This document shows positions 1 to 52,782 of a stretch of 52,782 nucleotides of DNA, piece by piece (within the stretch, counting starts at the first letter, position 1; every line of letters begins with the position of its first letter). Source of the stretch: a virus. The translations under genes and the position numbers were made by a program. Under the pieces are notes generated by a model. That model saw only the letters and a program-made list of their open reading frames with translations. It was not told where the DNA came from and ran no database searches. The DNA is taken from the IMG/VR virus record IMGVR_UViG_3300025674_000059, positions 1 through 52,782 of that record; one strand, given 5' to 3'.

Positions 1-83
1 CACTATCTTCATCTAATTCTGTCACTTTCGACATTTCCGCAGCTTTTGAAATTATCTACATACGAAACGGTGATTCCTTATGA
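1..83 (+). CDS. C-terminal end of a tail-type protein (partial)
   Basis: Reading from base 3, an open frame enters from the left edge and stops at TGA 81-83. The visible tail is rich in Ser, Thr, Ile and aromatic residues and ends IIYIRNGDSL, the look of a beta-structured tail or fibre protein C-terminus. Its stop overlaps the next start as ATGA (80-83), the same coupling seen between many genes here, which supports it being real. If the genome is circular or permuted this could be the end of the fibre gene entering the right edge (52382 onward) or of a gene just beyond it; that is inference. Too little is present to name the protein. Confidence 0.5.
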   Translation, partial: LSSSNSVTFDISAAFEIIYIRNGDSL

Positions 84-406
84 GTGCAAAACGGCTAGAG
101 GAAGGTAGTGAATACGCCGAATACGATGCGGATGGCGACGGTGTTGTTACCGACGAAGAGTTAAACACCAGTAAAGAACTGCAAGAGCTACAGCTACAAC
201 ATGAACGTGCTGATGCACAAAGGGCTATGTCATGGTTTGCCTTGTGGGGCATGTTGCTCTACCCCAGCTTGGTTGTGGCATCGGAGCTTTTCGGGCTGGT
301 GCAAGCAGCAACGATTCTAGGTGATATGGCAGCGGTCTACTTTGTATCTGTCGCGGGTATACTGGCAGCGTTCTTTGGCGCACAGGCTTGGTCGAATAGG
401 AAGTAG
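80..406 (+). CDS. EF-hand membrane protein next to the lysis genes
   Basis: A 108-residue protein with one canonical EF-hand calcium loop at residues 16-27 (D16, D18, D20, T24 and E27 at positions 1, 3, 5, 9 and 12). A charged helix follows, then two hydrophobic stretches at about 50-70 and 78-103 that look like membrane helices. The start overlaps the preceding stop (ATGA), and holin and lysozyme follow within three bases, so it is part of the lysis cassette. It may be a second holin, an anti-holin or a calcium-sensing membrane partner; the sequence does not decide. The EF-hand call is strong, the lysis role is inferred from position. Confidence 0.75.
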   Translation: MSAKRLEEGSEYAEYDADGDGVVTDEELNTSKELQELQLQHERADAQRAMSWFALWGMLLYPSLVVASELFGLVQAATILGDMAAVYFVSVAGILAAFFGAQAWSNRK

Positions 407-408
407 AT

Positions 409-792
409 ATGAGTATCGTCGCATCATTAGTAGGGCCGGTTACAGGGCTACTTGATAAGTTCATCGAGGACAAGGATCAGAAGAATGCCTTGGCCCATGA
501 GATTGCTACGATGTCGGAGCGCCACGCTCACGAAGCCCTCAAGGGTCAGCTTGAAATCAACAAGATGGAAGCTGCACATAAGTCGTTATTTGTTGCTGGA
601 TGGCGGCCTGCTATCGGCTGGATCTGCGCTCTAGGTCTGCTGTACAACACCATTATCGCTAACATAATCAGCATCTGGGTAGCTGTACCAGAGGTAGATA
701 CAACGCTGCTTGTGCCCGTTATGATGGGTATGCTTGGGTTAGGAGCGATGCGCTCATACGAGAAGGTTAACTCTGTAGCTAGGGAGAAGTAA
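409..792 (+). CDS. Holin, GTA/3TM-type
   Basis: A 127-residue protein with a charged, helical N-terminal half (about 1-60) followed by hydrophobic segments near 63-88 and 95-115, separated by a short loop containing VPEVD. The arrangement, with a Gly-Trp-Arg-Pro turn before the first membrane helix and a basic tail, matches the 3TM holin family found in gene-transfer agents and many marine phages. It would form the inner-membrane lesion that lets the lysozyme reach peptidoglycan. The gene starts 3 bases after the EF-hand gene and its TAA overlaps the ATG of the lysozyme gene, a standard holin-endolysin order. Confidence 0.8.
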   Translation: MSIVASLVGPVTGLLDKFIEDKDQKNALAHEIATMSERHAHEALKGQLEINKMEAAHKSLFVAGWRPAIGWICALGLLYNTIIANIISIWVAVPEVDTTLLVPVMMGMLGLGAMRSYEKVNSVAREK

Positions 793-1211
793 TGACTCAG
801 CTAATTGAAATGATTAAACGTCATGAGGGTGTTAAATCTAAAGTTTATTTGTGCTCTGCTGGGTATGAAACGATAGGTGTCGGCAGAAATATCTCAGAGT
901 CTGGCCTTGGCTTGTCTGATGACGAGATTGAATACTTGCTGATGAATGATATAGCGCGAGTAAAGAGCGAGCTTGCAGACACATACTTCTGGTTCAATGG
1001 CATCAACGAAGCGCGACAGGACGCTATGGTTGACATCTGCTTCAACCTTGGTCTGACCAGATTGCGCGGTTTTGTAAAGGCACTTGAGGCTATGTCGCGT
1101 GAGCAGTTTGATATTGCGGCAGACGAGTTTATGGATAGCAAATGGGCGCAGCAGGTAGGTATGCGTGCCCTCCGAGTTACTGAAATGATCCGGTCTGGGG
1201 AGTATCAGTAA
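792..1211 (+). CDS. Endolysin, GH24 (T4-type) lysozyme
   Basis: A 139-residue muramidase that cuts the glycan backbone of peptidoglycan. The GH24 catalytic signature Glu-8aa-Asp/Cys-5aa-Thr is present as E12, C21 and T27 in the stretch RHEG ... YLCSAGYETIGVG. Cys at the middle position is a known natural variant, as in the R21-type lysozymes, so it is not a sign of decay. Length is near the minimum for the family and there is no signal-anchor helix, so export should depend on the holin. The start overlaps the holin stop (taATG) and the stop overlaps the next ATG, placing it firmly in one transcript. Confidence 0.9.
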   Translation: MTQLIEMIKRHEGVKSKVYLCSAGYETIGVGRNISESGLGLSDDEIEYLLMNDIARVKSELADTYFWFNGINEARQDAMVDICFNLGLTRLRGFVKALEAMSREQFDIAADEFMDSKWAQQVGMRALRVTEMIRSGEYQ

Positions 1212-3091
1212 TGCCTTTGCAAAAATTTATATTTAACCCTGGAATCAACAAAGAAGGCACCGACTATAGTGCTGAGGGTGGCTGGTTCGACGCTAACTTA
1301 GTTCGGTTTCGTCAAGGGCTTCCAGAAAAGATTGGCGGCTGGGTAAAGTATATTCAGTCTTCTTTTACAGGGACAGGTAGAAAGTTACACGGCTGGGTTA
1401 CGTTAAACGGTACTAAAGCCTTGGGGATTGGTACAACATTTAAATTGTATTGGCAGGAAGGTGCTGATTATAACGATATCACCCCTATTCGAGAAACTAC
1501 TGCTGCAGGAGACGTTACGTTTTCTGCTTCTGACGGTTCTTCTACGATTACGATTACCGATACAAGTAATGGAGTCAATCTAAACGATTTTGTTACGTTT
1601 TCTGGCGCTGTTTCGTTAGGTGGCAATATTACAGCGGATGTTTTGAATCAAGAGTATCAAGTTGCTTCGGTAGTAACTACTGATACTTATACGATAGAAG
1701 CTAAAGATACTTCTGGGGTAACGGTAACTGCGAATGCCTCAGATACGGGTAACGGTGGGTCGTCTACGGTAGGAGCGTATCAAATTAACGTCGGTCTAGA
1801 CGTTTTTGTATCTGGTTCTGGTTACGGTGTTGGAACATGGGGTAGTGGAGGTTGGGGTTCATCTAGCTCGTTAACTGCTAATAATCAGTTACGACTATGG
1901 TCACTAGATAATTTTGGCGAAGATTTAATCGCTAATGTGCGGGCAGGCGGTGTTTACTACTGGGATTTTTCTACCTCTACTCAGCGAGCTAAAGCCCTTA
2001 AAGATATTTCAGGCGCAAATTTTGCTCCTACTGTCGGGTTACAGGTTTTAGTTTCTGATATTGATAGACATGTTATCGTTTTAGGTGCAGACCCAATAGA
2101 AAACGGCAGTAGGTCTGAGGTAATAGATCCGCTACTTATTGCATTTTCAGATCAAGAAAATCCGTTAGATTGGGAACCACGCGCTACAAATACTGCGGGT
2201 TCGTTACGATGTTCAGCAGGCTCAGAGATTATTGGTGGGTTACGAGCTAGACAGGAAACGCTCGTATGGACTGACGTAGCAATGTATAGCTTACAGTTTA
2301 TTGGCCCTCCAAATACGTTTGGTCTTACTCTTATTAACGAAGGCGTAAGTTTGATGAGTCCGAATGCTGCGGTAAACACTCCTAACGGTGTTTTTTGGAT
2401 GGATAAGAAAGGCTTTTATACTTACAACGGAGCTGTACAACCCGTACCGTGTAGTGTCCATTCTTATGTCTTTGACAATTTAAACGTCGGTCAAGCCTTC
2501 CAAGTATTTGGATTCGTAAATAAGCAGTTTGACGAGGTTGGTTGGTTTTATTGTTCTGGAACTAGCACTGAGCCAGATAGCTATGTTAGTTACAACTACA
2601 TCGAACAATCATGGTCTATTGGACAGCTTTCTCGCACCGCATGGTTAGACGAAGGAATCGAGTCTTTTCCTCGGGCTACTGGTAAATATAGCTCTACTTC
2701 TTACGTTTATTCCCACGAATCAGGGAACGATGATGACGGGGTTCCTATGGATAACGTCTTTATTGAAAGCGCTGATTTTGATATTGGGGAAGGAGACCAG
2801 TTCCAATTTATTCGTAGATGTATACCAGACGTTAAATTTACAGGTGATTCCGGTAGTACGCAGGCGATTAACTTCGTGTTAAAGGCCCGTAATTATCCTG
2901 GAGATTCCCTTACGACGGATATAACGTCTTCCTTTACCGGAAGTACGACTAAAATAGATACCCGCGCTAGGGGCCGACAAGCGGCGGTACGCTTCGAATC
3001 TAACGATAACGGAGAAATGGGAGATCGTTTAGGAGTAGGGTTTATAATTGGAGCAACTCGTTTAGAAATACAGCCTAACGGTAGACGGTAA
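1211..3091 (+). CDS. Tail-hub or packaged-DNA stabilisation-like structural protein
   Basis: A 626-residue protein beginning MPLQKFIFNPGINKEGT, followed by a Trp/Phe-rich segment with VRFRQGLPEKIGGW. This N-terminus is characteristic of a large family of podovirus structural proteins, and I compare it with the P22 gp10-like stabilisation/needle group and with T7-type nozzle proteins. Most of the chain is beta-rich with repeated Gly, Thr and Ser, as in a beta-propeller or barrel. No catalytic motif was seen. It follows lysozyme with a one-base overlap and is coupled to the next gene in the same way. The family resemblance is recognised by eye; the exact tail position is uncertain. Confidence 0.6.
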   Translation: MPLQKFIFNPGINKEGTDYSAEGGWFDANLVRFRQGLPEKIGGWVKYIQSSFTGTGRKLHGWVTLNGTKALGIGTTFKLYWQEGADYNDITPIRETTAAGDVTFSASDGSSTITITDTSNGVNLNDFVTFSGAVSLGGNITADVLNQEYQVASVVTTDTYTIEAKDTSGVTVTANASDTGNGGSSTVGAYQINVGLDVFVSGSGYGVGTWGSGGWGSSSSLTANNQLRLWSLDNFGEDLIANVRAGGVYYWDFSTSTQRAKALKDISGANFAPTVGLQVLVSDIDRHVIVLGADPIENGSRSEVIDPLLIAFSDQENPLDWEPRATNTAGSLRCSAGSEIIGGLRARQETLVWTDVAMYSLQFIGPPNTFGLTLINEGVSLMSPNAAVNTPNGVFWMDKKGFYTYNGAVQPVPCSVHSYVFDNLNVGQAFQVFGFVNKQFDEVGWFYCSGTSTEPDSYVSYNYIEQSWSIGQLSRTAWLDEGIESFPRATGKYSSTSYVYSHESGNDDDGVPMDNVFIESADFDIGEGDQFQFIRRCIPDVKFTGDSGSTQAINFVLKARNYPGDSLTTDITSSFTGSTTKIDTRARGRQAAVRFESNDNGEMGDRLGVGFIIGATRLEIQPNGRR

Positions 3092-3420
3092 TGGCTAGAA
3101 TTCTTAACGGAAGATTGCCTGTTGTTAACCAAGATCCGGTAGATAGTGGAGCTTTTAACAGGGCTATGCGGGTGTTGGAGCTTGGTTTAGGGTCGTTCGA
3201 TCCTACAGCAACCCCGCAATACACCAGCTCTAATAGAGACGAGCTAAGTTTTGCGGTAGGCGATATTATTTGGAATACTACAGAAGAGGTTCTTCAAGTA
3301 TATTTGGGCAATTCTTGGCAGAATATTTCAACGCCAAGCACCTCTGGACTGAGCGCAACAGGGAGCGTAGGTACGGTTCAGGTGGTTACTAACGGCAACA
3401 TTACGGTAGCGGTGGCTTAA
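3091..3420 (+). CDS. Small virion-associated protein with an ATGSVG C-terminus
   Basis: A 109-residue protein of unknown function. The first half is helical (PVDSGAFNRAMRVLELGLG). The middle contains FAVGDIIWNTTEEVLQVYLGNSW, a beta pattern seen in fibre-tip or collar proteins. The end carries SATGSVGTVQVV, closely similar to the repeat unit of the protein at 51546-52379 and the tail of 49808-50176. That shared motif, and its place between the hub-like protein and the ejection-like proteins, suggest a tail component. Start and stop each overlap the neighbours by one base. Confidence 0.6.
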   Translation: MARILNGRLPVVNQDPVDSGAFNRAMRVLELGLGSFDPTATPQYTSSNRDELSFAVGDIIWNTTEEVLQVYLGNSWQNISTPSTSGLSATGSVGTVQVVTNGNITVAVA

Positions 3421-4346
3421 TGGCTAGTATTTACAACGATGACCAACGTCAATCTTTAATAAATTCGATGACTAATCCTGAATCCAATGCTACTAAATTT
3501 GTAGAGCAAGGCGAAGATATTGGCATGCCTCGCGACGTTACGATGGATATCCTCAATCGTTACGCAACTTACGGGGCGAATACGGGAATCGGGAATCTTG
3601 GTGGCGAACGACTAGTTAATGCTCTTAATGACGAATATCGTAAACGTGTTGATGAGCCACTTCAAGAAATGCCTAAAGAAGCGTTTATTGGTGGGTTAGC
3701 TGAGTTTCTAGCGAATCTTGGTTCGTCTGCTATACAGGGGATAGGAAATGTTGGCAGTAGTATCGCGGATGTTTTCGCAGGTGCTCCGACGGAACTTAGT
3801 GGAGAGGCTGCTAAGGAAAGTTTAGCTGCTCTTGACGCAGCCGCAGCTCCAGGAGTGGAAGCGGCTTCTGTAACTGACGCAGGAGCTACAGGTGGAGCAC
3901 TTAACAGTCCTGTTTCGCTAGAAAACTCGCTACTGCCGGAAGCTACTCGTTTAGAAAAGTTTCAAAAGTATTTAGACGAAAATCCTTTAGTTGCTAGACA
4001 GCTTATGTCTTCGGGGCAAGACATTGGTAAAATTCTTGGGCAAGCTCTCGGGGGCGGCGGTAAACGTGAAAGTAAAATCCCTATCCGCGCTCCGCGTCCT
4101 AGGTTTCAGCCAGGAGCTATCCGCAGCCAACGTATCGGTATGGAAGATGGTGGTAGTGTGCTAGGCCGTAAATTGTTTTTAGATGGCGGTGAAATTGACG
4201 GGCCTGGAGGCCCAAAAGAAGATTTAGTTCCAATATGGGCGAGCGATAAAGAATACGTTGTTTCACATCAAGGCGTAAAAAATATGGGTGGCGGTGATTT
4301 CGATAAAGGAATCGCGGCTCTTGATAAAGTTAACTTTGGTAAATAA
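3420..4346 (+). CDS. Virion protein with C-terminal GG motifs
   Basis: A 308-residue protein not recognised as a named family. It has a helical first third, an Ala/Gly-rich stretch (about 85-165) with weakly hydrophobic segments, and a C-terminal region holding MEDGGSV, FLDGGEI, GPGGPKEDLVPIWASDKEYVVS and NMGGGDF. The GPGGP-to-EYVVS block is a recurring phage virion motif, and the MEDGGSV-type motif recurs in at least five other proteins of this window. It is coupled to the previous gene by a one-base overlap and precedes three large ejection-like proteins. It is probably packaged in or on the virion; its function is unknown. Confidence 0.6.
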   Translation: MASIYNDDQRQSLINSMTNPESNATKFVEQGEDIGMPRDVTMDILNRYATYGANTGIGNLGGERLVNALNDEYRKRVDEPLQEMPKEAFIGGLAEFLANLGSSAIQGIGNVGSSIADVFAGAPTELSGEAAKESLAALDAAAAPGVEAASVTDAGATGGALNSPVSLENSLLPEATRLEKFQKYLDENPLVARQLMSSGQDIGKILGQALGGGGKRESKIPIRAPRPRFQPGAIRSQRIGMEDGGSVLGRKLFLDGGEIDGPGGPKEDLVPIWASDKEYVVSHQGVKNMGGGDFDKGIAALDKVNFGK

Positions 4347-4348
4347 TC

Positions 4349-6229
4349 ATGGCTGAAAACGATCAAGCGTATAGTTATCAGGCTCCTGATCGAAATATCT
4401 ATAACCTCCTTATGGGGTCAGGGAATCGTTTTGGTCTTATGCCTCAAGTTGAGGCGTACTACCGTAGCCAATTTGAAAATTTAGGTGGAGCGGATACTAA
4501 CCCGTTTACTTATACAGGTGATCGTATTGCAGAATTTTCTCCTAGAGAAGAATACGCAATGCAACTCGCCGATCAAGGTATCGGTGCATACGCCCCGTAT
4601 CTTTCTCGCGCTAAAGGATTAACCGAAGAAGCCTTAGCTACGATGGCAGGCGGTAGCGCAGAAGCTAAAGCCGCACTACTTCGTGCACAACAACAAGGTG
4701 AAGATTATACTCGTACAGGATTACAAAAAGGAACTGATTTCCTTGGTCGAAGTATAGATAAAACATCTGAAGCAGAACAAGGACTTATGGGCCGTCTTCG
4801 TCAAGCGGAAGGCGCTTTTCGTGGAGCAGAACGAGAAGGGTTAGATTACGCTTCTGAAGCAGAACGTATCGCTCGTGAAGGTCAGGCAATAACCGATCCA
4901 TTTTATCAAGAAGGTATTGCAGGAGTACGACAAGGTCGCGAAGCAGAAATAAGTGGTTTAAGTGCCGCTGACCGAGCTGCCCGTCGAGGAGTATCTGCCC
5001 AGAGTCCGTATTTACAAGAAGCCTTACAACAAACTCGCGCTAGTACGGCGGGGTTCGATCCGTCTTCTGTTTCTTCGTATATGAATCCATATGAAGATGC
5101 AGTTGTACAACAGACCATTAAGGATATTCAAAAGGGACAATCTCAAAGCGATATCGCTAGGCGAGCTAGTGAAATTGGTTCAGGAGCGTTTGGTGGTTCT
5201 CGTAGTCGATTAGGACAAGAAGAATCAGATATAGCCGCGAACCGTGGAATGATGGAAGCTGTTGGGGCATTGCGTAGCCAAGGTTATCAAAGTGCTCGTG
5301 ACGCTGCGATGGGAGAGTTTGGTAGGGCTAGAGCCGCTGAAGCAGGCGCGGCAGGTATGACGGCTGGCTTAGGTGCGCAGGCAGGAGGCGCGGAGTCGGG
5401 ATTAGCCCAGCTACTAGCGGGAACCTCTGGTCAACGAGGTTCAGCTTACCGTGGTTCCGGAGCTGAGATTGCTGGATTAGGTGGTGCAATGGGCGGAAGC
5501 CGAGAGCGTCTCGCAGGCACTGTCGGTGCTTTAGGTTCTCAACGGTCTGGTTATCGCTCGGGGCTAGGTACTAACCTGAGTAATATCGGTCAAACTGGTT
5601 ACGGTGCTAAAATGGGTACAGCAGGCGCGTTGTCGGGAGCTGGCTCAGAACTATACGGTATGGGTACGGGCGCGGGACGACAGTTTTACGATATGGGCGC
5701 AGGAGCTTCATCAGGATTAGCTGGTTTAGCTGGACAATTATCCGGAGCGCAAACAGGGGCTGCTGGCGCTTATCAGGGTCTGGCTGGCGCTGAACAAGGT
5801 TTCCGTCAAGGCGATATCGGTTCGATGATGAATATCGGTGCGATGAATCGCGCTAGAAATCAAGCTGGTTTAGATTTAAATTATCAAAACTTTGTTGGGC
5901 AATATAATATGCCGCAACAGTTAATGTCAGGTTACGCAAACTTCTTAACTGGCGCTGGCCCGTTAGCTGGTGGTACAGGATATTCTGGAACCACGCAAGC
6001 AACGCCGTTTAGCGGATATGGAACAGCTACAGGAAGTAATTTCTCGTATCCTGCTTACGGAATGCAGGACGGCGGTCGCGTTATACCTCAAGGTAATAAA
6101 GGATTGGCGGCGTTATCGCGAAAAGCACCTGAAGTAGTACGCAAGATGGGGTTTACTCCAGCTAAGAAAAACATGGGCGGGGCTATTAATCCTCGATTCC
6201 CAATGGCATCCCGTAAATTAGGGGTATAA
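4349..6229 (+). CDS. Large Gly/Ala-rich putative internal virion protein
   Basis: A 626-residue protein of low complexity. After a conserved-looking N-terminus (YQAPDRNIYNLLMGSG) it has a long helical part with many Glu, Arg, Gln and Ala residues. A region at about 330-480 is then dominated by Gly, Ala and Ser (AGLGAQAGGAESGLAQL-like units). The C-terminus holds MQDGGRV and KKNMGGAI, the GG motif shared with neighbours. No enzyme motif is visible. Position, size and composition fit a protein that lines or leaves the capsid during DNA ejection, but that is inference. Confidence 0.6.
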   Translation: MAENDQAYSYQAPDRNIYNLLMGSGNRFGLMPQVEAYYRSQFENLGGADTNPFTYTGDRIAEFSPREEYAMQLADQGIGAYAPYLSRAKGLTEEALATMAGGSAEAKAALLRAQQQGEDYTRTGLQKGTDFLGRSIDKTSEAEQGLMGRLRQAEGAFRGAEREGLDYASEAERIAREGQAITDPFYQEGIAGVRQGREAEISGLSAADRAARRGVSAQSPYLQEALQQTRASTAGFDPSSVSSYMNPYEDAVVQQTIKDIQKGQSQSDIARRASEIGSGAFGGSRSRLGQEESDIAANRGMMEAVGALRSQGYQSARDAAMGEFGRARAAEAGAAGMTAGLGAQAGGAESGLAQLLAGTSGQRGSAYRGSGAEIAGLGGAMGGSRERLAGTVGALGSQRSGYRSGLGTNLSNIGQTGYGAKMGTAGALSGAGSELYGMGTGAGRQFYDMGAGASSGLAGLAGQLSGAQTGAAGAYQGLAGAEQGFRQGDIGSMMNIGAMNRARNQAGLDLNYQNFVGQYNMPQQLMSGYANFLTGAGPLAGGTGYSGTTQATPFSGYGTATGSNFSYPAYGMQDGGRVIPQGNKGLAALSRKAPEVVRKMGFTPAKKNMGGAINPRFPMASRKLGV

Positions 6230-6230
6230 C

Positions 6231-8525
6231 GTGGCGAATAATTTCGGTTTTAATATCGGCGGCGGTGGCGGGGGTATTGCTAATTTAGTTCAGGCACCTA
6301 AAGTTACGCCTGTACGTTCAGTTCAATTTGCACCTACGCCTCAGCGTCGTGTACAACGCGACGAAAAAGATCCTAAAAAACAGATCCTTGGTGCGTTGTT
6401 AGGTACAGCTGCTCCGTTTGCGGCAGACGCTGCATTAAAAGGTTTAGGTTCAATAACGGGGTTAGAAGATAAGTTTTTTAAACCAGACCCCATGGCAGTT
6501 TCAGCGCAAGTTCCTGACATAGACGCGCCTGAAGATATAGCTGCTGGCGAAGGATTTAGCCCAGAAGAACTTAGGCAAAGAATAAGAAACCAACGATTAG
6601 CGGAAATTTCTAATTCTCTCCCGCAAATCGGCACACAAAGAAAAACAGGGTTAGGGAACTTAGCCAGCTCATTACTACAGTTTGCTCCTGCTTTTGCATT
6701 AGCAGGAGACGAGGACGACGGTTCTGCAGGCGCGTTTATTAGCGCAGCGAACGCAGCTAGAAAATTAGACGCAGCTACAGAACGGTCAGAAATAGATGCA
6801 GCGATAAGAAGAAGCCAAAGCAGAGCTTCTGAATTTGCCAAAGTAGATCCTAAACTTACCGCAGTTACCGTTAATGGTTGGAAAGATGTAGACGGCAAGC
6901 TCGAAGGATATCAAACTAGAGCACTTCGTGATGAAAACGGGGTGACTTGGGTTGAAAGTCGTGGAGATGCTCGATTTGATAAACAGCAAGGTACTAACGA
7001 AGTTGTTCCTAAAGGTCAGTATTACCGCAACACTGACCTAACTTTGTTAGACGGAGAAATAGCAGAAGTTAAAACCGAAACTTTCCAAGATTCAGGCGGG
7101 AAAACTGACGGACAACTTTACGAAGTAAGTTTAGTTAACGCTATGGATCCTAAAACTGGACAAAGGGTAATAGAAAGACGAGTATTACAAGACGACGGAA
7201 CATATAAAACTGTCGCCCAAATGAAACAAGAAGGATATAACTTAGTTTCAAGTGTTGATTTAACAACCGAACGAGCCGTTCCTGGAAGGTTAAAAACGAA
7301 TGCGCAGAATAAATTAGATAATTATGTGTTACGCAGAAACGGCACTCGTAATCTCGTTGCTTTAGCTACTCAGATTTTTGACCGTTTAGGTATGGCAGGT
7401 GCGTCTGTAGACGAAAATGGTGATTTAGTAAGAGACGAAAACGGAAACATCGTAGGTTTAGACGAAAGTATTACGACAGGTTCTACTGAGTATGCTGCAA
7501 ATCTTACCGATATTCTTGATAGAAACGTCAGGATGTTTGGTTCAAAAATGGCCCAGCTATACGGTATGGAAGGGGCTGATGAAACGTCTGTTTTTGATGA
7601 ATTTATAAATAGAAATGTAGACCCAGATGCTGGTGCAGGAGCTGTACAACTTTCTGGTACTTTAGGTGCGTATCAGGCCGCTTTAGAAAGCACCGATCCT
7701 GCGGATATAAGAAATACACGATCATTGTTAGTAGATGACCTACTGACCATTAGAAACAGCACTACTTCAAAAGATGCGGATAGCAAGACAAGTTGGCTTA
7801 ACTTAGATAGAAAAGCATTAGATGAATATCTTCAAGACACTGGATTTTACGGTGCCGCACAAATCCGTTTAGCGTTTTTAATGGCTACTGCTAGAGGTGA
7901 ATCGCTATCAAGGATTTCTGATAGAGACGTGGCTTTAAATCTACAAACGATGGGTTTTGAAGACGGTGCCCCTTCTGTAGTTGTAGATAAACTGGGTGGA
8001 GCTATTTTCGACGCGATTAGAAATGTTGATAGAGAATTTGCGGGTTCTTCTACGCTGCGAAAAGTAGAGCTGCTAGAAAAGATGTCTCCTGCAGAACAAA
8101 CTAGTACTTTAGAAAATATTCGAGATGATTTTGCAGCTAGATATAATTTAGATACTGGCCCAGATTCAGACATTGACAGACTTTATAATTCTGAAGATCC
8201 TACAGAAATAGCTAGATTACGCAGGAAAATAAGAGGAGATGCGCAAAGAAATGTAGGTGGCGCTGGAACGAATACTTTTATTTACGATCCAAAACTCCAA
8301 ATGTTTTTACCTGCAACAGTTGCCAGAGAAATACTTAAAGGCGAAGACCCAGAGTTCGGTAAGTTCGGTCGATATTTAGGTATGTTAAAATATAATTTAC
8401 GAACTGGCCAAACTCCTGGAAAACGAAGCACCGCTCCAGCTCGCTCTCGTAATCGCACTACAACAACAACTCCAGGAGGAACTAAAACTACAGGCGCGTT
8501 TAGTCAACGAGTACAGAGCCAATAA
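6231..8525 (+). CDS. Putative internal virion or ejection protein
   Basis: A 764-residue protein starting at GTG 6231, one base after the previous stop; no ATG is available nearby and the frame is long and clean. The N-terminus has a run of seven consecutive Gly-rich residues and a basic segment (RRVQRDEKDPKKQ), then a mildly hydrophobic stretch (about 50-70). The rest is helical and charged. The C-terminus is basic and Thr-rich. There is no recognised domain. It belongs to the block of large, tightly packed genes (3420-13872) that I read as internal virion proteins by analogy with podoviruses. Confidence 0.6.
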   Translation: MANNFGFNIGGGGGGIANLVQAPKVTPVRSVQFAPTPQRRVQRDEKDPKKQILGALLGTAAPFAADAALKGLGSITGLEDKFFKPDPMAVSAQVPDIDAPEDIAAGEGFSPEELRQRIRNQRLAEISNSLPQIGTQRKTGLGNLASSLLQFAPAFALAGDEDDGSAGAFISAANAARKLDAATERSEIDAAIRRSQSRASEFAKVDPKLTAVTVNGWKDVDGKLEGYQTRALRDENGVTWVESRGDARFDKQQGTNEVVPKGQYYRNTDLTLLDGEIAEVKTETFQDSGGKTDGQLYEVSLVNAMDPKTGQRVIERRVLQDDGTYKTVAQMKQEGYNLVSSVDLTTERAVPGRLKTNAQNKLDNYVLRRNGTRNLVALATQIFDRLGMAGASVDENGDLVRDENGNIVGLDESITTGSTEYAANLTDILDRNVRMFGSKMAQLYGMEGADETSVFDEFINRNVDPDAGAGAVQLSGTLGAYQAALESTDPADIRNTRSLLVDDLLTIRNSTTSKDADSKTSWLNLDRKALDEYLQDTGFYGAAQIRLAFLMATARGESLSRISDRDVALNLQTMGFEDGAPSVVVDKLGGAIFDAIRNVDREFAGSSTLRKVELLEKMSPAEQTSTLENIRDDFAARYNLDTGPDSDIDRLYNSEDPTEIARLRRKIRGDAQRNVGGAGTNTFIYDPKLQMFLPATVAREILKGEDPEFGKFGRYLGMLKYNLRTGQTPGKRSTAPARSRNRTTTTTPGGTKTTGAFSQRVQSQ

Positions 8526-8527
8526 CT

Positions 8528-11500
8528 ATGTCTAGTGAATTTTTACTTACAAAAGACCCGTTTTACGAGTCCGACGTTTTTGGAACGATCGCTACTGAAG
8601 CGGGTATAGATGCGTATTTAGATTCCGAAGGCGAAATAAACTCACGTTATCGCGATAGTGAAGGTAATATCCGAGCTTATACTCCTAAACAGATATTAGA
8701 TTCAGGTGGCCCAAGGGCAAATGTAGTTCAAGAAGTTCAAACAGGGCAGGGAAAACAAAAGGTCGCGTTATCTAATCCTGATTTTTTCCGTTTCGCAGCG
8801 ACATTAGAACAAGTTTTAAACGACCCTGAGAGATTACAACAAGTTCAAGACGAACTAGGCGTGAACGTTGATAAGCTGCGCTCTGACTTTGAAGCAGTCG
8901 AGCCTATCTACAGCGAAATGCATGCGCGTATTGGTAGGAACAGAGATCAAGCCCTAGTCTCTACTGACTATGAAAAACGAGAACAAGATGAGGAGCCGCT
9001 AGTTCCTCCAGCTATGCAAGTTAGCAGTGGCCTTCTTGGTTACGGCCTTATTCGGGGGGCCGAAGCTATTCGAGGGCTATCGTTTGAAACTAATGAGGCT
9101 CAACGAGAAGCGTCAGTTTTACGAGGAGTAAACCCCCGCTACGTTGAAAACTCTTATGAAGAGTTCGCCCCTATTGATTCTGATTATTTTTATCGTTCAG
9201 GCGTTTCCCCTGTTTTTCCGACTCCGACAGAATATAAAAACATTATTCGGAAGTTCGACCCCGAAGCTGAGGTCGAATTAATTAATCCTCGTAACCCTCA
9301 AGATGGGTTAATCGTTAAAAGTAAATTTAACCCCTTTGACGAAGAGCGTGGGGATTACGCATGGCTTCCTGTAGCTAACGTACAGCCTGTTGAAGAAGCA
9401 TTGGAAGGCGACATCTCTCCTGCGTTACGGGAGCTTGCTAAATTTGGAGCGCAAGAGGGCGCGGGAATCGCGGCTGGTGGTTTTCTTACAAACGTAGCTG
9501 GTAAAGTAGCTAAAAACAGAATCCAGCAAAGACTGCAAAGAAAAGCTACCGATATAGATGAAGGCGAAGCTCTTTACAGATTACCTGAATCTAGGTTCGG
9601 TAAGGCAGTGGTTGAAGTTGGAGCTACAGCACTCGGAGTAGCTGGCACTGAAACTCTTATACGATTTGGACAACTTGCTTTAGGTGCAACCGAAGCAGGT
9701 GGTAACGTACAGCCCGACCTAACTTTTGAAAGAGCAGCAGAAGATTCGGGAGCCGTGTTTAAAGCTGCGCTTATGTATGGTGCAGCAGGAGACGCATTCC
9801 TTAGAAGCCTTGGGGCTATGTGGTCTAAATTGACTGGTCGACCAGTATCTAGTGAAATAATTGATACAATGATGGTCGAAGCAAGAGTATTAGGCGATAA
9901 AATTCGTCGAGTCAATAACGGTGATGCAGACGCGCTTCCTGAGGAAACGACTCCCGAAATGCGTCGAAGAATTACCGAAGTTGTTCAAGAAGGAACTGAT
10001 TCCGCTGAACAATTTGACGAACTAACTCCTGCAGAAATTATAAGAATTACCCAAGAAGGTTCTACAGAAGCAGCGAAGAGAATTAGGCAGCAAGCTCAAA
10101 CTCTTGGACAGATGTCTGATAACGAACAAATTATAGCGTTTGAAGAATTAATGTCGGAAATTGCTTTAGAAATGCCGATAGCTGGAAGATTAGAAGATTT
10201 TCATAGGTCAAACTCTTCGTTGTTAGAACAGTTTTATACTGATATTTTAAGAAAATCGGGTCTTAATCCTAGAGAGGCTGAAGATTTAGGAATTACTAAA
10301 GAAACATTAAACGATGTTTTTACTGGTATTCGTAGTCAGAAATTAGTTAGCGAGCTTTCAGAAGAAGAACGAGCATTAGCCGAAAATATGGCTAATCAGC
10401 AATTAGGGCAAGCATTTGCGTTAGATACTTCTCGAGCTGGAAGACAACAAGCTGCAGAAAACATTCAAGAACAAGTAAGTACAGCACAAAGTCAAGCATT
10501 CCCTGATCGAAAATCAAGGCTTATTGTTCAGCGCAGTGAAGAACTAGACGGCACCCGTTCTCAAATAGACGGTATATTATCTAGAGAGCAATATAACGAT
10601 AGCCAAGCGACTGTCAAACTTCCTAAATACATAAAAGTCGCTCTTGAAGATTTTTTAAACGCTAATAAACAAGAAGGTATTGTATTCGGCTCTGAAGACG
10701 CAGCTGAAGCAGCAGAATTTATTAGAGCTATTTTGCCGAATCGAGAAACTGAAGGGATAAGTATCCAACTACTATTGGGGCAGGGTCGAGAGGGGGGCCA
10801 GTTTTTACCTCAACGAGACTTTACTCAACGAGAGTTAATTTTAACTAGGGAAAACTTATCCGCAGCAGTATCTGGACACCCTAATAAAGTTATTCGTGAA
10901 AAAGGCCAAGCACTGCTTGACAGTATTGATAACGCAATCGACGATAACTTTCGTCAAATGTATAGGATACAGACCGGCAGAAAAGCTCCAGAGAATATGG
11001 AAAAAGTTTACGACGAAGTTGGTCGTGAATACCAAATTCTTGCTACGAAACTTGCCGATCAACAAAGAGATTTATCTGCTCGGTTTTTAGTGGACATCGC
11101 TAAAAAAGACGAATCTGAAATAGGTTCATTTATTAGAACTACCAATCCTGGACAAGTTAGAGCATTAGTTGAATTTATTAGTAGACAAGAGGGCGGATTA
11201 GAAAAATTACAGTCGATTAAATCAACTGTTTTAGAGTCTGTTCAACGAGAAATTGATGTAGATAATGTCGATGTCGGCACAGCCCGTAACCGCTTTAACT
11301 CAATCATGTCTAAAAACGAAGAACAGCTTCGTGCATTGTTTCCAGAAGATTTTGTAAAATTTGAAAACTATCGTGACTTTTTAACTAACGCTAGAGAGTC
11401 TATCACTAAGTCACAAGCTAATGTTCGAGCTATTAATAAAGAACTTGAGAAACTAGCTGATGATACAGGTAGATTTCCTACATTAACGCAAACGTTAGAC

Positions 11501-12325
11501 CAGTATTTTACACTGTCCTCTCAGGGCGCAAAAAATATCCGAGAAACTCAACTGGGTCGATTCGTAAATAACCTCGGCAAAATGGCAGAGGATTACCCAG
11601 AGTTAAGAACTGCGCTACAAGAGTATTTTGCTGAAAATGTCGTGCTAGGTTTGCGAGGGACTAAGTTCAGAGGAACGACTCGCGGGGCACGGATGTTAGA
11701 CGCAGCTGGGCCTGAATCTTCTTTTGATATTAAAAGATTAGAAGAGTTAATCCTCACCCCGTTCAACACTGACGCTGAAGCTGCTAGGTTTTTAGAGCCG
11801 ATAGTCGGGGCTGATGAAGCATTTAGGTATGCAAAAGACCTTAGAATCTTAGCTAGAATGGTGAATAAACAGAGAGGATTTGCTGGGAATCCTTTAGAAA
11901 CATATATCGGTAAACAGGCTAGAAAAAACGTAGAAGATCTAAGAGACCGTGGCCCTGCAGGACGAGGATTTATAGATAGAGCGCGTAGAGCGATCTTCGG
12001 CCCCTTAGACCTAACGGCTACTCGTATCGGCATAGCTAGAGACGTCTTTTCTGAAGAATTAGACGAAGCTAAAACACGGTATTTAGGGCAGATTGTTTCC
12101 GACCCTAAAAAACTAAAGGCATATTTAAGGGCAGAACAGTTAAAATTGCCTGCCCTGACAATGTATCAGGTTACTGCGGCTATTGCTCAAGGCCGATCAG
12201 CAAACGTAGGTAGTGAAGAAAACCAAACTGCCCGTGACCGCCTAATAGATGATCTGTCTAGCTTAACAGAAGAGCAAAGAGAAATGCCTGAACGTATATA
12301 TCGTTTACTCGAGGAGATGTTTTGA
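8528..12325 (+). CDS. Very large putative DNA-ejection (internal virion) protein
   Basis: At 1265 residues this is the longest protein in the window. The N-terminal third is mixed and contains two weakly hydrophobic Gly/Ala-rich segments at about 165-180 and 310-345 and another near 350-400. From about 450 on it is almost wholly helical and rich in Glu, Arg, Gln and Leu, suggesting long coiled coils. I found no convincing transglycosylase or protease motif. Podoviruses typically carry one such giant ejection protein, and the neighbouring genes fit that role. The stop (TGA 12323-12325) shares a base with the next ATG. Confidence 0.6.
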   Translation: MSSEFLLTKDPFYESDVFGTIATEAGIDAYLDSEGEINSRYRDSEGNIRAYTPKQILDSGGPRANVVQEVQTGQGKQKVALSNPDFFRFAATLEQVLNDPERLQQVQDELGVNVDKLRSDFEAVEPIYSEMHARIGRNRDQALVSTDYEKREQDEEPLVPPAMQVSSGLLGYGLIRGAEAIRGLSFETNEAQREASVLRGVNPRYVENSYEEFAPIDSDYFYRSGVSPVFPTPTEYKNIIRKFDPEAEVELINPRNPQDGLIVKSKFNPFDEERGDYAWLPVANVQPVEEALEGDISPALRELAKFGAQEGAGIAAGGFLTNVAGKVAKNRIQQRLQRKATDIDEGEALYRLPESRFGKAVVEVGATALGVAGTETLIRFGQLALGATEAGGNVQPDLTFERAAEDSGAVFKAALMYGAAGDAFLRSLGAMWSKLTGRPVSSEIIDTMMVEARVLGDKIRRVNNGDADALPEETTPEMRRRITEVVQEGTDSAEQFDELTPAEIIRITQEGSTEAAKRIRQQAQTLGQMSDNEQIIAFEELMSEIALEMPIAGRLEDFHRSNSSLLEQFYTDILRKSGLNPREAEDLGITKETLNDVFTGIRSQKLVSELSEEERALAENMANQQLGQAFALDTSRAGRQQAAENIQEQVSTAQSQAFPDRKSRLIVQRSEELDGTRSQIDGILSREQYNDSQATVKLPKYIKVALEDFLNANKQEGIVFGSEDAAEAAEFIRAILPNRETEGISIQLLLGQGREGGQFLPQRDFTQRELILTRENLSAAVSGHPNKVIREKGQALLDSIDNAIDDNFRQMYRIQTGRKAPENMEKVYDEVGREYQILATKLADQQRDLSARFLVDIAKKDESEIGSFIRTTNPGQVRALVEFISRQEGGLEKLQSIKSTVLESVQREIDVDNVDVGTARNRFNSIMSKNEEQLRALFPEDFVKFENYRDFLTNARESITKSQANVRAINKELEKLADDTGRFPTLTQTLDQYFTLSSQGAKNIRETQLGRFVNNLGKMAEDYPELRTALQEYFAENVVLGLRGTKFRGTTRGARMLDAAGPESSFDIKRLEELILTPFNTDAEAARFLEPIVGADEAFRYAKDLRILARMVNKQRGFAGNPLETYIGKQARKNVEDLRDRGPAGRGFIDRARRAIFGPLDLTATRIGIARDVFSEELDEAKTRYLGQIVSDPKKLKAYLRAEQLKLPALTMYQVTAAIAQGRSANVGSEENQTARDRLIDDLSSLTEEQREMPERIYRLLEEMF

Positions 12326-13872
12326 TGTCCGTTTTCTATAAATCAAAAACACTCTCACAACTTCCAGCGACTGAAGAAGTCGAACCTCCTAAAATGTTCG
12401 GTGGCGGTAATCTTGGTAATTTTAGTATCAATATCGATCCTGAACGTATTGCCGCATATATGGCAAATAACCCCGTAGTTGCCGATACGGTTAGCCAAGC
12501 TCCTCCGCAACGTGTGACTAACACTGCTTCTAATAATGTCTATATTCCTTCTGAAGAAGTTCTTGCATCTGTTGAGGCTGCAGAAAACCCAACATCGTAT
12601 AACTATGAGCTTTATGGCCCTTCGGCTTCTGAAGCAGCGGGTTTTAATCCATATGGCAACAGTGAAGGTATGGGGCCGACCTATAACGAAGCTGATATTG
12701 CCCGTGCAATCGAAGCTAGAAGGGCTGCGGAAGAGCGAGCTGCGGAAGCAGAAGCTGCTAGAGCTGCGGAAGCAGAAGCTGCGGCGGCTAGAGCTGCGGC
12801 AGCAGAAGCGGAATTTGCTAGACGACTAGCTAACGCCGAACTAAGTGCTCAAGAAATTCAAGATCTTATTACAGGCGGAATGTTAAGCGAAGATCAGGTT
12901 CTTGCAATTATTCAAAACTATCAACTTAGCGAAGATCAAATAGCTCAGTTATATACTCAAGGGTTGCTTACTGAAGAACAGATTTTAGCACTAGTCGAAG
13001 GCGAAGTTGCTGCTCAGTTCGATGAAGAGCCTAGCGCCCAAGAAACCGCTGCCGCCGCAGGTTTAACACAAGAACAAGTTCAAGACTTAATTAACGAAGG
13101 CAGACTTACTGAAGATCAAGTCTCTGATTTAATTTCTGGTCAATTAAGTGATTACAACCCGAATGTTGATCTGTCTGGCTATCTTACTGCTGACGATTTA
13201 TCTGGGTATGCAACTACTGAACAAGTTCAAGGGTTAGAAAATTTATTTCAAAATTACTTAACACCTGAACAATTACAAGGGTATCTTCCACAAGAAGGTC
13301 AGTACGTTACTCCTGAGCAATTAGCAGAAGCGACGACTAATGATTATGATTCTGTTATTCAAGGTTTAACAGATCAACTAGGTGAACTTGAAACTAAATA
13401 TCAAGATGTGCAATCTCAATACGAAGCTGACGCAGTTAACCAGCAAATACAGGATACGAAAGAAGAACTCAATAACTATTTTTCAAGTATGGCCCCTAGT
13501 GGCCCACGAACAGGGTCTACATCTCAGTTTAGTTCAGGCACTTCGTTTCTTCCAGGAGGTAGTCCGATGGCCAGTCTTATCGGCAGCCAGCGAGAAGGGC
13601 AAGGTCAAGACGCATTTAGTTCTTACTTAAAAACATTTACTCCCAGTTACAGTGCATACAACGAACCGTTTACTCCTGAAGAATATAACGAACGAAATCA
13701 ACCGTTTACTGGCGGGATGTATAATAATCCGTTTACCGGCGGTATGTCGTACAACCCTGATAAAAAGAACATGGGTGGTCAAGTATCTAACGGTATAATG
13801 GATCTCACTAATTTCGATACGAACGTACAACCGTTTCAAAACGCCTTTCGGCCTAACGTACCAAGGAACTAA
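12325..13872 (+). CDS. Repeat-rich virion protein with 14-residue helical repeats
   Basis: ATG 12325, 8 bases after GAGGAG (12311-12316), is preferred to a TTG one codon upstream; this gives 515 residues. Residues about 129-172 are a nearly pure Ala/Glu/Arg helix. From about residue 173 there are tandem 14-residue units of the form L-S/T-x-x-Q-I/V-x-x-L-I-x-x-x-x (LSAQEIQDLITGGM, LSEDQVLAIIQNYQ and so on), at least six, then looser LTPEQL copies. The C-terminal part is Pro/Gly/Asn-rich with repeated EPFTPEEYNE and PFTGGMYNNP-like blocks, then KKNMGGQV, the shared GG motif. Function unknown; a fibrous or scaffold-like virion role is likely. Confidence 0.6.
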   Translation: MSVFYKSKTLSQLPATEEVEPPKMFGGGNLGNFSINIDPERIAAYMANNPVVADTVSQAPPQRVTNTASNNVYIPSEEVLASVEAAENPTSYNYELYGPSASEAAGFNPYGNSEGMGPTYNEADIARAIEARRAAEERAAEAEAARAAEAEAAAARAAAAEAEFARRLANAELSAQEIQDLITGGMLSEDQVLAIIQNYQLSEDQIAQLYTQGLLTEEQILALVEGEVAAQFDEEPSAQETAAAAGLTQEQVQDLINEGRLTEDQVSDLISGQLSDYNPNVDLSGYLTADDLSGYATTEQVQGLENLFQNYLTPEQLQGYLPQEGQYVTPEQLAEATTNDYDSVIQGLTDQLGELETKYQDVQSQYEADAVNQQIQDTKEELNNYFSSMAPSGPRTGSTSQFSSGTSFLPGGSPMASLIGSQREGQGQDAFSSYLKTFTPSYSAYNEPFTPEEYNERNQPFTGGMYNNPFTGGMSYNPDKKNMGGQVSNGIMDLTNFDTNVQPFQNAFRPNVPRN

Positions 13873-13874
13873 TA

Positions 13875-14249
13875 ATGGCTATACCTATGAATGAAATGCC
13901 GAATCGCTTAGATCAAATAAGAGCTGATGCTGAAATGTCAGCTGCGCCCTTGCCCCCTGCCGGTGGTGCCCCAACTCCACCTCCCGCCGGTAGGGGAGCA
14001 CCTATGCCGCCTATGCCTCCGCCTCCTATGGCTGACGCTCCTGCTCCAGAAGAAGATCGCCTAGCTGAACTAATGGGTGGTATGGGCGACGAACCGATGA
14101 TGCCTGAAGAAGATCCGATGGCTGACGTAAAGCCTCAAGACCTTGCAGTAGGTATCGCGCAATCTGCGTTAGATATTTCTGATTCTCCTGAAGAAGCGTT
14201 AGCGGCTGTAGAAGCAGCTGCTGCAGAACTGCGAGCTTTGTTAGCTTAA
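13875..14249 (+). CDS. Pro/Ala/Met-rich small protein
   Basis: A 124-residue protein with a proline-rich, methionine-rich middle (PPAGRGAPMPPMPPPPMAD at about 37-55) and acidic flanks, ending in an Ala/Glu helix. It is not recognised. It lies two bases after the previous gene and is the last gene of this rightward block. Its stop region overlaps the end of the minus-strand helicase by 9 bases, so two transcripts run into each other here with no visible terminator between them. Confidence 0.55.
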   Translation: MAIPMNEMPNRLDQIRADAEMSAAPLPPAGGAPTPPPAGRGAPMPPMPPPPMADAPAPEEDRLAELMGGMGDEPMMPEEDPMADVKPQDLAVGIAQSALDISDSPEEALAAVEAAAAELRALLA

Positions 14250-15686
14250 CCAGTTTTCCCACTTTTCGTCGCCTAAGACTTCTTGGGCGAGGTCAAGTTT
14301 GTTACGCAACGCTGTTACGATCTTTTCGTCTACCGTATCTTTGGCTACGAGGTCAACGTAGGTTACGTTGTTCTTTTGGCCAATACGGTGTGCTCTATCT
14401 TCTGATTGCAACCGTTTTTCTAAGTCGAAGTTGTTCGAGTAGTAGATTACGTTTTGCGCTTCGGTAAGCGTGATACCGTACCCACCTGTTTGCGTATTAC
14501 CTACGAAAAACCTGAGCGGTGAATTAGGGTTTTGGAAATCTTTAATAACTCGTTCACGTTCATCGGGGCTTGTATCCCCGAAGTATGCAGCTACCGAATC
14601 AGCTCCGAACAGTCCTTGTAGTGTCTCAACGATCTCTAAGATATTTTGGCGGTAGTTTGCCCAGATAATCACCTTACCCTGCATCTCACCGATAACCTCA
14701 ATAAGTTCGTCGATACGGTTGCTATCTACAGGGGTTTCTACGCCGTCATCGCTTTTTACATGACCGCATATAATCTGGTGTAACCTGAGCAGCTGAGTGA
14801 GTACATTCGTAACACTCACCATTTCTTGATTTTCAAGTTCCGTTATCGCCAGTTCTTTTAATTCAGCGTATAGTTTCTTTTGTTGCGCGGTCAGGGTTAC
14901 TTCTCTCCGGATATACAGTTTTTCCGGTAGGTCGAGGCAGTCGTTTTTAAGTACCCTATAAGAGAACGTATCTAGCTTAGACGTTAGTTCGTCTAGGTTC
15001 CTATACCCTACTACCTGTTTAACGGTACGGCCCCCAAAATAGCGATTTACGACCTCTCCGAAGTGGTTCTGGAAAGAGTAGAACGAGCTGTACCCGAGTA
15101 GGCTTGTTCCAAGCACCTCAGTTTGGCTGTATAAGTCCAGCGGTGATTGGGTTATTGGCGATCCGGTCAAGATCCTACGGAACTTGGTATTCTTTGCCAG
15201 CTTCGTAATAGCCTTGGTTCGCGAGGCTTTTGGGTTTTTAATCGTCGTAGATTCGTCAACCGCGAATAGCACTTGATGACCGAGGATAAAGTTCTCAGTA
15301 AATTTGACACCCTTAGCTGTACTAAACGCTTCGACGTTAATAACGAAGATTTTGAGTTTATCTTCGCCTACGTCGAATAGTTTTATCAGATCAGCTTTTT
15401 CTTGTTTACGAGGGGCAGGAGACCATACCGCGACATGCCGATCGATATATTCCGGCATATGGTCAGGTATCTCTTTCGTAGACCAGTTTTTGTATACGCC
15501 TTTTGGCGCGACGATAACGGCTGCGTTGATCGCACCTTTACCGTACAAAATACCTATGGTGTCGATAAGGACTTTCGATTTACCTGTTCCCATTTCCATA
15601 AAGAAGCCGTAATGAGGCTTGTTCCATGAACGGGTTAACGCCGTCTTTTGATGCGCAAACGGTTGCGTTTTGAATTCGTACTTCAA
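14241..15686 (-). CDS. SF2 helicase, SNF2/DEAD-like
   Basis: A 481-residue ATP-dependent nucleic-acid translocase. Motifs in order: a Q-like QPFAHQ near residue 8, Walker A EMGTGKSK (31-38), motif II DEST (144-147), motif III TGSP (174-177), and motif VI RAHRIGQ (starting about 431), the SNF2-family hallmark. The start is TTG at 15686, with AGAAAGGA six bases upstream and no better in-frame ATG. It is the only large minus-strand gene in the left 35 kb and is convergent with the gene ending at 14249. Phage members of this family are placed in replication or recombination; the substrate here is unknown. Confidence 0.9.
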   Translation of the reverse strand: MKYEFKTQPFAHQKTALTRSWNKPHYGFFMEMGTGKSKVLIDTIGILYGKGAINAAVIVAPKGVYKNWSTKEIPDHMPEYIDRHVAVWSPAPRKQEKADLIKLFDVGEDKLKIFVINVEAFSTAKGVKFTENFILGHQVLFAVDESTTIKNPKASRTKAITKLAKNTKFRRILTGSPITQSPLDLYSQTEVLGTSLLGYSSFYSFQNHFGEVVNRYFGGRTVKQVVGYRNLDELTSKLDTFSYRVLKNDCLDLPEKLYIRREVTLTAQQKKLYAELKELAITELENQEMVSVTNVLTQLLRLHQIICGHVKSDDGVETPVDSNRIDELIEVIGEMQGKVIIWANYRQNILEIVETLQGLFGADSVAAYFGDTSPDERERVIKDFQNPNSPLRFFVGNTQTGGYGITLTEAQNVIYYSNNFDLEKRLQSEDRAHRIGQKNNVTYVDLVAKDTVDEKIVTALRNKLDLAQEVLGDEKWENWLS

Positions 15687-15842
15687 AGCTGTTCCTTTCT
15701 AAGTTCTATAAGTAAGTATATAGAAATAGAATAATAAAGAAATGAATTTCTGAATTCGTAGGAAGCCTGTAATAGATATAATATATTCTATTAGTTTTAC
15801 TCTCTCACAGTTTCCTATGTAGAACAGTAGTTTAGACTCTTA

Positions 15843-15860
15843 TCTATTACTTCTATTACT
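15843..15860 (-). repeat. AGTAATAGAAGTAATAGA repeat, copy 1 (inverted)
   Basis: The plus strand reads TCTATTACTTCTATTACT, the reverse complement of the 18-mer at 34874-34891. Identity extends outward with two mismatches, to about 28 bases. It holds two TAATAGA heptamers spaced 9 bases apart. The same heptamer occurs elsewhere in this gap. Confidence 0.75.
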
Positions 15861-15927
15861 CTATTAGACGTTTCTGTTAATTTTTTTATAAAAAATTTTA
15901 TTTTAGATATAGGTAATACAGGAAATA

Positions 15928-15966
15928 GGGGTTTACTTCCGAAAAGGCGCTAAGGTAAGGTATAGC
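15928..15966 (+). promoter_or_regulatory. Variant TTTACT promoter-like element
   Basis: TTTACT at 15932-15937 is followed by TATAGC after 23 bases, one more than the 22 in the standard copies. Between them, GGCGCTAAGGTAAGG resembles GGCGTCTAAGGTAAAG in the copy at 20740. It is 50 bases upstream of the first early gene, which has AAAGGAG before its ATG. Probably a divergent member of the repeated promoter set. Confidence 0.5.
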
Positions 15967-15987
15967 CCTATAAAGGAGAAATTAGAA

Positions 15988-16323
15988 ATGACAGTTTATA
16001 TTGTCCAAGACGTTCCTGGAAGGAACTTCGTCCCTGCAGCTAAGTACGGGGAACTCGTTTCGCTACTCCCAGCGAAAACGAACCTGATGCTTACAACGGG
16101 GCCAGAGGTAGCACGCCTCAAACGAAAGCTCATTGATTTTAATGACGACGATTACTTACTTCTTGTTGGCGACCCTGCCGCTATCGGTCTATGTTGCGCA
16201 GTAGCTGCGGCAATAAATGGCCGGTTTACGGTACTGAAATGGGATCGCCAAGAAATGACGTACTACCCCGTATCGTTCGATATTAGGGGTGGCTCACAAG
16301 AACTAGGAGAATTACATGTCTGA
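15988..16323 (+). CDS. First early-operon gene, unknown function
   Basis: A 111-residue protein, short, with an alternating beta/alpha pattern: VYIVQDVPGRNFVPAAKYG at the start, YLLLVGDPAAIGLCCAVAAA in the middle and FTVLKWDRQEMTYYPV near the end. I recall similar small proteins at the head of replication blocks in marine phages but no assigned function. AAAGGAGAAATTAGAA precedes the ATG. It overlaps the next gene by 8 bases, and with the two following genes forms a lead-in to the primase and helicase, so a replication-accessory role is inferred from position. Confidence 0.65.
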   Translation: MTVYIVQDVPGRNFVPAAKYGELVSLLPAKTNLMLTTGPEVARLKRKLIDFNDDDYLLLVGDPAAIGLCCAVAAAINGRFTVLKWDRQEMTYYPVSFDIRGGSQELGELHV

Positions 16324-16897
16324 TGAAAAAGATACACCGCTATCCTTCGAGGAATTAACAGGTGCAGCTTCGCAAGAAGAATGGAACGAATCGACACTCG
16401 ATAGCGAGTTCGCAAAGATCAGTGCTACTGCAACAAAAATGCAGGAACTGCAAAAAACGATAGCATCTTTAGAAGATGACCTAAAGCAAGCCAAAGAAGT
16501 CCTCCGCGTTGTAGAAGAACAGGAGCTACCCGAGGCGATGCAAGCGGCGAATCTTAAAGAGATTAAACTAACAAACGGTGCCAAAGTCACGATTAACGAG
16601 TTCTATAAAGGGTATATCTCCGAAAAGAACCGCGAAAAAGCGCACGCTTGGCTCCTCGCAAACAACCACGGCGGCATAATTAAGCACGAAGTTAACCTGA
16701 AGTTCGGTAAGGACGAAGGGGATAAAGCTGCAGACGCCGTAGCAAGTCTTCAACAGAAGGGGTTAGACCCAGCTGTTAAAGAGAGTGTTCATCCGCAAAC
16801 GCTAAATGCATTTGTGAAAGAACAGATGACGAGCGGGAAAGACCTTCCTGCAGACCTATTCGGGATATTCGTCGGATCCCGCGCCAAACTAAAATAG
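16316..16897 (+). CDS. Conserved phage coiled-coil protein of the replication block
   Basis: A 193-residue protein. A coiled coil at about 30-72 (KMQELQKTIASLEDDLKQAK) is followed by a compact region with ANLKEIKLTNGAKVTI, then KFGKDEGDKAADAV and VHPQTLNAFVKEQM. This layout (coil, a short beta domain, then a conserved HPQTLNAFV-like segment) belongs to a family found beside polymerase and helicase genes in many phages, without an experimentally known role to my knowledge. It may bind DNA or a replication protein. It overlaps the preceding gene by 8 bases and is followed 11 bases later by the next. Confidence 0.65.
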   Translation: MSDEKDTPLSFEELTGAASQEEWNESTLDSEFAKISATATKMQELQKTIASLEDDLKQAKEVLRVVEEQELPEAMQAANLKEIKLTNGAKVTINEFYKGYISEKNREKAHAWLLANNHGGIIKHEVNLKFGKDEGDKAADAVASLQQKGLDPAVKESVHPQTLNAFVKEQMTSGKDLPADLFGIFVGSRAKLK

Positions 16898-16908
16898 AGG
16901 TAACTCAT

Positions 16909-17706
16909 ATGGCTGATAAGAAAGTAGCTGAGGCTTCGTCCTCAGATTTGATACCCTTCGATGACGATTTGTTATCGGCAGGTACTGGACTCGAAGAAGC
17001 GAGTGCAGATGATTACGCGATTCCGTTTTTGCGGATTCTACAATCAATGTCGCCACAGCTTAAAAAGAGCGACGGCAAATATATCCAAGGTGCCGAGGAA
17101 GGAAACTTTTTCAATACCGTTACCGAATCGGTATACGATGGCACTGAAGGCGTGATGATCATCCCTTGTGCCTACAAGAAAAAGTATATCGAATGGGTTA
17201 CACGGGAAAACGGTGGCGGGTTCGTATCTGATGACCATACAGCTTCGATTCTTAAAGAATGTAAGAAAGACGATAACGGTCGGTTTATTTGGACGAATGG
17301 CAACCAGATCGCAGAAACTGCAGAGTATTACTGTATCTTAGCGCAAGACGAAGACGCGCCAGAGCAGGTTTTGTTAAGCCTTACATCCTCGCAGCTTGGC
17401 TTTTCTCGACGTTGGAACACGATGCTGAACAATGCACGTGTTAATAACGCGAAAGGTGAAACGGTAGCTGCGCCGATGTTCTCTTATATGTACAACCTAA
17501 AGACGATTCCTCAATCGAATGACCAGTACAGCTGGATGGGACTATCTGTTGAAAAGAGCAGACCCACCCCGATGCCGCTGGCCATAGCTGCGCTCGACTT
17601 CATGAAAGCCGCACGTTCTGGTGCAGTAGAAGTTAGACAAGAGCAGGAAGGAGCAGCAGCCTCAGCTGAGGCAGAAGTAGTCGACGGAGACGATGTCCCG
17701 TTTTAG
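16909..17706 (+). CDS. Conserved phage protein, possible ssDNA-binding or recombination role
   Basis: A 265-residue protein with an acidic N-terminus (about 1-35), a conserved-looking core starting YAIPFLRILQSMSPQL, and an acidic C-terminal tail ending DGDDVPF. A short acidic tail ending in an aromatic residue is typical of phage and bacterial single-strand DNA-binding proteins, and the position just before primase and helicase agrees. I do not recognise an OB fold from motifs, so the SSB-like idea rests on tail and context only. TAGAGGTAACTCAT precedes the ATG, a reasonable ribosome site. Confidence 0.55.
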   Translation: MADKKVAEASSSDLIPFDDDLLSAGTGLEEASADDYAIPFLRILQSMSPQLKKSDGKYIQGAEEGNFFNTVTESVYDGTEGVMIIPCAYKKKYIEWVTRENGGGFVSDDHTASILKECKKDDNGRFIWTNGNQIAETAEYYCILAQDEDAPEQVLLSLTSSQLGFSRRWNTMLNNARVNNAKGETVAAPMFSYMYNLKTIPQSNDQYSWMGLSVEKSRPTPMPLAIAALDFMKAARSGAVEVRQEQEGAAASAEAEVVDGDDVPF

Positions 17707-17723
17707 GTTTATAAGGGTGAGCA

Positions 17724-19247
17724 ATGTCAATACACGAGCAGTTTGCCACCCGTTTCGTGGGGTTGAGACACGGTTATAGTGTCTTTACCCCGACGAAAGA
17801 AACACGGGAAGATGGCAAAGCGAAAGGGAAATATGTAACTATTTCACAAACGCTCAACCAGAAAGAGTTATTCGCTATCTGGGCAGAGCATATAAGAGGG
17901 GAAAGAAGCCTCGGTATCGTACCGATTGATGAGAATAATATGTGTTCGTGGGGGGCTATCGACATAGACGATTACCCGCTAGATCTCAAAGCGTTAGCTA
18001 AAAAGATCAAGAAGTTCAAGCTACCTATGGTCGTTACACGATCTAAGAGTGGCGGAGCGCATATCTTTATGTTTGTATTTGACCCAGTTCCTTGTTCTAC
18101 GATGCAACGTAAACTGAGACAAATATCCGCAGCGATAGGCTTTGGTCAGTCTGAGGTATTTCCTAAACAGACTAAGCTCTTGTTAGCAAGAGGAGATAGA
18201 GGAAGTCCGTTACAGATGCCGTATTTTGGCGGCGAAGACTCTACTAGCTATGGGTTCGGTGCCACTGGCAACGTCCTTACGCCAGCCGAGTTTTTAGATT
18301 ACTGTGAAAGTATCGTCCTTACTGAAGAAGAGCTGGATAAGCTCGAAGTCACGCCTATCTTAGAAGATATGGAATGGCTCGACCACTCTCCTCCGTGCCT
18401 AGAACACTTGATCGCTCAAGGATTCCCGAAAGGTATGCGTAACTCTGGGCTGTTTAACGTGGGAGTATTTCTGCGTAAAAAGTTTCCAGACGATTGGGAA
18501 GGTCGGCTAGAGCAGATAAACCACAAACACTTTAGCCCACCGTTGAGTGCGCAAGAAGTGTTGTCGGTAGCAAAGCAAGTTCAGAAAAAGGATTACTTCT
18601 ATAGGTGTAACGACCAGCCGATAGCTGGCCATTGCAACAGCCCACTGTGCCGTACACGCAAGTTCGGTATCGGTGCGTCAGGAGGTACGCCTTTGTTTAG
18701 TAACTTGACTAAACAGAATAGTGATCCACCAATCTGGTTCTTAGATGTCGAAGGCGGCAGGCTAGAACTCGAGACGGAGGAGTTACTTAACCAGACTCGG
18801 TTCCAACGAAAGTGTATGGATAGCCTCAACATTATTCCGCCGAAAGTACGGGATAACGTATGGCGCACTATTATCCAACAGCTTCTCGATACGCTGACCA
18901 TTATTGAAGTACCGAAAGATGCTTCGACAGAAGGTCACTTTAACGAGTTGTTAGAAACATTTTGTACCGAACGACCGGCTAGGGAACGAGACGAGCTACT
19001 ACTTGGTAAACCTTGGACAGATAAAAGCAGGACGTATTTCCGTTTAGCTGACCTAATGGACTTCTTACACCGTAAGAATTTCAGGGATTACCCTCGTAAT
19101 AAGCTAACCGCCAAGCTCAAGAATATGGGCGGCGATTCGCATTTCTTTAACATCAAGGGCAAGGGCGCTAACGTCTGGCATATACCAGAGTTCCAAGCGC
19201 AAAACGAATCCCATTCGTTGCCTGAGTTCAACGACTCACCGTTGTAA
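17724..19247 (+). CDS. Archaeo-eukaryotic-type primase (TOTE-like)
   Basis: A 507-residue primase that would make primers for the family A polymerase. AEP motifs: AIDIDDYP with D80, D82 and D83 (metal-binding motif I) and RSKSGGAHIF (106-115) carrying the motif II Ser and His. The pattern matches the primase domain associated with TOTE conflict elements. The second half resembles a primase C-terminal domain: PPCLEHLIAQG with C225, then C295, H303, C304 and C309, possible zinc ligands. No helicase domain is fused; instead a UvrD-like helicase starts at the very stop codon (one-base overlap). A DnaG-type primase is not seen in the window. Confidence 0.8.
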   Translation: MSIHEQFATRFVGLRHGYSVFTPTKETREDGKAKGKYVTISQTLNQKELFAIWAEHIRGERSLGIVPIDENNMCSWGAIDIDDYPLDLKALAKKIKKFKLPMVVTRSKSGGAHIFMFVFDPVPCSTMQRKLRQISAAIGFGQSEVFPKQTKLLLARGDRGSPLQMPYFGGEDSTSYGFGATGNVLTPAEFLDYCESIVLTEEELDKLEVTPILEDMEWLDHSPPCLEHLIAQGFPKGMRNSGLFNVGVFLRKKFPDDWEGRLEQINHKHFSPPLSAQEVLSVAKQVQKKDYFYRCNDQPIAGHCNSPLCRTRKFGIGASGGTPLFSNLTKQNSDPPIWFLDVEGGRLELETEELLNQTRFQRKCMDSLNIIPPKVRDNVWRTIIQQLLDTLTIIEVPKDASTEGHFNELLETFCTERPARERDELLLGKPWTDKSRTYFRLADLMDFLHRKNFRDYPRNKLTAKLKNMGGDSHFFNIKGKGANVWHIPEFQAQNESHSLPEFNDSPL

Positions 19248-20740
19248 TGTTAAAATCGAATGCACAAATAATCCTTGGGCCTCCAGGAACAGGGAAAACG
19301 AGCACACTACTAGAGCTATTAGAAGAAGAATTAGATCGGGGGACTTGCCCAGAAGACATTGGGTTCTTCACCTTTACCAAACAAGCGGTACAGGAAGGCA
19401 AGACTAGGGCGATGTCAAGGTTTGCGATAACGAATGGACAGTTACCGTATTTTAGAACCTTACATTCTCTTTGCTTTTTCCAGTTAGGGCTGTCGAAAGA
19501 TAGCGTCATGAGTTCAAGAGATATTGGTGATTTAAACCAGAAGTTGAACTTGCGTCTAACTGGCTCTATTAGTTCCGAAGAAGGACATATCTCGAGCATC
19601 TCTAAAGATGACAGATTATTGTTTATAGAAAACCTTGCTCGAATGAGACAGGTAAATTTAGAAACCCAGTGGCACGATTCTGATGACGTGGTGGGCTGGT
19701 TTGAACTAGAGCGGTTCGCGAACGGATTACGACTGTTTAAGGATGACAGACTGCTTATCGACTATACCGATATGTTGCAACTGTTTTTAGATCGAGGTCG
19801 TGCTCCGAAGTTAGATGTAATGTTCGTAGACGAAGCTCAAGACTTATCGCCGTTACAGTGGGCGGTAGTTCGTAAGTTATGTGAATCAGCGGATCGTATT
19901 TATATCGCAGGCGATGATGATCAAGCGATCTATCGTTGGGCGGGTGCCGACGTTGATTATCTAATTCGTAATTCAAAAGACGCGATGATTTTAAAACAGT
20001 CTTATCGCGTTCCATCTTCGATACATAAGCTCGCGCAAAACTGTATCGGGCAGGTTGTTTCGCGAGTACAGAAAAGCTGGAACCCTCGTAAAGAAGCTGG
20101 ACACGTTTCGTGGGAACCGTCTTACGAAACGATCGACATGGAAAGCGGTGAGTGGTTAGTGCTTGCTAGGACAAACTACTTACTAAATGGGATCGAAGAA
20201 CATTGCCGGTCAGAAGGCTGGTTCTATAAAAGTAAAAACCGCAACTCAGTTTCTGAGAAAAAGGTCAAAGCGGTGCGCGATTGGGAAACTCTACGGCAGG
20301 GCGGCGAAATACCGATCGTAGATCTTACCAAAGTCTTAAACTATATGAAGATCCGCGTACCTATCTCCCTAGAGAGAAACGACTTTGATACTAATATCTC
20401 ATTCGATCAGGCGCAGCAGTTCGTACCTGACCTTAAAAAAGAATATTGGTACGATTTGTTTGACGGAATCTCAGTTTCAGAGCGCAGCTATATCCGTGCG
20501 ATGCTTAGGCGAGGAGAAAAAATAACCAAAGAACCACGGATCAAGCTCTCGACCATCCATGCAGCTAAAGGAGGCGAAGCTGAAAACGTAATCTTGCTAA
20601 CCGATATATCGAACAGGATTTATAAATCGTACCAGTCAAACCCTGACGACGAGTCGCGGGTGTTTTACGTTGGACTAACCCGAGCAAAGGAGAACTTGTT
20701 TTTAATTGAGCCGCAAACTCAAAAATACTTCCCGCTTTAG
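19247..20740 (+). CDS. SF1 helicase, UvrD/PcrA-like
   Basis: A 497-residue, 3'-5' type superfamily 1 helicase by motif. Walker A GPPGTGKT (11-18), motif II DEAQD (195-199), motif III GDDDQAIYRWAGA (222-234), motif IV-like KQSYRVP, motif V STIHAAKGGEAENVIL, and motif VI VFYVGLTRAK near the C-terminus. It is smaller than cellular UvrD (about 720 residues), with reduced 1B/2B insertions. Overlap with the primase stop suggests co-translation, and it may act as the replicative or accessory unwinding enzyme since no DnaB-type helicase was found. The stop is immediately followed by a repeated promoter-like element. Confidence 0.9.
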   Translation: MLKSNAQIILGPPGTGKTSTLLELLEEELDRGTCPEDIGFFTFTKQAVQEGKTRAMSRFAITNGQLPYFRTLHSLCFFQLGLSKDSVMSSRDIGDLNQKLNLRLTGSISSEEGHISSISKDDRLLFIENLARMRQVNLETQWHDSDDVVGWFELERFANGLRLFKDDRLLIDYTDMLQLFLDRGRAPKLDVMFVDEAQDLSPLQWAVVRKLCESADRIYIAGDDDQAIYRWAGADVDYLIRNSKDAMILKQSYRVPSSIHKLAQNCIGQVVSRVQKSWNPRKEAGHVSWEPSYETIDMESGEWLVLARTNYLLNGIEEHCRSEGWFYKSKNRNSVSEKKVKAVRDWETLRQGGEIPIVDLTKVLNYMKIRVPISLERNDFDTNISFDQAQQFVPDLKKEYWYDLFDGISVSERSYIRAMLRRGEKITKEPRIKLSTIHAAKGGEAENVILLTDISNRIYKSYQSNPDDESRVFYVGLTRAKENLFLIEPQTQKYFPL

Positions 20741-20777
20741 TGCTTTACTTTCAGGGGCGTCTAAGGTAAAGTAGTAA
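20740..20777 (+). promoter_or_regulatory. TTTACT-N22-TAGTAA promoter-like element
   Basis: GTGCTTTACTTTC starts on the last base of the helicase stop codon; TTTACT 20744-20749, then exactly 22 bases, then TAGTAA 20772-20777. CTAGAAAGGAG follows just before the ATG at 20798. This copy has no clear leader hairpin. Confidence 0.65.
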
Positions 20778-20797
20778 AACCTAGAAAGGAGAAATAA

Positions 20798-21298
20798 ATG
20801 AATATCTTTGTAACTGACTCTTGTCCTGTACAAAGTGCGCGTGAACAATGTGATAAACACTGTGTGAAGATGGTTCTAGAATCTGCTCAGATGTTATCTA
20901 CTGCGTGGCGCGTGTTTGATAACGAATATGCAGAAAAAGAGAACTTGTACAAACAAGCGCATCTAAACCACCCATGTAGTATCTGGGTTCGTGAAGAGCC
21001 AGAAAACTACATCTGGTTATATCGACACTTTTCGGAGTTGTGTAAAGAGTATACACACCGCTACGGTAAAGAACATAAGTCGTCGAGGCTTTTGTGGTCG
21101 CTGTTCTGGCTACCCTTCCCTGATTACCGGATACAACGCGCAAATAAAAATCCAGAGGGCTTTGCGTTAGCAATGCCTGATGAATATAAATCCGAAGATG
21201 TTTACGCTTCGTACCGCAACTACCTGATTGGCGAGAAATCCTATTTCGCTAAATGGGTAAAAGACCCTTCAAGAAAACCAACATGGTGGATTAGTTAA
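20798..21298 (+). CDS. Pyrimidine-dimer DNA glycosylase-like protein
   Basis: A 166-residue protein of the Pyr_excise-type family common in phages (start NIFVTDSCPVQSAREQCDKHCVKM, then LESAQMLSTAWRV, HPCSIWVRE and a C-terminal ALAMPDEYKSEDVYASYRNY segment). The family is related to T4 endonuclease V, which cuts at UV-induced cyclobutane dimers; phage members of this subgroup are mostly uncharacterised. It starts the transcript after a repeated promoter-like element and overlaps the methyltransferase gene by one base. Since it opens a cluster of probable base-modification genes, a role in handling modified bases is an alternative to UV repair. Confidence 0.65.
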   Translation: MNIFVTDSCPVQSAREQCDKHCVKMVLESAQMLSTAWRVFDNEYAEKENLYKQAHLNHPCSIWVREEPENYIWLYRHFSELCKEYTHRYGKEHKSSRLLWSLFWLPFPDYRIQRANKNPEGFALAMPDEYKSEDVYASYRNYLIGEKSYFAKWVKDPSRKPTWWIS

Positions 21299-22161
21299 TG
21301 GCCTCTATTAGAAAGACCCTTCAAGAAAACGCTAACGACAGCAAAAATACCCGCATGGATATTGCCAGCGGCAATATGTTAGGGAACTGGCGACCTGATG
21401 AAATTACGCATATGACGCGCTTCGATAAGTGTTCGTCGCTATGTATCGGAGAAGCGAAATATCGCGACAGACCTATCGACGTACTCGAGGCAGGGTGCGG
21501 AGAACTTTGGGTACTGCGTAACTTGTATAAAGCCTACACCGTAAAGAAGTCGGACGTGATCCGCTCTTATCGCGGCGTAGATATCGACCCAGCTGTCCTG
21601 AACGAAAAGGTTGGCTATAGCAGCCCTACTGGACTTGTTCAAGACTCGACATGGTTCGCTAACTTTAACGGACAGATTGATATTCAAGACCTTACGGTAA
21701 ATCCCGTATTTGACCTGCCCGACGAATCAATAGACTTTTTCTGGACTACTGAAGTTATTGAACATATGGGCCGCGAGTTTATTGCACCGTGGCTTGATGA
21801 CGCTAACCGAGTATTACGTCCAGGAGGACTGATTTACGTTTCAACGCCTAACCATGACGGCTCTAACGATAAGCTCCCCGAAGACCACGTTTACGAATGG
21901 GGCTTCGAAGAACTAAAAGACGAGCTTACGAAAGAATCACGAGGGTGGGAACTACAGTCGGTTGTCGGTACGTTTTGCCAAATGCCTAAACTAAAGAAGG
22001 CTATGCAGAAAGACGGCGAGGACGGCGAATGGCGTTGGCTACCTGATCAGTTCGAGTTACTCGAAGAACGCTACGGCAAACAGTTTTTACGAGTAGTTGC
22101 CGCTACGTTTTTCCCAGAAGTTTCTAACAACTGTGCGTGGATATTGAGAAAGCCTTCATGA
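21298..22161 (+). CDS. Class I SAM-dependent methyltransferase
   Basis: A 287-residue protein with the class I fold signature: motif I VLEAGCGE (62-69), acidic motif II in GVDID (93-97), a TEVIEHMG segment (151-158) and NRVLRPGGLIYVSTPN (170-185). The last part is the small-molecule/Methyltransf_11 style rather than the DPPY or PC motif of standard DNA methyltransferases. So the substrate could be a base intermediate, sugar, lipid or protein. It sits inside a run of overlapping genes with the aGPT-like and thymidylate-synthase-like proteins, which makes a modified-nucleotide substrate worth considering. Substrate not determined. Confidence 0.8.
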   Translation: MASIRKTLQENANDSKNTRMDIASGNMLGNWRPDEITHMTRFDKCSSLCIGEAKYRDRPIDVLEAGCGELWVLRNLYKAYTVKKSDVIRSYRGVDIDPAVLNEKVGYSSPTGLVQDSTWFANFNGQIDIQDLTVNPVFDLPDESIDFFWTTEVIEHMGREFIAPWLDDANRVLRPGGLIYVSTPNHDGSNDKLPEDHVYEWGFEELKDELTKESRGWELQSVVGTFCQMPKLKKAMQKDGEDGEWRWLPDQFELLEERYGKQFLRVVAATFFPEVSNNCAWILRKPS

Positions 22162-23084
22162 CAAACTTTATACCTGCAGAGGTAGATAGGTACGTTTACT
22201 GGATCGAAGAACGTGAACGTATTCGTCATCTAAAAGAGGAGGTTCAACAAGAGCCTCCTTGGACGCAAGACCCGATACTGCAAGAGTTTAAGTTTTGCCA
22301 AGTTTTCCGTGAGGACGATAGGACTACGCGGTGGTTTCGCGAGCATATTCGCGAGCCACTACGCAACGACCCCGACGTACTGATGGCGACAGTAATTTTT
22401 AGATTCTTCAATTTGATCGAAACAGGGAGAACGCTGCTCGACCATAACTTACTAACTGAATGGGATCGAGAGAAAGCGATCGAAGAAGTGCGGAAACAGC
22501 CGAAGTGGATTACCGGCGCGTATATCGTCAAAACTCCTAACCGCATGGATAAGGTAACAGGCGTGGCTGAGTGTGTTACTCATCTATGGGTAGAGCGGGA
22601 GCGTATTCTAAAAGATTTTAAACATTTTAAATCTTTATGTGACGCGTGGCATTACTTAATGAGGTTCCCGTATATCGGGCCGTTTGTATCTTACGAACTA
22701 GTTTCTGACCTACGTCACACCCACCTGCTAGAAAACGCTGAGGATATTTGTTCGTGGGCGAATGCTGGGCCTGGAGCAATGAGAGGGCTAAACAGGCTGA
22801 CAGGTAGACCACTAGAGTTCTGCAAACGCAGTTGGGATTGGAATGGTGAAATGCAGGCGCTATACCAGTGGTGTAGAGAACAGCTAGACCTTAGTAAATT
22901 CCACAGACCTTTCGAGATGCGGGAGATCGAAGGAGGACTATGTGAGTTTGATAAATATTCTCGCATATTGCATGGACAAGGACGTACCCGAAGCGTCTAT
23001 AACTACTCAGAAAGAAACCGTCCTCTAATAGAGGATATAGAGAATGGAGAAAGTAAATGGGGAAACTCAAACAGTTGGTCGTAG
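22158..23084 (+). CDS. aGPT-pyrophosphorylase / 5-hmdU DNA kinase helical-domain protein
   Basis: The start is ATG 22158 (ATGA overlap with the previous stop), not the upstream GTG at 22137; this gives 308 residues. All-helical, with the family landmarks FRFFNLIETG (81-90), a GAYIV segment (about 120-124), FPYIGPFVSYELVSDLRHT (170-188) and WANAGPGAMRGLNRLTGR (200-217). I recognise these as the helical domain named alpha-glutamyl/putrescinyl thymine pyrophosphorylase, also found in 5-hmdU DNA kinases. It was defined in work on phage thymine hypermodification and is distantly related to helix-hairpin-helix glycosylases. No P-loop kinase is fused here. Next genes include a thymidylate-synthase-like enzyme and an Nmad1 protein. 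Confidence 0.65.
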   Translation: MTNFIPAEVDRYVYWIEERERIRHLKEEVQQEPPWTQDPILQEFKFCQVFREDDRTTRWFREHIREPLRNDPDVLMATVIFRFFNLIETGRTLLDHNLLTEWDREKAIEEVRKQPKWITGAYIVKTPNRMDKVTGVAECVTHLWVERERILKDFKHFKSLCDAWHYLMRFPYIGPFVSYELVSDLRHTHLLENAEDICSWANAGPGAMRGLNRLTGRPLEFCKRSWDWNGEMQALYQWCREQLDLSKFHRPFEMREIEGGLCEFDKYSRILHGQGRTRSVYNYSERNRPLIEDIENGESKWGNSNSWS

Positions 23085-23293
23085 ATCTAGATAAAGATCA
23101 GGTTGCCTTCGCTATGGAGCATTACGGACTGTTCCTACAAAAAGCGATGAAAGATAAAACGATGCCGAATACTTGGCAAGACGCTATCAACGCAATTCAT
23201 TGGGCAGCGTATATTTCAGGTGTCGATCTAGGCCGCATTCAGATCGAATACATCATTAACCAGCAGACGGAGAGCCTTTATGAAAGTGATTAG
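23057..23293 (+). CDS. Small helical protein in the modification cluster
   Basis: A 78-residue protein, mostly helical, with no recognised domain. GGAGAAAG (23045-23052) lies before ATG 23057. It overlaps the aGPT-like gene by 28 bases and the thymidylate-synthase-like gene by 14, so it is tightly embedded in the operon and likely real. It may be a subunit or regulator of one of the enzymes; nothing in the sequence shows which. Confidence 0.6.
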   Translation: MGKLKQLVVDLDKDQVAFAMEHYGLFLQKAMKDKTMPNTWQDAINAIHWAAYISGVDLGRIQIEYIINQQTESLYESD

Positions 23294-24332
23294 CGCCGTT
23301 AATGTAAATGACGCGCTGTTACGCGGCGTCGATTTATTCCAGTCTTCGGTGAATTACCGAACTCAATCTAGTCGTAACGGAGATACGATGGAGTGCCATA
23401 CTCCTGTAACTACTGTTTACCGGAAACCTTGGCAGCGAGTATTGTTCAATGAAAAGCGAGACGCTAACCCTTTCTTTCATCTATATGAAGCTATTTGGAT
23501 GCTGGGAGGTTCTCGAGATCTGCAAAAGCTCACTCATTTTAACGCAGGAATGGCTAACTTTTCAGACGATAACGAAACCTTAAACGGTTCTTACGGCTAT
23601 CGGTGGAGGCAACAGTTTGATTACGATCAGATTGAAAGCGTAGTAGATATGCTAACGAGAGATCCTGACTCGCGTCGAGTAGTTTTACAGATGTGGGATC
23701 CAGTAAATGATCTAGATAGCCCAAGCAAAGATATTCCGTGTAATACGAACATCTACTTTAAGATCAGAGACAGCGCCTTACAGATGACTGTCTGTAACAG
23801 ATCGAACGATATGATCTGGGGAGCTTACGGAGCTAACGCAGTTCATATGTCGGTGTTGCAAGAATACGTTGCTGCAGCATTAGGCTGCTACATGGGGCCG
23901 TATTATCAAGTTAGTGATAGCTTCCATGTCTACCTGAATAAAGAATGGGATAAGGTAAAAGACCTTCGAGTTACGCCTTTCCTCCCAGTATCCGAAGAAT
24001 ATCCAGAAGAACACTATCCTCTCTGCTCTCACCCCGAGACGTTTTTAGAGGAATGTGAGGAACTATTAGACAGTGTCCCGCCGAGACGAGTTTCAGGAAA
24101 CCCTGAGCCGGTCGATAGCTGGCCGACGATATTCGGAGCAAGTAAGTATAAAAACACCTTCTTCCCAGAGGTAATGATCCCGATGATCCACGCCTACATC
24201 TGCCATAAGGAGCGGCGATATGAAGATTGCTACAAATATCTCGGAGAAATTAAAGCGTTGGACTGGCAACAAGCCTGCTTCCAGTGGATTAAACGACGAG
24301 AAAGAAATTGGAGAAATAAAAATGGGTCTTGA
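23280..24332 (+). CDS. Thymidylate synthase / pyrimidine hydroxymethylase-like enzyme
   Basis: A 350-residue member of the thymidylate synthase superfamily, which adds a one-carbon unit from methylene-tetrahydrofolate to C5 of dUMP or dCMP. Catalytic Cys154 lies in DIPCNT, the phosphate-binding Arg pair is in DSRRVV (132-133), NRSND (173-177) matches the Arg-Ser-x-Asp motif, and SFHVY (214-218) matches the His-x-Tyr motif. In an ungapped alignment the base-selecting Asn of thymidylate synthase falls on Ala185, beside Asn186, in the GAYGANAVH loop. Thus base and product (methyl or hydroxymethyl) cannot be settled by eye. Its neighbours favour a hydroxymethyl-dUMP role. Confidence 0.75.
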   Translation: MKVISAVNVNDALLRGVDLFQSSVNYRTQSSRNGDTMECHTPVTTVYRKPWQRVLFNEKRDANPFFHLYEAIWMLGGSRDLQKLTHFNAGMANFSDDNETLNGSYGYRWRQQFDYDQIESVVDMLTRDPDSRRVVLQMWDPVNDLDSPSKDIPCNTNIYFKIRDSALQMTVCNRSNDMIWGAYGANAVHMSVLQEYVAAALGCYMGPYYQVSDSFHVYLNKEWDKVKDLRVTPFLPVSEEYPEEHYPLCSHPETFLEECEELLDSVPPRRVSGNPEPVDSWPTIFGASKYKNTFFPEVMIPMIHAYICHKERRYEDCYKYLGEIKALDWQQACFQWIKRRERNWRNKNGS

Positions 24333-24654
24333 TCGCAAGTGGACGGATATGAAAAATATCGCTCAGGAAGATATTGTTAGCCTGATCGAATCGGAAAAAT
24401 CTTACGGTGATTCGTGGAAGCGTCGGGGCGGTACGGGGGCATTTATGATGTTAGCCCGTAAGTTCGACAGGATCGAACAGCAGGCCGAGCATTGTAATTA
24501 CGATGTGTTCGAGGCAGGGATAAAGTTCGACGGCGAAGATGGGTTACTCGACGATATCGGAGACCTTAGACGCTATTTATTTTTAGTTGAGCAACATATT
24601 CGTTCGCTAGAATCAGGAGGACTGATAGATGCAGATACCTCTGATCCAACCTGA
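24322..24654 (+). CDS. Nmad1 (DUF1599)-like nucleotide-modification-associated protein
   Basis: The start is ATG 24322, after GGAG at 24310-24313; a longer frame from 24220 lies inside the preceding gene. 110 residues, with KSYGDSWKRRGGTGAF and LARKFDRIEQQ followed by a C-terminal DDIGDLRRYLFL helix. This pattern matches the domain named nucleotide-modification-associated domain 1 (DUF1599), a small helical module that travels with DNA-base-modification genes in phages. Its biochemical role is not known. It overlaps both the thymidylate-synthase-like gene and the polymerase gene. Identification is from motif memory, so moderate confidence. Confidence 0.6.
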   Translation: MGLDRKWTDMKNIAQEDIVSLIESEKSYGDSWKRRGGTGAFMMLARKFDRIEQQAEHCNYDVFEAGIKFDGEDGLLDDIGDLRRYLFLVEQHIRSLESGGLIDADTSDPT

Positions 24655-26491
24655 AAGCGATTGGATAGCTCCGCAAGTTTTACCTAAGTTCGACCCACAC
24701 GAAACGCTCGCGGTCGATTTAGAAACTTACGACCCCAACTTGATAAACCGTGGCCCAGGATGGGCAACGGGTGACGGCTACGTTGTCGGGATCGCTATCG
24801 CATCAGATTCATGGTCAGGGTATTTACCGATACGGCACGAAAACGGTGGCAACTTAGAGGAAGAAGTTGTCCTACGCTGGCTCAAAAGAACCTTTGAAAA
24901 TCATAAAGGTACGATGGTTTTCCATAATGCACTTTATGATGTTGGCTGGCTAAAACGTGAAGGTGTAGAACTAACGTGTAGGTTGCGCGATACGATGTTT
25001 GCAGCGCCATTGTTAGATGAAAACCGACGGTCATACTCGTTAAACAACTTAGGTAAGGATTTATTAGCTGAGGAAAAAGACGAAACGCTACTCGAGATGG
25101 CAGCAAAAGCGTGGGGCGTAAACGCAAAGAGCGGCATGTGGTCGCTCCCAGCGAAGTATGTGGGGCCGTATGCGGAACAGGATGCAGTCCTAACACTACG
25201 CCTGTGGAAGACGCTAGGGAAGCGTATAGAGGCCGAGGGGCTACAGAAGATATTCGACCTAGAGTGCGACCTTATACCGCTGCTGATCGAGATGCGATGG
25301 CGTGGCGTTCGGATCGACACGGCCCGAGCAGAGCAAGCCTCGGAGCAAATGTCTAAGAAAGAACAGCAACTACTCGTAGAGATTAAGAGACGGTTCGGTA
25401 TCAACGTAGATATTTGGGCGAGCGCGTCAATACAAAAAGCGTTCGACGCCAATGACTTATGGTATCCACATACCGAGAAAGGCGCACCAAGTTTCCAAGG
25501 CCCGTGGTTAGAAGCTCACGACCACGACCTCCCGAAGATGATTGTTGAAGCTCGACGTATCAATAAAGCTCGGACTACGTTTATCGAAGGAGCGATCCTA
25601 GAGTATTCTCACAACGGTCGGATACACGCTGAAGCTCACCCGCTAAAGAATGATGGTGGCGGTACAGTAACAGGACGGTTTAGTTACTCGAACCCAAATC
25701 TTCAGCAAGTTCCTGCGAGAGACCCAGAGATCGGTAAACTGATTCGTTCTTTGTTTATCCCCGAAGAAGGAGCAACGTGGGGGGTATTCGATTACTCTCA
25801 ACAAGAGCCTCGGATTACCGTACATTATTCGTCGCTACTCGGACTCGAGGGAGCCGCTGACGCGGTAAATGCGTATTCTAACGAAGGAGCTGACTTTCAC
25901 CAGATCGTAGCGGATATGGCGGGTATCCCCCGCAAACAAGCTAAGAATATCAATCTTGGCTTAACGTATGGGATGGGCCGCGAAAAGCTCATTAAAGAAC
26001 TAGGACTAGAGTCAGACGAAGCTGGGAAACTACTCGACTTATACCATAGCCGCGTTCCTTTTATCCGAGGGATACAAAACATGTGTACTCGGATGGCAGA
26101 ACAGCGCGGGTATATAACAACACTCGGTGGTCGTAAATGCCATTTCGATTTATGGGAGCCGGTCGGATATTTACATGGGGAAAAACAAACGCCGTTACCC
26201 AGACAAGAAGCGGTAGATAAGTATGGTGATAACCTCAAGCGGTCGTTTACATACAAGGCACTAAACAAGCTGATCCAAGGATCGGCTGCAGATATGACGA
26301 AACTCGCTATGCGTGATTTGTGGAAAGAAGGATTAGTTCCGCATATTGGTATACATGACGAACTCGACTATTCGATTTTTAATAAAGAACAATCAGACAT
26401 GGTGATCGATAAGATGGTCAACTGTGTCGATTTAAAAGTTCCACTAGTAGTGGATTACGAAACCGGAATAAATTGGGGTGAAGCTAAATGA
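24629..26491 (+). CDS. polA: DNA polymerase I (family A) with 3'-5' exonuclease
   Basis: A 620-residue replicative polymerase. Exonuclease motifs: DLET (30-33), FHNALYDVGW (98-107) and YAEQD (181-185). Polymerase motif A is VFDYSQQEPR with D388. The O-helix is RKQAKNINLGLTYG (435-448), aligning K439 with E. coli K758 and Y447 with Y766, while the residue equivalent to F762 is Leu443. Motif C is HDE (576-578). No 5'-3' exonuclease domain. AGGAGG (24615-24620) lies 8 bases before ATG 24629. Leu at the 762 position is a recognised subtype among virioplankton polymerases, with ideas linking it to fidelity and life style. Confidence 0.95.
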   Translation: MQIPLIQPESDWIAPQVLPKFDPHETLAVDLETYDPNLINRGPGWATGDGYVVGIAIASDSWSGYLPIRHENGGNLEEEVVLRWLKRTFENHKGTMVFHNALYDVGWLKREGVELTCRLRDTMFAAPLLDENRRSYSLNNLGKDLLAEEKDETLLEMAAKAWGVNAKSGMWSLPAKYVGPYAEQDAVLTLRLWKTLGKRIEAEGLQKIFDLECDLIPLLIEMRWRGVRIDTARAEQASEQMSKKEQQLLVEIKRRFGINVDIWASASIQKAFDANDLWYPHTEKGAPSFQGPWLEAHDHDLPKMIVEARRINKARTTFIEGAILEYSHNGRIHAEAHPLKNDGGGTVTGRFSYSNPNLQQVPARDPEIGKLIRSLFIPEEGATWGVFDYSQQEPRITVHYSSLLGLEGAADAVNAYSNEGADFHQIVADMAGIPRKQAKNINLGLTYGMGREKLIKELGLESDEAGKLLDLYHSRVPFIRGIQNMCTRMAEQRGYITTLGGRKCHFDLWEPVGYLHGEKQTPLPRQEAVDKYGDNLKRSFTYKALNKLIQGSAADMTKLAMRDLWKEGLVPHIGIHDELDYSIFNKEQSDMVIDKMVNCVDLKVPLVVDYETGINWGEAK

Positions 26492-26700
26492 TGCGAATAC
26501 AAAGTCTTTCGCAAGAAGATATCGCGAAAAACGAAGAAACGTATAAACAAATTTTTCAGTTATATGATAGTGGTACGATGACTCTTAAAGAGATCGGGCA
26601 GATCTATAACGTAAGTAAGCAGCGAATCTGGCAGATCGTAAAGAAAGTTCAAAAAGGCAATGGAGACTACTACCATGAGCACCGGAATAAAGGAAGTTAA
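26488..26700 (+). CDS. Small HTH protein resembling sigma70 region 4
   Basis: A 70-residue protein. Residues about 31-53 (TLKEIGQIYNVSKQRIWQI) closely follow sigma70 region 4.2 (T-L-x-E-I/V-G-x-x-x-x-V-S-x-x-R-I-x-Q-I), the part that contacts the -35 element. There is no region 2, so it is not a full sigma factor. It could bind the repeated TTTACT element or act on host RNA polymerase. ATGA overlap with the polymerase stop shows it belongs to the same transcript. The HTH is clear; its target is inference. Confidence 0.7.
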   Translation: MMRIQSLSQEDIAKNEETYKQIFQLYDSGTMTLKEIGQIYNVSKQRIWQIVKKVQKGNGDYYHEHRNKGS

Positions 26701-27004
26701 AATGTTTGGGAGCGGTGAGTTTGAGATCCAGTGCGATGAAGAACAAGTAAAAGTGATTTTCGACACGATTAACGAATGGTTAGAAGAGATGCGTGGAGAC
26801 GGCGATGTCGATATGATGGACGTATACAAAGCTATGGTGTTCGTCGGATCAGTAAACCTGATCCACCTTTTAAATTATACGATCGAAGAAGCGGATGAGA
26901 TGATGGACGAAGTTAGAGCTAACGCTTTTGAACTGTTAGAAATATTCGGGGATCGAGAGAGTATTCTTGAAAAGATTTCTGAAGACGGAATGATTAAACA
27001 CTAA
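26675..27004 (+). CDS. Acidic helical protein, unknown
   Basis: Start chosen at ATG 26675, with GGAG at 26662-26665; ATG 26660 lies too close to that site, and ATG 26702 after AGGAAG is an alternative. About 109 residues, acidic and Met-rich, with a helix pair (EEADEMMDEVRANAFELLEI). No recognised domain. It overlaps the HTH gene and touches the following small membrane protein gene by a shared taATG. Position between HTH protein and nuclease suggests an early accessory function. Confidence 0.55.
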   Translation: MSTGIKEVKMFGSGEFEIQCDEEQVKVIFDTINEWLEEMRGDGDVDMMDVYKAMVFVGSVNLIHLLNYTIEEADEMMDEVRANAFELLEIFGDRESILEKISEDGMIKH

Positions 27005-27114
27005 TGAAACCCAAACGCGATGATGTAATCACGGGGATACTCGTAGGTATTTCGATCATCATCGGGATATATCTTCTTAGTTTCGTATTACAGATGCTGA
27101 TAACGTATGGCTAA
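27004..27114 (+). CDS. 36-residue single-span membrane peptide
   Basis: ATG 27004 shares one base with the preceding TAA and the TAA at 27112-27114 overlaps the next gene by 8 bases. The peptide starts with a short charged end (KPKRDD), then one hydrophobic helix of about 20 residues (VGISIIIGIYLLSFVLQML), and ends TYG. The perfect fit between two coupled genes and the positive-then-hydrophobic topology argue that it is translated. Function unknown. Confidence 0.55.
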   Translation: MKPKRDDVITGILVGISIIIGIYLLSFVLQMLITYG

Positions 27115-27496
27115 AGAATCACAGTTCTGGTCTCTAATGAAACCGCATATCCCTAACGAAGCTCATGTTCAGCGGATCGAGACTGGCGGAACAGGGAAGG
27201 GAGTGCCGGACGTAAACTATTGTCAGAACGGCAAAGAGATCTGGATCGAACTTAAATCGATCAAAGGCAATAAGTCTGAGCTAAGTCCATTCCAGATCGC
27301 TTGGCTTTATAACCGAGCCAAAGCAGGCGGCAACTGTTTCGTACTGATTAGAAAGAATAGAGAGATAAAATTATTCCAGCCGACTGAGCTAAAAGAGATA
27401 CAAGAGCTTAATTGGAAAAGCGAGTCTGCCGTTACTCTGGAGGCTCCGTACGATTGGAAAACCCTGTTTACTTTTATCTTTAAGGCGTCGCGTTAG
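27107..27496 (+). CDS. VRR-NUC-type nuclease
   Basis: A 129-residue PD-(D/E)xK-fold nuclease. GVPDVNYCQNGKEIWIELKSIKG (about 32-54) gives the catalytic Asp and the E-x-K pair. LSPFQIAWLYNRAKAGGNCFVLIR supplies the conserved Q and the following strand of VRR-NUC proteins. Phage members are implicated in branched-DNA processing or replication-linked nicking. The last base of the stop begins another promoter-like element, so this gene closes the replication operon. Confidence 0.8.
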   Translation: MAKESQFWSLMKPHIPNEAHVQRIETGGTGKGVPDVNYCQNGKEIWIELKSIKGNKSELSPFQIAWLYNRAKAGGNCFVLIRKNREIKLFQPTELKEIQELNWKSESAVTLEAPYDWKTLFTFIFKASR

Positions 27497-27533
27497 TGCT
27501 TTACTTTCGTAACCCTCGCGGCTAAAGTATTAA
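27496..27533 (+). promoter_or_regulatory. TTTACT-N22-TATTAA promoter-like element
   Basis: GTGCTTTACTTTCG with TTTACT at 27500-27505, then exactly 22 bases to TATTAA at 27528-27533. It begins on the stop codon of the nuclease gene. Confidence 0.7.
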
Positions 27534-27535
27534 AA

Positions 27536-27556
27536 GTAGCGCCGTGACAGCGTTAC
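27536..27556 (+). promoter_or_regulatory. Leader hairpin after the promoter-like element
   Basis: GTAGCGC (27536-27542) pairs with GCGTTAC (27550-27556) through one G-U pair, loop of 7. TTTAGAAAG and then AAAGGAG follow before ATG 27595. Confidence 0.5.
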
Positions 27557-27594
27557 GAACATTTAGAAAGTAGAACTTACAAAGGAGACTACCC

Positions 27595-28611
27595 ATGGTA
27601 GCAGCAGTAGAAAGTATGGCGTGGACAGGCCAAGTGCCTTGGCACGGCGAAGGCGTGGAAGTTGACGGTACGTTAACACCCCATGAGATGATGGTCGCCG
27701 CCGGTCTAGACTGGTCGGTAGACAAGCGTCCTTTATATACGCTGGCGCGGCCCGTTAGCGAATACGAAAAAGACGCTGACGGTAATATCATTCTTGACGA
27801 GGTTATGGAACACCCTGACCGCTTTAGTATTATGCGCGATAGCGACAATACGATCCTCGGTACTTGTTCACAAGATTACCAACCTATCCAAAACGAACGT
27901 ATCTTCGACTTCTTCCAGAAGTTTGCTAAACACGCCAACATCTCTATGGAGACGGCGGGTAGCTTACGAGGCGGTAAGGATATCTTCGGACTTGCTAAGT
28001 TAAACGATAGCTTCGAACTTCCTGGAGGCGACGAGATCAACGGCTTCGTACTATTTCGTCAGCCACACCAGCCAGGATATGCAATGTCTATACGCGACAC
28101 CGAAGTGCGAGTCGTATGTAGCAATACGTTGCAACTAGCGTTAAAGCAAACAGCAACCGCTGAGTTTCGTATGTCGCACCGTACCGCGTTTGACGATATC
28201 CGAGAGGAGGAAGCCCTTAAAACTATGGGCGCTGTATACGAGCGGCGTGCAGAGTTTAAGGAAGCGGCTGAGTTCTTATCTAAAACGAAAGCTAAAGACG
28301 GTCAGGTTTTAGAGTTTATCTCTAACTTGTACCAACCGAAGCTGTTGGAAGACCACAAGCTCGAAGACGGCCCGTTACGCGATGCGTTCAACAATACCGC
28401 TAAAACGGTGTTTGAAGCGTTAGTCACCTCTCCAGGAGCCGAAGCTAAATCAGCTAAGGGTACATGGTGGGGCGCGGTAAACGCTGTGACGTTTGTTGAA
28501 GACCATCAGCGTACCGGCGAAAACCGTGTATACAACTCGATGTTCGGTAACGCATCAGCGGCTAAGACCAAAGCGTTTAACCTTGCACTTGAATATGCGA
28601 AGGCGGCGTAA
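27595..28611 (+). CDS. DUF932 / TIGR03299 phage-plasmid protein
   Basis: A 338-residue protein that opens with MAWTGQVPWHGEGVEV and contains CSQDYQPIQNERIFDFF, GFVLFRQPHQPG and VRVVCSNTLQLAL, the landmarks of the phage/plasmid-like DUF932 family. The family is widespread on mobile elements and its role is unresolved. It is the first gene after a promoter-like element with a leader hairpin and a good ribosome site (AAAGGAG 27583-27589). Strong separate expression of a conserved mobile-element protein suggests an early host-take-over or DNA-handling task; that part is speculation. Confidence 0.85.
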   Translation: MVAAVESMAWTGQVPWHGEGVEVDGTLTPHEMMVAAGLDWSVDKRPLYTLARPVSEYEKDADGNIILDEVMEHPDRFSIMRDSDNTILGTCSQDYQPIQNERIFDFFQKFAKHANISMETAGSLRGGKDIFGLAKLNDSFELPGGDEINGFVLFRQPHQPGYAMSIRDTEVRVVCSNTLQLALKQTATAEFRMSHRTAFDDIREEEALKTMGAVYERRAEFKEAAEFLSKTKAKDGQVLEFISNLYQPKLLEDHKLEDGPLRDAFNNTAKTVFEALVTSPGAEAKSAKGTWWGAVNAVTFVEDHQRTGENRVYNSMFGNASAAKTKAFNLALEYAKAA

Positions 28612-28917
28612 ATGGGCGAAGTAGTTAGATTGCACAATGCGGTAGTTATTGACCAAGAGTTTATTAGTCAGTTGTGGTACTACCTAAACACGCTATCTGA
28701 TCCAGAAGTTATCAATGGAAATCTTTCAGATTTTACTTTGATACAGCAAGGCGCAGCAGAACACTGTTGCGCACTTGCCATAAAGATGGCCGAACAAGAT
28801 TGTGGGCTTGGTGACTCAGTTATTGATCAAGATCGTGAAGCTCTTGAAGAATGGCTGATCCCCGTTAAAGCGTACTTGGAACAAAACGAAACCAGACAGG
28901 AAGGAATTGATTCGTGA
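28612..28917 (+). CDS. Small acidic protein, unknown
   Basis: A 101-residue, mostly helical protein starting directly after the DUF932 stop. It contains a Cys pair in EHCCALAIKMAEQDCG but no complete metal site. Nothing recognised. It overlaps the next gene by 4 bases (GTGA), so it is in the same transcript as DUF932. A ribosome site is not obvious, so it may be translated by coupling. Confidence 0.55.
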   Translation: MGEVVRLHNAVVIDQEFISQLWYYLNTLSDPEVINGNLSDFTLIQQGAAEHCCALAIKMAEQDCGLGDSVIDQDREALEEWLIPVKAYLEQNETRQEGIDS

Positions 28918-29105
28918 AAACTAAAACTCTTACGTTGCCCGAAGATTTACTACAGCTACAAGCTGAACTAACGATTATGCGCAGCGAATGCTTGCGTATG
29001 GCAGATCGTTGTCAAAGACTAGCTAAGTATTTCTCCCCAGTTGAAGAACCTGAGATGTTCGATACTGGTGAGCCAACATCAGCGTATGTCAACCAAGATC
29101 GGTAA
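28914..29105 (+). CDS. 63-residue coiled-coil protein
   Basis: The start is GTG 28914, with AGGAAGGAATT just upstream and GTGA overlap with the preceding stop. A Leu/Arg helix covers residues 8-43 (LPEDLLQLQAELTIMRSECL), then an acidic tail. Nothing recognised. A promoter-like element begins 11 bases after its stop. Confidence 0.5.
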   Translation: MKTKTLTLPEDLLQLQAELTIMRSECLRMADRCQRLAKYFSPVEEPEMFDTGEPTSAYVNQDR

Positions 29106-29115
29106 ATCTAAATAC

Positions 29116-29152
29116 TGCTTTACTTTCGGTAGTGTCCGTAGTAAAGTAGTAA
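29116..29152 (+). promoter_or_regulatory. TTTACT-N22-TAGTAA promoter-like element
   Basis: TGCTTTACTTTCGG with TTTACT at 29119-29124 and TAGTAA at 29147-29152, exactly 22 bases apart. The inner GTAGTAAAG resembles the copy at 20740. Confidence 0.7.
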
Positions 29153-29157
29153 ACATG

Positions 29158-29171
29158 CTGGTAAAAACCAG
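29158..29171 (+). promoter_or_regulatory. Leader hairpin with AAAA loop
   Basis: CTGGT (29158-29162), AAAA, ACCAG (29167-29171), just after the TAGTAA box. TTAGAAAG follows and then a second ATAGAAAGGAG before ATG 29209. Confidence 0.55.
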
Positions 29172-29208
29172 TTAGAAAGTATAACGTCATCATAGAAAGG
29201 AGAATGAC

Positions 29209-29595
29209 ATGACGATAGTCAAAAAAGAAGCAGCCCCAGCTGCGCCAAAGAAGCCTGCCGCTAAGAAAGTAGCTAAGGTATCTGCGATTAAAGTAACGAA
29301 AGCACCAGCCGCGAGTCGTGGTCGTGCTGCACAGCACTTTAAGTACACGGGCAAACAACTCGGGGAGACTACTGTCAAAACCCCGCAGTTCCAAGCCTTG
29401 ATTATTTCAATGCAAGACATTGAAGCTGCAGAGTTTAATCGTGACGATTTTACGATGCAGCAAGTTGCTGATCTAGGTGTTCAGGAAGGACATATCAGTA
29501 TGCCGAATACTAAAAACCCAGAAAAGCAGAAAAAGCGAATTATCGCTTGCTACAAAAAAGCCCTGATCGATGAAGGGTTTATCGTACAGCTTTAA
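29209..29595 (+). CDS. Basic Lys/Ala/Pro-tailed protein, possible DNA binder
   Basis: A 128-residue protein. Residues 1-40 are almost wholly Lys, Ala, Pro and Val (PAAPKKPAAKKVAKV), like a histone H1 or HU-type tail. The remainder is a compact charged domain ending CYKKALIDEGFIVQL that I do not recognise; its helical spacing could fit a winged helix. The basic tail suggests nucleic-acid binding, perhaps as an early regulator or nucleoid protein. It has its own promoter-like element, leader hairpin and AGAAAGGAG site, and is followed by a strong hairpin. Confidence 0.6.
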   Translation: MTIVKKEAAPAAPKKPAAKKVAKVSAIKVTKAPAASRGRAAQHFKYTGKQLGETTVKTPQFQALIISMQDIEAAEFNRDDFTMQQVADLGVQEGHISMPNTKNPEKQKKRIIACYKKALIDEGFIVQL

Positions 29596-29602
29596 TTTGA
29601 TC

Positions 29603-29618
29603 GGGGGCTACGGCCCCC
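29603..29618 (+). terminator. Stable UACG-loop hairpin (weak or non-canonical terminator)
   Basis: GGGGGC (29603-29608), TACG, GCCCCC (29613-29618): a six-pair GC stem closed by C-G around a UNCG tetraloop, one of the most stable RNA loops. No T run follows, and CTCAGGAG lies just after, so it may protect or partition mRNA rather than end it. Confidence 0.6.
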
Positions 29619-29640
29619 ATAACTCTCAGGAGAAAGTAGA

Positions 29641-30333
29641 ATGAAGATTGCACCGATACCAAAAAGGCTGCATTCCCGCTCCATGGTTATATACACCGCG
29701 ATGGAGAATTTGAATGGTTCAGCGACTCGCTTAGAGTTGTATAAAGAATGTCGGAGGATTTGGGCTGAGATAGCTCAAGAGAAACCACCGTCAACGGTAG
29801 ATCAGTTTCAAAAAATACTGACCGCCTCAGCGATATCCCAAGGATACCTTGTTCGACAGAGCAGTCGAGGAACTAAGAACCCTGTTTACACTTTTGCAGC
29901 GTATGAAGTTTTTAGAAGTAAAGCCGAACCCGCGCTGTTATCACGGACGATGTACACTCTTTCGAAGGTCGAAAATGGAGAGCAAGTTATAAGCCCACAG
30001 CGTGTCGAAAAACTTGAGCGTATCCTCGAAGATCCGAGTTCAGAACTTCCGCCACCACGCGAGTGGTCGATAAAACGAGATACGCCTAAGCATTCGCAAC
30101 AGGCTGTAAAAGAAGCCGCTGAAAAAGCTGCAGAAAAACTAGAGCCGCCGAGCGATATACAAGAGATGTTGCAAAATATCGACAAAATTATCGACCGGCA
30201 AAAACCATCGCAGATTACAGTAACCCCGTCAAAGTTAGAAGTACCGATTTGGCCAGCCGTTATTGGAGTTTCGATAGCAGGGATCGCTATACTCGTAGCG
30301 GTATCGTTAAGCGTCCTAGCTTTCGTAGGTTAG
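29641..30333 (+). CDS. Membrane-anchored protein with winged-helix-like N-terminus
   Basis: A 230-residue protein. Residues about 10-90 alternate helices with a short beta hairpin (SQGYLVRQSSRGTKNPVYTF), as in a winged helix. A charged, Pro-rich linker with an Ala/Glu helix follows (about 150-205). The last 27 residues are a hydrophobic anchor (IGVSIAGIAILVAVSLSVL). So the soluble part would face the cytoplasm at the membrane. The function is unknown; a DNA- or RNA-binding domain tethered to the membrane is unusual. AGGAGAAAG precedes the ATG. The stop runs into the next promoter-like element. Confidence 0.6.
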   Translation: MKIAPIPKRLHSRSMVIYTAMENLNGSATRLELYKECRRIWAEIAQEKPPSTVDQFQKILTASAISQGYLVRQSSRGTKNPVYTFAAYEVFRSKAEPALLSRTMYTLSKVENGEQVISPQRVEKLERILEDPSSELPPPREWSIKRDTPKHSQQAVKEAAEKAAEKLEPPSDIQEMLQNIDKIIDRQKPSQITVTPSKLEVPIWPAVIGVSIAGIAILVAVSLSVLAFVG

Positions 30334-30370
30334 TGCTTTACTTTCGGGGTAGTCGCCGCTACGTTATTAA
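30333..30370 (+). promoter_or_regulatory. TTTACT-N22-TATTAA promoter-like element
   Basis: GTGCTTTACTTTCGGGG with TTTACT at 30337-30342, 22 bases, then TATTAA at 30365-30370. It begins on the last base of the preceding stop. Confidence 0.7.
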
Positions 30371-30384
30371 TAACGGCGCTACCC
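30347..30384 (+). repeat. Inverted repeat spanning the TA box
   Basis: GGGTAG-T-CGCCG (30347-30358) pairs with CGGCG-CTACCC (30374-30384), one bulge. The loop holds the TATTAA box, so this copy could act as a DNA operator as well as an RNA hairpin. TTAGAAAGGAG follows. Confidence 0.55.
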
Positions 30385-30409
30385 GCGCCCCGATTAGAAA
30401 GGAGAACAT

Positions 30410-30652
30410 ATGACACTTATCACACCAGTTAAAAAGCTAGAACAGCTTTCACCAACGCCCGAACAAGACAAAGCACTTGTAAAGGTATTCGAACAACACG
30501 TGCTGGACAGCCAGCACCCAGACTTTGCGTATATGACGTTTACCGACTGGATCGTTAAAGACGTACATAAAGCAATGTACGACGATTGCATTATGGCTGC
30601 TGTACCAGATATGTGGCTAGGTATTGAAACAGACGGATATACCCACTCATGA
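30410..30652 (+). CDS. 80-residue protein, unknown
   Basis: A short helical protein with an aromatic/acidic centre (QHPDFAYMTFTDWIVKDVHKAMYDD). Not recognised. ATTAGAAAGGAG before the ATG and an ATGA overlap with the next gene show it heads a two-gene unit under its own promoter-like element. Confidence 0.55.
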   Translation: MTLITPVKKLEQLSPTPEQDKALVKVFEQHVLDSQHPDFAYMTFTDWIVKDVHKAMYDDCIMAAVPDMWLGIETDGYTHS

Positions 30653-31020
30653 GTGCGGTAATCGTAGACGACGGTACGTTAGATACCGTCGTAGAATATG
30701 ACGGTAGGCGCATTCGATATGATACCGCTTACCGTTATTCGTTCGATTCTGATAGGGAGTTTTTAGATGCAGCATTTAAAGATTTTTATGACGACCAAAC
30801 GGATCAGCTTGACGCGATTTATGAATCGTTACCGCCCGATATCACGCTCTGCTACAACGACGATTGTCGTTGCTGGAAAACCCCCGACGAACATCTTGAG
30901 GGTTATGCAGTCGTTAAATGTTTGATGGGCTGTAGCGATTACAGAGTGCTCTATAAAGAGTTACCGAAAATTACGGACGCGATGTGGAGCAGATTACAAC
31001 TCGAAGCATCCGATACATGA
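30649..31020 (+). CDS. Acidic protein with a Cys cluster, unknown
   Basis: A 123-residue acidic protein starting at an ATGA overlap. It contains YNDDCRCWKTPDEH and VKCLMGCSDY, giving C-x-C and C-x3-C spacings that could bind a metal, but no family is recognised. It ends the two-gene unit; the 186 bases after it hold no convincing gene. Confidence 0.5.
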   Translation: MSAVIVDDGTLDTVVEYDGRRIRYDTAYRYSFDSDREFLDAAFKDFYDDQTDQLDAIYESLPPDITLCYNDDCRCWKTPDEHLEGYAVVKCLMGCSDYRVLYKELPKITDAMWSRLQLEASDT

Positions 31021-31206
31021 TTTGTACGGGGGACATACGGCTCAGGCGACTGGTAGCGTCAGGGGGTTTTCCTCTCTCCTACTGGAGAGTTTTACGAGAA
31101 ATAGGTTCGATGAAGTGCAAGCCCCCAGCGGCAAACGTAGCTCTGTCGTTTTGAACTTGCCAATCGAACCAACTACCAGATTTACTTATTTACAAAGGAG
31201 AAATGT
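31021..31206 (+). other. Non-coding leader region with hairpin
   Basis: 186 bases between two genes. A 62-codon frame here has an unusual composition and no ribosome site, so I do not call it. The segment contains CTCTCC-TACT-GGAGAG (31074-31089), G runs at 31028-31032 and 31062-31066 and a C run near 31125, which could pair over distance. It ends in AAAGGAG before ATG 31207. It may be a structured 5' leader. I tried to fold a tRNA because of a GGTTCGA stretch and found no consistent cloverleaf. Confidence 0.4.
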
Positions 31207-31380
31207 ATGAACGATTGTGTTCTATGTGGCGACGAGATCGACGTTCAAGCGAACGGTTGGGCCGGTGGCCATAACGCGCAGCCTTTGGCTGACGGACAAT
31301 GTTGCAGTAGTTGTAACAGCCTAGTCATTATCGCTCGAATGCAGCAAGCACGAGAGTATGCAGAGGAGGCCGTATCATGA
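31207..31380 (+). CDS. 57-residue zinc-ribbon protein
   Basis: Begins MNDCVLCGDEID. Cys pairs C-V-L-C near the N-terminus and C-C-S-S-C in GQCCSSCNSLV form a CxxC ... CxxC zinc ribbon, with GGHNAQPL between them. The same layout (CxxCG, NNAxPL, GxCCxxCN) occurs in small conserved proteins of bacteria and phages. Start ATG 31207 after AAAGGAG; the nearby ATG at 31203 is out of frame. The stop overlaps the next start (ATGA). Confidence 0.7.
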   Translation: MNDCVLCGDEIDVQANGWAGGHNAQPLADGQCCSSCNSLVIIARMQQAREYAEEAVS

Positions 31381-31613
31381 TCGATATAGACCGCGCACGC
31401 GAATTAAGTGACGCTCGAGAAATCGAACGTATCTACGGTGGTGAAGAACCAGAGCGTAAGGAGTACATAGTTCAAGTTGAGTTTTTTGTCCAAGCGTATA
31501 GCGAAGACGATGCGAAAGAACGTGTTACAGATATTATGCCGGACTACCACAAATCTACGATAGATGCGGAAGATATCATTGATTGGGATATTTTGAAGGT
31601 AGAGGAATCATGA
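31377..31613 (+). CDS. 78-residue acidic protein
   Basis: A small acidic protein with a strand-rich middle (KEYIVQVEFFVQAYSEDDAKER) of the kind seen in ferredoxin-like or DpnD/PcfM-type small proteins. Not firmly recognised. ATGA overlaps on both sides tie it to the zinc-ribbon gene and the next gene, so the three are read together. Confidence 0.5.
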   Translation: MIDIDRARELSDAREIERIYGGEEPERKEYIVQVEFFVQAYSEDDAKERVTDIMPDYHKSTIDAEDIIDWDILKVEES

Positions 31614-32095
31614 GCAGATACCAAGTCAATGTTATCGACCAAACCGTGCATAGGATGTGGATCGAGGATGGGCGAGGCGACTATGTCTGCGCCAAGGGCG
31701 GGTTCGAGATCGGTACATACCCGACACTGGACGAGGCCAAGAAAGCCATCGACGAATACTTTGGCTACGAGCTGCAACCAGATGACTATCAAGACGCCTA
31801 CATCAACGCGAATCGGATCGAAGACGAGAACGGATACGAAGACCCCGATGGCGACTACATCGTCGACTACTTCCTGTGCATCGACAAGATCGACCGCGTG
31901 TCGTTCAAGGAAATGGGAGAAACAAACGACAGGCTTTTGAATATAGTCCTCGAAGTACGCCGTAGACTTGCCGATGAGGAAGACTACGACGAATATCTCG
32001 CACCCGAGCTGAGAGCACTGCTAGGGTTTCTGGTAGATACTTACCAAACTCACCCAGAGCTTAAAACGTATAAGGTGGTCGAGGAATCGCGTTAG
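31610..32095 (+). CDS. Acidic protein of deviating base composition
   Basis: The start is ATG 31610 (ATGA overlap, GAGGA upstream), not the longer frame from 31583; 161 residues. The first 105 codons strongly prefer C or G in third position, unlike the A/T-ending codons of the neighbours. From about base 31925 usage returns toward the local style. The protein is acidic, with YFGYELQPDDYQDAYINAN; function unknown. The composition break suggests recent acquisition of the first part or the whole gene. Confidence 0.6.
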   Translation: MSRYQVNVIDQTVHRMWIEDGRGDYVCAKGGFEIGTYPTLDEAKKAIDEYFGYELQPDDYQDAYINANRIEDENGYEDPDGDYIVDYFLCIDKIDRVSFKEMGETNDRLLNIVLEVRRRLADEEDYDEYLAPELRALLGFLVDTYQTHPELKTYKVVEESR

Positions 32096-32132
32096 TGCTT
32101 TACTTTCGCGTTAGTCGTAAGTACCTTATATA
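32095..32132 (+). promoter_or_regulatory. TTTACT-N22-TATATA promoter-like element
   Basis: GTGCTTTACTTTCG with TTTACT at 32099-32104 and TATATA at 32127-32132, exactly 22 bases apart. AAGTACCTTATATATA is shared with the copy at 33622. Confidence 0.75.
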
Positions 32133-32134
32133 TA

Positions 32135-32154
32135 CCGCGCCCTAACCGGCGCGG
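32135..32154 (+). promoter_or_regulatory. GC-rich leader hairpin
   Basis: CCGCGCC (32135-32141), loop CTAACC, GGCGCGG (32148-32154), starting 2 bases after the TATATA box. TTAGAAAG and AAGGAG follow. Confidence 0.65.
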
Positions 32155-32182
32155 ATAACTTAGAAAGAAGAAGGAGACAGAT

Positions 32183-32656
32183 ATGTCATTATCACAGAGA
32201 GATGTGCAAGATGTGCTACAAGAGTATATCGAGCACCACCACGGCCTTAGCCACGAGATTGCTTACCATTTAGTAAAAGCAGCCGAGGCTTGCGCCACTG
32301 AAGTCGCGATACGCGCCGACTTATTCCCCAAAGACGCTTCACTTGATTTCCCAGAGGTTATTAGCCTCGCCCGATTTTATAGTCAGATCGACCCGCTTAG
32401 GAAAACGATCTTCGACGAAGAAAGCAGGGCAGGTCGAGCTTACGACGAGATAAAGTTTCGACACTTTTACCAATGGGTAGACGACAAAGCGGAAACTGAC
32501 GAGTACGGTAACGGTCGTAAGATTGCATTACGCGACGCGCTAGTCGGCACCGACGCTTACGACAGAGCGTTCCCGAGTGTCGCACCGGCACTAACTACCG
32601 TAGATGACGATTACGTCGACGAAGACCGTCATATCGCGGATTACGCAGATGCCTAA
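32183..32656 (+). CDS. 157-residue acidic protein, unknown
   Basis: A helical, acidic protein with a His/Glu-rich start (EYIEHHHGLSHEIAYHLVKAA) and a C-terminal DDDYVDEDRHIADYADA. Possibly metal-binding, but no family is recognised. It has its own promoter-like element, leader hairpin and AAGGAG site. It overlaps the next gene by 8 bases. Confidence 0.55.
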   Translation: MSLSQRDVQDVLQEYIEHHHGLSHEIAYHLVKAAEACATEVAIRADLFPKDASLDFPEVISLARFYSQIDPLRKTIFDEESRAGRAYDEIKFRHFYQWVDDKAETDEYGNGRKIALRDALVGTDAYDRAFPSVAPALTTVDDDYVDEDRHIADYADA

Positions 32657-32894
32657 GCGATACAAAATGCTTCGTAACACTAAACCCAAACAGCGGCTAT
32701 TTACGCCGCTGAAACCACGGGAGCCTCGACCCGAGGCTTACCGTGAAATTAATTACCCATCTCGACCCGCGACTATGGATTGTACTAGCCGCCGTGACGA
32801 TCGCCCAGTAACAAAAGCGACGATCGCCCCAGCGTATAACAAAGGTGCGTACCAAGTGATACCCGAGTCGGATATCGAACATATAGGGAGATGA
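32649..32894 (+). CDS. Basic Arg/Pro-rich protein
   Basis: The start is taken as ATG 32649, giving 81 residues; the longer frame from 32604 lies within the previous gene. Strongly basic (PKRYKMLRNTKPKQRLFTPLKPREPRPEAYR in outline), Pro-rich and probably unstructured. Nothing recognised. It is coupled by overlap to the upstream gene and followed one base later by the next. Confidence 0.45.
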   Translation: MPKRYKMLRNTKPKQRLFTPLKPREPRPEAYREINYPSRPATMDCTSRRDDRPVTKATIAPAYNKGAYQVIPESDIEHIGR

Positions 32895-32895
32895 T

Positions 32896-33087
32896 ATGAC
32901 GTACCGACAACTTAAATGGCGGCTGTCGACTCTGACTGAAGAGCAACTCGATACTGAAATAACTATTCGTCAAGATAACAACGAGCTAGTACCTGCACGA
33001 TTTTGTAGTAACGCTTGGAGTGCACCGAGTATCGGTGATAGACTTAACGATGACCACCCTGTATTTTTAGTTAATTTGGAGGACTAA
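32896..33087 (+). CDS. 63-residue protein ending in the 34-bp repeat
   Basis: A short protein with a helical start (TYRQLKWRLSTLTEEQLDTE) followed by a strand-rich part ending PVFLVNLED. Its last codons and stop lie inside the first copy of a 34-bp direct repeat that also contains a ribosome site and the ATG of what follows. Not recognised. AGGGAGATGAT precedes its own ATG. Confidence 0.55.
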   Translation: MTYRQLKWRLSTLTEEQLDTEITIRQDNNELVPARFCSNAWSAPSIGDRLNDDHPVFLVNLED

Positions 33088-33096
33088 TGAGAAACG
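33063..33096 (+). repeat. 34-bp perfect direct repeat, copy 1
   Basis: Runs from ATTTTTAGTTAATTTGG to ACTAATGAGAAACG and is identical to 33383-33416, 320 bases downstream. It holds the end of one gene, GGAGG and a start codon reading MRN. After this copy the frame from ATG 33087 runs only 20 codons (stop at 33147-33149). Confidence 0.95.
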
Positions 33097-33129
33097 TATG
33101 GAATACGACCTCTGGGTTAGGAGTGAGCG

Positions 33130-33390
33130 ATGAACAAATTCACAGATGAACCTAGCTCAGCAACAACACATTTCACCAAAGATAACCCTAAGCCTGTGTT
33201 TGGATTTATACACGACAACGTTGTTGCAGATCCTCCCGAGTACAGCGATTGGTACCTTACTTTACGGGGAATACCGTACAAGATCGCTGTTTCGAAAGGA
33301 TATGAGCCGAACTGGTTCCATCGGAAAATGCAGAAGCTGTGCTTCGGTTTCACGTGGAAACAATTTGACAAACGCGGACGTCATTTTTAG
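33130..33390 (+). CDS. 86-residue basic protein inside a repeat-bounded cassette
   Basis: Aromatic and basic, with WYLTLRGIPYKIAVSKGYEPNWFHRKMQKL in outline. Unknown family. TAGGAGTGAGCG precedes the ATG. It lies wholly between two perfect 34-bp repeats, and its final codons (GRHF and stop) read into the second repeat in a different frame from the gene that originally owned that sequence. This looks like an inserted cassette or a duplication remnant. The protein is probably real, given its own ribosome site. Confidence 0.55.
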   Translation: MNKFTDEPSSATTHFTKDNPKPVFGFIHDNVVADPPEYSDWYLTLRGIPYKIAVSKGYEPNWFHRKMQKLCFGFTWKQFDKRGRHF

Positions 33391-33416
33391 TTAATTTGGA
33401 GGACTAATGAGAAACG
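33383..33416 (+). repeat. 34-bp perfect direct repeat, copy 2
   Basis: Identical to 33063-33096. Here the GGAGG and ATG serve the full-length gene at 33407. Confidence 0.95.
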
Positions 33417-33622
33417 AAACTAACGAAACGCCGCTCGACGTAGCGCGAAGCAAAGCCCTTGCAAACATGGCTTGGGATATCAAAGCGGATTACGCGGATC
33501 TTGATGAAAACACTAGCGCGTTTGACAAACAAGTGCTACGCCATCAGATTAAAGAATACGCCCGACTCGTTGACCGCTACCACCACGATAGCGACGGTAC
33601 GATTGAAAGCCTCGTCGTTTAG
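33407..33622 (+). CDS. 71-residue acidic helical protein
   Basis: Starts MRNETNETPLDVARSKALAN within the second direct repeat, using GGAGG 7 bases upstream. Helical throughout; unknown. The truncated 20-codon frame after the first repeat starts with the same MRN, so that one is probably the stump left when the cassette between the repeats was added. Its stop TAG runs into the next promoter-like element. Confidence 0.55.
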   Translation: MRNETNETPLDVARSKALANMAWDIKADYADLDENTSAFDKQVLRHQIKEYARLVDRYHHDSDGTIESLVV

Positions 33623-33659
33623 TGCTTTACTATCGGGGTACTCCTAAGTACCTTATATA
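33622..33659 (+). promoter_or_regulatory. TTTACT-N22-TATATA promoter-like element
   Basis: GTGCTTTACTATCGGGG with TTTACT at 33626-33631 and TATATA at 33654-33659, exactly 22 bases apart; shares AAGTACCTTATATATA with the copy at 32095. Confidence 0.75.
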
Positions 33660-33661
33660 TA

Positions 33662-33681
33662 GGCGCGGTATACGCCGCGCC
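33662..33681 (+). promoter_or_regulatory. GC-rich leader hairpin
   Basis: GGCGCGG (33662-33668), loop TATACG, CCGCGCC (33675-33681). The arms are swapped relative to the hairpin at 32135-32154, so structure rather than sequence is kept. Confidence 0.65.
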
Positions 33682-33710
33682 GGATTACTAAACGATAGAG
33701 AGAAGAAAGT

Positions 33711-34073
33711 ATGCAAGACTTACGATTAGAAGAATTTACCGTTAACCATATTATGACCGAAGGTTATCTGACGGAGTTACGGTTAAGCCCCGAGTTAGTA
33801 GGATTACTAGCTAAAGCTACGCGAAACGAAGAAATGGATATCGACTCGGAGCTGAGCAACATAGGTTTAGACTTAGACGACGATATACAACATTGGGAAA
33901 TGCCGGAGGACAGCGAGTATATACCCGTGACCCAATGGTGCCCCGACGAGGAAGCGAGCGAGCCTAGCATATGGTCGATATTTATGTACAAAGACCCCGC
34001 TACGAATAGTATGCGAATGACGGGTTGGATGTGCGACAGCCATTGTAACAATTATATACGAAAGATTGTTTAA
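33711..34073 (+). CDS. Acidic protein, unknown
   Basis: A 120-residue, acidic protein with a Trp/Met-rich second half (SIWSIFMYKDPATNSMRMTGWMCDSHCNN). The C-x3-C-type CDSHC is a possible partial metal site. Nothing recognised. It heads a unit of three genes that ends at the strong terminator at 34761, with a promoter-like element and hairpin before it and a GNRA hairpin after it. Confidence 0.5.
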   Translation: MQDLRLEEFTVNHIMTEGYLTELRLSPELVGLLAKATRNEEMDIDSELSNIGLDLDDDIQHWEMPEDSEYIPVTQWCPDEEASEPSIWSIFMYKDPATNSMRMTGWMCDSHCNNYIRKIV

Positions 34074-34080
34074 TTAACCC

Positions 34081-34098
34081 GCGCCCCGAAAGGGGCGC
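34081..34098 (+). terminator. GAAA-loop hairpin between genes
   Basis: GCGCCCC (34081-34087), GAAA, GGGGCGC (34092-34098): a 7-pair GC stem with a GNRA tetraloop. No T run follows; TAGAAAGGAG and the next gene come right after. It is more likely an mRNA-stabilising or cleavage hairpin than a full terminator. Confidence 0.55.
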
Positions 34099-34126
34099 AT
34101 TACTTTACGATAGAAAGGAGAAAGGT

Positions 34127-34453
34127 ATGACGCCATTAACGAAAGAAATTGTTGAGACCGATTGGTCAAACATGTACCGACAGTTACACGAACATTTCTA
34201 TACCGACAGGATAGATAAGTCGCAAACATTTCCACAGTGGTTAGAGGACAACGTAAAGATCGAATACTTCACCCCAGCAATGTTGGTTAGGACGGGCGAG
34301 CCTGATGAATCAGAGCCACAAAAAGCGATATATTACGCCGTACTTAAAGACGGTGATAATTGTTCGATTGACGAGTGCGACTGGTTAGACCCACTAAATC
34401 ACTTGAACCATGATGATTGGGAACGCCGCGAAACAGACTTAGACCACTTTTAA
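34127..34453 (+). CDS. Acidic protein, unknown
   Basis: A 108-residue, acidic protein with many aromatic residues (IKEYFTPAML-like and KAIYYAVLKDGDN segments). Not recognised. ATAGAAAGGAGAAAGGT before the ATG matches the leader style of the promoter-linked genes, though no TTTACT-N22 box is present here, only a GC hairpin. The next gene follows after 9 bases. Confidence 0.5.
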   Translation: MTPLTKEIVETDWSNMYRQLHEHFYTDRIDKSQTFPQWLEDNVKIEYFTPAMLVRTGEPDESEPQKAIYYAVLKDGDNCSIDECDWLDPLNHLNHDDWERRETDLDHF

Positions 34454-34462
34454 GGAACAGAT

Positions 34463-34741
34463 ATGGAACCAAGAAATACAATCGCCGAGATGGACTTGAG
34501 CAACCTGACCGACGAGCAAATTGAAGTGATGACCAAACTGGCACGGTTTGCTGAAGATGGATTTGATCTTTCAGCAGAAAGAACGCCTAACCACAAAATG
34601 CGGGTTTTCCGAGAAAAGCAAGCAGGACAGTGCATGGTTCTTCGCCATCGACTACGTCAAGAAAAAGAAAACCGCAGTGAATTGTGGAACCCAGTGCGCG
34701 ATGCAGACCGAATAAACATCGACGGGCTGATTCGTTTTTAA
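34463..34741 (+). CDS. Basic helical protein, last gene of the early block
   Basis: A 92-residue, helical protein with LTDEQIEVMTKLARFAEDGFDLS and a basic C-terminal half (MRVFREKQAGQCMVLRHRLRQEK in outline). Unknown. AAGGAACAGAT precedes the ATG. It is followed after 20 bases by a textbook terminator, so it closes the rightward early transcripts. Confidence 0.5.
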   Translation: MEPRNTIAEMDLSNLTDEQIEVMTKLARFAEDGFDLSAERTPNHKMRVFREKQAGQCMVLRHRLRQEKENRSELWNPVRDADRINIDGLIRF

Positions 34742-34760
34742 CAAAACCGCGATTTGATTA

Positions 34761-34784
34761 AGCCCGCCTCGAGCGGGCTTTTTT
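34761..34784 (+). terminator. Rho-independent terminator
   Basis: AGCCCGC (34761-34767), loop CTCGA, GCGGGCT (34773-34779), then TTTTTT. This is the clearest intrinsic terminator in the window, and separates early accessory genes from the packaging region. Confidence 0.9.
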
Positions 34785-34873
34785 GTGCCTATTAGAATGA
34801 CCCGAGATATTGCGTATATTGTCTATTTAGAAAAAAAACTTTTTTTATTTTTTTCAACTAAAACGACTAATAA

Positions 34874-34891
34874 AGTAATAGAAGTAATAGA
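34874..34891 (+). repeat. AGTAATAGAAGTAATAGA repeat, copy 2
   Basis: Identical on the opposite strand to 15843-15860. It contains two TAATAGA heptamers 9 bases apart; a third AGTAATAGAAA is at 34949-34959. Confidence 0.8.
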
Positions 34892-35022
34892 AAAGTGAAA
34901 GAAGCCTCTAGATACAAGGGATGGGGGCCGTGATGAGTGTGACGAGAAAGTAATAGAAATCGTATAGGTTATTGAAACGAGAACAGTGAATAGTAGTGAG
35001 AGGCCATGAGGGAAATTTTTAC

Positions 35023-35054
35023 TTTTTATAAATTATTTTATTTTCTAAGATATA
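35023..35054 (+). promoter_or_regulatory. Shared AT-rich block upstream of terS
   Basis: TTTTTATAAATTATTTTATT and the following TTCTAAGATATAG match bases about 15884-15912 with two substitutions and a three-base insertion. It ends 33 bases before the small terminase ATG. The matching copy lies 76 bases before the first early gene. Confidence 0.5.
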
Positions 35055-35087
35055 GTTCTACACGCTTACGACCCTCGGAAACACTGC

Positions 35088-35672
35088 ATGAAAGAACTAC
35101 AGTACACTCCCCTGACACCTGCCGATGACGGAAACGGGTACATCGACGCCGATGGTAAGAGATGGCAACCGCTAAATCCGAAACAAAAGAAGTTCGCTCG
35201 AGAGTATCTGAAAGGCCAAAACGCTACCGAAGCAGCGGTAAAAGCAGGCTACACGAAGAATCGGGCCGCAGCCAAACGACAAGGCAGCGTCTTACTCAAC
35301 CACAACCCACTTTTGCGAAATTACCTTATAGACCAAGAAATCAAGGAGGCAGAGAGGGATAGAGTTTCTATGGAGGGCCACCTCTCCGCGCTTCACGACT
35401 TGCGTGAGGAGGCACGGGAGTCGGGGCAGATTAACGCAGCGATCACGGCAGAGATACACCGAGGGAAGGTCGGGGGGCTTTACATCGATCGACGCGAGGT
35501 ACTGACCGCGAAGATCGATTCACTATCCAAGGATCAGCTGATCGATCGACTTGGAGAGCTTATCACGAAGCGCGTACCGCAAACGATCGAGGGAGAGATT
35601 ACGAATCGGATCGGATCGACAGACGGATCGACAGATCGATCGACTGTATTAATTGAGCGAGGGAGCGATTGA
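35088..35672 (+). CDS. terS: Terminase small subunit
   Basis: A 194-residue DNA-recognition subunit of the packaging motor. LNPKQKKFAREYLKGQ (29-44), then NATEAAVKAGYTK and AKRQGSVLLNHNPLLRNYL, is the N-terminal HTH of the Terminase_2 family. A helical oligomerisation part follows, and a low-complexity C-terminus (TDGSTDRSTVL) is encoded by GATCGA-type repeats. No good ribosome site precedes ATG 35088. The partner large subunit is about 4 kb away, with an inverted gene and several virion genes between them. The repeat-dense 3' end is the natural place to look for the packaging site. Confidence 0.85.
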   Translation: MKELQYTPLTPADDGNGYIDADGKRWQPLNPKQKKFAREYLKGQNATEAAVKAGYTKNRAAAKRQGSVLLNHNPLLRNYLIDQEIKEAERDRVSMEGHLSALHDLREEARESGQINAAITAEIHRGKVGGLYIDRREVLTAKIDSLSKDQLIDRLGELITKRVPQTIEGEITNRIGSTDGSTDRSTVLIERGSD

Positions 35673-35722
35673 CCCACCCACCCACCACGTTTGATCGATC
35701 GACGGATCGATCGATCGACTAT
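35483..35722. repeat. GATC-saturated repeat field
   Basis: I count 16 GATC tetramers in about 240 bases, many as GATCGATCGAC or GGATCGACAGA, with related GATTGAC units before and after. About one would be expected by chance. The field covers the 3' third of terS and about 50 bases beyond. Confidence 0.9.
35672..35689. repeat. C-rich 18-mer, copy 1
   Basis: ACCCACCCACCCACCACG, identical at 35748-35765 and nearly so at 36419-36436. The complementary strand is a GGTGGGTGGGTGGG run that could form a G-quadruplex. Confidence 0.85.
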
Positions 35723-35747
35723 AAAAAGATTGACGGAGCGCGAGCGC

Positions 35748-35765
35748 ACCCACCCACCCACCACG
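35748..35765. repeat. C-rich 18-mer, copy 2
   Basis: Perfect copy of 35672-35689, 76 bases downstream; the flanking sequences are GATYGAC-like in both cases. Confidence 0.85.
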
Positions 35766-35820
35766 ATTCATTGACGGCGAGCGAAAGACGGATTGAGCGA
35801 TTGACCGAAAGCGTTGGTCA

Positions 35821-35845
35821 TAAAAAAGGGAGCCGAGTGGCTCCC
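35821..35845 (-). terminator. Leftward rho-independent terminator
   Basis: GGGAGCC (35828-35834), loop GAGT, GGCTCCC (35839-35845); the A run 35822-35827 reads as TTTTTT after the stem on the minus strand. It ends the leftward gene at 35865-36197. A second palindrome, GATCCTTC/GAAGGATC (about 35858-35878), covers that gene's stop. Confidence 0.85.
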
Positions 35846-35864
35846 TTCGTGGGTAGCGATCCTT

Positions 35865-36197
35865 CTATTCGAAGGATCCTAGTTTGACGACACCGGTCTG
35901 ACCTTTCCACTCTTTGCGACCTTCGATCTGCATTTTGTAGTGGGTCATGACGACCGCCGCGTCTTGCTGGTATCCCCAGTCGGATAGCGCGTCGACGATA
36001 TCTTGAATCGCGACCATTCGGTGCGCGTCTCCGGCCAGCGCGTAATACGCGGTGATGATCTTGATCATCTGCTTGGGAAGTCGCACGCCAGACGGAACGC
36101 TGTCGAACATTACTGATCCGCTGGTAGACTTACCAGTGCCGACCATAGTGGGAAGCTCCATTGGAGCTGCTGCTTGCTTTGTAGCTGAGTTAGCCAT
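35865..36197 (-). CDS. Inverted early-type gene between the terminase genes
   Basis: A 110-residue, Ala/Met-rich N-terminus followed by a helical domain (RLPKQMIKIITAYYALAGDAHRMVAIQDIVDALSDWGYQQ) and a beta end. Not recognised. Its leader on the minus strand carries AGAAAGGA and CTAGAAAG and a copy of the TTTACT promoter-like element, so it is regulated like the early genes, and it has its own terminator. It is the only leftward gene in the right half of the window. Confidence 0.7.
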   Translation of the reverse strand: MANSATKQAAAPMELPTMVGTGKSTSGSVMFDSVPSGVRLPKQMIKIITAYYALAGDAHRMVAIQDIVDALSDWGYQQDAAVVMTHYKMQIEGRKEWKGQTGVVKLGSFE

Positions 36198-36251
36198 AGT
36201 GTTTTCCTTTCTACTTTCTAGTGTATGTGGCCACGCTACCGCCCGACCACA

Positions 36252-36287
36252 GACGTATCCTCGCCTATACGCCTGCTAAAGTAAAGC
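36252..36287 (-). promoter_or_regulatory. TTTACT-N22-TACGTC element on the minus strand
   Basis: On the minus strand, CGCTTTACTTTAG has TTTACT at 36285-36280, then 22 bases to TACGTC (36257-36252). The TA box is weaker than in the other copies. CTAGAAAGTAGAAAGGA precedes the gene's start, as in the forward units. Confidence 0.55.
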
Positions 36288-36606
36288 GAAAACGACCTAC
36301 CAATTTGCTATATAGCCACGCCTGCTTATAACCTTTCCGCGCTAACGGTTCGGCTTAGGGGCGCGACTTAGCGGATCCGTCTGAGAGACCCCCCATACCC
36401 CCAAAAGTGCCGCAAGGCACCCGCCCACCCACCACTACCTAGTTCCCGACTCTTTTTCCGAGATACTTTTGCTTTAGGTTCCCTATTCAAAAATTTTGCA
36501 CATTTGTATTTTTCGATGGGTCAAAATTTTTCGCGAAAATTTTTTAGGGGTAGCGAGAGTAGTGATTAGGGGGTTACGATTCGGCTATCTTTGATGAGGT
36601 TACGTT
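36288..36606. other. Late-promoter gap with C-rich and palindromic sites
   Basis: About 320 bases, no gene. It holds a GTGCC-GCAA-GGCAC hairpin (36407-36420, GNRA loop). Then comes the third C-rich 18-mer (36419-36436), next an AT-rich stretch with TTTTTCGCGAAAA (near 36528-36541) flanked by A/T runs. CCCCCCATACCCCC lies near 36389-36402. Probably the late promoter region for the rightward structural genes, but no clear -35/-10 pair stands out. Confidence 0.5.
36419..36436. repeat. C-rich 18-mer, copy 3
   Basis: ACCCGCCCACCCACCACT, matching the two copies near terS except at position 5 and the last base. It overlaps the end of a GCAA-loop hairpin. Confidence 0.7.
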
Positions 36607-37122
36607 ATGTACGGTCAGTCTCCATATGGTTCTCCGATGAATCGCGGCATGTTTATGGATCCGCAGATGAGGATGATGTTACAAATGCGCGATCAGATGA
36701 GGGCGCAATACGCTCCGCAGCCTACGGAGATGCCACAACAAGTAACAAATCATCGTGCGCATCTTGAAAATATGCAGAGGCCGTTACCGGCGTTATTAGA
36801 TAATGCGGAACTTGTAGACAGACGAGCGTCATTAGGTAATCAGGTGCCAATGCCGCAGGAGCAGACTACGGAACAAACGCTTGAGGAATTGCAGAGTAAT
36901 ATTCTGCAGATGCAGCAACAGCAGCAGCGGTTATCTGAGCATTTAGGTGCTGGTTCTGGTATGTTGAGGCAGTTGCAGCAGCCCCAACAAGGGTTAGGTG
37001 GATTACTACGGCAGTACGGCAGAACAGGTTCTGATGGGTCTGCTAGAATGTCTAATCAAGGGCCGGATTCTATGAGATTACAAGCATTTCCTGTTGCACA
37101 GGGGAACCCGTTCGGTGGCTGA
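36607..37122 (+). CDS. Gln/Met-rich virion-associated protein
   Basis: A 171-residue protein, low complexity: Met, Gln, Arg and Pro dominate (PQMRMMLQMRDQMRAQYAPQ), with a Gln-rich helix in the middle (about 98-115). It ends NPFGG. Not recognised. First gene of the late rightward block, with GAGGTTACGTT before the ATG. It overlaps the next gene by 8 bases. Confidence 0.55.
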   Translation: MYGQSPYGSPMNRGMFMDPQMRMMLQMRDQMRAQYAPQPTEMPQQVTNHRAHLENMQRPLPALLDNAELVDRRASLGNQVPMPQEQTTEQTLEELQSNILQMQQQQQRLSEHLGAGSGMLRQLQQPQQGLGGLLRQYGRTGSDGSARMSNQGPDSMRLQAFPVAQGNPFGG

Positions 37123-37411
37123 GAAAAAGAAAAAAGATTCTCGTTTAGAGCGAGCAGGGGTTAGTGGGTATAATAAACCTAAGCGTACCCCGTCTCATCC
37201 TAAAAAATCGCATATCGTTGTTGCTAAGGAAGGCGATAAGGTCAAGACGATTCGTTTTGGGCAGCAGGGCGTAAAAACTGCGGGTAAACCTAAAGCGGGT
37301 GAGTCGGCGAAGCAAAAGGCGCGGCGTAAGAGTTTTAAAGCACGTCACGGAAAGAATATCAAAAAGGGCAAGATGAGCGCAGCTTATTGGGCCGATAAGG
37401 TGAAATGGTAA
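37115..37411 (+). CDS. Small basic conserved phage protein
   Basis: The start is GTG 37115, after AGGGGAA at 37100-37106; the ATG at 37094 lacks a ribosome site. About 98 residues, very basic. It contains ERAGVSGYNKPKRTPSHPKKSH in outline and ends KARHGKNIKKGKMSAAYWADKVKW, a sequence pattern I recall as strongly conserved in marine phages but without a known role. The charge suggests DNA or RNA binding, and the position beside terminase and portal genes suggests a head or packaging function. Confidence 0.7.
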   Translation: MAEKKKKDSRLERAGVSGYNKPKRTPSHPKKSHIVVAKEGDKVKTIRFGQQGVKTAGKPKAGESAKQKARRKSFKARHGKNIKKGKMSAAYWADKVKW

Positions 37412-38235
37412 TGGACGATATGCAAGCGGTTTACGACGAGGAAGTTAACGGCAGAAGCGGCGGCTTGATGTCACTATTGCGTGGTGCGGGAGATATTACT
37501 CTCGGCGAAGAGGTAATGGATAGCTTGCCCGAAATTATGGCGATGTTACAAAACACTAACAAAGATACGTTGACGATGCGGCAAACGCAGGAGATGGGTC
37601 AGCCGAGCGAACTAGCTGTCTCGTTAAGTGATCAACCTGCATTAAGTTCGATGGTTGGCCCAGAGATGGCATTATTAGCTGGAATGCTGGGGGGGCCTGG
37701 AGGAAAGGCTAAGGGTTTAGCATCGTTAAAAGACGAACTAGCGCAGTTTATTACAAAAGATAAAGCTGATACTGCGGAGCGGATGCGTCGGTTAGACGAG
37801 GACGATATGTTAACGCGGTTAGCGGATCAAGATCGTATTGACCGTAGCCGAGCGGAACAGTTAGAAGGGTTGCGTGAGCGTAGCGATTTTAATACTCGTT
37901 TAGAAGAAGGCGAAATGTCGGAAGAATACGAAACGGCGTTACGCGAATACCAAGATTTTATGAACCGTCAAGGTGAATCTGGGATCCAAAAATTGCGTAA
38001 AGATATTTTTAGCGATCCTGACCAGATGGCTAGTGGTGGACGTCCAGGTTTGTACGCAAATATAAACGCTAAACGTAAGCGTATAGCTGCGGGTTCCGGT
38101 GAGAGGATGCGAAGGAAGGGTGAGGCTGGGGCACCGACTGCTGAGAATTTTAAGCAGGCCGCAAAAACCGCTAAGAAAGCTAACGGTGGTGGTTTAAGTT
38201 ATTTAAACGGTTATTACGGTAAATCATATAAATGA
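37411..38235 (+). CDS. Helical virion-type protein with GG motifs
   Basis: Start ATG 37411 (taATG overlap, AAGG 10 bases upstream); ATG 37405 is an alternative. About 274 residues. A helical, acidic body, with long Arg/Glu/Asp helices at about 110-190. The basic C-terminus carries MASGGRP and KANGGGLSYLNGYYG. The GGGLSYLNG-type ending is one I associate with proteins of marine phages. Unknown function; possibly an internal or scaffold-associated protein. It overlaps the next gene by 4 bases. Confidence 0.6.
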   Translation: MDDMQAVYDEEVNGRSGGLMSLLRGAGDITLGEEVMDSLPEIMAMLQNTNKDTLTMRQTQEMGQPSELAVSLSDQPALSSMVGPEMALLAGMLGGPGGKAKGLASLKDELAQFITKDKADTAERMRRLDEDDMLTRLADQDRIDRSRAEQLEGLRERSDFNTRLEEGEMSEEYETALREYQDFMNRQGESGIQKLRKDIFSDPDQMASGGRPGLYANINAKRKRIAAGSGERMRRKGEAGAPTAENFKQAAKTAKKANGGGLSYLNGYYGKSYK

Positions 38236-38675
38236 GTACGGCGATATTGGATATCCAAAAATCTAAACTTGCAGCGATACAAGACGTAGTTTCTGCTATT
38301 TCAAGAACCCGTCCTAACGCGCCGTCTCCGTATATTAATACGCATCACTTTGCTCCTGGAATTTATATGCGAGCGTATTACGGAGTCAAAGGTTCGGTAG
38401 TCGTAAGCCAAGTTCATTTACACGAGCATATGACGATATTAGCAGCGGGACATTGTCGCGTTATTTCTACGATGCAAGATGAAGAACGGATAGACGTTTA
38501 TAAAGATTTCGCGATTATGAATACGCCAGCGCATACGAAACGGGCGTTATACTTTTTAGAAAATACGACGATCATTACGGTTCACCCTAATCCTGACGAT
38601 ATCCGAGATATTCCAGAATTAGAGCGGATGTTTGTTGTTGATAATTTTAAGGATATTGAACAATGGCATTCGTAG
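38232..38675 (+). CDS. Cupin-like protein
   Basis: A 147-residue, beta-rich protein with VHLHEHMTILAAGHCRVI (H-x-H-x-H and a Gly turn) and a second motif near the end (FLENTTIITVHPNPDD). These are the two motif regions of a small cupin barrel, probably metal-binding through the His cluster. Similar proteins sit beside packaging genes of other phages; their function is not known. ATGA overlap with the gene before, 13-base overlap with the one after. Confidence 0.65.
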   Translation: MSTAILDIQKSKLAAIQDVVSAISRTRPNAPSPYINTHHFAPGIYMRAYYGVKGSVVVSQVHLHEHMTILAAGHCRVISTMQDEERIDVYKDFAIMNTPAHTKRALYFLENTTIITVHPNPDDIRDIPELERMFVVDNFKDIEQWHS

Positions 38676-39604
38676 TTACTGCAGTAGTTATCGCAACAGG
38701 CACAGCCGCATACGGCGCAAGTCAATCTCGTAAAGCCCAAAAACGTGCTGAAGAAAACGCTCAAACTCGTGCGTTAATTGAAGGGTCTGCCCCGAATATC
38801 GCGATGGTTAAAGAAGTTATTCCTGAAGAAGTACAGGGTAGCGAAGTTACTGGATTAGAGGCAGCGTTAAAAGCGATGGATTACGGAGGCGGTCAGCCCC
38901 CGATTCCTGGAGCGGCGGAACAAGGTGTTATGCCTACTGATATGCCTGAAGAAGAATTAATGGGGATATTAGAACAGCAGGGCGGGTTAGAAGGTTTGTT
39001 GCCGCAAGGGATGGCTGACGGTGGGCCGGTAGGTACGCCTAGCGATGTATATTATTTTGGCGTTCCGCAAATTATGGGAATGATGCAAGACCCCGACCCA
39101 CAGATCCAGCAGGTAGGTATGCAACTTGCGGATCAAATGGAAATGAACCCTGATGCGGGGATGGTGCCAGCTACGCAACAACAAATACAAACGATGGCTA
39201 ATGGGGGCGCTGTTACCGCAAAAAAGTTTTCTAACGGAGGGATCACTGACGATGAGCTACAAAGGAGAGCTGGGTTAGATCCTCTACAAGAACTTGAAAG
39301 ATTAAAGGGATCCACAAAAAGAGACTTGTTATCAAGTCTTGGGTTGCCTGAAGATTTTGGAGAAAGGAATAGAGAAGACGTTCTGTTTAGTGAATTAATG
39401 GATCGTTTAGATTTGCCTGTAGATATTCAAAAAGAAGGCGACGAGTATTCGATGTCTAAGATATTCGGAGACGAAGATTCCTCATTACGTTTAGGTGCTT
39501 CGACGAACCGTGGTGATCCGCAAATAAGGTTAGATTTCCAAAAACGATTTGCTGAAGGTGGCCCGATAACTGAGGAACGGCTAAACCAGCTTAGACGCAG
39601 TTGA
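38663..39604 (+). CDS. GG-motif protein next to the large terminase
   Basis: A 313-residue protein. The N-terminus is a short hydrophobic helix (FVVTAVVIATGTAAYGA) followed by a basic helix. The body is acidic and Met/Gln-rich, and the GG motif occurs four times: MADGGPV, MANGGAV, FSNGGIT and FAEGGPI, the most of any protein here. Unknown function; it overlaps the terminase start, so the two are translated together. A virion or packaging-associated role is inferred. Confidence 0.6.
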   Translation: MAFVVTAVVIATGTAAYGASQSRKAQKRAEENAQTRALIEGSAPNIAMVKEVIPEEVQGSEVTGLEAALKAMDYGGGQPPIPGAAEQGVMPTDMPEEELMGILEQQGGLEGLLPQGMADGGPVGTPSDVYYFGVPQIMGMMQDPDPQIQQVGMQLADQMEMNPDAGMVPATQQQIQTMANGGAVTAKKFSNGGITDDELQRRAGLDPLQELERLKGSTKRDLLSSLGLPEDFGERNREDVLFSELMDRLDLPVDIQKEGDEYSMSKIFGDEDSSLRLGASTNRGDPQIRLDFQKRFAEGGPITEERLNQLRRS

Positions 39605-41118
39605 CCACCCCACTTGAACAGCTAAAGGAAGTAGACCTATCGCATTTGTCGAAAGATGAAGCGAAAGAGTTTACCCTTCTCCTAGAGGAATTAGAAAAGC
39701 GTGAAAAACGCGAAAGTTCTATGGCGTCGTTTTACGATTTTGTTAAAACGATTTGGCCAGAGTTTATTGCGGGTGCGCACCACAAAAAGATGTCCGAGGC
39801 ATTCGATAAAATCGCCAGCGGAGAATCAAAGCGCCTCATAATCAATATGCCGCCGCGACATACGAAGTCTGAATTTGCTTCGTATTTGTTTCCAGCTTAC
39901 TTATTAGGTAAACGTCCTAAATTAAAAATTATTGAAGCTACGCACACAGCTGACCTTGCGGTTAATTTTGGACGCAGGGTTCGTGACTTAATTGAAAGTG
40001 AAGAGTATGCGGAGATATTTCCGGCTACCGAACTAAAAGCTGACTCGCGAAGCGCGGGTAAATGGAATACATCGCAGGGCGGTCAGTATTATGCGGCGGG
40101 TATTGGCGGTGCACTCGCGGGTCGTGGTGCTGATTTGTTTATTATCGACGATCCCCACTCCGAACAAGACGCTTTTTCGGATAAAGCGTTAGAAGAAGCC
40201 TACGAATGGTATCAAACTGGCCCCCGTCAGCGCCTTCAGCCAGGAGGTGCGATCGTTATCGTAATGACTCGTTGGTCTAAAAAGGACATAACGGGTAAAT
40301 TAATCAAGCGGATGACGCAAGAAAAGGGTGGCGACGAATGGGAGGTTATTGAGTTTCCCGCGATATTGCCATCAGGTAAACCGCTATGGCCTGAATTTTG
40401 GTCATTAGACGAATTAGAAGCGACTAAAGCGTCGATACCTCCGTCTAAATGGGCAGCGCAGTATATGCAGCGGCCTACGGGCGAGGGTATTTCGATTATT
40501 CCTAAAGAATGGATAATGGAATGGCCTAGAGATAAGCCTCCGACGTGCGATTATTTGATCCAAAGTTACGATACGGCGTTTTTAAAGTCCGAAAGATCCG
40601 ACTATACGGCGATAACGACGTGGGGAGTGTTCTATCCCGAGGGTAAAATCGGCGATGAACTGTATAGTGGGCAGGATGCGCATATAATTTTGTTAGATTG
40701 CGTAAAAGAGCGGTTAGATTTCCCCGAACTCAAGCGCGAAGCGATGCGATTATACGAGCATTGGGAGCCTGATTCGGTAATTATCGAAACAAAAGCCTCT
40801 GGTATCCCGCTAACGCAGGAATTACGGCGGCAGGGTATCCCAATAAATACCTTTTCACCGAGCAAAGGTCAGGATAAGATCGCAAGATTAAACGCGGTTA
40901 GTGGAATTTTCCAAGAAGGCCGTGTTTGGGTGCCTGATACGAACTGGGCGCAAGAATTAGTAGACGAAGTTGCTGATTTTCCGAACGGGGACAATGATGA
41001 TTGTGTAGATGCAACTACATTAGCCCTAAGTCGCTTTAGACAGGGCGGATTTTTGCGATTAGACGGCGATTATGACGACGAAGAAGAGTATTATCCGAAA
41101 ATACGGGCATATTACTAA
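39601..41118 (+). CDS. terL: Terminase large subunit
   Basis: A 505-residue packaging ATPase-nuclease. The start is TTG 39601 (overlapping the previous stop); the next candidate, ATG 39721, would remove a helix that belongs to the family, though the ribosome site at 39601 is weak. The Walker A region is PPRHTKSE (84-91), of the atypical R-x-x-K-S/T form used by large terminases. Walker B is LFIIDD (179-184). The RNase H-like nuclease half has SYDTAF, VIIETKASG and DNDDCVDATTLAL, supplying its acidic residues. Strong assignment. Confidence 0.92.
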   Translation: MTTPLEQLKEVDLSHLSKDEAKEFTLLLEELEKREKRESSMASFYDFVKTIWPEFIAGAHHKKMSEAFDKIASGESKRLIINMPPRHTKSEFASYLFPAYLLGKRPKLKIIEATHTADLAVNFGRRVRDLIESEEYAEIFPATELKADSRSAGKWNTSQGGQYYAAGIGGALAGRGADLFIIDDPHSEQDAFSDKALEEAYEWYQTGPRQRLQPGGAIVIVMTRWSKKDITGKLIKRMTQEKGGDEWEVIEFPAILPSGKPLWPEFWSLDELEATKASIPPSKWAAQYMQRPTGEGISIIPKEWIMEWPRDKPPTCDYLIQSYDTAFLKSERSDYTAITTWGVFYPEGKIGDELYSGQDAHIILLDCVKERLDFPELKREAMRLYEHWEPDSVIIETKASGIPLTQELRRQGIPINTFSPSKGQDKIARLNAVSGIFQEGRVWVPDTNWAQELVDEVADFPNGDNDDCVDATTLALSRFRQGGFLRLDGDYDDEEEYYPKIRAYY

Positions 41119-41155
41119 TTTACCGTCTCAAAAAATAAGAGTAGGGTAGCGTTCC

Positions 41156-43528
41156 ATGGCTGAAGTGCAATTCCCAGAAGAGTTTGAAGGCGAAGAACAG
41201 GTAGAAATTCTGTTTGACGAGGAAGATAACCTCGTTGACCCTTCTATGTTAGAAATGGAAGTAGATATTCCGTTTGAGGAAAACCTCGCGGAGTATTTAG
41301 ACCCTGCTACGTTGTCTGAAATTTCTAGTGAACTTCTTAGTGCCTACGAAAACGATGTTGACTCCCGTCAAGATTGGTACGAAACATTTAAAAACGGTTT
41401 AGAACTGCTAGGTATTGAAAACGATCCTCGTAGTGAACCGTTTGAAGGCGCGAGCGGCGTATACCATCCCGTATTGGCTGAAGCGGCTACGCATTTTCAA
41501 GCGCAAGCATATAAAGAACTTTTACCAGCTAACGGCCCTGTAGATACGAAAATTATGGGCGCTTCTAATGATCCTAAAGCGATGCAGGCTAATCGCGTTA
41601 AGGATTTTATGAATTATCAGCTGATGTACAAAATGGACGAATACGATCCTGAAATGGATCAGATGTTGTTCTTTTTGCCGTTAGCAGGTTCTGCGTTTAA
41701 GAAATGCTATTACGACCCTACGATGGGCCGAGTCGTTTCTAGGTTTATTAAAGCTGAAGATTTAATTGTTCCGTATACAGCTACGGATCTACACACGTCA
41801 CCTCGTATTACACACCGCTTGAGTATGACGGAGAATGATCTTCGTAAGTTACAGCTAAGTGGTTTTTATGTAGACGAGGATATGAACCCTCCGTCGTATG
41901 CTGACAACAGTGATTCAGTACAGCAAAAGATTGATGAGTTAGACGGGGTCACTCGTACAGGGAACCAGCACGACTATACGCTGCTTGAGTTTCACGTTGA
42001 GTTAGATATCGAAGGTTTTGAGCATACGGATAACGACGGAGAGCCTACTGGGTTAGCTATCCCGTATATCGTAACTATTTGTAAAGATAACAACACCGTG
42101 TTATCCGTCCGTAGGAATTACGAAGAAACGGATCCGATGCGTAAGAAAGTTGAATACTTCACGCATTACAAGTTTCTTCCAGGATTGGGTTTTTACGGTT
42201 TCGGGTTGATCCACATGATTGGTGGCGTAACTAAATCAGCTACGGCTATTTTACGTCAGCTAATTGACGCAGGTACGTTAGCTAACTTACCAGCTGGTTT
42301 TAAAGCTCGTGGGTTAAATATCCAACGTTCTGATGATCCAGTGCAACCAGGAGAGTGGCGTGACGTAGATACTCCTGGAGGAACTATCCGCGACTCCTTT
42401 ATGCCTCTCCCCTATAAAGAACCTAGCGCAACTTTAGCGCAGCTATTAGGGTTACTCGTAGAGTCTGGGCAGCGGTTTGCATCTGTAATGGATAACCAAA
42501 CTGGGGACGCTAACTCTAATGCTCCAGTAGGCACTACCGTTGCGTTGTTAGAAAAAGGTCAAAAAGTTATTTCTGCAATCCACAAGCGGTTGCATTACGC
42601 GCAGCGTAACGAATTCAAAATACTAAAGCGATTATTCGGTGAGTATCTACCTCCTGAGTATCCGTACCAAGTACAGGGCGCACAGCAAACTGTTTTCGCT
42701 GAGGACTTTAACAACAGCGTAGACGTTATTCCTGTTTGCGACCCTAATATCTTTAGTACGACCCAGCGTATTATTTTAGCGCAGACTCAACTTCAGATGG
42801 CTCAAAGTGCTCCTCAGATTCATAATCTGAAAGAAGCATACCGCAAGATGTATATTGCTTTGAACATTAAAGATATCGACGATATCTTAATGCCTGATAT
42901 GGCCCCTGCGCCTAAAGACCCCGTCCAAGAAAATATGGACGCATTGATGAGTGCTCCTTTACAAGCGTTCATTCAACAAAACCATGACGCCCACGTTCAA
43001 GCACATATGGCGTTTATGCAAAATCCTCAAACACAGCAGAATCCACAAGCGATGGGTGCGCTTCAAGCGCACATTCAACAGCACCAAGCTCTGAAGTATC
43101 GTATCCAAGTGGAAGAAATGTTGGCTCAACAAGGTATCCAGCTACCGCAGCCTGGGCCGGACGGCCAGTTGCCTCAGTTGCCTCCCGAAGCAGAAAACCA
43201 GATAGCTATGGCGGCTGCTCAAGCAACTCAGCAGATCACTGGTCAAGAACAAGCTCTTGCTCAAGCGATGGCCGCACAGCAGCAAGATCCTCAGCGCCAG
43301 ATGTTCGAACAACAGATGGAATTAGAGTTCGAAAAACTTAAACAACGTGATAGGGAATCCGAGCGTAAAGCGCAGTTGGAAAGAGAGCGTATTGAATCTC
43401 AAGAACAACAAACGGATATCCGTGTAGCTTCTGATCTACAGCAAGCAGAGATGCGCGATGATAGAGAAGTAGATTCTAATTTGACTGAGATTGCAAAGAT
43501 TGTTCGGGAGTCACAGGAAAAGGATTAA
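41156..43528 (+). CDS. Portal protein, P22-like
   Basis: A 790-residue dodecameric portal at the capsid vertex, through which DNA is packaged. Acidic N-terminus, then LLSAYENDVDSRQDWYETF and FEGASGVYHPVLAEAATHFQAQA, a signature of the P22-type podovirus portal family, plus the long length typical of it. The C-terminal third is Gln/Ala-rich and helical, matching the extended barrel or tail of P22-like portals. It follows terL by 37 bases, the usual order. Confidence 0.88.
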   Translation: MAEVQFPEEFEGEEQVEILFDEEDNLVDPSMLEMEVDIPFEENLAEYLDPATLSEISSELLSAYENDVDSRQDWYETFKNGLELLGIENDPRSEPFEGASGVYHPVLAEAATHFQAQAYKELLPANGPVDTKIMGASNDPKAMQANRVKDFMNYQLMYKMDEYDPEMDQMLFFLPLAGSAFKKCYYDPTMGRVVSRFIKAEDLIVPYTATDLHTSPRITHRLSMTENDLRKLQLSGFYVDEDMNPPSYADNSDSVQQKIDELDGVTRTGNQHDYTLLEFHVELDIEGFEHTDNDGEPTGLAIPYIVTICKDNNTVLSVRRNYEETDPMRKKVEYFTHYKFLPGLGFYGFGLIHMIGGVTKSATAILRQLIDAGTLANLPAGFKARGLNIQRSDDPVQPGEWRDVDTPGGTIRDSFMPLPYKEPSATLAQLLGLLVESGQRFASVMDNQTGDANSNAPVGTTVALLEKGQKVISAIHKRLHYAQRNEFKILKRLFGEYLPPEYPYQVQGAQQTVFAEDFNNSVDVIPVCDPNIFSTTQRIILAQTQLQMAQSAPQIHNLKEAYRKMYIALNIKDIDDILMPDMAPAPKDPVQENMDALMSAPLQAFIQQNHDAHVQAHMAFMQNPQTQQNPQAMGALQAHIQQHQALKYRIQVEEMLAQQGIQLPQPGPDGQLPQLPPEAENQIAMAAAQATQQITGQEQALAQAMAAQQQDPQRQMFEQQMELEFEKLKQRDRESERKAQLERERIESQEQQTDIRVASDLQQAEMRDDREVDSNLTEIAKIVRESQEKD

Positions 43529-44206
43529 TTGTCTCACCTAATAAGTAATATCCCGCATTTTAATTGCTGGGTTAGAAAAGAGTATACGCATAATCATTTA
43601 CAGTATCACGGAGAGTATTTACATGCGATTGCGATTGCGGTAAATACCATACCTGATAGATGTTTATCTTTCCAAGTTGTATTTACAGGGTACGAACTTG
43701 ATGAGGACGAAGATTCTGAAAATCTTCATGGTGGAGCGATGTGGGCTAGGATGCCTATTACCGCGTTAGTTGGAGACGCACTTATTGATGAGATGCCTGA
43801 AGGGATGGCAACTCATCTAGCGCAGCCTTGGGATTGTAGTTCCCGAAACCATGAGGTTATTGTTATGGATCGTGTATCTTCTAGCCCTTGGTTATGTAAG
43901 ATAGATAACGAGTTCCATACGGGAAAGTATTTGTTCACTGTTGACTATACGGGGAACGATATAGCTGATGATCCTGCTCAACATAAGCAGAGTCACGTTA
44001 TTCAGCTTACTGATGCGGGGAAATGGACAGGCAATATTGTAGCGTTGCCTAATAATCGTGTAAGAGCGACTAATCCTGCATTATGGGAGACAGGTTCAGG
44101 AGCACCGGACTTTTATCCTAGTCAGCACGTACATAGTGCGGAGATTGACGACAGTTACATGGATCCGAACATTACGTTTAATAACTTGTACGCCGAAGGA
44201 GATTAA
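43529..44206 (+). CDS. Unknown beta-rich protein after the portal
   Basis: A 225-residue protein with a TTG start at 43529, directly after the portal stop, with AGGAAAAGG 6-14 bases upstream and no better ATG until well inside. Rich in His, Trp and Tyr (ISNIPHFNCWVRKEY, LHAIAIAV) and beta-like, with an acidic end. Not recognised. Between portal and capsid genes a head-assembly or connector role is possible. Confidence 0.55.
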   Translation: MSHLISNIPHFNCWVRKEYTHNHLQYHGEYLHAIAIAVNTIPDRCLSFQVVFTGYELDEDEDSENLHGGAMWARMPITALVGDALIDEMPEGMATHLAQPWDCSSRNHEVIVMDRVSSSPWLCKIDNEFHTGKYLFTVDYTGNDIADDPAQHKQSHVIQLTDAGKWTGNIVALPNNRVRATNPALWETGSGAPDFYPSQHVHSAEIDDSYMDPNITFNNLYAEGD

Positions 44207-44207
44207 A

Positions 44208-44327
44208 ATGCCAGGACGCAAAACGAACAAAAAGATGCCTAAGAAAATGGGCATGGGCGGCAAGACCGCTAAGAAAATGCCGATGAAAATGAAGCGCGGC
44301 GGTAAAACTGGAGGCAAAAAGAAGTGA
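44208..44327 (+). CDS. 39-residue Lys/Gly/Met peptide
   Basis: ATG 44208 follows GAAGGAGATT, an excellent ribosome site. About a third of the residues are Lys, in repeats KKMPKKMGMGG, AKKMPMKM and KRGGKTGGKKK. The stop overlaps the next start (GTGA). A polybasic head peptide could bind DNA or the acidic scaffold or portal surfaces. It carries the MGMGGKT and RGGKT variants of the GG motif. Easily missed because of its size. Confidence 0.65.
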   Translation: MPGRKTNKKMPKKMGMGGKTAKKMPMKMKRGGKTGGKKK

Positions 44328-44536
44328 GAAATTTTAGATCTACGGAACTTCCGTATCCGTCTCCTAAAACTCAGAAGGCAGGAGTTATGCCGTCTATTCC
44401 AGAACCTTCTAACGAAGGTTTTGCGAAGCCTACCGAGTTAAAGCAAAAGACTGTTGACCTTCCTGGAAAGAAAGTAAGGACAAAAGGTACTGGTGCAGCA
44501 ACTAAAGGATTGGATTTTACTAGCTACATCAACTAA
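44324..44536 (+). CDS. 70-residue Lys/Pro-rich protein
   Basis: GTG start 44324, overlapping the previous stop. Pro/Lys-rich and probably unstructured: LPYPSPKTQKAG, then KPTELKQKTVDLPGKKVRTKG. Not recognised. One-base overlap with the next gene (taATG). Confidence 0.5.
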   Translation: MRNFRSTELPYPSPKTQKAGVMPSIPEPSNEGFAKPTELKQKTVDLPGKKVRTKGTGAATKGLDFTSYIN

Positions 44537-44736
44537 TGGATTTTATAAAATATTCGGAGTTTTTACTCCGCAAACTGCGGGAGAGACAAGCGGATCTCAC
44601 GCAAACACTCGCCACTGGTGGCGCACAAGACTTTGTTCAGTACCAACGTATTGTTGGTGAAATTTCAGGGCTTAATTTCGCTGAACAAGAAATAATCGCC
44701 CTGCATGGAAGGATGGAAGATGTCGAAGACGACTGA
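44536..44736 (+). CDS. 66-residue helical protein
   Basis: Two helices (FIKYSEFLLRKLRERQADLTQTL and QDFVQYQRIVGEISGLNFAEQEI) around a short Gly turn. The size and helix-turn-helix layout resemble small head-assembly proteins of phages, but no family is named. The preceding stop shares a base with its ATG. The next gene starts within its last 17 bases. Confidence 0.5.
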   Translation: MDFIKYSEFLLRKLRERQADLTQTLATGGAQDFVQYQRIVGEISGLNFAEQEIIALHGRMEDVEDD

Positions 44737-45181
44737 AGAAATTGACCTAAGTAGCATAAGTGCTACCCCTGAACGAGTTCTTAATTTTGGTTCTGATACG
44801 CCTTCAGAACCTGCTAAAGAGGGCATAACCTCTGAAAATTATGAAGCTCATGCGGATAAGCTACCTAACCCAACGGGCTATCGGTTACTTATTCTTCCGT
44901 TTACTCCTCCGGAGAAAACAAAAGGCGGCATTATGTTAGCTAAACAAACTCTTGATAAAGAGCGGATAGCTACCGTAGTTGGGCTGGTTGTAAGAAAAGG
45001 CCCAGATGCTTATTCCGACAAAGATAAATTTCCCGAAGGCGCTTGGTGCGATGAAGGCGATTGGGTAATTTTTGGTCGCTATGCAGGAGCTAGATTTAAT
45101 ATCGACGGAGGCGATATGCGCCTTTTAAACGATGATGAAATTTTAGCTGTTGTAAATAATCCAGAAGATATTCTGCAATAA
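44720..45181 (+). CDS. GroES-like co-chaperonin
   Basis: Start ATG 44720; an in-frame ATG at 44705 is possible. 153 residues: an N-terminal extension of about 45 residues, then a Cpn10 domain: GYRLLILPFTPPEKTKGGI (start strand and mobile loop with the GGI tripeptide), IATVVGLVVRKGP, a GDWVIFGRYAG segment and MRLLNDDEILAVV. GroES works as the lid of the GroEL folding chamber. Phage versions such as T4 gp31 fit the phage's own capsid protein. Its place between portal and scaffold/capsid genes supports that role here. Confidence 0.85.
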   Translation: MSKTTEEIDLSSISATPERVLNFGSDTPSEPAKEGITSENYEAHADKLPNPTGYRLLILPFTPPEKTKGGIMLAKQTLDKERIATVVGLVVRKGPDAYSDKDKFPEGAWCDEGDWVIFGRYAGARFNIDGGDMRLLNDDEILAVVNNPEDILQ

Positions 45182-45192
45182 GGTGATATGTA

Positions 45193-46056
45193 ATGGCTGA
45201 ATCCCAAGATATTGAACTGATACTTCCTGATGAGGAAGTCGATTCTAGAGAGGCGGATGTTCTGCAGGAACCTGCACAAGACTTTGATATGTCTGCTCCA
45301 GAAGAAACTGTTTCTAACTCTGATGAGTTAGAAGAATACAGTGATGGTGTTAAAAAACGCATTGATAAATTAACTTATCGTATGCGGGAAGCTGAACGTC
45401 AGAGAGAAGAAGCGATTGAATTTGCTAAGAGAATGTCTGAGCAAAATAACCAACTTCAAACTAAGTTACACTCCTCCGATTCAACTCTAGTTAATGAGTA
45501 TACTCAGCGTATTGAACTGGATAAGGAGCGAGCGCGTAGGGCACTTAAAGAAGCTCAAGAGCTTGGCGACGCTGAAGCTATTGCATTAGCTACAGAAGCG
45601 GTTGCTAAAATTTCTTACGAAGCGCAAAATGCCCAAAGATTAGTAGCACGACAGAAAAACGCACCTAAACAAGTGCAGATTCCTGAAGTGTCGCAACGGA
45701 ATATACAGCCAGCTGCTCCAGATGCAAGTGCGGAAGCATGGGCAGAAAAGAATAGCTGGTTTGGTGAAGACGAAGGCATGACATATGCTGCTATGGGCAT
45801 TCATCAAAAATTAATTAAGGAAGGAGTACCTCCTAGTTCCAAGCATTATTACCAACGGGTAGATGCGGAAATGAGAGATCTCTTTCCACAAAAGTTCGCC
45901 GATGAGACGAAAAACGTGCAATCTTCTGTAGCAGGTGCCAGCCGTGGTGCTGGTTCTGTAAAGAAAGGAGCACGCAGTGTGAAACTCACACCTTCACAGA
46001 TAGCAATTGCTAAAAGAATAGGTGTGCCTCTAGAAGAGTACGCAAAGTTTGTATAG
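45193..46056 (+). CDS. Scaffolding protein (probable)
   Basis: A 287-residue protein. An acidic, disordered N-terminus (about 1-50), then a coiled coil (EEYSDGVKKRIDKLTYRMREAERQ and on to about residue 145), then a Pro-rich hinge and a basic C-terminal helical part (RSVKLTPSQIAIAKRIGVP). A helical protein with a basic end, directly ahead of the capsid gene, fits an internal scaffold that binds coat protein. Assigned from composition and order, not a recognised motif. Confidence 0.75.
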   Translation: MAESQDIELILPDEEVDSREADVLQEPAQDFDMSAPEETVSNSDELEEYSDGVKKRIDKLTYRMREAERQREEAIEFAKRMSEQNNQLQTKLHSSDSTLVNEYTQRIELDKERARRALKEAQELGDAEAIALATEAVAKISYEAQNAQRLVARQKNAPKQVQIPEVSQRNIQPAAPDASAEAWAEKNSWFGEDEGMTYAAMGIHQKLIKEGVPPSSKHYYQRVDAEMRDLFPQKFADETKNVQSSVAGASRGAGSVKKGARSVKLTPSQIAIAKRIGVPLEEYAKFV

Positions 46057-46065
46057 GAGATGAAA

Positions 46066-46533
46066 ATGACAGATCGTACCTCCAGATCTGCTGAAACTCG
46101 AGCAAAAACAGCTCGCCGTAAACCTTGGCAACCCCCTTCAATGTTGGACGCCCCTCAAGCCCCAGCTGGCTATAAGCATAGATGGGTTCGTGCAGAAGTT
46201 CGTGGGCACGATGACCGAGCGAATATGTCTAAACGTATTCGTGAAGGATTCGAGCCAGTAAGAGCAGAAGACTATCCTGACTTCGACGCTCCTACGATTG
46301 ACGAAGGAAAGCACGCTGGCGTAATTGGTGTTGGTGGGTTAATTCTTGCGAAGATTCCTGACGAAACTGTGAATGAAAGAAACGCATATTTCCGAGGAAA
46401 GACTGCGGATCAGCTTCAGGGTGTTGACAATGATCTTCTGCGAGATAGTGACCCTCGTATGCCGCTTAGACAAAGCGATATCCGAAGGGACTCAAAAGTT
46501 GAGTTTGGTAGTCGAGAACCGGCTACTGATTAA
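46066..46533 (+). CDS. Small head-assembly protein, unknown
   Basis: Start ATG 46066, six bases after AGGAG; the ATG at 46060 abuts that site. About 155 residues, basic start (RSAETRAKTARRKPWQPP), then an SKRIREGFEPVRAEDYP segment with RWVRAEVRG before it. It is followed by VIGVGGLILAKIPDETV. I recall this kind of protein next to capsid genes of marine phages, role unknown. Confidence 0.6.
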   Translation: MTDRTSRSAETRAKTARRKPWQPPSMLDAPQAPAGYKHRWVRAEVRGHDDRANMSKRIREGFEPVRAEDYPDFDAPTIDEGKHAGVIGVGGLILAKIPDETVNERNAYFRGKTADQLQGVDNDLLRDSDPRMPLRQSDIRRDSKVEFGSREPATD

Positions 46534-46562
46534 TTTCATCATTTTCCTTAGAGGATTAAATC

Positions 46563-47102
46563 ATGGCTAATATTGACGCCCCTAACGGGTTCACCCCAGC
46601 CTACCACCTATATGGTGGTGTGATTCGTCCTCAGAAGTTGCGTATTGCAAGTGGTACTAACGCCTCCATTTTTAATGGCGACGTAGTTAACCTTTCTTCT
46701 GGGTATGTAATCCAAGGCACCGCCACAGGAACTCCTTGCGGAGTATTTGCTGGCGTTTATTACACGGCAACCGACGGTACACCAACATTCGCAAACAGCT
46801 GGACAGCAAACGTAACTACGTTAGGCGGTGCAGATGTTGAAGCGTATGTCTATACCGATCCAGCGATCGTGTATGAGGCACAATTTACTGCAGGTACTCC
46901 TGCTGTAAGTTTCATCGGTAATAAATACACTATTACTACTACTGCTGGCAGCACCAACAATGGACGATCCAAAGAAGGTGTAACAGCGACAACCAGCAGC
47001 GGCATCGCGTTGTTAAACAGGTTCGTAGATTCTCCGAGCAACACCATTGGTGCTAACGCTCGTGGATACTTTACGTTCCCAACTAACGTATTTGCGGTAT
47101 AG
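46563..47102 (+). CDS. Capsid decoration-like protein
   Basis: A 179-residue, beta-rich protein. It starts MANIDAPNGFTPAYHLYGG, a recurring opening of small head proteins, and contains PCGVFAGVYYTATDGTP. Gly, Thr and Ala dominate. Its position immediately upstream of the major capsid gene suggests a decoration or accessory capsid protein. AGAGGATTAAATC precedes the ATG. Confidence 0.65.
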   Translation: MANIDAPNGFTPAYHLYGGVIRPQKLRIASGTNASIFNGDVVNLSSGYVIQGTATGTPCGVFAGVYYTATDGTPTFANSWTANVTTLGGADVEAYVYTDPAIVYEAQFTAGTPAVSFIGNKYTITTTAGSTNNGRSKEGVTATTSSGIALLNRFVDSPSNTIGANARGYFTFPTNVFAV

Positions 47103-47113
47103 GAGAGTAACTA

Positions 47114-48025
47114 ATGGCTATTTCAAGAGCGCAACTCGTAAAAGAGCTTGTTCCTGGCCTTCACGCTCTCTTCGGTTTAGAGTATGAACGCTATGCACCT
47201 GAGCATGAAGAAATCTTCGATACGGAGACTTCTGAACGAGCTTTCGAAGAGGAAGTAATGCTTAGTGGTTTTGGTGAGGCACCTGTGAAATTTGAAGGTT
47301 CTGCAGTATCTTACGATACCGCACAAGAATCTTTCACTGCTCGCTACACTCACGAAACTGTCGCTTTGGCGTTTTCTTTGACTGAAGAAGCAATTGAAGA
47401 TAATCTGTACGACACCCTGTCTTCTCGTTATACACGAGCACTAGCTCGTTCTATGATGCAGACGAAGCAAATTAAAGCTGCGAACGTATTGAACAATGCG
47501 TTTAACAGTTCATTTGTTGGTGGAGACGGTAAAGAGCTTTGTGCAACTGATCACCCCACCGTGGGCAATCAAGACCAACGCAACGAACTGTCAACTGCTG
47601 CAGACTTAAACGAAACTTCGTTAGAGCAATCGTTGATTGATATCGCAGCTTTCGAAGATGAGCGTGGTCTAAAGATCAATGCTCAGGCTCGTAAGTTGAT
47701 TATCCCATCTGCTCTGCAATTCGTTGCAGATCGTCTACTGGAAACTCCAGGACGAGTAGGTACTGCGGATAACGATATTAACGCGATCCGTAATATGGGT
47801 ATGGTTCCTGAAGGATATACGGTTAATCATTATCTAACAGATACTGATGCCTTCTTCCTGAAGACCGACGTACCTAATGGTCTGAAGCACTTTGTGCGAT
47901 CTCCTGTCTCTACGAATATGGAAGGTGACTTTGAAACCGGAAATGTTCGTTATAAGGCCAGAGAACGCTACAGCTTTGGCTTTAGTGACTGGCGTGGTAT
48001 TTTCGGCTCTCCTGGAGCTGCGTAA
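47114..48025 (+). CDS. Major capsid protein
   Basis: A 303-residue protein with landmarks of the Mu gpT-like HK97-fold coat family: an N-terminal helix (ELVPGLHALFGLEYERY), FEEEVMLSGFGEAPVKFEG, THETVALAFSLTEEAIEDNLYD and a C-terminal KARERYSFGFSDWRGIFGS. AGGAGAGTAACT precedes the ATG, and a strong terminator follows after 11 bases, as is usual for a highly expressed coat gene. Scaffold and decoration-like genes are directly upstream. Confidence 0.88.
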   Translation: MAISRAQLVKELVPGLHALFGLEYERYAPEHEEIFDTETSERAFEEEVMLSGFGEAPVKFEGSAVSYDTAQESFTARYTHETVALAFSLTEEAIEDNLYDTLSSRYTRALARSMMQTKQIKAANVLNNAFNSSFVGGDGKELCATDHPTVGNQDQRNELSTAADLNETSLEQSLIDIAAFEDERGLKINAQARKLIIPSALQFVADRLLETPGRVGTADNDINAIRNMGMVPEGYTVNHYLTDTDAFFLKTDVPNGLKHFVRSPVSTNMEGDFETGNVRYKARERYSFGFSDWRGIFGSPGAA

Positions 48026-48036
48026 TATCGCAAAAG

Positions 48037-48066
48037 AAAGGGGCACTAGTTGCCCCTTTTCTTTTT
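48037..48066 (+). terminator. Rho-independent terminator after the capsid gene
   Basis: AAAGGGGCA (48037-48045), loop CTAGT, TGCCCCTTT (48051-48059), then TCTTTTTC. It would cut capsid transcripts apart from tail genes. Confidence 0.88.
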
Positions 48067-48098
48067 CTCGTGTATAAACCCACTATCTGAGAAAAACA

Positions 48099-48142
48099 GC
48101 CTTAGCGACCGACTCAGACGGACGTTACGAAGACTCTAAGGC
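48099..48142 (+). promoter_or_regulatory. Inverted repeat in the leader of 48169
   Basis: GCCTTAG (48099-48105) and CTAAGGC (48136-48142) are perfect arms 30 bases apart. Upstream, GTGTATAAACC (TATAAA 48073-48078) could be a -10 box. CGTAAGAGGTAATTACA follows before the ATG at 48169. Confidence 0.5.
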
Positions 48143-48168
48143 GAATCCTTTCGTAAGAGGTAATTACA

Positions 48169-48678
48169 ATGGCACAGACCACTTTTGCTGGCCCGATCAA
48201 ATCTTTGGCGGGTTTTATAAATGCAGGTGTTAACACTACTGTTAGCCTAACTGCAGACACTTCGCTAACTGTTGCAGCTCACGCAGGTAAAATCCTGCTA
48301 TGTAACGATGCGGATGGAAAGTTTACGCTTCCTTCGATTGTTACTACTGCCCCAACTGATCCTACTTCCCCTGATCAAGCTAATAATGTAGGCGCGTCTT
48401 TCTTTTTCTATATTGAAACTGCAGCCACAGATTTGGACATTTTGACGGACGGCACTGATAAGTTTAAAGGCGCTGCCGTGGTCGCTGTTGATGACAGCAC
48501 TAAAAAGGCATTTATTCCAGGAGCATCAAACGATGTGATGACTCTGAATGGTTCAACTAAAGGTGGTTTGGTCGGCAGTGTTGTTCAAGTAACGGCGATT
48601 GATGCTGCGACCTATCTTGTACACAATACTTTATTGCTTGGCTCCGGAACGATTGTTACGCCTTTTGCTGACGCATAA
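48169..48678 (+). CDS. Head-fibre or decoration-like protein
   Basis: A 169-residue, beta-rich, Thr/Ala/Gly-rich protein with repeated strands (TVSLTADTSLTVAAHAGKILL). It looks like a trimeric fibre or decoration module. Its own leader and the flanking terminator/hairpin pair suggest independent, strong expression, as for abundant virion proteins. No name can be assigned. Confidence 0.6.
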   Translation: MAQTTFAGPIKSLAGFINAGVNTTVSLTADTSLTVAAHAGKILLCNDADGKFTLPSIVTTAPTDPTSPDQANNVGASFFFYIETAATDLDILTDGTDKFKGAAVVAVDDSTKKAFIPGASNDVMTLNGSTKGGLVGSVVQVTAIDAATYLVHNTLLLGSGTIVTPFADA

Positions 48679-48697
48679 GAGTTATAACGATTAAATT

Positions 48698-48717
48698 AGG
48701 GGAAGGGTTCTTCCCCT
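48698..48717 (+). terminator. Hairpin, weak terminator
   Basis: AGGGGAA (48698-48704), loop GGGTTC, TTCCCCT (48711-48717). Only a two-T tail, so termination would be partial. GGGAGATAAG follows as the ribosome site of the next gene. Confidence 0.55.
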
Positions 48718-48732
48718 TATGGGAGATAAGAT

Positions 48733-49140
48733 ATGGCTGATGCAGTTAGTACAACTGTTTTAAGTGACGGTACTCACAGAGCTGTTATACAGATAACCAA
48801 CCTTAGTGACGGCACTGGTGAAGCAGCAGTTACAAAAGTAGACGTTAGTAGTTTGGCTCCGAGAGCAGACGGCACTGCATGTTCAAGCGTTCGAATTGAA
48901 AAAGTAGCTCATTCCATAACGGGTTTTACTCAGGTACAACTTTTGTGGAATGCTACTGCCGACACAATCGCACTGGCTTTAGCAGAAGCAAGTAATGGTC
49001 ATATGGACTTTAGTGAGTTCGGGGGACTATACAATACAGCAGGTTCTGGTAAAAACGGTGATATTAACCTAACCACGTTAGGTGCCGCGTCAAACGATAC
49101 TTATGTCATTATTCTCGATCTGATAAAGAACTACGGCTAA
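48733..49140 (+). CDS. Small structural protein
   Basis: A 135-residue, beta-rich protein with a repeated strand pattern (HRAVIQITNLSDGTGEAAVTKV) and GFTQVQLLWNATADTIAL. I associate this layout with small virion proteins next to coat genes in marine phages, without a defined role. One-base overlap with the next start. Confidence 0.55.
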   Translation: MADAVSTTVLSDGTHRAVIQITNLSDGTGEAAVTKVDVSSLAPRADGTACSSVRIEKVAHSITGFTQVQLLWNATADTIALALAEASNGHMDFSEFGGLYNTAGSGKNGDINLTTLGAASNDTYVIILDLIKNYG

Positions 49141-49808
49141 TGGCGACCTCTGGAACTAGGACGTTTACTTTAACTGCTGCTGATGCTATTGAAGAAGCAT
49201 ATGAACTAGCAGGTCTTGAATACCGTACCGGATATGATGGAGTAACGGCTAGACGGTCTATGAACATTATGTTTGCAGACTGGTCTAACCGAGGCATTCA
49301 GATTTGGGAAGTAGAGCAGGTGTCTCTTGATTTAGTTCAAGGGACAACCACCTACGACCTAAATCAGTACGATATTGATGTACTAGACGCAGTAATCCGA
49401 AGAACTACTAATGGTATACAAACAGATTTTCAAATAGACCGTATAAATCGCGGAGATTATCTAGATATACCAAATAAAGAGACTCAAGCGAGAGTTACTC
49501 AATATTATGTTGAGAGAACGATAACTCCCAAACTATATGTTTGGCCTGCTCCTGAAAACTCTACGGATAAGTTTGTTTCTTATCGTTGGAAACGTATTCA
49601 AGATATTTCTGCTTCTGTAGACGATGTTGATTTACCTAGTCGTTTTCTTCCGTGTTTAACTACAGGATTAGCTTTCAACCTAGCATTGAAAAAGAACCCT
49701 GAAAAAGCAGGGTTGTTGCAGCCCTTGTACGAACAAAATTTAGTTAACGCAATTAAGTACGATGACGATAGTTCATTACGATTGGTTCCTAGACGGACAT
49801 ATCTCTAA
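49140..49808 (+). CDS. Head-tail adaptor / tail-tube-A-like protein
   Basis: A 222-residue protein. An N-terminal helix (TAADAIEEAYELAGL) is followed by ARRSMNIMFADWSNRGIQIWEVEQ, a signature of the adaptor proteins that ring the portal in podoviruses. Then come a beta part with TTYDLNQYDIDVLDAV and a helical end. Compared with T7 gp11 and P22 gp4-type adaptors in order and length. The stop overlaps the next start by one base. Confidence 0.7.
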   Translation: MATSGTRTFTLTAADAIEEAYELAGLEYRTGYDGVTARRSMNIMFADWSNRGIQIWEVEQVSLDLVQGTTTYDLNQYDIDVLDAVIRRTTNGIQTDFQIDRINRGDYLDIPNKETQARVTQYYVERTITPKLYVWPAPENSTDKFVSYRWKRIQDISASVDDVDLPSRFLPCLTTGLAFNLALKKNPEKAGLLQPLYEQNLVNAIKYDDDSSLRLVPRRTYL

Positions 49809-50176
49809 TGGCTTTTGCGGTAGGTAAGTATTCACACGCTGTCTGTGATCGCTGTGGTTTTAGGTATAAGTATCTTGAGCTGCGTATGGAATGGACAGGG
49901 TTTAAGGTTTGTTCAGAGTGTTATGAACCTAAACACCCTCAGTTAGATCCGCCCCACCATTTAACTGACCCTCAAGCCTTGAGACAAGCAAGACCTGAAG
50001 TACCGTTACCGCAATCTGAATTAGGACGAGTTTTTACAACGGGGCCGAGTAATACTACAGTCAGCGGAGTAAATGTTGGAGGGCAGCCTTTAGCGATAGT
50101 TGACCCAATAGGTACTAAGTTTGAAGGTGTTTTTGCAACCGGCAGTATTGGGCAAGTTGAGGTAGAAACTACATGA
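49808..50176 (+). CDS. Zinc-ribbon virion protein with an ATGSIG end
   Basis: A 122-residue protein. A zinc ribbon at residues 13-38 (CDRCG ... CSECYE, two CxxC pairs) is followed by PKHPQLDPPHHL and a flexible linker. It ends GVFATGSIGQVEVETT, the motif shared with 3091-3420 and the repeats at 51546-52379. I recall similar ribbon-plus-tail proteins in the tail operons of marine phages. Coupled on both sides by one- and four-base overlaps. Confidence 0.65.
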   Translation: MAFAVGKYSHAVCDRCGFRYKYLELRMEWTGFKVCSECYEPKHPQLDPPHHLTDPQALRQARPEVPLPQSELGRVFTTGPSNTTVSGVNVGGQPLAIVDPIGTKFEGVFATGSIGQVEVETT

Positions 50177-50808
50177 GTTTTACGTTAGCGACTTTAAAAT
50201 CTACCGTACAGGATTACTGTGAAACTGCAGAAACAACTTTCGTTTCTGATTTAGATACGTTTATTAAAGAAGCTGAGGAGCGGATCTTAAAAGCCGTAGA
50301 ACTCCCAGTCTTTAGAAAAAACGTAACAGGTTCTGCTTCCGCCAGTAATACATATTTAAGTACGCCGACGGACTTTTTAGCACCCTACAGTTTGGCTGTA
50401 ATTTCCAGCAGCGTGTATAGCTATTTATTATATAAGCACGTTTCTTTTATTAGAGATTACACTCCTAATCCCGCGACAACAGGGGTTCCTAAGTATTACG
50501 CTTTATTTGACGATAATACTTTTATGTTAGCGCCTACTCCAGATCAAGGGTATTCGTTTGAACTACACTATAAATATCGGCCTGCGTCGTTAACTACGAC
50601 TTCAGGCTCAGAAACGACATGGCTTTCTGACAATGCTCCCGATGCGATGTTATACGGTACTTTAGTTGAAGCAGCTACGTTCTTAAAAGTTCCTGAAGAA
50701 GTTGCGCAATATGAACAACGCTTTGTTCAAGCAGTAAATGGTCTTAAAAACTTAGGCCAAGGCTATGGCTCCCGAGACGAATATCGGTACGATATTTCTA
50801 AAGGATAA
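50173..50808 (+). CDS. Adaptor or tail-tube-type protein
   Basis: A 211-residue protein with TLKSTVQDYCETAETTF and FIKEAEERILKAVELPVFRK at the N-terminus, a beta middle (STPTDFLAPYSLAV, FELHYKYRPASL) and a helical end (EEVAQYEQRFVQAVNGLK). This is the fold plan of T7 gp11-like tail tube A proteins and related adaptors. Together with 49140-49808 it suggests two stacked rings below the portal. ATGA overlap with the gene before. Confidence 0.7.
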   Translation: MSFTLATLKSTVQDYCETAETTFVSDLDTFIKEAEERILKAVELPVFRKNVTGSASASNTYLSTPTDFLAPYSLAVISSSVYSYLLYKHVSFIRDYTPNPATTGVPKYYALFDDNTFMLAPTPDQGYSFELHYKYRPASLTTTSGSETTWLSDNAPDAMLYGTLVEAATFLKVPEEVAQYEQRFVQAVNGLKNLGQGYGSRDEYRYDISKG

Positions 50809-50813
50809 ATAAA

Positions 50814-51104
50814 ATGTTGATTGAAGCTCCGCAGATGGAGATAGGCGAAGTATTTGTAACAACGACTATAAATAAAGGACATGATCCTGAGTTTTGGGCA
50901 GAGGCTGCATCAAATAGAATTGTAAGTGTTGGAGGCAATTGCCATCCTTTGATAGCGCAACAGGCAGAAGCATTCAAAGAAGCGGTTAGGGCTACGGCTC
51001 TACATTACATAAAAGAAGCGATTAAGAGCGACAGAACGACGCTGATTGCCGAACTGGAACGTCAAGGCCATAAAGACATGGCAGACATAATTAGGAGTCT
51101 ATAA
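50814..51104 (+). CDS. Small helical tail-operon protein
   Basis: A 96-residue protein. A short beta start (IGEVFVTTTINKGHDPEFWAE) is followed by a long amphipathic helix region (LIAQQAEAFKEAVRATALHYI). Similar short proteins sit between adaptor and tail-fibre genes in marine phages; the function is not known. One-base overlap with the next gene. Confidence 0.6.
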   Translation: MLIEAPQMEIGEVFVTTTINKGHDPEFWAEAASNRIVSVGGNCHPLIAQQAEAFKEAVRATALHYIKEAIKSDRTTLIAELERQGHKDMADIIRSL

Positions 51105-51535
51105 TGGCTATTACGACTGCAATGTGTACGTCTTTCAAAAAAGAGCTTATGGAGGCTGTACACAACTTTAAAAACTCGGGCGGTAGTACGTTCAATTTAG
51201 CGTTGTACACAAGCTCTGCGACATTAGACGCAAGCACCACAGCTTATACCGCAACCAACGAAGTGTCCGGTACTGGCTATACGGCTAAAGGCGCTGCGCT
51301 AACTCGTGTAGACCCAACGACATCGGGAACTACTGCGTTTACAGACTTTGATGATTTGACGTTTAGCTCTAGCAGTATTACCGCAAGAGGCGCACTGATA
51401 TTTAATGATAGTGCTTCTGGCGATCCGTCTGTTTGTGCATTAGATTTTGGCGGAGATAAAACATCTAGCTCAGGGGATTTTACTATTCAGTTCCCGACAG
51501 CGGATGCGTCTAACGCGATCATACGAATCGCATAG
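51104..51535 (+). CDS. Tail or fibre-type structural protein
   Basis: A 143-residue protein. It starts with a helix (CTSFKKELMEAVHNF) followed by beta-rich, Thr/Ser/Gly-rich sequence with GTGYTAKGAALTRV and ARGALIFNDSASGDPSVCALDFGG. This layout is a recurring phage structural protein, placed before repeat-rich tail proteins. No enzyme function. Confidence 0.6.
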   Translation: MAITTAMCTSFKKELMEAVHNFKNSGGSTFNLALYTSSATLDASTTAYTATNEVSGTGYTAKGAALTRVDPTTSGTTAFTDFDDLTFSSSSITARGALIFNDSASGDPSVCALDFGGDKTSSSGDFTIQFPTADASNAIIRIA

Positions 51536-51545
51536 CGAGTAATAT

Positions 51546-52379
51546 GTGGCAGATCTTAATGGGTGGGGCAGAGGCACTTGGGGCGAAGGCCCGTGGGGTC
51601 AAGCAACTCCTGTTGAGGTTACAGGTGTTGCAGCTGCTGGGGCGGTCGGTTCCGTTACAGTTTCTGCGGATGCGAATGTTTCTGTTACAGGTGTTGCAGC
51701 AACGGGGTCGATTGGCTCCGTTACGATTGTTGAAGGAACGGGCGTTACCGTTTCTGTTACGGGAGTGGCAGGAACGGGAGCTATCGGAACGGTTACTGTA
51801 TCGTCAGATGCGAATGTTAGTGTTACTGGCATTTCTGGCACTGGAGCGGTTGGTACAGTTACGGTCAGCGCAGATGCGAATGTTTCAGTCACTGGAGTCG
51901 CAGGTACTTCAGCTGTTGGAACGGCTACAGTCAGCGCAGATGCGAATGTTTCAGTCACTGGGATTGCAGGTACAGGGTCAGTTGGAACCGTTACTGCGAC
52001 AGGAGATGCGGTATTTGCTGTTACAGGTGTGGCAGGTACTTCAGCAGTCGGCACAGTCACTATTGGGTTGGGCCAAACGATTGTTCCAACGGGTGTCGAA
52101 GGCACTGGAGCGGTTGGTAATGTAGTTGTTGTTGGTGGCGCTGTTGTTAGTGTTACGGGAGTATCTGCGACAGCGGAGATAGGGTATTTTAATGTTTGGG
52201 GGTTAGTAAATGACGCTCAAACGCCAAATTGGAATAATATAACGGATAGTCAGACTCCTGGGTGGACTGATGTTTCAGACAGTCAAACCCCTAATTGGAA
52301 TAATATAACGGATAGTCAGACTCCTGGGTGGGCTGATGTTTCAGACAGTCAAACCCCTAATTGGGATGAGGTAGCTTAA
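51546..52379 (+). CDS. Repeat-rich tail or fibre protein
   Basis: The start is GTG 51546 (a frame from ATG 51544 is a shadow); 277 residues. N-terminus with NGWGRGTWGEGPWGQ, then about nine units of 22-24 residues of the type VTGVAGTGAIGTVTVSSDA, a regular beta repeat. The C-terminus has five 11-residue units, D-S-Q-T-P-N/G-W-x-x-V/I-x. The unit motif also appears at the ends of 3091-3420 and 49808-50176. Long regular beta repeats suggest a fibre shaft or an adhesive surface. Unit number could vary between strains by slippage. Confidence 0.7.
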   Translation: MADLNGWGRGTWGEGPWGQATPVEVTGVAAAGAVGSVTVSADANVSVTGVAATGSIGSVTIVEGTGVTVSVTGVAGTGAIGTVTVSSDANVSVTGISGTGAVGTVTVSADANVSVTGVAGTSAVGTATVSADANVSVTGIAGTGSVGTVTATGDAVFAVTGVAGTSAVGTVTIGLGQTIVPTGVEGTGAVGNVVVVGGAVVSVTGVSATAEIGYFNVWGLVNDAQTPNWNNITDSQTPGWTDVSDSQTPNWNNITDSQTPGWADVSDSQTPNWDEVA

Positions 52380-52381
52380 AA

Positions 52382-52782
52382 ATGGCAACTTACGTTAATG
52401 ATCTACGCCTAAAAGAAATATCTACCGGCGATGAGTCAGGTACTTGGGGAACCAGTACGAACACTAATCTTGAGTTGATTGGTGAAGCTCTTGGATACGC
52501 GACTGAACAGTCTTTTAGCTCAGACGCCGATGCTACGACTACAGTAGCTGACGGTGTTTCTGATCCCGCTCGAGCAATGTATTTCAAGGTCACATCCGCA
52601 GTCAGTCTGACGGCTACTAGAACTCTTACCATTGCGCCAAACACCGTTTCTCGTGTCATGTTCATCGAGAATGCGACCAGCGGCTCTCAGTCTATCGCTA
52701 TCAGCCAAGGCTCTGGCGCGAATGTGACGATTGCGACGGGCAAAACTGCGATTGTTTATTTAGACGGCGCAGGATCTGGTGC
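52382..52782 (+). CDS. Tail-fibre protein, N-terminal part (runs off the edge)
   Basis: ATG 52382 follows the previous stop by two bases; 133 codons are visible and the frame is open to the edge. It begins MATYVNDLRLKEISTGDESG, then TWGTSTNTNLELIGEALGY, SDPARAMYFKVTSAVSL and NTVSRVMFIENATSGSQSI. I know this start as that of a widespread marine-phage tail-fibre-type protein. Beta-rich. The rest lies outside the window; the partial frame at the left edge might be its end or that of a neighbour if the genome is circular. Confidence 0.75.
   Translation, partial: MATYVNDLRLKEISTGDESGTWGTSTNTNLELIGEALGYATEQSFSSDADATTTVADGVSDPARAMYFKVTSAVSLTATRTLTIAPNTVSRVMFIENATSGSQSIAISQGSGANVTIATGKTAIVYLDGAGSG

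Follow-up and report, generated by a model that had tools for sequence, protein, structure and literature searches.

The gene cluster between the UvrD-like helicase and PolA genes of the window, as we call the whole 52,782-nucleotide stretch of the IMG/VR virus record IMGVR_UViG_3300025674_000059, is well supported as a thymine (5-hmdU) modification cassette, as an earlier note on this DNA had suggested. On the reading that we favor from sequence comparison, O-methylation would be the last step of this cassette and 5-methoxymethyl-dU its product; we regard this whole reading as evenly poised between right and wrong.

Organization of the cluster

An ORF check reproduced the coordinates of the five-gene cluster, with all genes on the same strand and each ORF overlapping or touching the next (Table 1), indicating that the described cluster of tightly overlapping genes is real. 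Its composition had been called unusual, which applied to the gene content only, as the base composition was uniform. The junction between the genes of the methyltransferase (MT) and the HMUDK_hel protein (HEL) is an ATGA overlap, and a stop/start overlap at this junction was observed in 29 of 38 MT-type loci. An alternative GTG start of HEL at 22137 is also open, and the X144 frame is open from 24220, the start at 24322 giving less overlap. Among 150 IMG/VR loci fetched with the HEL or MT protein, several contigs being included twice, both genes were present in 147 and the remaining three ended inside the cluster, indicating that the arrangement is not due to chance. No DNA-level relatives of the window were found in the phage collection.

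Table 1. Genes of the cassette and its borders in the window.
Feature	Coordinates	Strand	Family match or remark
UvrD-like helicase	19247..20740	+	PF00580, E 2.5e-27; borders the cassette slot on the left
Pyr_excise-family protein, 166 aa	20798..21298	+	PF03013, E 1.1e-9
MT, class I methyltransferase, 287 aa	21298..22161	+	Methyltransf_23 (PF13489), E 5.5e-10
HEL, HMUDK_hel (aGPT-Pplase1) protein	22158..23084	+	PF18723, E 1.8e-44
78-aa ORF	23057..23293	+	no family at cut-off
TS-family protein, 350 aa, predicted dUMP hydroxymethylase	23280..24332	+	PF00303, E 3.7e-23
X144, small conserved protein, 110 aa	24322..24654	+	homologues near HEL
PolA, Family A DNA polymerase	24629..26491	+	PF00476, E 2.4e-55; borders the cassette slot on the right

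The Pfam matches bore out the placing of MT among class I methyltransferases and of the TS-family protein in the thymidylate synthase superfamily. The placing of HEL in the aGPT/HMUDK helical family, for which a profile search had been set beforehand as the refutation test, also held when this search was run.

TS-family protein and HEL

The TS-family protein matched phrog_5131 ('thymidylate synthase') with an E-value of 5.7e-107, and its nearest solved chain was a CMP 5-hydroxymethylase (E 2.3e-23). It contains the catalytic Cys C146, N177 (dUMP), D143, and N147 (E. coli numbering), and the last three match M6-like proteins; the alignment also held an SPO1-like protein that we take to be a known dUMP hydroxymethylase. 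These residues are of the dUMP-hydroxymethylase type, and the protein is predicted to be such an enzyme. The dU-type residue was present in 100 of 100 TS proteins with HEL, and the dC-type residue in 39 of 40 without HEL. For 100–102 of 113 HEL loci, a TS gene lay no more than 6 kb away in the same orientation, 100 of these loci entering the residue count; the T4 control was misaligned to a Tyr, and the row of locus L404 showed Ile, each with Asp adjacent.

Neither phmmer nor a profile search found a relative of HEL among PDB sequences at a usable E-value. HEL was compared by fold as a candidate member of the HhH DNA glycosylase superfamily: its predicted model (pLDDT 91.9) showed Z-scores of 10.8 to SsOgg and MjOgg and 10.5 to PaMx11 gp46, values that helical folds often reach and may owe to chance, and Foldseek gave a weak match to DNA glycosylase-like folds (best E 0.088). 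From this model, we propose that HEL may be a 5-hmdU-recognizing partner of MT. Fusions of MT or a kinase with HEL, which would have served as proof of contact, were absent among the ORFs of the loci examined. A Walker A match in 14 HEL ORFs was traced to a C-terminal GESKYGK[ST] stretch and not to a kinase domain. HEL co-occurs with several kinds of group-transfer enzyme and is thus not specific to kinase systems; phage P26218 has ADDT, TS, and a kinase-like protein but lacks HEL, which counts against our explanation by indicating that some hmdU chemistry does without HEL.

Properties of MT and its association with hydroxymethylases

The nearest solved structures to the MT profile were Hen1 and UbiG (E about 1e-9). 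MT carries a SAM-binding motif and E-x-x-E-H with a downstream His, as do Hen1/UbiG-like methyltransferases, and E152, E155, H156, and H197 of this pattern were invariant in 55 of 55 homologues. O-methylation chemistry is favored because of this profile and these invariant residues, and MT is probably a metal-dependent, Hen1/UbiG-like enzyme; the lower-ranked solved relatives, which include N-, C-, and lysine methyltransferases, count against this preference. Fold comparison of the predicted model (pLDDT 89.2) was tried as a guide to the substrate and was set aside: CmoM (Z 18.1), METTL6 (17.8), RebM (17.3), and HEN1 (16.7) were close together, many classes were tied, and all 50 rows lay between Z 15.9 and 18.1, such that the MT fold alone decides nothing.

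As for gene neighbors, a TS-family gene was located within 6 kb of MT in 58 of the 60 distinct MT loci returned (79 clusters at 85% identity, less 19 with short flanks), and MT homologues in the phage collection adjoined pyrimidine hydroxymethylases in four of four distinct phages. A distant MT branch without HEL adjoins dCMP-type hydroxymethylases in other phages and sits beside nucleotide-level genes, AXL3 having served as the guide for naming these neighbors from their position and length. MT thus appears to follow the hydroxymethyl group, as TS is near MT in nearly all these loci and its residue is of dU type with HEL and of dC type without it. Two observations count against our explanation: window MT shares only 21–27% identity with the other branch, and this branch indicates that MT does not always depend on HEL. 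From the sequence evidence, we propose that MT would be an O-methyltransferase of 5-hydroxymethyluracil in DNA.

Search for kinases and other finishing enzymes

The earlier note had seen no P-loop kinase, and our scans agreed. A strict Walker A motif ([AG]xxxxGK[ST]) occurred among window ORFs of at least 80 aa in the UvrD-like helicase only, and when 66 distinct window ORFs were scanned against Pfam, in part with families counted at E ≤ 0.001, no family of nucleotide kinases, glycosyltransferases, or amino-acid transferases came up. Similarly, matches were found in 0 of 26 window-clade records, which carry no completeness estimate, for the 5-hmdU kinase family PF18748 and for the amino acid:DNA transferase family PF18724. 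These records drew on 25 of 27 MT-type contigs longer than 50 kb, L031 and L211 being left out. All four control phages were positive for PF18724; all four also matched PF18748, three of them above the cut-off and the PaMx11 kinase below it, indicating that PF18748 can miss divergent kinases, which counts against our explanation. Likewise rejected was a TAGT glycosyltransferase encoded outside the cluster (PF20691 in 0 of 26 of the same records, again without completeness estimate). Home-made kinase and ADDT models were also negative near HEL in all 38 MT-type loci. Of the options raised earlier, a methyl group added by MT is now favored over a supply of the missing steps by other genes; kinase and transferase models found nothing in the 26 records, and MT stands where relatives carry other enzymes.

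Exchange of partner enzymes in the cassette slot

In the related genomes DSL-LC04 and 023Pt_psg01, UvrD and PolA adjoin directly or are separated by two small ORFs, respectively, and neither genome has a PF18723 or PF00303 match. In other phages, the same slot holds the core of HEL and hydroxymethylase with a different transferase; both MT-type (38) and TAGT-type (19) cassettes were found there, and MT occupies the place taken in relatives by a kinase, glycosyltransferase, or other enzyme. MT was present in 38 of 113 distinct HEL loci among those returned, and none of these 38 had a kinase, ADDT, TAGT, FkbM, GT1, radical SAM, or C47 family near HEL. The locus scans took the best 80 each of 129, at least 533, at least 573, and 255 relatives, and counts refer to the loci returned; 315 HEL loci gave 158 clusters at 90% identity, from which 45 with less than 4 kb of flank on one side were dropped to leave 113. 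The window itself is outside this count and is represented by close relatives such as L007. Neighbor families were defined by home-made HMMs seeded from BLAST clusters and named by the Pfam hits of single members, and the kinase representative (L227) had no PF18748 match. Across the HEL tree, 18 or more changes of partner type were counted; this tree came from a quick search and has long branches, the branch setting off the MT loci having a support of 20.

The accessory genes varied in their attachment to the cassette. The head gene, previously described as dimer-glycosylase-like, matched PF03013 with 39 bits (cut-off 23) and phrog_624 (E 4e-59), as a putative pyrimidine dimer DNA glycosylase would; it is only an accessory, present close to HEL in 21 of the 38 MT-type loci, 18 of the 32 GT-type loci, and just one of the 32 kinase-type loci. 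The 78-aa ORF matched no Pfam or phrog family at the cut-off and is kept in part of the clade; blastp placed a homologue close to HEL in 14 of the 38 MT-type loci. An X144 homologue lay close to HEL in all 38 MT-type loci, in 21 of 23 TAGT-type loci, and in 5 of 24 kinase+ADDT loci, and the one in Pam3 was annotated by its depositor as 'nucleotide modification'. The description of X144 as Nmad1-like gained no support from profile search: among 25 homologues, none matched a Pfam Nmad entry even at E ≤ 1.

Proposed mechanism and alternative explanations

We propose that the cluster would be an exchangeable cassette for DNA base modification, carried by an HTVC023P-like phage. As judged by residues and orthology, the TS-family enzyme would make 5-hydroxymethyl-dUMP, which cellular kinases may take to the triphosphate, and PolA would insert 5-hmdU into DNA, replacing part or all of T. 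HEL, with its predicted DNA-glycosylase-like fold, may then recognize 5-hmdU in DNA, and MT would O-methylate its hydroxymethyl group to 5-(methoxymethyl)-2'-deoxyuridine. Neither 5-hmdU kinase nor amino-acid transferase would take part, the methyl cap standing in for the phosphate and amino acid, or the sugar, of other phages. The modification would likely protect DNA from host nucleases, as other phage base modifications do.

MT could also act on free nucleotides or RNA. It is unlikely, in our estimate, that MT transfers another part of SAM (such as 3-amino-3-carboxypropyl) or methylates the free 5-hydroxymethyl nucleotide before incorporation. Class I methyltransferase folds that transfer other groups exist, and MT of the HEL-less branch lies beside nucleotide-level genes; in the window clade, MT goes instead with HEL, a protein whose possible relatives by fold have DNA bases as substrates, and not with nucleotide kinases. 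In favor of this alternative, an analogous carbamoyltransferase acts on both 5hmdCTP and DNA, according to PMC8670742. It is more doubtful still that the phage has plain 5-hmdU DNA of the SPO1 type, with HEL as a 5-hmdU reader and MT working elsewhere, e.g., in anti-defence RNA repair by 2'-O-methylation of RNA ends. MT has Hen1, which 2'-O-methylates RNA 3' ends, among its nearest relatives by sequence, and the slot does hold a Pyr_excise-like gene without a clear modification role. Against this, MT lies beside pyrimidine hydroxymethylases in nearly all loci (58/60) and all phages (4/4) counted, was never found with another finishing enzyme beside HEL (0/38), and is accompanied by no RNA ligase or Pnkp-like family among the 66 window ORFs scanned.

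Ordinary hypermodification of the M6/PaMx11 type, with kinase and ADDT supplied by the host or by unrecognized genes, would fit the homology of HEL and TS to those of M6-like phages and the failure of PF18748 with some divergent kinases. We consider it very unlikely, given that both families were absent from the 26 records, that the home-made models were negative in the 38 loci, and that Walker A was confined to the helicase in the window. Least probable of all is a plain thymidylate synthase in a cluster for nucleotide supply only: relatives of the TS-family protein are so annotated, but its hydroxymethylase-type residues, its closest solved relative, and its constant pairing with HEL argue otherwise.

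Relation to known systems and significance

Pseudomonas phages M6 and PaMx11 carry homologous HEL and TS/hydroxymethylase genes beside PolA in a like order, as seen via the SN1 and PaMx11 records; they have a P-loop kinase and ADDT, whereas the window clade has neither (0/26) and has MT instead. TAGT-type cassettes (Brevibacterium phage LuckyBarnes and IMG/VR contigs) have the HEL and TS core in common with the window, and in the IMG/VR contigs also the UvrD-PolA slot, with a glycosyltransferase instead of MT. Hen1 and UbiG, the nearest solved sequences of MT, have E-x-x-E-H and the downstream His in common with it; their substrates are RNA ends and quinone precursors, respectively, and neither are DNA bases. 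HTVC023P-type pelagiphages, according to PMC9599517, have TS and aG/PT-PPlase1 near PolA, with a glucosyltransferase in some clades. Phage type, core pair, and place near PolA are thus common to these cassettes and the window; the main text of PMC9599517 names no methyltransferase, whereas the window has MT. In 5-hydroxymethylcytosine carbamoyltransferase systems, as PMC8670742 describes them, a group-transfer enzyme caps the hydroxymethyl group of a base that a neighboring TS-family enzyme makes, as would be the case in the window; carbamoyl on cytosine has been shown there, whereas methyl on uracil is proposed here. The DNA of Stenotrophomonas phage AXL3 resisted 35 of 37 enzymes, and its modification was left open by the authors (PMC7504290). 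AXL3 and its relatives have a homologous MT beside a TS-family hydroxymethylase, like the window, but with the dCMP-type residue and without HEL.

Lee 2022 reportedly deals with permutations of genes across metagenomes, and this gene combination may already appear there; our literature search found no description of a 5-methoxymethyl base in phage DNA. A wider reading, which we hold tentatively and lower because of the low identity across MT branches, is that a Hen1-like phage MT family O-methylates 5-hydroxymethylpyrimidines, giving 5-methoxymethyl-dU in HTVC023P-like and 5-methoxymethyl-dC in AXL3-type phages, and that HEL is a general 5-hmdU-presenting partner of interchangeable kinases, glycosyltransferases, and methyltransferases. 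This MT family might explain the restriction-resistant DNA of AXL3. If O-methylation is true, a small O-methylated thymine analogue without charge, in contrast to sugar or amine caps, would join the phage bases, and the HMUDK_hel (aGPT-Pplase1) family would gain a testable role independent of the kinase. The logic of a hydroxymethylase plus a swappable finishing enzyme would then be testable with a few purified proteins.

A cassette between UvrD and PolA

The window is a single linear contig from IMG/VR, 52,782 bases long. It was taken as an HTVC023P-like phage because the nearest relatives of its large terminase subunit were those of DSL-LC04 (59.5% identity), 023Pt_psg01 (59.2%) and Pelagibacter phage HTVC027P (55.0%). 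From 17.7 kb, an AEP-type primase and a UvrD-like helicase are followed by the cluster and a family A DNA polymerase (PolA). The first gene of the cluster encodes a PF03013 protein; then come a class I methyltransferase (MT), an HMUDK_hel protein (HEL; PF18723, E 1.8e-44), an ORF of 78 aa, a protein of the thymidylate synthase family (TS) and, last, the small conserved protein X144. Adjacent reading frames touch or overlap, and base composition is constant across the cluster. The UvrD and PolA frames of DSL-LC04 overlap each other directly, and those of 023Pt_psg01 are separated by two small ORFs; neither genome showed a match to PF18723 or PF00303 anywhere. This contact or near-contact, together with the missing families, argues that the cluster is a cassette between two backbone genes. 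Of 38 distinct loci, 29 have MT and HEL joined by a stop/start overlap, with an offset of 0 in 18 loci and of −3 in 11, and the UvrD-PolA slot is common to MT-type (38) and TAGT-type (19) cassettes. One of the 47 window ORFs scanned matched Cpn10 (GroES-like, E 1.2e-10).

Features and their coordinates
Feature	Record	Coordinates	Strand	Remark
Cluster	window	20798-24654	+	
MT	window	21298-22161	+	
HEL	window	22158-23084	+	
TS	window	23280-24332	+	
X144	window	24322-24654	+	
Cpn10-matching ORF	window	44705-45181		most likely this ORF, among head genes (judged from translation)
Tandem HEL genes	L203	7968-9700		two adjacent genes; neighbours: TAGT glycosyltransferase, radical SAM protein
PaMx11 gp49	L002	9381-9950		annotated 'terminase small subunit'
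P26218 gp15	L161	5385-5963		annotated 'terminase small subunit'

Models for the kinase (PF18748), the amino acid:DNA transferase ADDT (PF18724) and TAGT (PF20691) each matched none of 26 window-clade records (the window plus 25 others >50 kb); none of these has a completeness estimate, and a piece may be missing from any single one. As controls, SN1, PaMx11, Pam3 and MW2 matched both of the first two models (4/4; PaMx11 matched PF18748 below the curated cut-off), and PF20691 matched 3/3 TAGT-type records. Pfam scans of 66 distinct window ORFs found no kinase, glycosyltransferase, PLP, radical SAM or FAD-enzyme family.

TS is a predicted dUMP hydroxymethylase

The nearest solved relative of TS was a CMP 5-hydroxymethylase (E 2.3e-23). 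Bordetella phage CN1 encodes a relative with 42.5% identity whose annotation reads thymidylate synthase/deoxyuridylate hydroxymethyltransferase. To compare residues, TS was aligned with ThyA of E. coli, gp42 of T4 and an SPO1-like phage protein, taken as the known dUMP hydroxymethylase. The window TS retains C146 and has Asn 177, Asp 143 and Asn 147, a pattern shared with the SPO1-like, SN1, PaMx11 and Pam3 proteins. Because of these two relatives and four residues, a dUMP hydroxymethylase is the best call for TS. According to PMC8670742, Asn to Asp at 177 converts the enzyme from dUMP to dCMP, and 147 is the other site distinguishing modified from unmodified contigs.

MT accompanies hydroxymethylases

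Outside its own clade, METHYLTRANSFERASE (MT) matched five records from four phages among 50,697 phage records: AXL3 (two records), PW916 and two Manatee Spring genomes. Each of the four phages has a gene annotated as thymidylate synthase, pyrimidine hmase or deoxyuridylate hydroxymethyltransferase that begins within ~1.6 kb of the MT end. From an AXL3-led scan, the best 80 of 255 relatives were used. MT proteins formed 79 clusters at 85% identity, 60 of them with flanks. A TS-family gene lay within 6 kb in 58 of these 60 (exceptions L381 and L382); for scale, any match to the window TS occurs in 994 of the 50,697 phage records. Position 177 is Asn in 100/100 TS proteins beside HEL and Asp in 39/40 beside MT without HEL, the exception (L404) having Asp next to the aligned column. 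Among 42 HEL-less MT loci examined, the surroundings of MT encode TS (37), a Walker A protein (32), a 164-aa protein (28) and a 176-aa protein (25), the last three being, after the AXL3 annotation, thymidylate-kinase-like, NTP pyrophosphohydrolase and dCMP deaminase; we take this to be a T4-like gene set for 5-hmC nucleotides. By TS proximity, the split at 177 and these neighbours, a single methyltransferase family thus accompanies the 5-hydroxymethyl group, whether this sits on one pyrimidine or the other. PMC7504290 reports that two of 37 enzymes cut AXL3 DNA, and does not name the modification. Both of these enzymes have A/T-only sites, the outcome that modified C would give.

HEL changes its partner enzymes

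PF18723 carries the name of 5-hmdU kinase, and HEL is encoded with a P-loop kinase and ADDT in SN1 (M6-like), PaMx11, Bordetella phage MW2 and Pam3. The neighbours of HEL in Brevibacterium phage LuckyBarnes are TS and two TAGT glycosyltransferases, and neither PF18748 nor PF18724 matches that genome; HEL is not bound to a kinase. At least 315 HEL loci were collected, giving 158 clusters at 90% identity and 113 with ≥4 kb of flank per side.

Partner types among the 113 HEL loci
Partner type	Loci
MT alone	38
kinase + ADDT	24
TAGT alone	23
no listed class	8
kinase alone	6
FkbM + GT1	2
radical SAM + C47	2
TAGT + radical SAM	2
TAGT + FkbM	2
GT1 + radical SAM	2
ADDT	1
TAGT + FkbM + radical SAM	1
C47	1
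kinase + radical SAM	1

None of the other seven finishing-enzyme classes lay within 6 kb of HEL in the 38 MT loci (Fisher p 1.5e-22, too small since the loci are kin). On a quick tree, the 113 HEL proteins require at least 18 partner-type changes against a minimum possible of 4; the MT loci need one, and the branch setting them apart has support 20. This exclusion, the partner changes and the common UvrD-PolA slot fit the pattern expected if MT were a finishing enzyme replacing a glycosyltransferase or kinase.

The same slot of L183, L193 and L201 has, after HEL, a 346-aa protein with no Pfam match and a radical SAM/SPASM protein, possibly another finishing chemistry. PaMx11 gp49 and P26218 gp15 both hit AAA_33, with a weak second match to the model for 5-hmdU DNA kinase, and their label is probably a misannotation.

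Role of HEL

Since HEL persists while the group-transfer enzyme varies, a base-recognising partner is the most economical reading, although ADDT, a kinase-like protein and TS occur in phage P26218 with no HEL, and MT without HEL exists; HEL may instead be a catalyst in its own right. Its predicted model (pLDDT 91.9) resembled the queuine salvage enzyme DUF2419 (Z 11.4), archaeal 8-oxoguanine DNA glycosylases (Z 10.8) and PaMx11 gp46, the 5-phosphomethyl-dU glycinyltransferase (Z 10.5), but the best Foldseek E was only 0.088 and mostly helical models can score such Z without kinship.

HEL also has cellular roles without a hydroxymethylase: of 54 HEL loci on genome contigs, 34 lack every other modification family over the stretch retrieved (L424, L427, L429-L431, L433-L461; alphaproteobacterial, archaeal and CPR bins, Haloferax elongans). 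PMC13092281 lists aGPT-Pplase as a predicted defence domain. Five loci (L411, L413, L414, L415, L428; Hyphomicrobiaceae, Hyphomonadaceae, a Pseudomonadota bin) carry HEL, TS and a long X144 (~270-330 aa), and no finishing enzyme was recognised there; Pfam gave no match for the long X144 in L413.

Proposed chemistry of MT

A profile of 55 MT proteins, searched against solved sequences, first matched two methyltransferase type 12 entries (bacterial Hen1 domains), UbiG, HEN1 and Hen1 (E 1e-9 to 4e-9), followed at weaker E-values by N-, C- and lysine methyltransferases. Leading relatives of the Hen1 and UbiG type methylate oxygen atoms. The EVIEH motif of MT aligns with EVIEH of 3jwg, and a downstream H-x-x-E with its H-R-F-E; E152, E155, H156 and H197 are identical in 55/55, and the corresponding residues of plant HEN1 bind the catalytic metal. 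Many methyltransferases fit the predicted fold (pLDDT 89.2) equally, the top row being CmoM (Z 18.1) with rows at 17-18 as ties; CmoM methylates the 5-substituent of a tRNA uridine (PMC12783734). The simplest step to unite these observations would be O-methylation of the 5-hydroxymethyl group by MT.

The literature searched described no methoxymethyl base in phage DNA and did not place this methyltransferase in such a role; Lee 2022, reportedly a key paper on thymidine hypermodification gene permutations, lay outside its scope. In PMC9599517, HTVC023P-type phages carry a TS and aGPT-Pplase1 pair near PolA, as in the window, and some clades a glucosyltransferase; the word 'methyltransferase' is absent from its main text. 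Transferase capping of hydroxymethylpyrimidine is known for glucose and carbamoyl (PMC8670742). Because this gene pair and transferase capping are already published, the cassette frame is known, and it is the finishing chemistry, a methyl cap, that would be new.
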